This document shows positions 1 to 40,354 of a DNA stretch of 40,354 bases, in pieces. Location: assembly GCF_900141935.1 (NCBI RefSeq), contig NZ_FQYX01000033.1, positions 1-40,354 on the forward strand, read 5' to 3'. A program made the translations under genes and the position numbers. The notes beneath the pieces are model-generated. The model was given only the letters and a program-made list of their open reading frames with translations, searched no databases and was not told the origin of the DNA. The DNA is from Arenibacter nanhaiticus (GTDB taxonomy: Bacteria > Bacteroidota > Bacteroidia > Flavobacteriales > Flavobacteriaceae). Position 1 is the stretch's first letter. Each line of letters starts with the position of its first letter.

Positions 1-189
1 TTTTGCATAAACACAACAATTGGTCATGATCCCGTTAATTACAGAACTATCCTGAACTATTTTATAAATAAAAGTACGAATGCCTCGGCAGAATCCTTTA
101 ATGCCAAAGTAAAGGCTTTTAGATCACAATTTAGGGGAGTCAGGAATACAGAATACTTCTTATATCGCTTGATTAAATTATATTCTTAA
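1..189 (+). CDS. ISL3/ISAon1-like transposase, C-terminal part (cut by window start)
   Basis: An open frame enters at base 1 and stops at TAA 187-189. It has 62 residues and no start, because the window begins inside it. The residues NASAESFNAKVKAFRSQFRG, followed by VRNTEYFLYRLIKLYS, match the conserved C-terminus of DDE transposases of the ISL3 type called ISAon1 in Bacteroidota. The glutamate of AESFNAK is probably the last catalytic acidic residue (family knowledge). The element's right end should lie between 190 and about 275, before a plus-strand terminator. I could not define a terminal inverted repeat because the left end is outside the window. It sits next to a tRNA pair on the opposite strand. 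Confidence 0.85.
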   Translation, partial: FCINTTIGHDPVNYRTILNYFINKSTNASAESFNAKVKAFRSQFRGVRNTEYFLYRLIKLYS

Positions 190-274
190 AATGGTAAAAA
201 CCCAGATTTTGGACTTGATCCAGGATTACCTCGATACTCTCGGTGATCCTGAAGTGGGGTCGGTGCTCAACAGC

Positions 275-309
275 ATCCGATACAGGCTATCGCCTGTCGG
301 ATTTTTTGT
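275..309 (+). terminator. Rho-independent terminator, plus strand
   Basis: ATCCGA(TA)CAGGC pairs with GCCTGTCGGAT around a TAT loop and is followed by TTTTTTG. It faces the minus-strand tRNA terminator at 354-384 and shares its stem base and T tract (ATCCGA / TCGGATTTTTTG). Confidence 0.6.
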
Positions 310-347
310 TTTCCCCAGTTTAAGTGCCGATGGCACTACACTGTTAA

Positions 348-384
348 AAACAAAAAATCCGATCACAGTTTGTGATCGGATTTT
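348..384 (-). terminator. Rho-independent terminator of the tRNA transcript
   Basis: A perfect 14-bp stem, AAAATCCGATCACA / TGTGATCGGATTTT, has a 3-nt loop at 354-384. Read on the minus strand it is followed by a T run and lies immediately 3' of tRNA-Pro. Confidence 0.85.
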
Positions 385-386
385 CT

Positions 387-464
387 TGGTCGGGGTGGCA
401 GGATTCGAACCTGCGACCTCCGCGTCCCAAACGCGGCGCGATAACCGGGCTACGCTACACCCCG
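387..464 (-). tRNA. tRNA-Pro (anticodon TGG)
   Basis: On the minus strand this folds as a cloverleaf. The acceptor stem is CGGGGTG / CACCCCG, the T-arm is GCAGGTTCGAATCCTGC, and the anticodon arm is CCGCG-TTTGGGA-CGCGG, giving anticodon TGG. The discriminator A and an encoded CCA end occupy 387-390. It lies 34 nt downstream of tRNA-Ser on the same strand, so the two are probably one transcript ending at the hairpin at 354-384. Confidence 0.95.
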
Positions 465-498
465 AAATGGTTACCCATTCATTCTTAATTAAAAAAAG

Positions 499-582
499 CG
501 GAGAGACAGGGACTCGAACCCTGGCGACAGTTACCCGTCGACAGATTAGCAATCTGCTCCGTTACCACTCCGGCACCTCTCC
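499..582 (-). tRNA. tRNA-Ser (anticodon GCT)
   Basis: The minus strand shows a class II tRNA. The acceptor is GGAGAGG / TCTCTCC (one G-T pair), the anticodon arm is CAGAT-TGCTAAT-CTG with anticodon GCT, and the T-arm is CAGGGTTCGAGTCCCTG. A variable arm of about 17 nt contains GACGGGTAACTGTC. CCA is not encoded (the sequence continues GCTTTT). It is first in the two-tRNA unit and lies about 30 nt after a good promoter at 620-650. Confidence 0.95.
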
Positions 583-619
583 TTTATTTTTCAGAACTCG
601 CATATCGGCTATGCGGTTG

Positions 620-650
620 CAAATGTACTTGTTCATTCTCGATACCACAA
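620..650 (-). promoter_or_regulatory. Bacteroidota-type promoter for the tRNA-Ser/tRNA-Pro unit
   Basis: On the minus strand TTG (650-648) is followed after 20 nt by TACATTTG (627-620), which fits the TTG-N19..21-TAnnTTTG consensus of the Bacteroidota housekeeping sigma factor. The predicted start is about 30 nt before the tRNA-Ser 5' end. Confidence 0.65.
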
Positions 651-680
651 GGTTTTCGCAAACTTTTTTTCACTTTTTTT

Positions 681-2723
681 CTACTCCGGATACTCAACCC
701 TTAAGTGATAGATATTTACGAGTTTTTGCTTCAGTATTTTTTTTATCTGTTCAATCTCTTTTAGCGTAATATTGGCATTTAAAAATTGATTTGCCTGGAC
801 CTGTCCTTCTATTATTTTCTCTACAAATTCATCGATAACCAAAAAAGTTGGGTCTTTTAAACTCTTCGATGCCGCTTCTACCGAATCGGCCATCATCAAA
901 ATTGCCGTTTCTTTCGAAAAAGGAATAGGCCCTGGATACCTAAAATCTGCTTCATCCATTTCTCCGCCCAATTCTTTTTGCTTTTTATAGAAATAAAACA
1001 CCAAAGAAGTTCCGTGGTGCGTCCGTATAAAGTCAATAACCCTATCGGGAACTTTGTTTCTTTGGGCAATTTCTATTCCCTGAATAACGTGATCGATGAT
1101 AATCTTGGCCGCTTCTACAGGCTCCAGATCATCGTGAGGATTCACATTCGTAATTTGATTTTCCGTAAAATAGGTCGGATTGTTCATTTTCCCAATATCG
1201 TGGTACAAAGCACCTACCCTGACCAGCATAGCATTAGCCCCTATTTCATTTGCTGCCGCTTCGGCTAAATTGGCTACCTGAAGGGAATGATGAAAGGTTC
1301 CTGGTGCCTTATTGGACAACTCCTTTAATAATTTTGAATTGGTATCGGACAATTCCAACAAGGAAACGTCCGAGACTAGCCCAAAAATTTTTTCATAGAT
1401 ATAAATCATAGGCTGGACAAATAAAGTGATCATTCCGTTTAACAAGAAAAATCCAAAAGCAATCCATTGCATATCCTGTAAACTCCCTTCGTGAATCATG
1501 TGAAAAGCAAAATACCCTACAATATAAATTAAGGTTATCTGTCCTACAGAAATAAAGAGGTTAGCCCGCTTATACAGTTCAGAAACGGATAGTATGGTTA
1601 CTATACCGGCCATAATCTGAAGAAAAATATATTCAAAACTATTTGGGACCACAAACCCTAGAATCAACACTGTTAACACGTGAACATAAAGTCCCAACCT
1701 AGCATCGAAAAATGTTTTCAGTATTAAAGGCAGAATACAAAGTGGTACCACAAATACATATGCATCATCGTATTTCACCACTAAAGTGGTAAAAAACACC
1801 ATAAAAAGAATGTTTACTATAATGAAGGTTAACTTGGTATTGTCTTTAAAAATATCGTCACGATACCGTTTTAAAAATAAAAACAACATCATTAATACCA
1901 AGGCCACCAACACCGTATATCCAACCAGCACATAATACTGGTTATTTTCTCCCCACAATTCAGATTCGAATTCACCTTTAAGGGAATTTAGCAATCGTAA
2001 ATCTTCCTCTTCAACAACTTCTCCTTTCGCTATAATGAGCTTCCCCTCATCTACGGTCCCCAAAGTGTAGGATATTTTGGAAAACTCATGGTCCAGTTCC
2101 TTTTTGGTCAAATTGGTATCCAAGCTAACATTTGGCCGAACTAGCGTGAAAAAAAGCTGCTGGAAGGCCTCCCTATAACCCGTCAGTCCATTTTGAGCGA
2201 GTTTTTTATCAACCACATCCGCAATGTCCGAAGGACTGTATATTTCATCGAAGCGCATTTTTATTGCTTCGTGGTTTTTTAACAAGTACAGATTATTTTT
2301 TTTTCGTTCGGTCTTAGCTAAGATTCCATTTTCATAAATGTCATCTAAAATTTCACGAGCTACTTTCCTTAAAAAAGGCAGTTGGTTAGCGGTGAATGTA
2401 GGCGGTTTAAAAACATCCTTGAATTGCTCTTCAAAAACACCGTGAACATCTTCGGCTATTTGGTTGTCATAGGCGTAATAGTCAATACGATTGTTAACAA
2501 TAGCCACCTTCTCCTTAGAGACTTCATCTTCACTCTTATTGATAGAAAAATCGAACGGCGCGTAAAAGTTTTCGTACTGCCAAGGTTTCCCTTTTTGGTA
2601 TTCATACTTAAACTTACCCCCTCTTGGGAAAAGAAATACTATTAAAAAAACAGATCCTATATAGAGAAAGTATTTATAAACCAGGGCCTGGTTTTTATAT
2701 AGACTGTCCAAAAAAGTGCGCAT
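681..2723 (-). CDS. 7TM-HD domain phosphodiesterase, PgpH-like (HDIG family)
   Basis: This 680-residue inner-membrane protein has the layout of PgpH-type 7TMR-HD proteins. There is an N-terminal membrane segment (about 18-34), an extracytoplasmic domain (about 40-260), a bundle of hydrophobic helices (about 263-445), and a cytoplasmic HD domain (about 470-650). Visible metal ligands are HH 478-479, HD 508-509 (YHDIGK), H544, THH 568-570 and D613 (MMADSVEAAS). Characterised relatives hydrolyse cyclic di-AMP; that activity is inferred here, not shown. Its stop lies about 100 nt from tRNA-Ser on the same strand. The start is the first ATG, directly before a hydrophobic N-terminus. Confidence 0.9.
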   Translation of the reverse strand: MRTFLDSLYKNQALVYKYFLYIGSVFLIVFLFPRGGKFKYEYQKGKPWQYENFYAPFDFSINKSEDEVSKEKVAIVNNRIDYYAYDNQIAEDVHGVFEEQFKDVFKPPTFTANQLPFLRKVAREILDDIYENGILAKTERKKNNLYLLKNHEAIKMRFDEIYSPSDIADVVDKKLAQNGLTGYREAFQQLFFTLVRPNVSLDTNLTKKELDHEFSKISYTLGTVDEGKLIIAKGEVVEEEDLRLLNSLKGEFESELWGENNQYYVLVGYTVLVALVLMMLFLFLKRYRDDIFKDNTKLTFIIVNILFMVFFTTLVVKYDDAYVFVVPLCILPLILKTFFDARLGLYVHVLTVLILGFVVPNSFEYIFLQIMAGIVTILSVSELYKRANLFISVGQITLIYIVGYFAFHMIHEGSLQDMQWIAFGFFLLNGMITLFVQPMIYIYEKIFGLVSDVSLLELSDTNSKLLKELSNKAPGTFHHSLQVANLAEAAANEIGANAMLVRVGALYHDIGKMNNPTYFTENQITNVNPHDDLEPVEAAKIIIDHVIQGIEIAQRNKVPDRVIDFIRTHHGTSLVFYFYKKQKELGGEMDEADFRYPGPIPFSKETAILMMADSVEAASKSLKDPTFLVIDEFVEKIIEGQVQANQFLNANITLKEIEQIKKILKQKLVNIYHLRVEYPE

Positions 2724-2948
2724 ATTGCTTGGATTATAAAATCAAAAATAGAAAAATATAAGCTCATATCGTTATTTTACTTCGACGACAGAACTTTTAA
2801 CCATCAAAAAATATAAAAAGGAAATTACTACAAATGAACGACTTTCTTCACGGGCAATTTTAAAATGATAAAAAATATGGAATAATACCCTCTTGCTACC
2901 CTCGTTGCGCTTTAATTTATTAATTTCGTAAAATAAAAATAGACCTTC

Positions 2949-4124
2949 ATGAAAGACGTAGTAATTGTTTCTGTCGCCAGAACCCCAATTGGCAGCTTTA
3001 TGGGTGCTTTATCTTCTATAACAGCCCCCCAACTTGGAGCTATTGCCATTAAGGGAGCCTTGGAGAAAATCAATTTGGCCCCCACTTTAGTGGAAGAGGT
3101 TCTGATGGGGAATGTTGTACAGGCAGGTACTGGACAAGCCCCCGCAAGACAGGCCGCAATATACGCCGGTATTCCCAATACCGTTCCCTGCACTACCATT
3201 AACAAGGTATGTGCCTCTGGAATGAAAGCCGTAATGCAAGCTGCCCAAGCCATAGCTTTGGGAGATGCTGACATTGTGGTTGCCGGAGGAATGGAAAACA
3301 TGAGTCTTATTCCACATTACGTTCATTTAAGAAATGGCCATAAGTTTGGCCCTAGTACTCTTATCGATGGGATGCAGAAAGATGGGCTGGTAGATGCCTA
3401 TGACCAACAAGCTATGGGTACTTGTGCCGATGCCTGCGCCACGGAGTATAAATTCAGTAGGGAAGACCAAGATAATTATGCCATTCAATCTTATAAAAGA
3501 TCGGCAGAAGCTTGGGCCGCAGGAAAGTTTACCCAAGAGATTGTTCCAGTTCCCGTTCCTCAAAGAAAAGGAGACCCTATCCTTGTTCAGGAGGACGAAG
3601 AATTTAAAAACGTTATCCTAGATAAAATTCCCAGCTTGCGACCTGCCTTTTCAAAAGACGGTACCGTAACGGCCGCCAACGCATCGACCATTAACGATGG
3701 CGCCGCAGCCCTGGTATTGATGAGCGCAGAAAAAGCCGCTGAATTGGAACTTACACCTTTGGCTACCATAAAAAGTTATGCCGATGCCGCCCACGAGCCA
3801 CAATGGTTTACCACGGCCCCATCAAAAGCATTGCCGAAAGCATTGAACAAAGCTAATATTAGTATTAAAGAAGTTGATTATTTTGAATTTAACGAAGCAT
3901 TCTCAGTAGTAGGTCTGGCCAATATGAAAATCCTTGGTCTTACCGATAAAAATGTTAACGTTAATGGAGGTGCAGTATCATTAGGACATCCTTTAGGGTG
4001 TTCCGGTGCTCGAATAATCATTACTTTACTAAGTGTTTTGGAACAAAAAAACGCAAAAATAGGTGCAGCAGCCATTTGTAATGGTGGTGGTGGAGCCTCA
4101 GCAATTATCATAGAAAGAAATTAA
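2949..4124 (+). CDS. Acetyl-CoA C-acetyltransferase (thiolase)
   Basis: The 391 residues are full length for the thiolase II family. All signature parts are present: the nucleophile C88 in NKVCASGMKAV, the NEAF box (315-318), H347 in GGAVSLGHPLG, and C377 in CNGGGGAS. The enzyme condenses two acetyl-CoA to acetoacetyl-CoA or cleaves 3-ketoacyl-CoA. Which direction dominates, and whether the role is fatty-acid breakdown or ketone and short-chain metabolism, cannot be told from sequence. The next gene starts 22 nt downstream on the same strand, so the two are likely cotranscribed, although their functions are not obviously related. I see no strong consensus promoter in the 225 nt upstream. Confidence 0.93.
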   Translation: MKDVVIVSVARTPIGSFMGALSSITAPQLGAIAIKGALEKINLAPTLVEEVLMGNVVQAGTGQAPARQAAIYAGIPNTVPCTTINKVCASGMKAVMQAAQAIALGDADIVVAGGMENMSLIPHYVHLRNGHKFGPSTLIDGMQKDGLVDAYDQQAMGTCADACATEYKFSREDQDNYAIQSYKRSAEAWAAGKFTQEIVPVPVPQRKGDPILVQEDEEFKNVILDKIPSLRPAFSKDGTVTAANASTINDGAAALVLMSAEKAAELELTPLATIKSYADAAHEPQWFTTAPSKALPKALNKANISIKEVDYFEFNEAFSVVGLANMKILGLTDKNVNVNGGAVSLGHPLGCSGARIIITLLSVLEQKNAKIGAAAICNGGGGASAIIIERN

Positions 4125-4146
4125 CAAGCCCCTGCAAAGCACATCC

Positions 4147-4899
4147 ATGCAATACGGTATTTGCCACCTAAGTATTATTCCTGTACGTTCAAGTGCGGAC
4201 GACGCCGCCGAAATGGTATCACAACTATTATACGGCGAACATTTTAAAGTATTAGAACATCGAAAATTATGGAGTAAAATCCGAATTGCTTTTGATGGTT
4301 ATGAAGGCTGGATCAGTAACCAGCAATACACCATGATCAGCGAAGGAGACTACTACCAGATAGAAGGCTCTGACGATATAAAAATAACATCAGAGCTCAT
4401 CTCCTTTACAGAAAACAAACAAAATGTTCTGATCCCAATCGTATTGGGGTCTACCATTCAAAATGTTTGCTTATCGCATTACAAATTCGATGACTTTGGT
4501 GCTACCAACCACAAGAATAAAGAACAGTTAGTGCCCACCGCACTGCTTTATCTTAACGCTCCCTACTTATGGGGTGGAAAAACTTCCTTTGGAATAGATT
4601 GCTCCGGCCTTACCCAAATGGTCTATAAGATAAACGGATACAAACTGTTACGAGATGCCGCACAACAATCAACCCAAGGCGAAGCCTTAAGTTTCATTGA
4701 AGAAAGTGAACCCGGAGACCTCGCTTTTTTTGACAATAAGGATGGCATCATAGACCATGTGGGAATTATTATGGACAATAACTATGTAATTCATTGTCAT
4801 GGAAAAGTGCGTATTGACCGCTTAGATCATACTGGTATATTTAATATAGAAGTAAACAATTATACTCATAAACTACGGGTCATTAAAAAGATTGTCTAG
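4147..4899 (+). CDS. C40 (NlpC/P60) peptidase with N-terminal SH3-like domain
   Basis: The product has 250 residues. The N-terminal half (about 1-110) looks like one or two bacterial SH3-type folds (KLWSKIRIAFDGYEGWI). Residues 120-250 are an NlpC/P60 papain-like domain with C152 in FGIDCSGLTQ, H204 in IDHVGIIM, and a third polar residue near H216. The family cleaves cell-wall peptide stems, typically between D-Glu and diaminopimelate. No signal peptide is visible. It could act on recycled muropeptides in the cytoplasm, or be exported by a route that cannot be seen here. A Rho-independent terminator lies 47 nt after the stop. Confidence 0.88.
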   Translation: MQYGICHLSIIPVRSSADDAAEMVSQLLYGEHFKVLEHRKLWSKIRIAFDGYEGWISNQQYTMISEGDYYQIEGSDDIKITSELISFTENKQNVLIPIVLGSTIQNVCLSHYKFDDFGATNHKNKEQLVPTALLYLNAPYLWGGKTSFGIDCSGLTQMVYKINGYKLLRDAAQQSTQGEALSFIEESEPGDLAFFDNKDGIIDHVGIIMDNNYVIHCHGKVRIDRLDHTGIFNIEVNNYTHKLRVIKKIV

Positions 4900-4945
4900 T
4901 CCTGAATAACCGATACAGATTATTGAAGGATTAAATTCAAATATG

Positions 4946-4981
4946 AAAGCTGGGCAAGAACCATATTGTTCAGCTTTTTTT
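4946..4981 (+). terminator. Terminator after the NlpC/P60 gene
   Basis: The AAAGCTG / CAGCTTT stem encloses a second CAA/TTG pairing and is followed by TTTTTTATT. Confidence 0.7.
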
Positions 4982-5352
4982 ATTGGTATTGTTATCTCTT
5001 CATTTTTTCATACAATATCTTCGTTGTCAATATATTACCGGATAAAGAAGGTCGCTTCGCCTTAATTATCTTTATAGCAACTAATCAAATTAAACTTGAT
5101 ATAAATATACGCATGCAAGTCTAGAGGATCAATATGTTAAAGGCTACCCCTTTTAACTCTTGTTTTTTAAGGCCATTTCCAAAGCCCTCATGGAACAGCC
5201 CGACCCTTGGCACGAGATGACAGGCAGGAAACGATCTCTTGGGCCACCAGGAGCTTAAAAGAAATGAAATACACTTTACATCCCACTGTTTCAGATATTT
5301 TCATTACACTAAGATTATAATGCATCCCTTTATTAGGACGGGACTATTGTAT

Positions 5353-5387
5353 AAAAAAAGACCTTCGCAAAACGAAGGTCTTTTTTT
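5353..5387 (-). terminator. Bidirectional terminator, 3' of the gyrA–TPR unit
   Basis: A 15-bp perfect stem (seven A, then GACCTTCG; matching CGAAGGTC, then seven T) with a 5-nt loop at 5368-5372. It ends minus-strand transcripts 20 nt after the TPR gene's stop and would also work for the plus strand. Confidence 0.85.
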
Positions 5388-5406
5388 ATATCTCAATGCC
5401 CAAAAG

Positions 5407-6669
5407 CTATTCTTTCAACATTTTCTTTATACGCAAGAAATTATCGTTATCCCCTAAGGAATAATATATATTCTTCAATTGGGTTAGAATACCTTGATTG
5501 TCTGGGTTTAATTTTATGGCATCTTCTAAAATGATAGCACCATCACGGAACAAATCATCCTTTTGCTGCTTTAATTCGTCATATCTAGCAATATCCTTTT
5601 TTGAATTCCCTAAAGAGTTCATCTCGTCAATTAAACCATTTCCTTCATTTACATAGGTAGTAGAAAGATTTAACTGGGCATTTACATAACCAGGGTTAAT
5701 TTCGATAGCCCTTCTATAAGCGTCTCTTGCCTCTTCAATATTCCCTTGCTCCATATTAATAACACCAATATTATAAAACAAATCTGGGTTATCAGGAGCT
5801 ACTTCAGCTGCTTCGGCCATTAAGACTTTAAACTTGTCCTTATCACCTAATTTGTAATAAAGATTAGCTTCATTCAAAATCAAGTTAACATCATTAGGAT
5901 CCTTGGCACGAGCATCTACATACGCCTCCAAAGCTTTTTCATCCTGTCCCAACTGTGTATAAATCAAAGCAATATTCTTAACGATTTCGGTAGTTTTAGA
6001 AGGTGTTTTTTCATCTTCAGGATCTTTATAAGCCCCAGATTTTACCATAAGCTCTCTTTGGGTTCTATCCATCTCCTCAACTTCTCCTGTAGCAACGTTC
6101 GTAGCCTTATAAACCACACCACTACCGTCGTACCCAAGATCTTTTAATTCGTTGTAATAAGCAAGAGCCTCCTCATAGTGCCCCCCGTTTACTGCGCTAC
6201 TAGCAGCGTAGTACAAGTACACAGTATCCTGAGGACTCAAAGTATAGCTTAAATAAAGTTTCTCGGCACCTTCTTTAAACCTTTTATTATTGTTGTCCTC
6301 CACAGCAGCGTTTACCAAATCGGCCGTCATGGCAGCTAATTTCTGCTTGGCATCGGCACTGTATTTAGACTTTCCACTTTTCTCTTCTACTTCAACGACC
6401 TTTCTATAGGCCGTGATAGCCTCATCAAAAGCTCCTTCAGTACCTTTTTTTGCAAGACCGGCATAAGCATTCCCTTTCAGGAAAAAATACTGAGCCTGCA
6501 TCTTAGCATCGGCACCGTTAATTAACGAAGCTGCGCCTTCCAGCGCTGTTTTTGCAGCCATTTCGTCTCCCGACCTTAAGGCCTTATCGGCTGCTTTAAT
6601 CTCACTTTTCTGAGAAAATCCAGCGAACGTAAAAGACATCGCCGCTAAAACTATAAATTTTCTTTTCAT
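5407..6669 (-). CDS. Secreted tetratricopeptide-repeat protein
   Basis: The 420-residue product begins with a signal peptide (MKRKFIVLAAMSFTFAGFSQ, about 1-19), so it should be periplasmic or attached to the envelope. The rest is helical and includes recognisable TPR units, for example NVNLILNEANLYYKLGDKDK, NPDLFYNIGVINMEQGNIEE and NPGYVNAQLNLSTTYVNEGN (about 250-345), plus a final unit near 395-415. TPR arrays bind other proteins, and no enzyme motif is seen. The start lies 39 nt after the gyrA stop on the same strand with no terminator between them, so it is probably cotranscribed with gyrA. The partner and process are unknown. Confidence 0.85.
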   Translation of the reverse strand: MKRKFIVLAAMSFTFAGFSQKSEIKAADKALRSGDEMAAKTALEGAASLINGADAKMQAQYFFLKGNAYAGLAKKGTEGAFDEAITAYRKVVEVEEKSGKSKYSADAKQKLAAMTADLVNAAVEDNNNKRFKEGAEKLYLSYTLSPQDTVYLYYAASSAVNGGHYEEALAYYNELKDLGYDGSGVVYKATNVATGEVEEMDRTQRELMVKSGAYKDPEDEKTPSKTTEIVKNIALIYTQLGQDEKALEAYVDARAKDPNDVNLILNEANLYYKLGDKDKFKVLMAEAAEVAPDNPDLFYNIGVINMEQGNIEEARDAYRRAIEINPGYVNAQLNLSTTYVNEGNGLIDEMNSLGNSKKDIARYDELKQQKDDLFRDGAIILEDAIKLNPDNQGILTQLKNIYYSLGDNDNFLRIKKMLKE

Positions 6670-6708
6670 TCTTTTAATATTTTTATTCTACTAATTGGAT
6701 TTATATAA

Positions 6709-9240
6709 TTACTCGGTTATTTCCGGACTATTATTATCAAGAGCCGTGCCATCTTCTTCCTTGGCACCCTCTTGAACAATGTTCTCGCCGTCAATTTGTG
6801 GCTCTTCCTTCATCACTTTGGCCACTGCTGCAATAGAATCGTTGCCTTTAATATTTATGAGTCGGACCCCTTGTGTAGCCCTTCCCATTACTCTTAAATC
6901 TTCGACACTCATTCTTATAGCAATACCTGATTTATTAATAATCATCAAATCGTCCGAATCGGATACATTTTTGATCGCCACAAGACCTCCGGTCTTTTCG
7001 GTTATAGAAATGGTTTTCACCCCTTTTCCTCCCCTATTGGTAATTCTATAATCTTCAATGCTCGAACGTTTTCCATAACCATTTTCAGAAACAACCAATA
7101 TTTCCTCTTCTAAATCATTTACGGACACCATACCAATAACCTCATCGTTTTCGTGTGCTAAGGTAACCCCACGAACTCCGGAAGCATTTCTTCCCATTGG
7201 CCTGGTCTTTCCTTCTTCAAATCGAATGGCTTTACCAGATTTAAGCCCCAAGAAAATTTGACTGCTACCAGTGGTCAGTTTAGCCTCTAATAATTCGTCG
7301 TCTTCACGGATACCTATGGCGTTAATTCCATTTTGTCTCGGCCTAGAATACTGCTCCAAAGAGGTTTTCTTCACCATCCCTTTTTTGGTCGCCATTATCA
7401 CGTAATGATTGTTTACATATTCCTCATCTTTTAAGTCCTGAGTACAGATAAAGGCTTTGACCATATCGTCGCTCTCAATATTGACAAGGTTTTGAATAGC
7501 ACGTCCCTTAGAGGTTCTGCTTCCTTCCGGAATTTCAAAAACACGCATCCAATAACATTTTCCATTCTGGGTAAAGAACAACATATATTGATGGTTGGTC
7601 CCTACAAATAAATGCTCTAGGAAATCTTCATTTCTGGTCGATGACGCTTTTTGTCCTACACCACCTCTATTTTGGGTCTTGTATTCCGAAAGTGAGGTCC
7701 TTTTTATGTATCCGGCATGGGAAATAGTTATTACCACTTGTTCATCCGGAATCATATCTTCCATACTAAGATCACCACCGGCAAAATTGATTTCAGAACG
7801 ACGGAGATCTCCGTATTTATCTTTAATCTCTAGAAGCTCGTCTTTAATGATCTGCATTCTACGCTCCTTTTTCTCTAAGATATCCTTTAAATCGGCTATG
7901 GTCTTAATGATTTCCTCGTACTCCGACCTTAGTTTATCCTGCTCCAGCCCAGTCAACTGACGTAAACGCATATCTACGATGGCCTTGGCTTGGATTTCAC
8001 TAAGCTTAAAGCGCTCCATTAGACTTTCCCTAGCCGCATCGGCATTGGAAGAAGCTCTGATGATGGCAATCACCTCATCAATATTATCCGAAGCAATAAT
8101 AAGCCCTTCTAGGATATGAGCCCTATCTTCTGCTTTTTTAAGCTCAAACTTGGTACGTCTAACCACTACTTCATGACGGTGTTCCACAAAGTAATGAATC
8201 ATCTCCTTTACATTCAACAATTGAGGTCTTCCGTTTACCAATGCAATATTGTTTACACTGAAGGAAGCCTGTAGTGAAGTATATTTATATAAGGTATTTA
8301 AAACTATATTAGGAATAGCGTCTTTTCTAAGGATATAAACGATACGCATACCGTTTCTATCGGACTCGTCCCTTATTGTAGCAATTCCTTCGATCTTCTT
8401 TTCATTGACCAAGTCGGCAGTTTTCTTGATCATATCTGCCTTGTTGACCTGATATGGAATTTCGGTCACGACAATACAATCTCTTCCTTGTACCTCTTCA
8501 AAAGTAGCTTTTGCACGCATCACTACTCGACCTTTACCGGTATGGAATGCCTCCTTTACTCCATCATAACCATATATAATACCCCCTGTAGGAAAATCGG
8601 GAGCCTTTATATGGGTCATGATCTCATCTATTTCTATATCGTGATTGTCTATATAAGCAACCGTACCATCGACAACTTCAGAAAGATTGTGAGGCGGCAT
8701 GTTCGTTGCCATCCCTACGGCAATACCAGAAGCACCGTTGATCAGCAAATTGGGCACCCTGGTAGGAAGCACTGTGGGTTCCTGTAAAGAATCATCAAAG
8801 TTCAACTGATGATCTACGGTATCCTTTTCTATATCTGCCAACATATCATCAGCAATCTTACGCATACGGGCCTCCGTATAACGCATAGCTGCAGGACTGT
8901 CACCGTCAATAGACCCAAAGTTACCTTGCCCATCTACCAACATATAACGCAAGCTCCATTCCTGGGCCATACGAACCATTGAATCATACACAGAGGTATC
9001 TCCGTGCGGATGGTACTTACCCAGAACCTCCCCGACGATACGGGCAGATTTCTTATGGGCACTGTTTGAGCGAACTCCCAATTCATGCATTCCAAACAAA
9101 ACCCTTCTATGTACCGGCTTTAGACCATCCCTGACATCAGGTAGGGCACGTGACACAATGACCGACATTGAATAATCAATGTAGGCAGATTTCATTTCAT
9201 CTTCAATGTTAATCGGAATTAATTTTTCTCCTTCTGCCAT
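6709..9240 (-). CDS. gyrA: DNA gyrase subunit A
   Basis: The 843-residue subunit introduces negative supercoils with GyrB. Catalytic Y121 is in AAMRYTEAR, which forms the covalent link to DNA. The quinolone-determining region reads [18 protein letters not shown]82 and D86 correspond to E. coli S83 and D87. Threonine there is, to my knowledge, normal in flavobacteria, so I do not call it a resistance mutation. The C-terminal β-pinwheel (about 500-815) has a GyrA-box-like NRGGKG and an acidic tail. Transcription starts from a promoter at 9392-9421 and probably reads on into the TPR gene. Confidence 0.98.
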
Positions 9241-9391
9241 TTAAAATCTTCTGTTTATTTTTTAGTTAAAAAAGCACGACAATATACACAAAATCAAAGC
9301 CACAAACACTACTATAGCGCACTTTTCTTAAAAATTTATCAACACGACCTATCAGAATTTTAGTTCTAGATTTGACCGTCCATTTATTTGA

Positions 9392-9421
9392 CAAATCTAT
9401 TATTTTATAACTATTGAACAA
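9392..9421 (-). promoter_or_regulatory. Promoter for gyrA
   Basis: On the minus strand TTG (9421-9419), 19 nt and TAGATTTG (9399-9392) match the Bacteroidota consensus. The implied 5' leader is about 145 nt. The 258-nt region between gyrA and clpC is divergent; I found no equally clean promoter for clpC. Confidence 0.65.
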
Positions 9422-9498
9422 AGTTTAAGAAATATAGGTACAGTATTTGCCCTATATTGATATAGATTTACTATTTTTAATGATGAAAGGATAATTTT

Positions 9499-12048
9499 AT
9501 GGATGATAATTTTTCCCCTAGAGTAAAAGACGTAATTGCCTATAGCAAAGAAGAAGCCTTGCGATTAGGGCACGACTTCATTGGTACTGAGCACTTAATG
9601 TTAGGATTGCTCCGTGATGGGAACGGCAAGGCCATTAGCATATTGGATGCACTGGATGTCGACTTAGACCACCTTAGAAGAAAAGTAGAGATCTTGAGTC
9701 CAGCAAATCCGAATCCTGGCCTTTTGCAGAAAGACAAAAAAAACTTACACTTAACCAGGCAAGCAGAACGCGCCCTGAAAACGACATTTTTGGAGGCCAA
9801 GTTATTTCAAAGCCCTTCCATCAACACGGCTCATTTACTATTGTGCATATTGCGCAATGAAAATGATCCGACCACCAAGTTATTACACAGATTAAAGGTG
9901 GATTATGATGGAGTTAAAGAACAATTTAAATCTATGATAACAAGCGATGACGATTATATAGACGCACCTACCTCAGAGTCCTTCCCGAATGATTCAGATG
10001 ACAGCACCGAAGAAAAGGACGATTCCTTCGGTGGAAGTACTTCTCAAAAAGGAAGTAAGAAATCCAAAACTCCAGTCTTGGACAATTTTGGACGCGATCT
10101 TACCAAAATGGCAGCAGAAAACAAATTAGACCCCGTTGTTGGCCGAGAAAAAGAAATAGAAAGGGTTTCTCAAATCCTCAGCCGAAGAAAAAAGAACAAC
10201 CCTCTATTGATCGGTGAACCTGGCGTGGGTAAAAGCGCCATTGCAGAAGGCCTTGCCTTGAGAATCATCAACAAAAAGGTCTCTAGAATCCTATACAATA
10301 AAAGAGTAGTTACCCTTGATTTGGCTTCTTTGGTTGCTGGCACAAAATACCGTGGCCAGTTCGAAGAGCGAATGAAGGCGGTTATGAACGAGCTGGAAAA
10401 GAATAACGACGTTATTTTGTTTATTGACGAGATTCATACCATTGTTGGTGCCGGGGGCGCCACAGGAAGCCTCGATGCCTCCAATATGTTTAAACCCGCC
10501 TTGGCAAGAGGTGAAATTCAATGTATTGGTGCGACTACCTTGGACGAATACAGACAATATATCGAAAAAGATGGAGCCCTTGAAAGAAGATTCCAAAAGG
10601 TTATTGTTGAACCGACCACAGTACAGGAAACTATAGAAATTCTTAATAATATTAAGCAAAAATACGAGGACCATCACAATGTTATTTATACCGATGAAGC
10701 CATAATCGCTTGTGTAAAGCTTACCAACAGATATATGACTGATAGGTTTTTACCAGACAAGGCTATAGATGCATTGGATGAATCTGGCTCAAGAGTCCAC
10801 ATTGTAAACATGGATGTGCCTAAACAAATCCTAGATCTAGAAAAGCAATTGGAAGATGTGAGGATTCTTAAGAATACCGTGGTTAAAAAGCAAAAGTATG
10901 AAGAGGCTGCAAAACTGCGAGATGATGAAAAAAGAATAGAAAAAGACTTAGCTATTGCCCAGGAAAAATGGGAAGAAGACAGCAAGCTTCACAAAGAAAC
11001 CGTTACCGAAGACAATGTTGCAGACGTCGTTTCTATGATGAGCGGTATTCCCGTGAACAGAATTGCACAAACAGAAAGCAATAAACTGGCAGAACTACCT
11101 CAACTGATAAGAAACAATGTCATTGGACAAAATGAGGCGGTTGTGAAAGTAACTAAGGCCATTCAAAGAAACCGCGCAGGCCTAAAAGACCCGAACAAAC
11201 CTATCGGTTCCTTTATATTTTTAGGCCAAACCGGGGTTGGAAAAACACAATTGGCAAAAGTATTGGCAAAAGAATTATTCGACTCAGAGGATGCACTGAT
11301 CCGCATTGATATGAGTGAGTACATGGAGAAATTTGCCATATCGAGGCTCGTTGGTGCACCTCCGGGATATATCGGATATGAAGAAGGCGGACAATTGACG
11401 GAAAAAGTACGTCGCAAACCTTATTCAGTTATCCTGTTGGACGAGGTAGAAAAAGCGCATCCCGATGTGTTTAATATGCTGCTCCAAGTCTTGGATGATG
11501 GATTCTTAACCGATAGCCTAGGCAGAAAAATCGATTTTAGAAATACGATTATTATCATGACCTCTAATATTGGTGCTAGACAATTGAAAGATTTTGGACA
11601 AGGAGTAGGTTTTGGAACCTCTGCCAAAAAAGCACAAGCCGACACCTACCAAAAAAGCGTCATTGAAAACGCCTTGAAAAAAGCTTTTGCACCAGAATTC
11701 CTTAACAGGATAGACGATGTTATCGTATTCAACGCCTTAGAAAGAGAAGATATTCATAAAATCATCGATATCGAACTTAACAAACTGTTCGCTAGAATAA
11801 ACGATATCGGGTACAACCTTCAGCTTTCCGACAAGGCTAAAGATTATATTGCCGAAAAAGGTTTTGACAAAGAGTACGGGGCTAGACCTTTAAAAAGAGC
11901 TATTCAAAAATATATTGAAGATGCCCTTGCCGAAGAAATTGTAAACTCAAACCTTAATGAAGGGGACACCATCATTATGGATCTAAACGAAGAGAAGCAA
12001 GAACTTACTATTAAAATTGACAAAGGAGAGAAGTCCTCCAAAGCATAA
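9499..12048 (+). CDS. clpC: ATP-dependent Clp protease ATP-binding subunit ClpC
   Basis: This 849-residue Hsp100 unfoldase feeds substrates to ClpP. It has a Clp N-domain (about 1-145, starting FSPRVKDVIAYSKEEA) and an acidic Ser/Asp-rich linker (about 150-190). The first AAA+ module has Walker A GEPGVGKS near 239 and Walker B LFIDEIH near 305. A UVR-like middle segment (KYEEAAKLRDDEKR, about 464-480) marks ClpC rather than ClpA or ClpB. The second AAA+ module has GQTGVGKT near 577. The C-terminus has the conserved YGARPLKRAIQKYIED. ClpP is not in the window. A strong terminator follows directly. Confidence 0.96.
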   Translation: MDDNFSPRVKDVIAYSKEEALRLGHDFIGTEHLMLGLLRDGNGKAISILDALDVDLDHLRRKVEILSPANPNPGLLQKDKKNLHLTRQAERALKTTFLEAKLFQSPSINTAHLLLCILRNENDPTTKLLHRLKVDYDGVKEQFKSMITSDDDYIDAPTSESFPNDSDDSTEEKDDSFGGSTSQKGSKKSKTPVLDNFGRDLTKMAAENKLDPVVGREKEIERVSQILSRRKKNNPLLIGEPGVGKSAIAEGLALRIINKKVSRILYNKRVVTLDLASLVAGTKYRGQFEERMKAVMNELEKNNDVILFIDEIHTIVGAGGATGSLDASNMFKPALARGEIQCIGATTLDEYRQYIEKDGALERRFQKVIVEPTTVQETIEILNNIKQKYEDHHNVIYTDEAIIACVKLTNRYMTDRFLPDKAIDALDESGSRVHIVNMDVPKQILDLEKQLEDVRILKNTVVKKQKYEEAAKLRDDEKRIEKDLAIAQEKWEEDSKLHKETVTEDNVADVVSMMSGIPVNRIAQTESNKLAELPQLIRNNVIGQNEAVVKVTKAIQRNRAGLKDPNKPIGSFIFLGQTGVGKTQLAKVLAKELFDSEDALIRIDMSEYMEKFAISRLVGAPPGYIGYEEGGQLTEKVRRKPYSVILLDEVEKAHPDVFNMLLQVLDDGFLTDSLGRKIDFRNTIIIMTSNIGARQLKDFGQGVGFGTSAKKAQADTYQKSVIENALKKAFAPEFLNRIDDVIVFNALEREDIHKIIDIELNKLFARINDIGYNLQLSDKAKDYIAEKGFDKEYGARPLKRAIQKYIEDALAEEIVNSNLNEGDTIIMDLNEEKQELTIKIDKGEKSSKA

Positions 12049-12066
12049 AATCATTTTTAATAACTC

Positions 12067-12103
12067 AAAAAATGGAGTAGCCGTTGGCTACTCCATTTTT
12101 TTT
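12067..12103 (+). terminator. Terminator of clpC
   Basis: A 12-bp perfect stem AATGGAGTAGCC / GGCTACTCCATT with a GTT loop, flanked by an A tract and TTTTTTTT, begins 19 nt after the clpC stop. Confidence 0.9.
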
Positions 12104-12249
12104 ACCCCACCGTTTTTAGTTTTCCGTGATTGTATAAAACACTCCTCAAGCACCCGTATACACCCATTATTAGGTTTTTAATCTAATAATTTTTACGGTC
12201 CATTTTCGAAATCCTACTTTCGACTCAGACACTATATAAAATACTGTAC

Positions 12250-12648
12250 ATGAACAGCGGACAATCTAAAAACGGATTAGTCGTTAAAGAATACATGCTA
12301 GAATCTGGACTAGTAAAAGTATATAACGATTATGTCATTTCAATTTTTAACGAAGGAACTACTATTACCCTGGAACGACTCCTACAATTGCTCCGAATTA
12401 TGGAAATTCAATATGAAAACAAAAACTTTGGCTATATCAGTATCCGCAAAAACTCTTACGCCATCGACCCCATGATCTATAGCTACCTAAGGGAACTAGA
12501 TTGCCTTAAAGCCTTTGCCATTGTGTCTGTCAAGGAAATCGACATGTATAATTTTAATATTGAAAAACTGTTCTATAAAAAACCGATGAAATTTTTCATC
12601 GATCAAGAAAATGCCCTTACATGGGTAAAGCGAAGGATAAGGTCCTGA
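12250..12648 (+). CDS. Hypothetical protein, 132 residues, possibly STAS/SpoIIAA-like
   Basis: I do not recognise a named family with certainty. The product is soluble, with no signal peptide or membrane segment. Its order of predicted elements (a β-hairpin VYNDYVISIFNEGTTITLE, a helix, a strand FGYISIR, then SYLRELDCLKAFAIVSVKEI and a final helix EKLFYKKPMKFFIDQENALTWVK) resembles small flavobacterial proteins of SpoIIAA/STAS-like fold, such as those with a closing 'ALTWVK'-type helix. That placement is an inference. It stands alone between the clpC terminator and the convergent nnr gene. The first ATG is used; a TACTTTCG about 30 nt upstream is only a weak promoter match. Confidence 0.75.
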   Translation: MNSGQSKNGLVVKEYMLESGLVKVYNDYVISIFNEGTTITLERLLQLLRIMEIQYENKNFGYISIRKNSYAIDPMIYSYLRELDCLKAFAIVSVKEIDMYNFNIEKLFYKKPMKFFIDQENALTWVKRRIRS

Positions 12649-12688
12649 TCTGCTCCTGTACAAAAAAGCGAGCCTAGTTCTCTCCTGT

Positions 12689-14248
12689 TTAGGACTTCGC
12701 CTCTTCTACTTCTTCCTGCTCTTTCTCTTGTTTTGGTTGCGGCACATAAAACAAATCTAAATAAGCCTTCCCAATACACTCTATGATCCCAGAAGCCGTT
12801 AAGGCCTCATATCCGCAATCTTCCACGGCAATATCGCCAGCTTTTCCATGTAAATAGACTCCAAAAACAGCCGCTAATGATGACGCATACCCTTGCGCAA
12901 TTAATCCTGTTATAACTCCGGTCAACACATCGCCACTACCCGCCGTTGCCATTCCTGGGTTCCCTGTTGAATTTATATAACCAATACCCTTATATATCAC
13001 CATTGAATGAGCTCCCTTTATTACCAAGACAATATTGTACTTGTTTGAAAACATCTTTGCCTTTTTCAATTTCTCAAAATCATCCTTCCAAGGTCCGATC
13101 AACCTTTCCAACTCCTTAGGGTGGGGAGTGAGCACTGAATCTGCCGGCAGTAATTTTAGCAGGCTCTTGTTTTTCGACAATATATTTAAGGCATCTGCAT
13201 CGACCACCAAAGGCGATTTATTATGTTTTAAAAAAGCTGTAAAGGCTTTTGTGGTCGTTTCAGAAACCCCTAAACCTATGCCAATACCAATAACACTAGG
13301 CACAATGTCAAAGGTAATATCGATCAGCTCCTTTTCTCCTTGGTCGACAACCACCATGGCTTCCGCGAGAGAGGTTTGCATCGGAATATAACCACAACTA
13401 GGCACATAACTAGTCACCAAGCCACTACCGGCTTTTAAACATGCCTTGGCCGATAAAATCACTGCGCCTATTTTACCATAGCTCCCTCCAATAATTAATG
13501 AATGACCATAAGTACCTTTATGCGAAAATTTGTTTCTGGGAAGATACATTGGCACCACCTCACTTTTACCCATCAATTCGTATTGCGTTGGCAAACCCGA
13601 TAAAAACTCCATATCCAATCCTATATCCAAGATCTCCCATTGCCCAATATTAACACCGGTTTCGGGCAAGAAAAACACAAGTTTTGGCGCCTGAAAACTC
13701 AATACATGGTTCGCTTTTATAATCCCTGCGGTATTATCCACTCCCGTTTCCATAAATAAACCGGAAGGAAGGTCTATAGAAAGAATGAAGGCGCTGGAGG
13801 CATTTAAATACTCTATTAAATTCACCACCCATTGGTCTGGCGCCCTATTTAAACCAATCCCAAAAATAGCATCGACTATAACATCATTTTTATCAATGGC
13901 CGGAAATTCAGATACATGATTCAGAAAATTAGGCCAGACTTTTCGATCTTGCAACCGGTTTAAATTAATCAGAAAATCCTTAGAGCGTTTTTCACTATAA
14001 TTCACCACGTGCACCGCTATATTATAACCGTGCTCCTGCAGATGACGTGCCAAAGCAATACCATCTCCCCCGTTATTTCCTATCCCGCAAAACAAATGAA
14101 CCTTTACAGGTGCTCCCTGCATTCTTAAATGCATCCAATTAAAAATCTGAACGGCAGCACGCTCCATAAGCATCTCGCTTTCAATGTTCTGCTTTTCAAT
14201 TGTGAATTTATCAGCATCGTAGATTTGTTGCGCATTAAAAATCTTCAT
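12689..14248 (-). CDS. nnr: Bifunctional NAD(P)H-hydrate epimerase / ADP-dependent NAD(P)H-hydrate dehydratase
   Basis: The enzyme repairs hydrated NAD(P)H (NADHX). The N-terminal YjeF_N domain (about 1-210) interconverts the R and S forms; it shows CGIGNNGGDGIALARHL and the DAIFGIGLNR segment. The C-terminal ribokinase-like domain (about 230-495) dehydrates S-NAD(P)HX with ADP; it shows TPHPKELERL, KGAHSMV and the GNPGMATAGSGDVLTG anion-hole and catalytic Asp motif. I place the start at ATG 14248 (MKIFNAQQIYDADKF). The open frame extends ten codons upstream but only to a TTG, and the family begins at the chosen Met. The product is 519 residues, full length for the fusion, with a Glu-rich tail. 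It is divergent from the thr operon. Confidence 0.93.
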   Translation of the reverse strand: MKIFNAQQIYDADKFTIEKQNIESEMLMERAAVQIFNWMHLRMQGAPVKVHLFCGIGNNGGDGIALARHLQEHGYNIAVHVVNYSEKRSKDFLINLNRLQDRKVWPNFLNHVSEFPAIDKNDVIVDAIFGIGLNRAPDQWVVNLIEYLNASSAFILSIDLPSGLFMETGVDNTAGIIKANHVLSFQAPKLVFFLPETGVNIGQWEILDIGLDMEFLSGLPTQYELMGKSEVVPMYLPRNKFSHKGTYGHSLIIGGSYGKIGAVILSAKACLKAGSGLVTSYVPSCGYIPMQTSLAEAMVVVDQGEKELIDITFDIVPSVIGIGIGLGVSETTTKAFTAFLKHNKSPLVVDADALNILSKNKSLLKLLPADSVLTPHPKELERLIGPWKDDFEKLKKAKMFSNKYNIVLVIKGAHSMVIYKGIGYINSTGNPGMATAGSGDVLTGVITGLIAQGYASSLAAVFGVYLHGKAGDIAVEDCGYEALTASGIIECIGKAYLDLFYVPQPKQEKEQEEVEEAKS

Positions 14249-14302
14249 ATCGTATTTTTTTAGGACAATAATTACCAATAATGTAAAAATAGAAACGATC
14301 CT

Positions 14303-14332
14303 TTGATTCGTTACTCAAAAATACTACTTTTG
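14303..14332 (+). promoter_or_regulatory. Promoter of the thr operon
   Basis: TTG (14303-14305), 19 nt and TACTTTTG (14325-14332) match the Bacteroidota consensus exactly. The transcript would start near 14337, about 12 nt before the leader-peptide ATG and about 180 nt before thrA. Confidence 0.8.
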
Positions 14333-14348
14333 ATTCTTTATCCGCAAC

Positions 14349-14447
14349 ATGATAGTAAACAATTCGGACATCCTAAAATTCTACGCTCCTATAGTAATTG
14401 GTACAATTACCACTACTACTATTGGTACCACCACCCCTTTGGGGTAA
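14349..14447 (+). CDS. thrL: Threonine operon leader peptide
   Basis: A 32-codon open frame starts 17 nt after the promoter's -7 element and ends 73 nt before thrA. Its residues 17-29 read IGTITTTTIGTTT: eight Thr, three Ile and two Gly in thirteen. This is the composition expected of an attenuator peptide whose ribosome stalls when Thr-tRNA or Ile-tRNA is scarce, as in γ-proteobacterial thrL. The rest (MIVNNSDILKFYAPIV) has no special bias apart from more Ile and Val. It is too short for most gene finders. I know of no sequence homology to E. coli thrL; the resemblance is in design. Confidence rests on composition, position and the matching downstream pathway. Confidence 0.85.
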   Translation: MIVNNSDILKFYAPIVIGTITTTTIGTTTPLG

Positions 14448-14520
14448 TCTACTATATATTCGTCCGTCCATATTTTTTTTTCTAAAAAAACGTTTACCTT
14501 TTTCTTTAAAACCAACAACC
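14389..14520 (+). promoter_or_regulatory. Candidate thr attenuator RNA
   Basis: Mutually exclusive pairings overlap the Thr/Ile codons. GTAATTG-GTA-CAATTAC is a 7-bp hairpin (14393-14409). TATAGTAATT (14390-14399) can instead pair with AATCTACTATA (14446-14456, one bulged C). ATTACC (14406-14411) can pair with GGTAAT (14443-14448). A nine-T run follows at 14473-14481. I could not find a GC-rich hairpin directly before the T run, so the terminator form is not established; only the leader peptide is strong. Confidence 0.55.
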
Positions 14521-16965
14521 ATGAAAGTTCTAAAATTCGGGGGCAGTTCTGTTGCGAATGCCCAAAATATCAGTTTAATAAAAAATATTATCGCCCCTAT
14601 TAATAGGGATAAAACCATAATAGTCGTTTCTGCTTTGGGGGGTATAACAGACCTATTACTTCAAACTGCACAACTAGCTTCTATCCAAGACAAGAGTTAT
14701 ACGTCTATTTTCTTGGAGATAGAGAACAGGCATTTACAGACTATTAAGGAATTAATTCCTATTCACCAGCAAAGCAAGGTCCTAAGCAAGGTTAAGAGTG
14801 AATTAAATATCTTGGAAACACTTTTAGAGGGCGCCTTTTTAATTGGAGAAATAACCCCTAAACTTTCGGATAAGATTGTGAGTTACGGAGAGCTGTTATC
14901 GTCTTATATTATCAGTGAGTATTTTATTTCTGAAGGTATAGACACTGCCCATACGGATAGTAGACAACTAATAAAAACCAATAACCATTACGGCAAAGCA
15001 ATAGTCAATTACAACATCACCAATGATAATATTGCCAAACATATTCAGGAATGTCCTCACCAAATTATTGTTTTGGGAGGCTTTATCGCTTCTTCCATTA
15101 AGGGCGATTCTACAACCCTAGGTCGCGGTGGTTCTGATTATACGGCAGCAATCGTTGCCAATGCCATTGATGCGGAAGTGTTAGAAATATGGACCGATGT
15201 CAGTGGTTTATACACTGCAAACCCAAAGATTGTAAAACAAGCCAAGGCCATTCCCCACATTTCTTATGAAGAAGCTATGGAACTGTCGCATTTTGGCGCT
15301 AAAGTTTTATATCCTCCAACCATACAACCAGTCCTTTCCAAGGGTATCAACATTGTTATAAAAAATACATTTGCCCCTGATGCTGCCGGTACTTTAATCA
15401 CTAAAAACCAAAATCGTTCCGGAAAAACAGTTAGGGGAATAAGTCATGTAGAACAAATAGCGCTACTCTCCTTAGAAGGATCGGGAATGGTAGGGATCCC
15501 TGGAATATCAAAACGTTTTTTTGAGGTACTTTCCCAAGCTGGAATAAGTGTGGTTATGATTACCCAAGCCTCTTCTGAACACTCTATCTGCATAGGGATC
15601 TCTGACCAAGATACCGACTTGGCCGTTGAAATTATAAACGACGCCTTTTCCCATGAGATATCCTTGGGCAAAATAAAACCAGTAATCGCCGAAAAAGAAT
15701 TGGCCATTATAGCATTAGTAGGCGACAATATGAAAAGCCACCAAGGCCTTAGCGGCAAAATGTTCAGTACCCTAGGAAAAAACAACGTAAACATAAGAGC
15801 CATTGCTCAAGGCGCTTCTGAACGTAATATCTCTGCCGTGATTAAAAAAGACGATGTAAAAAAAGCATTGAATAGCTTACATGAAGAATTCTTTGAAGAA
15901 AATGTAAAGCAATTAAACCTTTTTGTGATGGGCGTGGGGAATGTAGGTTCTAAATTAATGAACCAAATACAGCTTCAAAAGAAATACTTAAAGGAAAAAC
16001 TTAGACTCAATATTAGGGTTATTGGAATCGCAAACTCCCGTAAAATGGTTTTTAATGAGGATGGCATTTCTCTAAAAAACTGGGAAGAGGCCCTGAGCAA
16101 TGGTCAGTCAACCGATAAGGATCTTTTCTTTCAGACCATTAAAAACCTCAACTACCGAAACAGTATTTTTGTAGATAACACTGCTAGTGCCGAGGTATCC
16201 AAAACGTACAATACCTACCTTAGAAACAGCATTTCTATTGTCACCTGTAATAAAATCGCCTGCTCTTCGGATTTTAACAATTACCAGGAACTAAAAGATT
16301 TGGCACGTCAATACAATGCTCCTTTTTTGTTCGAAACCAATGTAGGCGCTGGACTCCCTATTATAGACACCCTAAAAAACCTGATGGCCTCTGGAGATAA
16401 GATCCTTAAAATACAAGCGGTACTCTCTGGAAGTCTAAATTTTGTATTCAACAATTTTAACGACAAGACCACTTTTCACGACGTGGTAAAGGAAGCTCAG
16501 GAACAGGGATATACAGAACCAGATCCTACCATAGATTTAAGCGGCATAGACGTTATGAGAAAAATATTAATTCTAGCCAGGGAAAGCGGGAATGAATTAA
16601 ATATTGACGACATAGTGAATACCCCCTTTCTTCCGAAGGAAAGCCTAGACACTAACAATAACGAGGATTTCTTTGCTTCTTTAGTAAAACACGAGGAGTC
16701 TTTCCAAAAAATGTATGCCGAAGCTTCCAAAGCAGATTGCAAGCTTAAATATGTGGCCCAATTTGAGAATGGAAAAGCTAGCGTAGGCTTGCAACACATT
16801 CCTAAAGGACACGATTTTTATAACTTGGAAGGCAGTGATAATATTGTTTTGTTTTTTACCGAAAGATACCCTAACCAACCGATGATCATTAAGGGTGCTG
16901 GGGCTGGGGCCGATGTTACGGCTTCCGGAATTTTTGCGGACATCATTAGAATTGGTAATTTTTAA
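14521..16965 (+). CDS. thrA: Bifunctional aspartokinase / homoserine dehydrogenase
   Basis: This 814-residue cytoplasmic enzyme catalyses the first and third steps of threonine synthesis. The aspartokinase domain (about 1-295) starts KVLKFGGSSVANAQN and includes GRGGSDYTAAIVA and VSGLYTANPK. Two ACT-type regulatory segments follow (about 315-455, EGSGMVGIPGISKRFFEVL), the usual site of threonine feedback. The homoserine dehydrogenase domain (about 460-814) begins LNLFVMGVGNVGSKL (nucleotide binding) and has the GLPIIDTLKNLMASGDKI and LSGSLNFVFNNF motifs. I chose ATG 14521 because the family starts at MKVLKFGGS; the frame is open upstream only because the leader region happens to lack stops. 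It is first in thrA-thrB-thrC, 15 nt before thrB. Confidence 0.97.
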   Translation: MKVLKFGGSSVANAQNISLIKNIIAPINRDKTIIVVSALGGITDLLLQTAQLASIQDKSYTSIFLEIENRHLQTIKELIPIHQQSKVLSKVKSELNILETLLEGAFLIGEITPKLSDKIVSYGELLSSYIISEYFISEGIDTAHTDSRQLIKTNNHYGKAIVNYNITNDNIAKHIQECPHQIIVLGGFIASSIKGDSTTLGRGGSDYTAAIVANAIDAEVLEIWTDVSGLYTANPKIVKQAKAIPHISYEEAMELSHFGAKVLYPPTIQPVLSKGINIVIKNTFAPDAAGTLITKNQNRSGKTVRGISHVEQIALLSLEGSGMVGIPGISKRFFEVLSQAGISVVMITQASSEHSICIGISDQDTDLAVEIINDAFSHEISLGKIKPVIAEKELAIIALVGDNMKSHQGLSGKMFSTLGKNNVNIRAIAQGASERNISAVIKKDDVKKALNSLHEEFFEENVKQLNLFVMGVGNVGSKLMNQIQLQKKYLKEKLRLNIRVIGIANSRKMVFNEDGISLKNWEEALSNGQSTDKDLFFQTIKNLNYRNSIFVDNTASAEVSKTYNTYLRNSISIVTCNKIACSSDFNNYQELKDLARQYNAPFLFETNVGAGLPIIDTLKNLMASGDKILKIQAVLSGSLNFVFNNFNDKTTFHDVVKEAQEQGYTEPDPTIDLSGIDVMRKILILARESGNELNIDDIVNTPFLPKESLDTNNNEDFFASLVKHEESFQKMYAEASKADCKLKYVAQFENGKASVGLQHIPKGHDFYNLEGSDNIVLFFTERYPNQPMIIKGAGAGADVTASGIFADIIRIGNF

Positions 16966-16980
16966 AACACGACTCCTAGC

Positions 16981-17904
16981 ATGAAAAACGAAATAAAAGT
17001 ATTTTGCCCAGCTACCATAGCCAATATCTCTTGTGGTTTTGATGTCTTAGGACTAGCCTTGGATGCTGTGGGCGACGAGATGGTAGTTCGTAAAACGGCG
17101 CAAAAAGGTATCCGGATCGTACAACTTACAGGGCAAGACCTTCCCATGGAAACCCATCAGAATGTTGCCGGGGTGGCTGGTTTGGCCTTATTGGCCGAAA
17201 GCGATTACGATGGCGGTTTTGATATAGAGATCTATAAAAAAATAAAAGCAGGAAGCGGTATAGGAAGCAGTGCCGCGAGCTCAACGGGGGCTGTTTGGGC
17301 CATGAACCAATTGCTAAACAAGCCTTTTTCTAATTTAGAATTGGTAAAATTTGCCATGGAAGGGGAACGGTTAGCGAGCGGGGTCGCCCATGCAGATAAT
17401 GTAGCCCCTGCCCTATTTGGTGGCTTTACCTTGGTAAGAAGCTACGAACCATTGGATATTGTTAAAATCCCAAACCCTGAAGAGCTGTACGCTACGGTTA
17501 TTCACCCACAAATAGAAGTAAAGACCTCGGACTCTAGGCGTATCCTAAAAACCACCATATCGCTGGAAGACGGGATTAAGCAATGGGGGAATGTTGGCGG
17601 GCTGATCGCAGGTTTGTTTACCAATGATTATGAATTGATAGGTAGATCTTTAGTAGACCACATCGTAGAACCTATACGTTCTATTTTAATTCCCGGCTTT
17701 GACAAAGTAAAGGAAGAAGCTATCAATGCCGGGGCCCTTGGCTGTGGAATTTCTGGATCGGGCCCCTCAATTTTTGCTTTGAGCAAAGGAGCACAAACCG
17801 CCCAAGAAGTAGCCGATGCCATGCGTAAAGTATATCAAAAAATTGGCATTGAATACGATATCCATGTATCCAAAATAAACGCGGAAGGTATTAGGGAAAT
17901 CTAA
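16981..17904 (+). CDS. thrB: Homoserine kinase
   Basis: This 307-residue GHMP-family kinase phosphorylates homoserine with ATP. The N-terminus (VFCPATIANISCGFDVLGLA) and the ATP-binding loop KAGSGIGSSAASSTGAVWA (near 90-107) are typical, as is the C-terminal GCGISGSGPSIFAL (about 256-269). The start lies 15 nt after the thrA stop, so the two are clearly one operon. A 224-nt gap then separates it from thrC, longer than in most thr operons. Confidence 0.96.
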   Translation: MKNEIKVFCPATIANISCGFDVLGLALDAVGDEMVVRKTAQKGIRIVQLTGQDLPMETHQNVAGVAGLALLAESDYDGGFDIEIYKKIKAGSGIGSSAASSTGAVWAMNQLLNKPFSNLELVKFAMEGERLASGVAHADNVAPALFGGFTLVRSYEPLDIVKIPNPEELYATVIHPQIEVKTSDSRRILKTTISLEDGIKQWGNVGGLIAGLFTNDYELIGRSLVDHIVEPIRSILIPGFDKVKEEAINAGALGCGISGSGPSIFALSKGAQTAQEVADAMRKVYQKIGIEYDIHVSKINAEGIREI

Positions 17905-18128
17905 AAAGCAGGATAACGGTATTCAATATTTATTTCTTTATAGAACACCGTGTATGAAGGTCGATAAGGCTAGAATAAAATCTATATAAAGAATAGACAC
18001 CCTAAAGAAAGTCAACTGTACACATAAAATATAGAGGAGAAAAAAAAAGCCCCTATCAAAGACAATAACATTTAAAACCAACTGACCGAGAAATTTTAAT
18101 TTCTGAACAGTGATTCTAATCCAATCTT
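17905..18128 (+). other. 224-nt thrB–thrC spacer
   Basis: No gene is visible, and no TAnnTTTG promoter was found. A 7-bp hairpin AGAAATT-TT-AATTTCT (18089-18104) lies 25 nt before the thrC start and could influence translation or RNA processing. That role is a guess. Confidence 0.3.
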
Positions 18129-19424
18129 ATGAAATATTACAGCCTCAATAAACAAGCGCCAAACGTATCCTTCAAAGAAGCGGTGATAAAAGGAATTGCC
18201 CCAGACCGCGGACTTTATTTTCCTGAGTCTATCACTCCCTTACCGACCTCCTTTTTCGAAAATATAGAAAACCTCTCTAAACACGAGATTGCCTTTACCG
18301 CTATTAAACAATTTACCGGCGACGAGCTCCCCGACCCTGTATTAAGAGAAATTCTCGAAGATGTATTAGATTTTGATTTCCCGCTTGTGGAAATTGAGGA
18401 CCAAGTGGCTTCTTTGGAACTTTTTCACGGGCCTACCATGGCCTTTAAAGATGTAGGTGCCCGATTTATGGCCAAGTGCTTAGGGTACTTTTCCCAGAAA
18501 ACCACCAACGAAGTCACGGTGCTAGTAGCCACCTCCGGCGACACCGGTGGTGCTGTAGCGAACGGATTTTTAGGTGTTGATGGTGTTAAGGTCGTAATTC
18601 TATATCCTAGTGGAAAGGTCAGTGATATTCAGGAAAGACAATTGACCACTCTAGGACAAAATATAACCGCCCTAGAGGTCGATGGCACCTTTGACGATTG
18701 CCAACACATGGTGAAAACAGCCTTTTTAGACCAGGAACTGACCGCTGAAATGCAACTTACCTCTGCCAATTCTATAAATGTTGCCCGGTGGCTTCCCCAA
18801 CTGTTCTATTTCCTGTTTGCGTATAAACAAGCGAAAAGCAAAGGAAAGGAAATTGTCTTTTCCGTCCCTAGTGGGAATTTTGGAAATATATGCGCCGGAA
18901 TTATGGCTCAGCGATTGGGAATGCCCTGCAAACAGTTTGTGGCGGCGACCAATATAAACGATATTGTGCCCAATTTTATGAAAACCGGAACCTATACTCC
19001 AAAACCTTCTCAAGCTACCATTTCCAACGCCATGGATGTTGGGGATCCTAGTAACTTTATAAGGATAAGACATTTGTTCCAAGATAATTTTGATGCCTTA
19101 TCCAATAATTTATCATCCTATTCCTTTACTGATAAAGAAACCAAGCAAGCCATGCTGAAAATCTATACGGACTTTAATTATGTGGCCGATCCACATGGTG
19201 CCGTAGGGTATTTGGGTTTGAAAAAATACCAGGAAAAACAACCGAACACCTATGGCATTTTTCTAGAAACCGCCCATCCTGTTAAATTTTTAGATGTCGT
19301 GGAAGATACCATTACTGAAAAAATAGCCCTTCCCAAACAAATAGCAATGCTTATGGATAAAAAGAAAAAATCTATTAAGATCTCGGAGTATGGGGAATTA
19401 AAGACTTTTCTCTTAAACAAATAA
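18129..19424 (+). CDS. thrC: Threonine synthase
   Basis: This 431-residue PLP enzyme converts O-phosphohomoserine to threonine. PLP-binding K107 is in GPTMAFKDVGARF, and the phosphate-binding loop is ATSGDTGGAVANGF. Further family marks are PSGNFGNICAGI and the C-terminal ETAHPVKF. It is the last gene of the thr operon and is followed by a clear terminator at 19473-19518. Its length and N-terminal lid (YYSLNKQAPNVSFKEAVIKG) fit the bacterial ThrC type. Confidence 0.97.
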   Translation: MKYYSLNKQAPNVSFKEAVIKGIAPDRGLYFPESITPLPTSFFENIENLSKHEIAFTAIKQFTGDELPDPVLREILEDVLDFDFPLVEIEDQVASLELFHGPTMAFKDVGARFMAKCLGYFSQKTTNEVTVLVATSGDTGGAVANGFLGVDGVKVVILYPSGKVSDIQERQLTTLGQNITALEVDGTFDDCQHMVKTAFLDQELTAEMQLTSANSINVARWLPQLFYFLFAYKQAKSKGKEIVFSVPSGNFGNICAGIMAQRLGMPCKQFVAATNINDIVPNFMKTGTYTPKPSQATISNAMDVGDPSNFIRIRHLFQDNFDALSNNLSSYSFTDKETKQAMLKIYTDFNYVADPHGAVGYLGLKKYQEKQPNTYGIFLETAHPVKFLDVVEDTITEKIALPKQIAMLMDKKKKSIKISEYGELKTFLLNK

Positions 19425-19472
19425 ATAAAAACATTAAGGATTCTCCCTTTTTGTCATTTCCAAGGGACTGAT

Positions 19473-19518
19473 AAGCCTCCTAAAACCATCTTGTATTTTT
19501 AGGGGGCTTGCTTTTTTT
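19473..19518 (+). terminator. Terminator of the thr operon
   Basis: AAGCCTCCTAAAA pairs with TTTTAGGGGGCTT (one G-T) around a 10-nt loop and is followed, after GC, by seven T. Confidence 0.85.
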
Positions 19519-19636
19519 ATATCCTCTCCTTCCACGCAATCGGCCCCTAGCATATATTGTAGGGCTATAGAAATTTTGCTCAATTTGGCTATACTTGTTC
19601 GACCCCTAAAACAGTGTTCTATTTGTTCTATATTCT

Positions 19637-19719
19637 GCGTTAGGGACCGCGGCGGCATCCCCGCAGCGGAGCAAGGGATATAGACAAGGCCCCGCCCGAC
19701 GAAGGAGGGAACGCCCAAA
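19637..19719 (+). repeat. Structured intergenic repeat, copy 1
   Basis: This GC-rich unit of about 83 nt runs from GCGTTAGGGA to GGAGGGAACGCCCAAA. The ends can pair (GCGTT / AACGC), as can ATCCC / GGGAT inside. A second copy lies in the opposite orientation at 30582-30666, sharing GCGGCATCCCCGCAGCG and GAGGGAACGCCCAAA. Sequences of this style are, from memory, common near gene ends in flavobacterial genomes; the function is unknown. Confidence 0.75.
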
Positions 19720-19860
19720 CCACAACACCATCAGCCATACTATTTCTCAAAGGCCGTTTATAGCTTTTATACCCTCAAAAATATAATTTTTACAAAACAA
19801 CATGGAATGATTTTTACACATCGATTAATTTTCGATATTTTTACCGCTTAATCCAATGAA

Positions 19861-20946
19861 ATGAAAAACACAGCACTAACGAATACACACCAAGCCCTAG
19901 GCGCTAAAATGGTTCCTTTTGCAGGATACAATATGCCCGTTTCTTATGAAGGCATTAATATAGAACATGAAACCGTACGTAAGGGTGTTGGCGTTTTTGA
20001 TGTTTCCCATATGGGGGAATTTTTAATTTCCGGTCCTAAGGCCCTAGATTTAATACAGAAAGTATCTTCTAACGACGCCTCTAAAATGGCTGTTGGCAAG
20101 GCACAATACAGCTGTCTACCTAATGAAACTGGTGGTGTTGTAGACGATTTAATCATCTACAAAATGAAGGAAGACCAGTATTTGTTAGTTGTAAATGCTT
20201 CTAACATTGATAAAGACTGGGCCCATATTAGCAAATACAATGAAGAATTTGGTGCAGAAATGCGCAATATTTCTGACGAATATTCCCTTTTGGCGATTCA
20301 AGGACCTAAGGCGGTGGAAGCGATGCAACCCTTATCCTCTATTGACCTAGCGGCCATTAAATTTTACTCTTTTGAGGTAGCCGACTTTGCAGGTATTGAT
20401 AATGTGATTATTTCTGCCACCGGATATACCGGTTCTGGGGGATTTGAAATCTACTGTAAAAACGAGGATGTACAACAGGTCTGGGATAAAGTTTTTGAGG
20501 CCGGTGCTTCTTTTGACATAAAACCTATTGGCTTAGCCGCAAGGGATACCCTAAGATTAGAAATGGGGTATTGCCTTTACGGTAATGATATTAGCGATAC
20601 GACTTCTCCTTTAGAGGCTGGTCTGGGATGGATTACTAAATTCACCAAGGATTTTGTGAACAGCGAGGCACTTGCAAAAGAGAAAGAAGAGGGCCCAAAG
20701 CGAAAATTAATTGCTTTTGAATTGGACGAAAAAGGCATTCCAAGACACGATTATGATATTGTAGATGCTGAAGGAAATACCATTGGAATCGTTACTTCCG
20801 GAACCATGTCCCCCTCCTTAGGAAAAGGAATTGGCTTAGGGTATGTTCCTGCGGCAACAGCACAAATAGGCACTAAAATCTATATCCAAGTTAGAAAAAA
20901 AGCCCTTCAGGCAACCATCGTAAAACCGCCATTTTATAAGGCCTAA
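19861..20946 (+). CDS. gcvT: Glycine cleavage system T protein (aminomethyltransferase)
   Basis: The 361-residue protein transfers the aminomethyl-derived methylene from H protein to tetrahydrofolate and releases ammonia. Family marks are the N-terminal [32 protein letters not shown], the folate-binding [33 protein letters not shown], and the C-terminal barrel [19 protein letters not shown]. gcvH and gcvP are not in the window, so the system is split as in many Bacteroidota. No glycine-riboswitch core was seen upstream. A terminator follows at 20968-21023. Confidence 0.97.
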
Positions 20947-20967
20947 TAAAAAAACTAAGCGATTGGT

Positions 20968-21023
20968 AAAGGAGGTACCGCTCAAATACATTTTGGTTTG
21001 TGCAGTACTTCCTTTTCTTTTTT
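20968..21023 (+). terminator. Terminator of gcvT
   Basis: AAAGGAGGTAC pairs with GTACTTCCTTT (one G-T) across a 26-nt loop that itself holds CAAA/TTTG, and is followed by TCTTTTTTA. Confidence 0.65.
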
Positions 21024-21201
21024 ATGGGGATGCCTTATTCCTAATCAAAACTTTATAATAACGATATAACAATTGGCGAAAAAGTACAATTGAACACCAG
21101 CAGTAGTGTAGCCAATTAATTTATATCCACATTTTTCTTAACTACCTTTGTAGCAATACGATTTTACGCAAACCTAAAAGTGCAAAAAAGAAGCAGATTG
21201 A

Positions 21202-22017
21202 ATGAATAGAATACTAATTTTAGGCGCTAGTGGCTTTATAGGAAATACTATTTATAAAGAACTAAGTTCCTATTACGAGACCTATGGTACTTATTATTCT
21301 TCCAGAAAAACTTTTGAGCAAAACAAAATGTTTTTGAGATACGACTTGGAAGAGGACGATATTTATGACATTTTAGATAAGGTAAAACCTTCGATCATTA
21401 TTTCGGCCCTTAGAGGAAACTTTCCTGCTCAGATTACGGCGCACCAGCATATGGTAGAGTATATTCTAAGAAATGACTGCAAATTGTTTTTTATTTCCTC
21501 TGCCAATGTTTTTGATGCTTATAGCCAATACCCGTCCTACGAGAACGACAAAACCCTATCCCTAAGCATTTATGGCAGGTTTAAAATAAAGATAGAAAAC
21601 ATGTTATTGCGGATTTCCAGCAGCAAAATGGCAATCATAAGATTGCCTATGGTCTTTGGAAATGCCTCGCCGAGAATAAAGGAAATAAAAAATGCGTTGA
21701 CCCATAAAGACCCCATTGAAGTTTTCCCGAACCTTATTATTAATGTTACCGATGACGACAAGGTTACCCAGCAAATCCACTATCTCATAAATCACAAAAA
21801 AACGGGTGTTTTTCATCTGGGAAGCATAGATTTAATTCATCATGAAGACTTTATAAAAGAAATAGTGGCACGAATGGGCAATTATCATCCTATATACAAA
21901 CGGGTATTTACCACCAATGAAGACCGGTATTTGGCTGTTCTCCCTAAAACAAACACCCTCCCCAATCACCTTCAATTCCATTGTCAAGATATTATCGATC
22001 ACCACATATTTAGTTAA
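21202..22017 (+). CDS. NAD(P)-dependent epimerase/reductase, extended SDR family (RmlD-like)
   Basis: The 271-residue protein has the nucleotide-binding glycine motif GASGFIG (8-14) and the catalytic pair Y124-x3-K128 (IYGRFK). SA(N)VFDAY (about 100-106) fits the active-site Ser region. The overall pattern resembles dTDP-4-dehydrorhamnose reductase or sugar-nucleotide epimerases, but the substrate cannot be fixed and no other nucleotide-sugar genes adjoin. A TACCTTTG at 21143-21150 is a possible -7 element without a clear -33 partner. The PCD gene follows 44 nt downstream, so the two may share a transcript. Confidence 0.8.
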   Translation: MNRILILGASGFIGNTIYKELSSYYETYGTYYSSRKTFEQNKMFLRYDLEEDDIYDILDKVKPSIIISALRGNFPAQITAHQHMVEYILRNDCKLFFISSANVFDAYSQYPSYENDKTLSLSIYGRFKIKIENMLLRISSSKMAIIRLPMVFGNASPRIKEIKNALTHKDPIEVFPNLIINVTDDDKVTQQIHYLINHKKTGVFHLGSIDLIHHEDFIKEIVARMGNYHPIYKRVFTTNEDRYLAVLPKTNTLPNHLQFHCQDIIDHHIFS

Positions 22018-22061
22018 TAAGTAGTATCTTAATATTGTTTTTATAATTTAAATAAAAAGCC

Positions 22062-22349
22062 ATGAAAAATTTATCGGATCAAGAAATAGAAAAACAATTA
22101 GCCGACCTGGAAGGTTGGGAATATGAAAACTTTGCTTTGGAAACTACCTTTGAATTCAAAAATTTCAAGGAAGCTTTTTCGGTAATGACCCGCATCGCCT
22201 TTGAATGCGAGGCTTTAAACCATCACCCGGACTGGAGTAATGTTTATAACACTTTACATATACGATTATCTACCCACGACACCAATGGGGTAACGGAAAA
22301 AGACTTTAAACTAGCACACCGAATAGAAGAAATAATTGTAAGTGAATAA
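22062..22349 (+). CDS. 4a-hydroxytetrahydrobiopterin dehydratase (pterin-4α-carbinolamine dehydratase)
   Basis: The 95 residues are the normal length for this small enzyme, which regenerates pterin cofactor after aromatic amino-acid hydroxylases. The diagnostic motif EALNHHPDWSNVYNTL is present (H54, H55, D57, W58), with H72 in the THDTNGVTEKD segment; these are the conserved active-site histidines. An aromatic hydroxylase partner (for example phenylalanine hydroxylase) is not in the window. It is followed by yebC, which has its own promoter. Confidence 0.93.
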   Translation: MKNLSDQEIEKQLADLEGWEYENFALETTFEFKNFKEAFSVMTRIAFECEALNHHPDWSNVYNTLHIRLSTHDTNGVTEKDFKLAHRIEEIIVSE

Positions 22350-22358
22350 GCTAACTTC

Positions 22359-22388
22359 TTGTGACGGCGATAAAAATTATTAATTTTG
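22359..22388 (+). promoter_or_regulatory. Promoter of yebC
   Basis: TTG (22359-22361), 19 nt and TAATTTTG (22381-22388) match the Bacteroidota consensus exactly. The predicted leader is about 24 nt. Confidence 0.75.
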
Positions 22389-22415
22389 TTCCAAATCACT
22401 CTAATATACTAACAA

Positions 22416-23126
22416 ATGGGAAGAGCTTTTGAATTTAGAAAAGCGCGTAAAATGAAAAGATGGTCGGCAATGTCCAAAGCCTTTACCCGTATTGGTAAAG
22501 ATATTGTCATGGCCGTTAAAGAAAGTGGTCCTGATCCGGACTCAAATTCTAGGCTAAGGGCCGTTATTCAGAATGCCAAGGCTGTCAACATGCCTAAGGA
22601 TAATATCGAAAGAGCTATTAAAAGAGCCAGCGATAAAAATCTAGGGGATTATAAAGAAGTTTTGTTCGAAGGTTATGCCCCCCATGGTATTGCTATTTTA
22701 GTAGAAACCGCCACTGACAACAACACTAGAACCGTTGCCAATGTTCGCAGTTACTTTAACAAATGTAATGGTAGCCTAGGGACCTCTGGTTCTGTAGAGT
22801 TTTTATTTGACCATACCTGTAATTTCCGTATTAACGGGGAAGGTTTAGATCCTGAGGAGCTAGAATTGGAAATGATTGACTTTGGTGCAGAAGAAGTTTT
22901 TGCCGATGACGATGGCGTTATGATTTATGCTCCCTTCGAAAGCTTTGGCGCAATCCAAAAGGAGCTGGAATCTAGGGGATTGGAAATCCTATCCTCTGGA
23001 TTTGAAAGAATTCCTCAGATCACCAAACAACTGACCGAAGAACAAGCAGCAGATGTTGAGAAGCTCTTGGAAAAGATAGAAGAGGACGATGATGTACAGA
23101 ACGTATATCACACCATGCAAGAATAA
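22416..23126 (+). CDS. yebC: YebC/PmpR/TACO1 family protein
   Basis: The 236 residues cover the whole family. It has the Bacteroidota-type basic N-terminus MGRAFEFRKARKMKRWSAMS, then AFTRIGKDI, the NMPKDNIERAIKRAS helix, EGYAPHGIAILVETATDNNTRT, and the acidic C-terminal lobe. Members were long annotated as transcriptional regulators; more recent work on relatives points to a role in translation of difficult peptide motifs. Which applies here is open. It has its own promoter at 22359-22388 and its own terminator at 23129-23162. Confidence 0.93.
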   Translation: MGRAFEFRKARKMKRWSAMSKAFTRIGKDIVMAVKESGPDPDSNSRLRAVIQNAKAVNMPKDNIERAIKRASDKNLGDYKEVLFEGYAPHGIAILVETATDNNTRTVANVRSYFNKCNGSLGTSGSVEFLFDHTCNFRINGEGLDPEELELEMIDFGAEEVFADDDGVMIYAPFESFGAIQKELESRGLEILSSGFERIPQITKQLTEEQAADVEKLLEKIEEDDDVQNVYHTMQE

Positions 23127-23128
23127 TT

Positions 23129-23162
23129 AAAAAGGGCTATTGAAAATTCAATAGCCCTTTTT
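23129..23162. terminator. Bidirectional terminator between yebC and the acyltransferase gene
   Basis: AAAGGGCTATTGAA pairs perfectly with TTCAATAGCCCTTT (loop AA), with A and T tracts on either side. It serves the convergent genes on both strands. Confidence 0.9.
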
Positions 23163-23165
23163 AAT

Positions 23166-23714
23166 TTAATCAACCGTGAAACTTAATGCTGGCACCTTGC
23201 CTTTAACTCCTTTAAAAAAGCTTTTATACTTTATAAAATCGGCTTCCTTATCGGCTGTCGGATACTGGGGTTCCGAAATTTTTATTTCCTTCTTTCCATA
23301 GTCAAAGGCTACCAATACAATAGGTACTTGTGCCATTTTGGCGATATAATAAAATCCGGTTTTCCAATCTGTCACCTTTTTACGGGTACCTTCAGGAGAA
23401 AGGGCCAATCTAAATTTTTGTCTTGCTTGAAATACGGCTGCCGTGGCCTTTACCGTATCATTATTTTTACTTCTGTCGATGGGTACACCACCCATCCAAC
23501 GGAAATACCAGCCGAAAGGCGGTTTAAACAAACTCTTTTTTCCGATATAATTAATTTCCTCATCCATAACCCTGCGCACCAAAAGCCCTAGAAAAAAATC
23601 GTGCCAGCTTGTATGGGGCACTACAATGATGACACACTTATCTACCTTGTGAAGTCCACCTATAAGTTTCCATCCCAAGAGTTTAAAATAAATCCATTTT
23701 GCAAGGGTCTGCAT
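23166..23714 (-). CDS. PlsC-like 1-acyl-sn-glycerol-3-phosphate acyltransferase family protein
   Basis: The 182 residues carry acyltransferase block I, H34-x4-D39 (PHTSWHD), block II GGVPIDRSK near 75-83, and block III SPEGTRKK near 106-113. This short form lacks an obvious membrane helix beyond the amphipathic N-terminus. PlsC relatives make phosphatidic acid or acylate other lipids; given its place after kdsB-HAD-kdnB, a lipid A-related role is possible but unproven. It lies 94 nt after kdnB. The gap contains nested short inverted repeats (CTTCACT / AGTGAAG around GGCGG / CCGCC). Confidence 0.85.
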   Translation of the reverse strand: MQTLAKWIYFKLLGWKLIGGLHKVDKCVIIVVPHTSWHDFFLGLLVRRVMDEEINYIGKKSLFKPPFGWYFRWMGGVPIDRSKNNDTVKATAAVFQARQKFRLALSPEGTRKKVTDWKTGFYYIAKMAQVPIVLVAFDYGKKEIKISEPQYPTADKEADFIKYKSFFKGVKGKVPALSFTVD

Positions 23715-23808
23715 ACGCTGTTAGTTTTTGTATGAAACAAAACCTTCACTCTAGGCCAATACAAGGCGGGCTTCCTTTTTAATACCGCCAAGACTATCCA
23801 TAGTGAAG

Positions 23809-24936
23809 TTATATTTTTTGATAAATATTTTTTAATTTCTCGGCTGTAATCGCCGTTTTCCAATCCGTTCCAATAGCATTCTCCCACAATGGTTCTAGAC
23901 TTAAGGCTACTTTTATCATGACTTCAAATTGGGCATCTGTTAATTGACTACAGATTCCTTTTGGCAAGACAATTTGATGTTTTTGAATTATTTCCTTAAA
24001 AACAGCCACACCATCGGGATAAAACTCTTCTAAATATTGAAACACCAAACAGTTCCCAATCCCGTGACGGACACCTAATACGTACGATAATCCATAGCTC
24101 ATAGCGTGAGCCACGCCAACTTGAGAATACGCAATACTCATACCTCCGTGCCATGAGGCCATCATTAATTTATCTCTGGAATCTGATTCTTCTATATCGG
24201 ATAAATACACTTGCTTACATAAATCGAGTGCCTTTTCTCCATAACTTTCACTAAATGCATTTAAAAAGGTCCCATTTAAGGATTCTATACAATGGATAAA
24301 ACAATCCATCCCAGTATAAAACCACTGTTCCTTAGGCACTCCTTGTGTTAAATCGGGATCTAAGACCACCTGATCAAAAGGGGTAAAATCTGAATTAATC
24401 CCCAATTTTCTTTCTGGCCCCAACAGTACGGTCGTTCTGGAAACCTCTGCCCCGGTACCGCTAATAGTAGGGATCCCCACATGGTATATTGCAGGCTTTT
24501 GTACCAAATCCCACCCTTGATAATCGGAAGCCGACCCTTTATTGGTCAACATTATAGCCACTGCCTTTGCCAAATCTAACAAAGTACCACCTCCAATACC
24601 TACAATTCCAGAAGGAAGCGCATCAAAGTCGAGTTTTATTTTTTGCACCAAAGCATCTACCTGCTCTGTCTTGGGCTCCTCTTCCGAGGATATAAATATA
24701 ATCTGGTCATTAAAAATAGCGGGAATCCTAGTGCTTAAGGGGGCCCCTTCAAAAACATCGTCGACCAAGAAAATCACCGGTGCCTCGGAGTTTATCCGTT
24801 TGGGCATTAATATTTCTCCCAGCTGATCGAAACTCCCTGTACCAAAAACCACCCTTGGTACCATGGGGAAATTTCTATGTTTTTTTCTTTTCACGACTGG
24901 ACTCACGGCAGGAGCGCTATTTTTAAATGATTCCAT
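23809..24936 (-). CDS. kdnB: 3-deoxy-α-D-manno-octulosonate 8-oxidase (KdnB-like, iron-type alcohol dehydrogenase family)
   Basis: The 375 residues belong to the iron-containing alcohol dehydrogenase fold. The dinucleotide-binding GIGGGTLLDLAKA is near 117-129. PTISGTGAEVSRTTVL, YTGMDCFIHCIESL and HAMSYGLSYVLGVRHG follow the pattern of KdnB proteins. In Shewanella KdnB oxidises the C8 hydroxyl of Kdo, and KdnA then aminates it to 8-amino-Kdo (established knowledge). The assignment is by remembered family pattern plus the neighbour kdsB, whose enzyme activates the sugar. The KdnA aminotransferase is not in the window. The start is 4 nt after the HAD stop, so the genes are coupled. Confidence 0.85.
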   Translation of the reverse strand: MESFKNSAPAVSPVVKRKKHRNFPMVPRVVFGTGSFDQLGEILMPKRINSEAPVIFLVDDVFEGAPLSTRIPAIFNDQIIFISSEEEPKTEQVDALVQKIKLDFDALPSGIVGIGGGTLLDLAKAVAIMLTNKGSASDYQGWDLVQKPAIYHVGIPTISGTGAEVSRTTVLLGPERKLGINSDFTPFDQVVLDPDLTQGVPKEQWFYTGMDCFIHCIESLNGTFLNAFSESYGEKALDLCKQVYLSDIEESDSRDKLMMASWHGGMSIAYSQVGVAHAMSYGLSYVLGVRHGIGNCLVFQYLEEFYPDGVAVFKEIIQKHQIVLPKGICSQLTDAQFEVMIKVALSLEPLWENAIGTDWKTAITAEKLKNIYQKI

Positions 24937-24940
24937 AGAT

Positions 24941-25642
24941 CTATTTTAAATATTTTAATATGTCTGTAATGACATTTAAGGTCTGATGGCTGTTATCATG
25001 ATCTTCTTGTCTGACTTCCTCGTGTTGCCAAGTGGTATGAAATGGAATATGAACCGCCTTCGCCCCAATATTAAGCAACGGCAAAACATCTGATTTTAAA
25101 GAATTCCCAATCATTAAAAATTCGTCACTCGGAATTCCTAAATGCTCTAGTAGATTCTTATAATTATCCTCCTTTTTATCACTCAACACCTCTACATGAT
25201 GAAAATAACTTGACAAGCCCGACTTTTCCAATTTTCGTTCTTGATCCAACAAATCTCCTTTGGTCAATACAATCAAACGATATTTATCTTTTAAAGCTAA
25301 TAAAACTTCTTCAACCCCATCTAACAATTCTACCGGATGGGACAACATTTCTTTCCCCAGATTCAATATTTCTTGAATCGTTGTTTGGGAAACTTTATTA
25401 TTGGATAAATCCAAGGCCGATTCTATCATAGAGAGCATAAACCCCTTGATACCATAGCCATATAGTTCCAGGTTTTTTATTTCTGTTTTAAAGAGCTCTT
25501 GGTCAATCTGATTCTTGGTCTCGTATTGGTCCAACAAATTAGCAAACTTCTCTTCGGTGTCTCTAAAATAGGTTTCGTTTACCCATAGCGTATCATCGGC
25601 ATCAAAACCTATCACCTTTATATTGCTATAATCTATTTCCAT
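24941..25642 (-). CDS. HAD-superfamily hydrolase
   Basis: The 233 residues show HAD motif I with D14 and D16 (GFDADDTLW), motif II IVLTKGD, a lysine (K in [12 protein letters not shown]), and motif [18 protein letters not shown]. The helical cap (about 20-95) is of class C1 type. The substrate is not evident. Its position between kdsB and kdnB suggests a phosphatase in Kdo metabolism, but Kdo-8-phosphate phosphatases are normally capless, so that is only a thought. Its ATG overlaps the end of kdsB by 10 nt. Confidence 0.87.
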
Positions 25643-26361
25643 ACTTTTATGGCTTTTTCCAAATCCTCGGGAGTGTCTATTTCTATACCTGTTACATTGG
25701 TCTCTACCATTTTAATTTTCTTTCCGTATTCTAAATACCGAATGGCCTCTATTTTTTCAGTGGCCTCTAACATCAACATGGGCAATTTTTGAAAATCCAT
25801 CAAGGCACTTTTCCTAAATGCATAGATCCCTTTGTGTTTAAAGTAAGTAGTAGCCACATTTTTATCTCTGGGATAAGGAATCGGTGAGCGAGAAAAATAC
25901 AGCGCAAAACTCTGGTTATCTACGATGACCTTTACCGTATTAGGGTTGTTAATCTCCTCCCAATCGGTGATTTTGGTCATCAGGGATGCCAGGTCTATAA
26001 CCTTGTCAGGGTCATCTTTAAAAACTTCGATCACCCCAGCCAAACTTTTCCTATCGGTAAAGGGCTCGTCTCCCTGAACGTTTACTATTATATCGACGTC
26101 CATAGCGGCCACCGCTTCGGCAATCCTATCGCTCCCACATTCGTGTTCTTTCTGGCTCATAATGGCTTTTCCGCCATTGGCAACAATGGTATCGTATATA
26201 ATGGTACTATCGGTAACCACGTATACTTCCTGAAAAAGGCCTGTATTTACAGCTGCCTCATAGGTTCTCAGAATTACAGGTTTCCCAACTAAATCCTGCA
26301 TTAGTTTTGCAGGAAATCTGGATGCGGCATATCGGGCCGGTATCATTGCTATGATTTTCAC
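25633..26361 (-). CDS. kdsB: 3-deoxy-manno-octulosonate cytidylyltransferase
   Basis: The enzyme activates Kdo (or 8-amino-Kdo) with CTP to CMP-Kdo for lipopolysaccharide inner core. The 242 residues are full length. [16 protein letters not shown] (about 6-21) is the nucleotide-binding signature, and [19 protein letters not shown] and [12 protein letters not shown] are the other family blocks. Because kdnB is in the same operon, the natural substrate may be the 8-amino sugar, as reported for Shewanella KdsB. It is followed by the HAD gene with a 10-nt overlap and preceded by DUF4126 (37 nt gap). Confidence 0.95.
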
Positions 26362-26398
26362 TAGAAAATTATTTATTATTAAGGTTTATGTACAAGCC

Positions 26399-26962
26399 CT
26401 AGGTCTTAGGCCTTAGTTTTCTATATATACTAAAAATGAATGCTAAAATTATAACGACCAAAAACATGGCTATTAAGGGTGCAAAAATAGAAGCTGTAGT
26501 CACCACTGCCGCGGTTCCTGTTTCCACCAATCCTATAACCGGATTTGCCAACCCCCCCGTAGTAGCTGTGGAGGCCAACCTCCCGGTCGCCGAGGCTCCT
26601 TTAATGGCACTTGCCGTACCACCTCCTGCGATAATCGCCAAGCCCCATGTTACCATAGGATCCATATTTGCGATGGTAGAGACCATGACTGCTGTTCCGG
26701 CAATTGCCGCCAAGGGTATGGCAACACTGTCCAATACGTTGTCTACCCACGGAATGAAGTATGCAAACACCTCTAAAAGCGTGGCAACCCCAAGCGTAAT
26801 GATAGCCGTTATACTACCAATCCATTGCCAGTTTTCATTAAGCTCCCAAAGGTTAAAATAAGCAGCGAGACTCAAAGCAAAGAGGGGCAAAAAAACCCTA
26901 AAGCCTACAGAAGCTGCAAGTCCCACCCCTAAAAATATACTTATGACAGTCTCTGAAGCCAT
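26399..26962 (-). CDS. DUF4126 membrane protein
   Basis: The 187 residues have several hydrophobic helices: about 5-35 (FLGVGLAASVGFRVFLPL), 45-70, 78-100, a Gly/Ala/Thr-rich re-entrant stretch (about 108-150, GGGTASAIKGASATGRLAS) and 155-180. This pattern is characteristic of the uncharacterised DUF4126 family. A role as channel or carrier is suggested only by the Gly-rich helices. It is part of the minus-strand run from the helicase to the acyltransferase, 27 nt after the helicase stop. Confidence 0.85.
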   Translation of the reverse strand: MASETVISIFLGVGLAASVGFRVFLPLFALSLAAYFNLWELNENWQWIGSITAIITLGVATLLEVFAYFIPWVDNVLDSVAIPLAAIAGTAVMVSTIANMDPMVTWGLAIIAGGGTASAIKGASATGRLASTATTGGLANPVIGLVETGTAAVVTTASIFAPLIAMFLVVIILAFIFSIYRKLRPKT

Positions 26963-26989
26963 ACTCCCTACGTTTTATGCTAAATTAAA

Positions 26990-28429
26990 CTATTCCCCAT
27001 CAACAAAAAAATCGTCCTTAAACCCTATAAGGTACAATTTGTTTTTGGCCCTGGTCACGGCAGTATACAACCAACGTAGGTATTCCTTATCTACACCGTT
27101 GGGCAAATATGGTTGTTCTACAAATACAGTTTCCCATTGTCCCCCCTGAGATTTGTGACAGGTAATGGCATACGAAAATTTAACCTGTAAGGCATTAAAG
27201 TAGTTATTGTTCTTTACGCCCATAAACCTTTTATACTTGGAAGTTTCATCGGCGTAGTCCTTAATAACCTCTTGGTATAGCCTATTACCATCTTCGTAGG
27301 ACAAGGAAGGTGTTTCGGCCATAATGGTATCGAGCAACAATACCGTTTCAAAAGGCTGCTGATCGGGATAATCGACCATCTTCACTTTCACCTCTGCAAA
27401 TTTAAAACCATACAGCTCCTTGATGGCAAAGATCTCCAACACTTCTATAATATCACCATTGGCAATGAAACCTGCTTCGGAGGTAGCCTTTAACCAAAAG
27501 TAATTGTTCTTAACGACCATCATAAAGTCGCCCACTGCCAATTCGTGTTCCAAGTAAAGAATTCTTTTACGGATATTCTCATTGTACAAATTGGCTCTTT
27601 TATTAGAGCGTACAATAATAGCGGTCTCTTCTTTGTCGTGCTGTGAATAGGAATCGTCTATCGCTTCTTGAATTTCGGTACCGTCTATTAAACGTACTAT
27701 ATCCTTAAAAGGACCAACGTCAAATTTAAAATCGTCAAAATACTCGCTTTGCAACTGCTCTCTTAAGTTTGTAGCATTATATAGTATTCCTGAAGTCTCG
27801 GCCTGCCTGACCACTTCATCCAATTCTAATTTTATGACTTCCTTATTATAATGTAAGGAAAGTTGGTTTTCATCTAAGGCCGGACTAATATCTAAATGTA
27901 CAGGGGGTAACTGGGCCGTATCCCCTATTAAGATAAGTTTACAATTATGCCCGGCATATACAAACATCAACAGATCGTCTAATAAGGAACCATTGTCTAA
28001 TAGCTTAGATTCTGCTGGCGCATCGGAGATCATAGAAGCTTCATCTACGATAAAAATAGTATTTCTATGTTTATTGGGAGCCAATACAAACTGAATGCCA
28101 CCTCCGCTCTGCTTCTTTGGAAAATAGATCTTCCTATGAATTGTAAAAGCCTGAGTCGCTGAGTAATTGGACATTACCTTTGCGGCCCTGCCCGTCGGGG
28201 CCATTAAAACAGCTTTCATAGTGGTTTTCCACAAATTGGTAACTACAGTACCGATGATGGTCGTTTTCCCAGTCCCTGCAAACCCCTTTAACATAAAGAC
28301 CGAATCCTTATCTTTTGACAGAATAAAAGTAGCAAGTTGCTGCAAGGCAACCACTTGCTTCATGGTAGGGTCGTGCGGGAATTTATCTTTTAATATTCTA
28401 AAAAAACTTCTATCAGTAATTGGATCCAT
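26990..28429 (-). CDS. RecD/Pif1-like superfamily 1 DNA helicase
   Basis: The 479 residues show Walker A GFAGTGKTT (49-57), Walker B FIVDEASMI (D129, E130), motif III LIGDTAQLPPV, the late motif TCHKSQGGQWETVFV (about 430-444) and LYTAVTRAKNKLYLIG. This is the pattern of single-subunit RecD-like 5'-3' helicases. RecB and RecC are not nearby, so it is a stand-alone enzyme, probably for DNA repair or recombination. It is first of six minus-strand genes running to the acyltransferase. A consensus promoter ends only a few nt before the ATG. Confidence 0.9.
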   Translation of the reverse strand: MDPITDRSFFRILKDKFPHDPTMKQVVALQQLATFILSKDKDSVFMLKGFAGTGKTTIIGTVVTNLWKTTMKAVLMAPTGRAAKVMSNYSATQAFTIHRKIYFPKKQSGGGIQFVLAPNKHRNTIFIVDEASMISDAPAESKLLDNGSLLDDLLMFVYAGHNCKLILIGDTAQLPPVHLDISPALDENQLSLHYNKEVIKLELDEVVRQAETSGILYNATNLREQLQSEYFDDFKFDVGPFKDIVRLIDGTEIQEAIDDSYSQHDKEETAIIVRSNKRANLYNENIRKRILYLEHELAVGDFMMVVKNNYFWLKATSEAGFIANGDIIEVLEIFAIKELYGFKFAEVKVKMVDYPDQQPFETVLLLDTIMAETPSLSYEDGNRLYQEVIKDYADETSKYKRFMGVKNNNYFNALQVKFSYAITCHKSQGGQWETVFVEQPYLPNGVDKEYLRWLYTAVTRAKNKLYLIGFKDDFFVDGE

Positions 28430-28436
28430 AAGCCAT

Positions 28437-28464
28437 CAAAGATAATCAGGATTTTTAAGGCCAA
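28437..28464 (-). promoter_or_regulatory. Promoter for the helicase gene, predicting almost no leader
   Basis: On the minus strand TTG (28464-28462), 17 nt and TATCTTTG (28444-28437) match the consensus. The predicted start falls about 3 nt before the helicase ATG (28429). Confidence 0.5.
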
Positions 28465-28470
28465 ATACTT

Positions 28471-28498
28471 TTGCGATTAAAAAAAAATTGTAGATTTG
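28471..28498 (+). promoter_or_regulatory. Promoter for the 28533 gene cluster
   Basis: TTG (28471-28473), 17 nt and TAGATTTG (28491-28498) match the Bacteroidota consensus. It stands back to back with the helicase promoter. Confidence 0.7.
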
Positions 28499-28532
28499 TC
28501 ATAACCACTAAATATATTTAACACATAATAAA

Positions 28533-29183
28533 ATGAAGACCATTATTCAAATTTTTCTTTGGTTGGCTTGTATTGGTTTAGGATACATGATTTATAATTC
28601 TGTCAACGGCCCTATCGAATTTAAGAAGGTTAAACAAGAGCGCTATGCCAAGGTAATAGCAAACCTAAAGGACATCAGAAACTCCCAAGAAGCCTATAAG
28701 ACCGTAAACGGAAGATATGCCAAGGATTTTGATGCATTAATAAGCTTCGTAGATACCGGGAAATACACCATTACGCAACAGAGAGATACTTCTTACTTAG
28801 AGTTTGACAAGACCTATGGTATTGATATGTTGAAAGAATTCAAAATCATTGATACGTTAGGATATGTTTCTGTAAAGGATTCTTTATTCAAAAAGGACGC
28901 TCGATATAAGACCATGATGAATGTTCCTTATGCTCCAAACAATGAGAAATTTGAGATGAAGTCTGCTATCATTGAGAAAAGCGGGTACAAAGCTCCTGTT
29001 TTTGAAGCAAAAGTTAGCAAAGAGGTTGTATTACACGATCAACCAAAATCTTTATTAGTTAAAGAGAACAGTCAAGTTAATGTTGACGAGGTTAACGGAA
29101 ACACTATTAAAGTAGGATCATTGACCGAGGTAAGTACCAGTGGAAACTGGCCTTCTATCTATGACAAGAAAAGCGATCAATAG
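28533..29183 (+). CDS. Hypothetical membrane-anchored protein, 216 residues
   Basis: I do not recognise a named family. One N-terminal hydrophobic helix (about 4-23, IIQIFLWLACIGLGYMIYNS) is followed by a charged helix and RNSQEAYKTVNGRYAKDFDALISFVDTGKY (about 50-80). That segment resembles the region after the helix in pseudopilin-like proteins ('...QEAYKxxNGRYA...'), but there is no prepilin peptidase site. The rest is probably a periplasmic β-rich domain. It is first in a three-gene run with the DUF3822 gene and rsmD, overlapping the former by about 23 nt. Confidence 0.85.
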   Translation: MKTIIQIFLWLACIGLGYMIYNSVNGPIEFKKVKQERYAKVIANLKDIRNSQEAYKTVNGRYAKDFDALISFVDTGKYTITQQRDTSYLEFDKTYGIDMLKEFKIIDTLGYVSVKDSLFKKDARYKTMMNVPYAPNNEKFEMKSAIIEKSGYKAPVFEAKVSKEVVLHDQPKSLLVKENSQVNVDEVNGNTIKVGSLTEVSTSGNWPSIYDKKSDQ

Positions 29184-29997
29184 TATTTTAGAAAATTCTA
29201 AATCAGAATTTCATAAATTGTCCATTCAAGTTAGCTTGAATGGACTTTATTTTTGTGTACTGGAGACACTTTCCAATACTATAATTGCCTCACAAAGTGT
29301 TACCTTTAAAAACGAACTGACCCCCTATGCGGTTCACAAAGAAATAAAACAACTTTTTGAAACCCATAAGGTGGCCGAAGCCAAGTTCTCTGAAGTGGTG
29401 GTCATACACCGCAACAACTTGTTTAGCTTAGTACCTAAAACTCTTTTTAACAAGGATGAATTAGCGAATTATTTAAAATTCAACGCTAAAATCCTTGCCA
29501 ACGACCATCTCGATTACGATGAAATCAATAATTTTGACATCGTTAATGTATATGTGCCCTTTGTAAATATCAACAATTACATATACGATCTTTTTGGCTC
29601 TTTCGAATTTATGCACCACGGCACTGTATTAATACAAACCTTATTAAACAGTCACCACAACAGCAATGACCCCGTGTGCTACGTACATCTATTTGAAGGA
29701 AATATGGACATCACGGTAATTTCTCAAAAGAAATTACTCCTTTACAATAACTTTAATTTCAATACCAAGGAAGATTTTATCTATTATATCCTCTTTACCT
29801 TAGAACAATTGAAATTAGACACCCAAACCACCAAGGTCAAACTTTTTGGAAGTATAGAAGAAGGAGACGACCACTACAATCTCTGCTATCAATTTATTAA
29901 AGATATTTCTATTTTCATCCCTTCAAACAGTGGCATATACCATTTTGGGGATCTAGGAAAAGACAGTATCGATTTCACAGTACTAAACGCCCTTTAA
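29161..29997 (+). CDS. DUF3822 family protein
   Basis: The 278 residues are counted from ATG 29161 (MTRKAINSILENSKSEF). The frame is open a further seven codons upstream, but this Met is the better start and already overlaps the preceding gene by 23 nt. The LSIQVSLNGLYFCVLE opening, the middle FVNINNYIYDLFGSFE and the VKLFGSIEEGD segment suggest an actin-like (ASKHA) ATPase-type fold; this is inferred from pattern. Placement just before rsmD is usual for DUF3822 in flavobacteria, from memory. Its TAA overlaps the rsmD ATG by one base. Confidence 0.8.
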   Translation: MTRKAINSILENSKSEFHKLSIQVSLNGLYFCVLETLSNTIIASQSVTFKNELTPYAVHKEIKQLFETHKVAEAKFSEVVVIHRNNLFSLVPKTLFNKDELANYLKFNAKILANDHLDYDEINNFDIVNVYVPFVNINNYIYDLFGSFEFMHHGTVLIQTLLNSHHNSNDPVCYVHLFEGNMDITVISQKKLLLYNNFNFNTKEDFIYYILFTLEQLKLDTQTTKVKLFGSIEEGDDHYNLCYQFIKDISIFIPSNSGIYHFGDLGKDSIDFTVLNAL

Positions 29998-30548
29998 TGC
30001 GCATTATATCCGGAAAACACAAAGGAAGAAGACTTACGGCACCCAAAAAACTACCTGTACGTCCTACCACTGATATGGCTAAAGAAGCCCTATTCAACAT
30101 TCTAAACAATGAATATTATTTCACGGACCTCAGTCTTTTGGACCTCTTTGCAGGCACAGGAAACATAAGTTATGAGTTTGCCTCCAGGGGTACCGAACAA
30201 ATTACCTGCGTTGATGCCGATGCAGGATGTATAAAATATATTACCGACACCGCCAAGGAATTAGAGTTTACTATTTCTACTATAAAAAGCGATGTCTTCC
30301 AATATCTTCTTCACAATCCTATTAAGGCACATATTATTTTTGCCGACCCTCCGTACGATTTAAGCTTTGAAGAATTTTCCCAAATACCAAAGATGGTTTT
30401 TGACAAAGATCTTTTATTAAAAAACGGTGTCTTAATTATTGAGCACCCAAAGCACACGGACCTTTCCGTATTAGATAATTTCACCTACCAAAGAAGGTAT
30501 GGTGGCAGTGTCTTTAGTTTTTTCGAATACCAAGAGAAGACCTCCTAG
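29997..30548 (+). CDS. rsmD: 16S rRNA (guanine966-N2)-methyltransferase
   Basis: The 183 residues catalyse SAM-dependent methylation of G966 in 16S rRNA. MRIISGKHKGRRLTAPK with RPTTDMAKEALFNIL is the family N-terminus. LDLFAGTGN (48-56) is the SAM-binding loop, and DPPY (117-120) is the catalytic NPPY-type motif. It starts on the last base of the DUF3822 stop (TAATG), which indicates translational coupling. The structured repeat copy 2 lies 34 nt downstream. Confidence 0.96.
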   Translation: MRIISGKHKGRRLTAPKKLPVRPTTDMAKEALFNILNNEYYFTDLSLLDLFAGTGNISYEFASRGTEQITCVDADAGCIKYITDTAKELEFTISTIKSDVFQYLLHNPIKAHIIFADPPYDLSFEEFSQIPKMVFDKDLLLKNGVLIIEHPKHTDLSVLDNFTYQRRYGGSVFSFFEYQEKTS

Positions 30549-30581
30549 GCTACCGTAAATATATAGCGCTAAGCATATTTT

Positions 30582-30666
30582 TTGGGCGTTCCCTCCTAAG
30601 GTCGGGCGGGCTCTCCGCTGTATCCCTTGCTTCGCTGCGGGGATGCCGCTGCGATCCCTAACGCGG
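30582..30666 (-). repeat. Structured intergenic repeat, copy 2
   Basis: This is the same unit as 19637-19719 in opposite orientation. Read on the minus strand it goes from GCGTTAGGGATCGCAGCGG to GGAGGGAACGCCCAAA, with the end pairing GCGTT/AACGC and the inner ATCCC/GGGAT conserved. Differences between copies cluster in the ACAGCGGAGAG / ATAGACAAGG segment. Confidence 0.75.
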
Positions 30667-30804
30667 GTTAGAAGGAACAATAAGCAATGAAAAAAATCAG
30701 GGAATTTCCATGCAAACAATAGCGAAATGAAGTGTAGGGAAGCGAGATGGTTTAAAAGCGAAACAAGGTACCTCTTATTATAAAAGAAGGAGGTACATAA
30801 AATA

Positions 30805-30825
30805 CAGCCTCAACTGTTGAGGCTG
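30805..30825 (-). terminator. Perfect 10-bp inverted repeat, possible minus-strand terminator
   Basis: CAGCCTCAAC and GTTGAGGCTG flank a single base. Read on the minus strand it is followed by TATTTTATG, a weak T-rich tail, about 80 nt after the small ORF. A 7-bp inverted repeat GTACCTC / GAGGTAC at 30768-30796 lies next to it. A protein-binding site is an alternative. Confidence 0.45.
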
Positions 30826-30902
30826 ATCCCTGTTATTGCTGTAGTTACGAAAAATCTAAAGGTATAGTTGTATAGGACTTTTTAACCGAAGTGATAGGCG
30901 AT

Positions 30903-31067
30903 TTAATCGATAGTATGATTGTAGGTCATCAAGCCCTCTTCTTGCTCATTAGTATCATAGCATGCGACCTGGGGACCATAGAAACCACCTGTTTTTATGG
31001 TGACCACAAGGTCGGTACTTAACCCTGTTGGGGTTGTGATGTTGCCTAAAAACGGTGGCAGCTTCAT
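30903..31067 (-). CDS. Small ORF of 54 codons downstream of the TonB receptor
   Basis: ATG 31067 to TAA 30903 gives MKLPPFLGNI..., with GLSTDLVVTIKTGGFYGPQV in the middle and a tail ending YNHTID. No signal peptide is visible, and I recognise no family. It follows the TonB-dependent receptor on the same strand by 128 nt and ends before the inverted repeat at 30805-30825, so it could be the last gene of that transcript. It might equally be a remnant of a longer gene, as an in-frame TGA lies a few codons upstream. Composition looks protein-like, with mixed hydrophobic and polar residues. Confidence 0.35.
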   Translation of the reverse strand: MKLPPFLGNITTPTGLSTDLVVTIKTGGFYGPQVACYDTNEQEEGLMTYNHTID

Positions 31068-31195
31068 AAAGTATTTCCATCATCGGTTTATACTATAATG
31101 CCACTACTTCATCTCGTGTCCATTTTAAGGCAACACCCATTGTTTCCTATTCTTAAAAGTATTCTGTTAGTTCAACAATTAGTATAATCCCATCT

Positions 31196-33079
31196 TTACC
31201 TCTGTCCCCATTGATATGTAACCCCCAATCGAAACCAACGTTTGGGCATAGGAACAGCACTTGCTTCTTTATACGTGGCATTGAATAGGTTAGTAATCTC
31301 GGTGTATACAAGGAAGTTTTGAACCTTGTAATTTAGGCGAACATCGGCAACGTTATAGGCATTGGCAAGTTCTCGCTGTAACCACCTGTTTTTAATTTGA
31401 AATGAAAAGTCGTTGATACGATAATGAACACCTGCCACTAACTGATGTTTCAAAGATTCCAATATATATTTCGATTGAATTTCCGTTGAAGTCTCAATAG
31501 AAGGGCTTAAATAATTATAGCTCAGCTGATATCCAAAGGATTGCTTCCCTCCCAATTCAAAATCCTGCTGCACTCTCCCGTAAATACCATGCATGGTATT
31601 TACCCCAAAATTAATTGGAGAATAAGGTGTTGAGGCATCCTCTCTTACCCAATCAATAAATTCAGAAATCTGGCGGTAAAAATACCCGGTTTTCAACTGT
31701 AGGTTTCCATTTTGGTACTGAATATTTCCTTCATAGTTCCATGCGTTTTCGGGTTGAAGCAAGACATTTCCTATATTCCCAGGTCGCTGATCAAGGTATA
31801 AGTCCGTGAACGAAGGGATGCGCTGCCCAGAACCGATACTCGCAGAAATTTTCCAGTGGTGATTGATAAGGTAAGCCAAATCTACCCCTGGGTACATCTG
31901 ATAGCCAAAATCCGTGTTATAGTTCCCATAAAGACCGATAGTTCCTCTTAGCTTTTCACTTAGATTGCTTTTAAATTCTGCATATACACCGTGATTATCG
32001 CGCTGGTGCTCTCCAATATTTGAACTGTTGATTTTTTCTAATCGGGACTCCAAACCAAAACCAAAAGTTCCTATCCCTGTTTTAAGGCTACTATTCAATT
32101 CAAGCATCAGCGCGTTGGCATAATGTTTAGACCGTCCTCTACTTAAATCATCTTTAAAATATCGGTAGTCATCTTCCCCATAGCGATCACTAATTCTAGG
32201 AGAAAGTGTAAAATCGCCCCAAGTATGCTTAGAGGACAGACTAAAAACAGCGGAATTTACATGTTCTTCCGAATTAATATCACCCGGAGCGGCATAAAAC
32301 CCGTTGGCACCAAACTGGCTTTGAGCGTAGCCTGCCATGGCCTGAATGCTGTTATCTGCATTAAAATCATAATTTCCGCTATAAAAAAGACGCGTATTCT
32401 TTGAGGCCGAATTGTAGCGTTGTCCGTTAGAGTTGCTTTGGGCCAATGAAATAAGCTGACTCTGCTTATCAGATCCGTAAACTCCAGTTACCTCTACTGC
32501 TCCACCTCCATAAATCCCTTCACCGTCGCCTTCATCCTTGCTTTTAAAAGAACTACCAGCCCTAATATCGGCAGACACACTTGAGAGCTTGCTCTTTTTA
32601 GTAACTATATTAATAGCTCCGGTAAGGGCATTAATTCCATAAACCCGAGCTGCAGCACCTCTAATGACTTCAATATGATCTATGGCGCTCAATGGCACAG
32701 GAATATTCATCATGTTGTGAGCAGTTTGGGAATCTATCATCTTTACACCGTTAATCAGTACTATAGCCTGCTCTGAAGTTCCACCATCTATAGAAATATC
32801 GGTCTGCGTTCCAAACGGGCCGCGCTGGCGAATGTCCACACCACTTATAAAAGATAAAACCTCGTTGAGGGATTTCGCAGGAAGCGCCTGAATTTGTTTA
32901 TGGGTAATGACCTGAATATCTCGTGTAGACTCAGTAAAAGGAGTTTGCAATCGGTTTCCCTGAATAATAACTTCATCTAATTCGTTAATTTCCAAGTCTG
33001 GATCGGGAAGCGTATTCTTTTGTTGGGAGAAGCTAGGTATGGCAGCTAATAGAATTAATGTCACTAATAGTTTTTTCAT
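31196..33079 (-). CDS. TonB-dependent outer-membrane receptor (BtuB-like size)
   Basis: The 627 residues start with a signal peptide (MKKLLVTLILLAAIPSFSQQ). A TonB-box-like ELDEVIIQG (about 34-42) follows, then a plug domain (about 45-160) with VITHKQIQALPAKSLNEVLS, GVDIRQRG and IEVIRGAAARVYGINALTGAINIVTK. The rest is a 22-stranded β-barrel ending in an amphipathic strand. The size and plug are like vitamin B12 or siderophore receptors, not the large SusC type, and there is no SusD partner. The substrate is unknown. No cobalamin riboswitch fits in the 84-nt gap shared with the divergent MocR-like regulator, which may control it. Confidence 0.93.
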   Translation of the reverse strand: MKKLLVTLILLAAIPSFSQQKNTLPDPDLEINELDEVIIQGNRLQTPFTESTRDIQVITHKQIQALPAKSLNEVLSFISGVDIRQRGPFGTQTDISIDGGTSEQAIVLINGVKMIDSQTAHNMMNIPVPLSAIDHIEVIRGAAARVYGINALTGAINIVTKKSKLSSVSADIRAGSSFKSKDEGDGEGIYGGGAVEVTGVYGSDKQSQLISLAQSNSNGQRYNSASKNTRLFYSGNYDFNADNSIQAMAGYAQSQFGANGFYAAPGDINSEEHVNSAVFSLSSKHTWGDFTLSPRISDRYGEDDYRYFKDDLSRGRSKHYANALMLELNSSLKTGIGTFGFGLESRLEKINSSNIGEHQRDNHGVYAEFKSNLSEKLRGTIGLYGNYNTDFGYQMYPGVDLAYLINHHWKISASIGSGQRIPSFTDLYLDQRPGNIGNVLLQPENAWNYEGNIQYQNGNLQLKTGYFYRQISEFIDWVREDASTPYSPINFGVNTMHGIYGRVQQDFELGGKQSFGYQLSYNYLSPSIETSTEIQSKYILESLKHQLVAGVHYRINDFSFQIKNRWLQRELANAYNVADVRLNYKVQNFLVYTEITNLFNATYKEASAVPMPKRWFRLGVTYQWGQR

Positions 33080-33136
33080 AAATTATTCTTTAACCGTAGT
33101 ATTTAAATATGATGGCAAAGGTTTGGATTAAAATAG

Positions 33137-33175
33137 TATTTTTGGTAGTCCGATATATAAACAATGAGTAGTCCG
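33137..33175. promoter_or_regulatory. Direct repeats and -7-like element between the receptor and the MocR-like gene
   Basis: GTAGTCCG occurs at 33145-33152 and again at 33168-33175 (23 bp start to start), the second inside the regulator's first codons. A TATTTTTG at 33137-33144 could be a -7 element for the regulator, but no good TTG partner is in place. MocR proteins such as GabR and PdxR bind direct repeats near their own promoters, so autoregulation is plausible. Confidence 0.4.
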
Positions 33176-34639
33176 GTTGCAATTCCTTTTAATTCCTTCA
33201 TAAAAATAGATCGTCGCAAAAAAGAGGCGATCTATATGCAAATTGTTTATCAGTTTATTAATGCCGTAAAAAGCAACCTTTTGGAAGACGATGACCGACT
33301 TCCTGGCAGTAGAAAAATTTCCGAAGAGCTGCAAGTACACAGAAAGACAATTGTAGCCGCTTTGTCAGAACTACAAGAACAAGGGTGGATAGAGACGCTG
33401 CCAAACATTGGCTCTATCGTTAGAAATCCTGAGCTTTCGCCCACTCAAACCAATAAAGCCAAAACTTTTCAGCATCCTCCAGAAAAGGCAGCGTTTCATT
33501 TCAGGAAAGATTTTATATTGGATACACCGATAGAAAAAATACAAGAAAACTTATATTTCACCGATGGCACGCCAGATTACCGCATTATTAATTCGGAGGA
33601 ACTGGTTCGTTTTTACACTTCGGTAATTCGAAGAAAAAAACAATCAGGTCCTTTCTTAAATACTGTTGATGACAATCTGTTATTTAGGGACCAACTCAGT
33701 TATTATCTAAACTTAACGCGTGGCTTTCATCTTTCTAGGGATTTTTTGCTGCCCGTAGCTGGATCGGAGCAGGTTCATTCCATCTTATCGCGTTTACTAA
33801 TCAATACAAGCGATATTGTTCTGGTGGAAGAGCTCAGCTACTTTTTACCCAATATGATTTATAGTCAAGCCGGTGCCAAAATGAAAACAATTCCGGTAGA
33901 TGCGGACGGAATGAACATTGATTATATTCAAAACCATTATAAACCCGGCGAGATACGATTGGTTTACATCAACAGCACATGCCAATATCCCACCACCGTT
34001 CGTCTTTCCAAAAAGCGGAAAAAGCAATTGCTAGATTTGGCAGAAGCATACAATTTCATTGTAATTGAAGATGATAGGGATTTTGAATTTTCAATGATTA
34101 AAAACAAAAAAGAATCGCTATTTAGAATAAACGGCGGCAATCGCATCATTTATGTTGGCACTTTCGGACGGTTTTTAAATCCAGGTTTTCAAATGAATTT
34201 TTTAATAGCTCCTAAAGACCTTTTGCAGGAAGCTGCAAAATATCTGAATATCTTTGGTAAACCAGATACCATGATGGAAAAAGCTTTGAGAGAGCTCATT
34301 CACGAAGGAGACATTCATCGATACCAAAGAAAGTCCAGAAAAGTAATTGCTGAGCGGAAAGAAATGTTTTCCCAACTACTGAGCACACATTTTAAGAACA
34401 ACATTGTATTCACTATACCGCAAGCTGGTTTGGCTTTTTGGATTCGGTTTAACACCTCATTTTCTTTGACGCAATTGCAAAAAAAGGCTGGAGAAAAAGG
34501 ACTCTTTATTCCGAGTATTTGCCTCTATCAAAATCGATCGATAACCGCTCTAAGACTGGGGTTTGCACATTTTAATCAGCAGGAAATGGAAGAGGCCGTG
34601 AAAGTGCTAGGTGAAGCTTATTGGGAAGTAGTTGAGTAG
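33164..34639 (+). CDS. MocR-type (GntR–aminotransferase fusion) regulator lacking the PLP lysine
   Basis: The 491 residues have a GntR winged helix (about 15-90, LPGSRKISEELQVHRKTIVAALSELQEQGWI) fused to an aminotransferase class I-like domain (about 125-490). In MocR proteins PLP is held by the lysine of a GTFSK motif; here it reads YVGTFGRFLNPG, with R336. The usual EDDYDSEF is EDDRDFEF (302-309), and the HQxPTG segment is TCQYPTT. The fold seems kept but PLP binding as a Schiff base is not possible, so it may sense another ligand. It is divergent from the TonB-dependent receptor and is the obvious candidate to regulate it. No neighbouring PLP or GABA genes are present. Confidence 0.88.
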   Translation: MSSPVAIPFNSFIKIDRRKKEAIYMQIVYQFINAVKSNLLEDDDRLPGSRKISEELQVHRKTIVAALSELQEQGWIETLPNIGSIVRNPELSPTQTNKAKTFQHPPEKAAFHFRKDFILDTPIEKIQENLYFTDGTPDYRIINSEELVRFYTSVIRRKKQSGPFLNTVDDNLLFRDQLSYYLNLTRGFHLSRDFLLPVAGSEQVHSILSRLLINTSDIVLVEELSYFLPNMIYSQAGAKMKTIPVDADGMNIDYIQNHYKPGEIRLVYINSTCQYPTTVRLSKKRKKQLLDLAEAYNFIVIEDDRDFEFSMIKNKKESLFRINGGNRIIYVGTFGRFLNPGFQMNFLIAPKDLLQEAAKYLNIFGKPDTMMEKALRELIHEGDIHRYQRKSRKVIAERKEMFSQLLSTHFKNNIVFTIPQAGLAFWIRFNTSFSLTQLQKKAGEKGLFIPSICLYQNRSITALRLGFAHFNQQEMEEAVKVLGEAYWEVVE

Positions 34640-35088
34640 CTATTAGTTAGGCATACAAAAAGTCTATAATTCAGCAAGCTATATTACTTAAAACGAAATA
34701 ACTTCATAGATTAAGTTAATAGACCCCATAACACATTACGGTATAAGTATGTGTTTGTTCCAAAACAGCACTGGCAAACACGCTTTGTTAACCAACCAAT
34801 AGAAGGGGCCAAATATACTACCCGATTTTTATGGTAAAGTCTTTTACAGCCTACATTATTGGTTATATCCATCATCCTAAAGATAGTATAAGAAGCTATA
34901 TTTATTGAAAAACACTAGAAGATTCCTACAATAAATAGTATGTTTATACTTCAACCTATATAGTGTAAATATTTAGCCATACAATAACAGCATGCAATTT
35001 ATACACCCTATTTGCAGTTCAACCGAAACTGATTTCAGAAGTAAGACTATTCCGATTCATTTGTGGTATACATTTTAAATATAGCACG
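34640..35088. other. 449-nt AT-rich intergenic region
   Basis: No gene is visible on either strand. It contains the first copy of a 25-bp element shared with the next intergenic region (34922-34946). No consensus TTG-TAnnTTTG promoter was found before the LytTR gene. Confidence 0.5.
34922..34946 (+). promoter_or_regulatory. Shared 25-bp upstream element, copy 1
   Basis: ATTCCTACAATAA then ATAGTATGTTTA. It matches 36304-36328 at 22 of 25 positions and lies about 142 nt before the LytTR gene. Confidence 0.5.
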
Positions 35089-36147
35089 ATGAAAAGAATT
35101 ATACTATTGGTACTGATTTTGGTAGTTACCCCATTCCTAGTAGAATCTGAGAAAACCTTAAATCAGCTGGTTGAAGAAATAGGGATATCCAATTCTAAAA
35201 ATCCTGAAACGGCTAATTGGGAATATGTAAAAGACAGGGTATTTGACGGTGAAACATCAGTTTTCAGAAAGTTAGAGGGTCCTATTTTAATTGAGCTTAT
35301 GGATGCCTCTAAAACTGATAGCTTATTGGTGAGTGAAATTATTTTAGACATTAGAGAAATATTGCCGCATAAAGAAATTGACTTTTTCAATGATTTTATT
35401 GGAATGTCCTTTTCAGAAATGGTGATCAAGGGATTTAAAGCGAACGATTCAATTAGAAATTTCACTTTCGAAAAAATAGCTGACTCTCGAATACACATAC
35501 GATTTGAACCATCAAACTTATACAGAAACTCTAACAATGATTTCATCCAGTTGGGACAGGGATATTCTATTCAAAGTCATTCAGCCAAAAGGATTGACGA
35601 TAAGATAATAAGACAGCCTTTTATGACTGTTTCCATAGGGGATGTTTATTCCTATGATGAAAAGAAAAAATATCTAACAGCTGGCCTTTTAAGGCAATTA
35701 GTATTTCTGCAAAATGATTCGGATGTAAACGGAAGATCGGTATTTTGGAAAAAAGAAATAACGGGCATGGATCACTTTATTTTAGATAGAGATATTTTCT
35801 TATTGAAGAAGCTATATTCCGATGATTTCTTAACCCAATTTGAAGACTACTTATACGCTCATTACCCAATTAAAGAAATGGCTGCCGAAAAGGAAGCGAA
35901 GAAGATGACTTCTATTACGGTTAAAAAGGGAGAGAAACTATTTTTTGTAAAATTAGAGGAGGTCATTTATTTTGAGGCAGATGCCAAATATGTAAGCTTT
36001 TATACCAATTCTGGAAACCACTTAACGGAGCAGTCCTTGGCCCAATTAGAAGAGAAATTACCCGATTATTTCTTACGGGTTCATAGAAGTATCATCATTA
36101 ACACCAATTATGTAGAAAATGCACAGAAATACTTTAACAGCAGGTAA
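35089..36147 (+). CDS. Protein with N-terminal signal/anchor and C-terminal LytTR DNA-binding domain, truncated by an in-frame TAA
   Basis: 352 residues are encoded before TAA 36145-36147. The N-terminus MKRIILLVLILVVTPFLVES is a signal peptide or membrane anchor. Residues 25-270 form a domain I do not recognise. From about 275 (TSITVKKGEKLFFVKLEEVIYFEADAKYVSFYT) to the stop (FLRVHRSIIINTNYVENAQKYF) it is a clear LytTR domain. The frame continues after the stop with ITLKTNKKHTITTGRSY...QVKSWLNV, which is the normal end of such domains. The gene therefore seems broken by one point mutation, or the stop is read through. With a positively charged N-terminus and no second membrane helix, the DNA-binding part would be predicted outside the cytoplasm, which is odd. 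It lies 218 nt before the thioredoxin-fold gene. Confidence 0.8.
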   Translation: MKRIILLVLILVVTPFLVESEKTLNQLVEEIGISNSKNPETANWEYVKDRVFDGETSVFRKLEGPILIELMDASKTDSLLVSEIILDIREILPHKEIDFFNDFIGMSFSEMVIKGFKANDSIRNFTFEKIADSRIHIRFEPSNLYRNSNNDFIQLGQGYSIQSHSAKRIDDKIIRQPFMTVSIGDVYSYDEKKKYLTAGLLRQLVFLQNDSDVNGRSVFWKKEITGMDHFILDRDIFLLKKLYSDDFLTQFEDYLYAHYPIKEMAAEKEAKKMTSITVKKGEKLFFVKLEEVIYFEADAKYVSFYTNSGNHLTEQSLAQLEEKLPDYFLRVHRSIIINTNYVENAQKYFNSR

Positions 36148-36234
36148 AGCATCACCTTAAAAACCAATAAAAAACATACCATAACCACGGGTAGAAGTTA
36201 TAACACGCAAGTTAAAAGCTGGTTGAATGTGTAA
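36148..36234 (+). pseudogene. Detached C-terminal end of the LytTR domain
   Basis: 28 codons in frame with the upstream gene, immediately after its TAA and ending at TAA 36232-36234. They encode the last strand and helix typical of LytTR domains (TITTGRSYNTQVKSWL). There is no start codon of its own. Confidence 0.7.
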
Positions 36235-36303
36235 TATAATTATAGTAAGCAACCAACTAGTGCCAAGGTATAGAATAATATTCTAGGAAGACTTCACCTG
36301 TAT

Positions 36304-36328
36304 ATTCTTACAATAATCAGTATGTTTA
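36304..36328 (+). promoter_or_regulatory. Shared 25-bp upstream element, copy 2
   Basis: ATTCTTACAATAA then TCAGTATGTTTA. It lies 37 nt before the thioredoxin-fold gene start. The TATGTTTA inside is one base from the -7 consensus, so it may overlap the promoter. Confidence 0.5.
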
Positions 36329-36365
36329 ATAATCCATTGTAAACCACAAAAATAAACTAGAAAAC

Positions 36366-39300
36366 ATGAACCAACCGACCAAAGATCACACCTTAAAGGA
36401 CATTCAAAAACTACTCACCAGCTGCTTCGTATTTATATTTTTTATAAATATTGCTATTGCCCAAGAATCAAATAGTAGTAAGGCATCACTCCCAGAAACC
36501 GTTTTTGGCGAATGGCAAGGAAATACCGGAAATGGAGAATATAATGGAATATTAATACATCCAAACTTTATAGAGACGGGGTATCGTGCATTTATGTACC
36601 AGAATATCTATAAAGGGGATAACGGTGTTTACTTTTTTGATGCAAAGGACAATCAAGGAAATACTATAAGCTATCAGCTGGAGGTTGTAGCGAAAGACTC
36701 CATAAAACTAAAGCTAGGAGACAATCCGTTTAGAGTATTTGTAAAGAACCAAAATCCATTAGATGGCAAACATATTACCATTTCAGAAGTGCCTAATGAG
36801 CTAAAAAGAAGTTGGTATACCACGGATGGAGAAAACAACCTAGAGTTTTCCGTTGGCAATCAAGAAATAACCTTTAGAAATAAAGCGTACACCATTGAAG
36901 AGATTGTTTCTTTTACTTCTAAAGAACCACGAGAATACCGTTTTGTGGTTAAAAATAACCAAGAATATTGGATGTTCTATTTTAAAAATTGGGATGCACA
37001 TTACTTGCAAATCGGTTTTAATGGTAGGGCTGGTGATCTGTATAAAGCTGGTAAAGAGTATCCCAATGACAGAATAAAATATTACTCAGAATTTGCTCCT
37101 TCAGTAAACCTTTCCCTCCCAGAAACGGTGTTTGGGGAATGGCAAGGTGAGACCGGAAATGGAGAATATAATGGAATATTAATACATCCAAACTTTATAG
37201 AGACGGGGTATCGTGCATTTATGTACCAGAATATCTATAAAGGGGATAAGGGTGTTTACTTTTTTGATGCAAAGGACAATCAAGGAAATACTATAAGCTA
37301 TCAGCTGGAGGTTGTAGCGAAAGACTCCATAAAACTAAAGCTAGGAGACAATCCGTTTAGAGTATTTGTGAAGCACCAAAATCCATTAGATGGTAAACCT
37401 ATTACGGCTGCAGAAGTACCCAACGAGCTAAAAAGAAGTTGGTTTAGCACGGATGGAAAGAATAATCTAGAATTTTCGGTTGAAAATGAAAAAATAAGCT
37501 TTAGAAATAAAGCGTACACCATTGAAGATGTTGTTTCTTTTACCTCTAAAGAACCACGAGAATATCGTTTTGTAGTTAAAAATGACCAAGAATATTGGAT
37601 GTTCTATTTTAAAAACTGGAACGAACATTATCTACAAGTAGGCTTTAATGGAAAGGCTGGAGATTGGTATAAATCCAACATAGAATATCCTGACTATAAA
37701 ATAGATAATGTTGCAGCATTTATGAACTCTAAATTCCCTAAGGAATTAAGGGGCGATTGGCTACAGGCAGATGGAAGTAATGTTTGGGCGTTTAGTTTTT
37801 ATTACGATAATGCCGTATTAGAAAAGGCAATTTGGAACTATAAATCCGTTAAGAAAATAGATGACATACACCTAATTACTTTAGAGCGTAATGGGAAGGA
37901 GAAAACCATCTATGGTAAAATAAACAAAGATGCCTCTGCAAGTTTTGGGACAAATGAAAAAGCACTTATTCCCTATACGACCAATAAAATAAATAAGCCA
38001 GGCTTTAAGTTAGCTAATGATGAACCCTATAACGAAGAGAATCTATTTAAAGTAGCTTCTGCTACCTATGCTGGAATTATAAGGGGCTTTAGTGTAAACA
38101 GTAAAGAAAAAACCGGCATGGTGTATGTAAACAATGTGTTTACTGGGGACCAAGATTCGTATTTAGTAGAAATACAAGACGATGGTAGTTTTTCCGTAAA
38201 CATCCCATCCTATTATCCACAACAGGTTTATGTTAAACTCCCAAATTATTACACTTCTGTATTTGTTGAACCCGGAAAAGAATCTTGGCAATTAATAAAC
38301 CCCGGAAAATCTGAAGGCGAGTTTTTTGCGGGCGATTGCGCCCAATTAAATACCGATTTAAATAGTCTGCAATTTATAGCCAGGGATGATTCCTTTTATA
38401 AGAATGTAGTAAGCAATATTGATGATTATTCTTTAGAAGCCTATAAAGAGGAAAGTTATTCTCTTTATACTAAACAGCTCCAAAAACGAGACAGTGTATT
38501 TAAGGAAAGATTTATAAGTAATAAATCCCGTCAAGTATTCAATATAGGAATAGAATATCGTCTTTATGATAATATCGTAAGTTATGACATCAACTCAAGG
38601 GATAGAGATTCAGCCAAAATCGATAATGCATACCTAAGTTTTATAACACCCGAAGTATATAATAATAAATTGGCGGTGGTTTCTAGTAGTTATAAATACT
38701 TTATAAACCGCTTAAAATATTTAAAACCCATGAGAGCAAAAGCTAGTGTTACCCATCCAAGTGTTCTAGAATTGGCCCATATACTAAAAGAGAAGAATAT
38801 TACGCTATCAGCTGAAGAAAAAGAACTTATTGCCAGTCATAAAAAGCATCATCAAGAAAATGCAGCGGCACTGGCAAAACAAAAGGCATTTCAGAAGTCG
38901 CATCAGGAGGTGATTGGGAGTCTTAGTGAAAAACTAAGTACTATTTATCAGAAGTTGACCGAAGAAGAAAGAAAGGAAGTTTTTAGCAGTGGAGGTATCA
39001 ATTTTGATAAAGTCGAAACTATTATTAAATCTAAAAATTTAGCGGTTTCGTTTACAGTAAAGGAGAAAGTCACACAAAAAGCTCAAGAAAATTTATTAAC
39101 GGAAGAGGAACAAAAGAGGATAAGCAAATTTTACTCCCCAGAAATCCATGAAAAAAATCAAGCGTTTTCTGAAAATCATAAAGCTCACATTGATGCCTAT
39201 ATCAACAATGAGTTTAAAAAACAACATATAGAACAAATCAGAAAAAATATAGGTAATAGCTTTAGTACCGATGTGATCATAGCACAGGCCATATTGGGAA

Positions 39301-39869
39301 ATATAACAAGTAGTTACATTCCGTTGTCAGATACCGAACTTAGCACGTCTCAAAAGGTGGTAGACTATCCATTTATTACAAAAGTAATCAAAGTAGAAAA
39401 TGATAAGATGAAAGCCAAGATTTCAGCTAATAAATCTAAAACCGACTTTGTAGTTAATGAAACCCCAATGACCGAAGCCGATAAAGTGTTTGACGCCATC
39501 ATTTCGAAATACCAAGGGAAAGTAGTATTTGTAGATTTTTGGGCAACCTGGTGTGGCCCTTGTCGATCCGGCATGAAACAAATGCAACCTTTAAAAGAGG
39601 AATACAAGGATAAAGATGTTGTCTTTGTGTACATAACAGACCCCTCTTCTCCCGAAACCACCTATAACAACATGATTCCTAATATAAAAGGAGAGCACTT
39701 TAGGGTGTCTAAGGATAAATGGAATTATTTAGCCCAAAAGTTCAATATTTCGGGAATTCCGCATTATTTATTGGTCGATAAAAACGGGAGTGTTATTAAA
39801 GAAAATACCAGCGATTTAAGAATGCCTAACGCCCTAAAAGGTTTGATTGAGGTAGAACTAAATAAATAA
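36366..39869 (+). CDS. Large secreted protein: tandem repeated domains plus C-terminal TlpA-like thioredoxin domain
   Basis: 1167 residues. A hydrophobic segment at about 17-32, ending AIAQ, looks like a signal peptide after a long n-region (a later start is possible). Two copies of a 209-residue domain follow (from 42 and 251, both opening LPETVFGEWQG), with a third, degenerate part from about 457 (FPKELRGDWLQADGSNVWAF). A β-rich domain (about 550-670) and a long helical, Lys/Glu-rich region (about 690-1010) come next. The C-terminal thioredoxin fold (about 1030-1167) has W1062-C-G-P-C1066 and the cis-Pro segment SGIPHYLL. The pattern resembles flavobacterial TlpA/ResA-like periplasmic thiol-disulfide proteins, here much enlarged. 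The substrate is unknown. A strong terminator follows. Confidence 0.85.
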   Translation: MNQPTKDHTLKDIQKLLTSCFVFIFFINIAIAQESNSSKASLPETVFGEWQGNTGNGEYNGILIHPNFIETGYRAFMYQNIYKGDNGVYFFDAKDNQGNTISYQLEVVAKDSIKLKLGDNPFRVFVKNQNPLDGKHITISEVPNELKRSWYTTDGENNLEFSVGNQEITFRNKAYTIEEIVSFTSKEPREYRFVVKNNQEYWMFYFKNWDAHYLQIGFNGRAGDLYKAGKEYPNDRIKYYSEFAPSVNLSLPETVFGEWQGETGNGEYNGILIHPNFIETGYRAFMYQNIYKGDKGVYFFDAKDNQGNTISYQLEVVAKDSIKLKLGDNPFRVFVKHQNPLDGKPITAAEVPNELKRSWFSTDGKNNLEFSVENEKISFRNKAYTIEDVVSFTSKEPREYRFVVKNDQEYWMFYFKNWNEHYLQVGFNGKAGDWYKSNIEYPDYKIDNVAAFMNSKFPKELRGDWLQADGSNVWAFSFYYDNAVLEKAIWNYKSVKKIDDIHLITLERNGKEKTIYGKINKDASASFGTNEKALIPYTTNKINKPGFKLANDEPYNEENLFKVASATYAGIIRGFSVNSKEKTGMVYVNNVFTGDQDSYLVEIQDDGSFSVNIPSYYPQQVYVKLPNYYTSVFVEPGKESWQLINPGKSEGEFFAGDCAQLNTDLNSLQFIARDDSFYKNVVSNIDDYSLEAYKEESYSLYTKQLQKRDSVFKERFISNKSRQVFNIGIEYRLYDNIVSYDINSRDRDSAKIDNAYLSFITPEVYNNKLAVVSSSYKYFINRLKYLKPMRAKASVTHPSVLELAHILKEKNITLSAEEKELIASHKKHHQENAAALAKQKAFQKSHQEVIGSLSEKLSTIYQKLTEEERKEVFSSGGINFDKVETIIKSKNLAVSFTVKEKVTQKAQENLLTEEEQKRISKFYSPEIHEKNQAFSENHKAHIDAYINNEFKKQHIEQIRKNIGNSFSTDVIIAQAILGNITSSYIPLSDTELSTSQKVVDYPFITKVIKVENDKMKAKISANKSKTDFVVNETPMTEADKVFDAIISKYQGKVVFVDFWATWCGPCRSGMKQMQPLKEEYKDKDVVFVYITDPSSPETTYNNMIPNIKGEHFRVSKDKWNYLAQKFNISGIPHYLLVDKNGSVIKENTSDLRMPNALKGLIEVELNK
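36493..37746 (+). repeat. Intragenic tandem duplication, 627-bp period
   Basis: The two units are in frame (209 codons). 36525-36742 and 37152-37369 differ at one position in 218; the remaining parts differ more, at many third-codon and some amino-acid positions. It is a near-identical block within an older duplication. Confidence 0.9.
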
Positions 39870-39924
39870 CAATATTTTCGGTAAATCGGACACTCGCCGT
39901 AAAGCCAGGAAGTTTAAAATCATT

Positions 39925-39960
39925 AAGAGGTCGGACTAAAAAGTCCGACCTCTTTTTTAT
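39925..39960 (+). terminator. Terminator after the TlpA-like gene
   Basis: AAGAGGTCGGAC pairs perfectly with GTCCGACCTCTT around a 6-nt loop and is followed by TTTTTTA. It begins 55 nt after the stop. Confidence 0.9.
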
Positions 39961-40034
39961 ATAATAACTTTTTAATGAAGCTATGAGGTTTATGTACCGA
40001 TTGATTAATGTAGCAATTAGTTAGTCACTCCTTA

Positions 40035-40354
<320 letters not shown>

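Follow-up and report, generated by a model that had tools for sequence, protein, structure and literature searches.

A putative Thr/Ile-sensing leader peptide with conserved RNA hairpins upstream of thrABC in Arenibacter nanhaiticus and other Flavobacteriaceae

The thr operon of gamma-proteobacteria is preceded by the thrL leader, and Rfam holds a thr leader family. Rho-dependent termination gated by a ribosome that translates a leader peptide is known from other systems, among them E. coli tna (TnaC) and mgtL of Salmonella. In Flavobacterium psychrophilum, leader-peptide attenuation was proposed in 2021 upstream of amino acid operons, with conserved 5' elements named for hisG and pheA among others, and neither thrA nor threonine occurs in the main text of that report (PMC9723704). 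The available text of a Bacteroides thetaiotaomicron map mentions leader-like sORFs, with thrA and threonine absent from it (PMC7366714); Bacteroid-trp is listed in the available part of PMC2864571, and the subject of PMC4833913, as far as its available part goes, is reinitiation. Among the literature matches listed, with subscription papers outside their scope, none reports a thr leader in Bacteroidetes. The amino acid leader peptide is therefore a known kind of element, of which the thr variant described here was not found in the literature searched, as far as the texts were available.

The window analysed here is a 40,354-nt stretch of Arenibacter nanhaiticus DNA, in which the leader region is flanked on one side by an NAD(P)H-hydrate repair gene that runs divergently (about 12689-14248, minus strand) and on the other by the plus-strand genes thrA-thrB-thrC. 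The thrA gene (14521-16965) encodes an aspartokinase-homoserine dehydrogenase with Pfam AA_kinase, ACT, NAD_binding_3 and Homoserine_dh domains, and its closest named orthologue comes from Arenibacter echinorum (83%). The thrB gene (16981-17904) encodes a protein with GHMP kinase domains, whose specificity as homoserine kinase is assigned by operon context, and thrC (18129-19424) encodes threonine synthase. The gap of 224 nt between thrB and thrC (17905-18128) is a possible site for an internal promoter or a second control element. An Rfam scan of the window also located two tRNA genes on the minus strand (390-464 and 499-582). The Rfam thr leader gave no match at its gathering score, nor at E up to 10 on 14200-14640, in agreement with the preliminary description of this DNA, which had expected independence in sequence from thrL. 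Bacteroid-trp (RF01692) had no match at the thr locus either, the genome's one copy lying elsewhere (G000:C46).

The leader is preceded on the plus strand by a flavobacterial-type promoter (14303-14332), in which TTG (14303-14305) and TACTTTTG (14325-14332) are separated by 19 nt. The latter element matches the flavobacterial consensus TAnnTTTG, and this is the only plus-strand occurrence of the motif within 14279-14520. The leader ORF comprises 32 codons, MIVNNSDILKFYAPIVIGTITTTTIGTTTPLG (14349-14447, plus strand), beginning with ATG at 14349 and ending with a UAA stop at 14445-14447, followed by 73 nt to thrA at 14521; homologues precede thrA in relatives. Its codons 17-29 (14397-14435) read I G T I T T T T I G T T T, and the codon list confirmed the count of eight Thr, three Ile and two Gly given in the preliminary description, together with its coordinates for the consensus promoter, the 32-codon frame and the 73-nt distance to thrA.

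A search by protein similarity yielded 98 thrA orthologue loci (80 named and 18 of the genus, two genomes being in both sets), and in 89 of them the hairpin pattern ACCC-N-GGG occurs at most 260 nt upstream of thrA. In the window this pattern corresponds to hairpin P2 (ACCCC-UUU-GGGGU, 14433-14445, plus strand), whose 5' arm contains the last Thr codon. The nine loci without the standard element are L046, L057, L059, L067, L070, L071, L072, L073 and L079, of which L071 and L072 keep a Thr-rich ORF although they lack the pattern, and in L059, L067, L073 and L079 thrA apparently adjoins another gene upstream, as judged by eye. The contigs of L073 and L079 are labelled Pyrinomonadaceae (Acidobacteria); their thrA genes are 52-54% identical to that of the window, apparently have no leader and lie directly behind another gene, which may reflect either transfer or mis-binning.

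A covariance model (R1), built from 79 leader sequences (alignment A1), was applied to 199 family genomes at E up to 0.01. It gave a single match in each of 77, in every case directly before thrA (77/77), and the remaining 122 had no match at this threshold under the strict many-genome filters. The window's own genome contains one match even at E up to 10. In the wider class, R1 matched 11 of 295 genomes, and all nine newly fetched loci are upstream of thrA. An RNA platform shared with other operons was considered and rejected, because the matched genomes give one match each, before thrA. A paralogue with 37-39% identity was likewise rejected as a no-leader control, as the window's genome encodes it as the C-terminal portion of a longer fusion ORF and it has no 5' UTR there; Rfam found nothing in three loci of this paralogue. 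The genome's second aspartokinase-homoserine dehydrogenase (L241, G000:C41:32623-35025) is fused behind an alpha/beta-hydrolase domain, which we guess to be homoserine O-acetyltransferase-like, and the methionine branch may thus have a fused enzyme of its own.

For finer comparison, the 89 leaders found by pattern and the 77 found by model and then pattern (166 in total) were reduced to 124 by removing near-identical sequences (<85% identity retained). Selection by the ACCC..GGG pattern means that Thr at codon 0 and P2 are present by construction in this set, a bias that does not affect the rate of 89/98. An in-frame ATG ORF reaches into P2 in 118 of the 124 leaders, and the control codons are conserved among these 118. 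Over the six codons ahead of the P2 codon, from -1 to -6, Thr stands at 58, 52, 42, 56, 54 and 45% and Ile at 31, 30, 20, 21, 12 and 18%, with one or the other at 89% of codons -1 and 82% of codons -2, and farther 5' than codon -6 Thr drops to 7-26%. All of ACA, ACT, ACC and ACG are used at each codon from -1 to -5, and codon -6 has three of them; this variation in the third base shows that the amino acids themselves are under selection. The motif TAnnTTTG lies 8-60 nt 5' of the leader ATG in 103 of the 118 non-redundant leaders having one, and a second copy is located between leader and thrA in 24 of the 118, with none there in the window. The comparison with relatives that the preliminary description had proposed thus favoured the leader-peptide part of its reading, in that the Thr/Ile run and the promoter recur, the rest of the ORF drifts and the RNA hairpins covary. 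Since the Thr codons are conserved in relatives, translation of the leader very probably senses threonine supply. P2 is G+C-rich and nearly invariant (alignment A1), and the ORF might on that account be a chance product of conserved RNA structure that is not translated. This is highly improbable, given that Thr is retained while its codons vary, that the in-frame ORF recurs so widely, that none of 20,000 composition-keeping shuffles of 14279-14520 contained an ORF with at least eight Thr codons in 13, and that the same genome has His- and Trp-rich leaders before hisG and the trp genes.

P2 folds in 123 of the 124 leaders (median -7.5 kcal/mol). Measured from the start of P2, the end of the ORF falls at 9 nt (stop in the loop), 15 nt or 18 nt in 111 leaders and at 21-33 nt in the other 13. 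Around it, the plus strand of the window carries hairpin P1 (14388-14425; codons 14-26, extending into the Thr run), with an outer stem probability of 0.71 in folding, a conserved linker of YACATATA type (14450-14459; A1, 79 leaders), which is mostly unpaired in folds, and P3 (14473-14490), which folding presents as a weak U7/A7 hairpin including the T9 run. The cognate-duplex test and the listed helices further indicate that segment A (CGGAC, codons 6-7, 14365-14369) can pair with segment D (GUCCG, 14462-14466), its 3' partner.

Covariation was tested without alignment by comparing duplex energies of segments from the same leader with those of segments from different leaders, over 1128 pairs of segment windows and 124 leaders, with offsets counted from the A of P2 (14433 in the window). 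The strongest signals belong to P3 (+36 to +70; z -9.5, strong in other clades) and to P1, the hairpin 5' of the Thr run (-60 to -30; z -9.2), followed by A:B (-80 to -66 with -28 to -14; z -5.4), P2 (z -5.2) and A:D (-68 to -54 with +28 to +42; z -4.5). All five persist after shuffling within clusters, which are defined by identity around P2 and not by phylogeny, and the control pairs B:D, P1:D and A:Thr gave no signal in that within-cluster test. For A:D, the within-cluster value is z -3.2 (1/400 shuffles as low), and the pairing reaches significance by itself in a single cluster, that of the window (z -3.0; -0.2 to -1.5 in the others), in which P1 and P3 at fixed offsets gave no signal (0.1 and 1.5). 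Two other pairings were rejected, as the linker with the P3 3' arm fell from z -3.4 globally to -1.2 within clusters and the Thr run with P3 from -2.2 to -1.4; the P2 3' arm with D showed no covariation signal.

Among relatives, A/D helices take the forms UGGAC/GUCCA (L084), ACGGAC/GUCUGU (L090, L092) and GAUGAU/AUCAUC (L147), with A:D-type helices at other places only in L004, L172 and L179 and nothing better than -1.8 kcal/mol for A:D in L003, L009, L011, L185 and L187. Column-wise covariation is weak in the window clade (A2, 35 sequences), with 4 pairs showing two-sided changes vs 4.0 in shuffles; the percentage paired alone stands out there (4/500 shuffles as high), and P2 is invariant. 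RNAalifold on clade alignments returned little beyond P2 and single hairpins, except for Arenibacter and Chryseobacterium, among the alignments listed. When folding was repeated with an assumed ribosome footprint of 17 nt back and 13 nt ahead, P2 opened for a ribosome located at the final Thr codons or at the stop codon, and not for one at earlier codons. The probability of A:D was 0.74-0.90 whatever the position of the leading ribosome, dropping to 0.38 only when a ribosome occupied the start of the leader, and in this model A:D would therefore answer to queued or initiating ribosomes and not to the leading one. The mutually exclusive pairings postulated for this leader have partial support: the A:B and A:D signals do adjoin or overlap, but footprint folding does not switch A:D.

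The thr leaders were scanned downstream of P2 to thrA, over at most 110 nt, for an intrinsic terminator, defined as a hairpin of -8 kcal/mol or better followed by 5 of 8 U, with P2 counted apart. Only one of the 124 leaders has such a terminator beyond P2, and the window leader has none. The same test was positive for his (10/10), for trp (12/12, a figure based on 12 of 43 trp matches) and for ilv (8/8, regions hand-picked by eye from 12 IlvD loci whose sequences had already been seen), with medians near -16; the four IlvD loci dropped, including that of the window's genome, have no leader visible within 330 nt. The window's genome itself carries a MKNKNTHHHHFHTGDQAR leader before hisG and, at its Bacteroid-trp copy, a WWW leader, each followed by a strong terminator. 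Upstream of hisG (L200-L209), His-rich leaders followed by strong terminators occur in 10/10 genomes, as in a textbook his attenuator. Upstream of ilvD in L211, L213 and L217, Ile/Val-rich leader-like frames (ending in NIIVP and a stop in L211) run into a P2-like CCC..GGG hairpin followed by a strong terminator, and these elements may be classical relatives of the thr leader. Of the probable attenuator first described, the leader peptide with its conserved Thr/Ile run stands, and attenuation itself is a hypothesis, no intrinsic terminator having been found beyond P2 in this leader. The accompanying reservation that switching might work in some other way proved justified.

An alternative is that a weak or non-canonical intrinsic terminator, formed by P3, by the A:D helix and U residues, or by P2 and an A/U-rich tail, acts once the ribosome has left. 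P3 was detected by hairpin scan in 110 of the 124 leaders, and its position roughly corresponds to that of the ilv terminators and, by eye, to that in the Ulvibacter thrA leader (L072), which is in the family and looks classical with a terminator. However, the 8 nt after P3 are not enriched in U (0.35 vs a background of 0.39; at least 5 U in 18/110), so P3 was rejected as a general terminator, and the P3 of the window, with its seven A-U pairs, was too weak for the scan. Of 123 leaders, 32 have at least 5 U among the 8 nt behind P2, which may act as a terminator in this minority, but not in the window, where it is followed by AATCTACT. Also counting against the alternative, the best A:D helix is followed by 5 of 8 U in 8 of 25 window-clade leaders. 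The T9 run of the preliminary description is present (14473-14481), but as it pairs with A7 (14484-14490) in an all-A/U hairpin (mean pair probability 0.52), and as no terminator was found in this stretch, it is an arm of that weak hairpin and was rejected as a terminator U-tract.

Outside the family, nine orthologues from other families of the class (L232-L240) were compared. A strong terminator (-17.2) follows the Thr/Ile-rich leader of L239, and L238 presents a similar but less clear case (-18.5); both lend the intrinsic-terminator alternative some weight. L233, L235 and L237 have Thr-containing leader-like ORFs, with a P2-like end in L233 and L237, and no convincing leader was seen in the other four, assignments made partly by eye. 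On balance the alternative is unlikely, and the thr leader of most Flavobacteriaceae examined is without a part that is present in some relatives.

Leader control might instead be translational, with the leader ribosome or the structures altering access to the thrA start codon. Start sites in Bacteroidetes are thought to depend on unstructured A/U-rich RNA, and the median distance from P2 to thrA is 100 nt (124 leaders), two points in favour of this reading. However, no covarying pairing with the thrA start was found, the best z there being -2.6 among 722 pairs of segment windows, and the single stronger pair in this test (z -4.1) is P3 itself, measured from thrA. In addition, P2 lies 153-193 nt before thrA with the element intact in 7 of 166 leaders (L008, L022, L024, L027, L031, L129 and L158). 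Both the missing partner and the long spacers argue against start-site sequestration, which was rejected for want of a covarying partner, and translational control in general seems rather improbable. The longer spacers of L022 and L024 are due to a repeat-like insert behind P3; together with L223, these Flavobacterium species share an insert of ~75 nt between P3 and thrA with a common GTTTTCAGTTTCAGTTCACAG core, resembling a small repeat. Control of mRNA stability, in which stalled ribosomes would keep the leader from being cut at the conserved A/U-rich linker and P3 would protect the RNA beyond it, would suit both the conserved, mostly unpaired linker and a P3 that covaries strongly yet is without terminator features, and is a doubtful prospect nonetheless.

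From P2 to thrA the window is rich in C and poor in G (17 C and 3 G in the 75 nt at 14446-14520, plus strand), and this stretch constitutes a possible loading region for Rho, which binds C-rich, G-poor RNA and is encoded by the window's genome. Across the 124 leaders, the stretch from P2 to thrA has C at 0.162 and G at 0.075, and C exceeds G in 121 of them, whereas the two are balanced before the leader (C/G 1.03) and in the his leader control (1.04, terminator included). The 75 nt before thrA have a median C/G of 1.92, compared with 1.10 across 58 further genes of L001-L080 (p 3e-15, with leaders that are not independent). Of the 18 genes of the window, thrA has the largest ratio, 5.0. Within the ORF, the Thr codons themselves account for some of the surplus of C. 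A spaced-C, rut-like pattern is not enriched (14/124 leaders vs 4/39 controls) and is absent from the window leader, and because this stricter pattern is not enriched, the involvement of Rho is something we infer.

The ORF, its Thr/Ile codons, the position of P2 at the ORF end and the covarying hairpins are all kept in the comparison, and on these sequence grounds the leader peptide is almost certainly a ribosome-mediated Thr/Ile sensor. Its control likely acts on transcription elongation, and Rho is the best single guess for the agent, though a tentative one. In the mechanism we propose, the progress of the ribosome on the leader would report charged tRNA-Thr and, less so, tRNA-Ile, and would control the thrABC mRNA in cis. 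With ample Thr, the ribosome would quickly reach the stop codon at P2 and leave. This would expose the RNA between the Thr run and thrA, which is C-rich and G-poor, and Rho would end transcription before thrA, with P3 perhaps serving as a pause. When Thr is scarce, ribosomes would stall and queue on the Thr codons, blocking Rho loading and keeping segment A covered, and transcription would continue into thrABC. No antiterminator pairing was found. This overall reading, in which a translated leader reports charged-tRNA supply and controls the thrABC mRNA in cis, most plausibly through Rho, stands about an even chance of being correct.

Compared with known systems, the leader resembles thrL in having a short Thr/Ile-rich ORF before thrABC and the same presumed logic, but differs from it in its peptide, in its P2 and linker, in that no intrinsic terminator was found and in its phylum. 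Of the features of a classical attenuator, the sequence thus offers a short ORF rich in codons for the product, and not the intrinsic terminator. Bacteroid-trp is likewise a leader-peptide RNA of Bacteroidetes, but it has Trp codons, another structure and a strong terminator behind it. Leader-peptide attenuation has similarly been proposed in the same family for the hisG and pheA elements and unnamed amino acid leaders of Flavobacterium psychrophilum, in the part of that report available (PMC9723704). The his leaders of the present analysis, unlike the thr leader, carry strong terminators. With TnaC and mgtL, the thr leader would share ribosome-gated Rho termination, a step that we infer here and that serves other ligands and other genes there; of the traits of such systems, it has the C-rich, G-poor downstream region and not the spaced-C rut pattern. 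We tentatively suggest, as a possibility short of an even one, that the thr switch of Flavobacteriaceae has a terminator-less architecture of its own (P1, the Thr run, P2 at the stop, the YACATATA linker and P3), in which starvation leads to protection from Rho or another factor and not to an antiterminator, whereas his, trp and often ilv are controlled classically. The putative sensor extends threonine leader control to Bacteroidetes by means of an RNA that matches no Rfam thr leader. The presence in one genome of classical his and trp leaders beside a terminator-less thr leader offers a clean natural comparison for asking by what means a stalled ribosome could regulate a gene when no intrinsic terminator is available.
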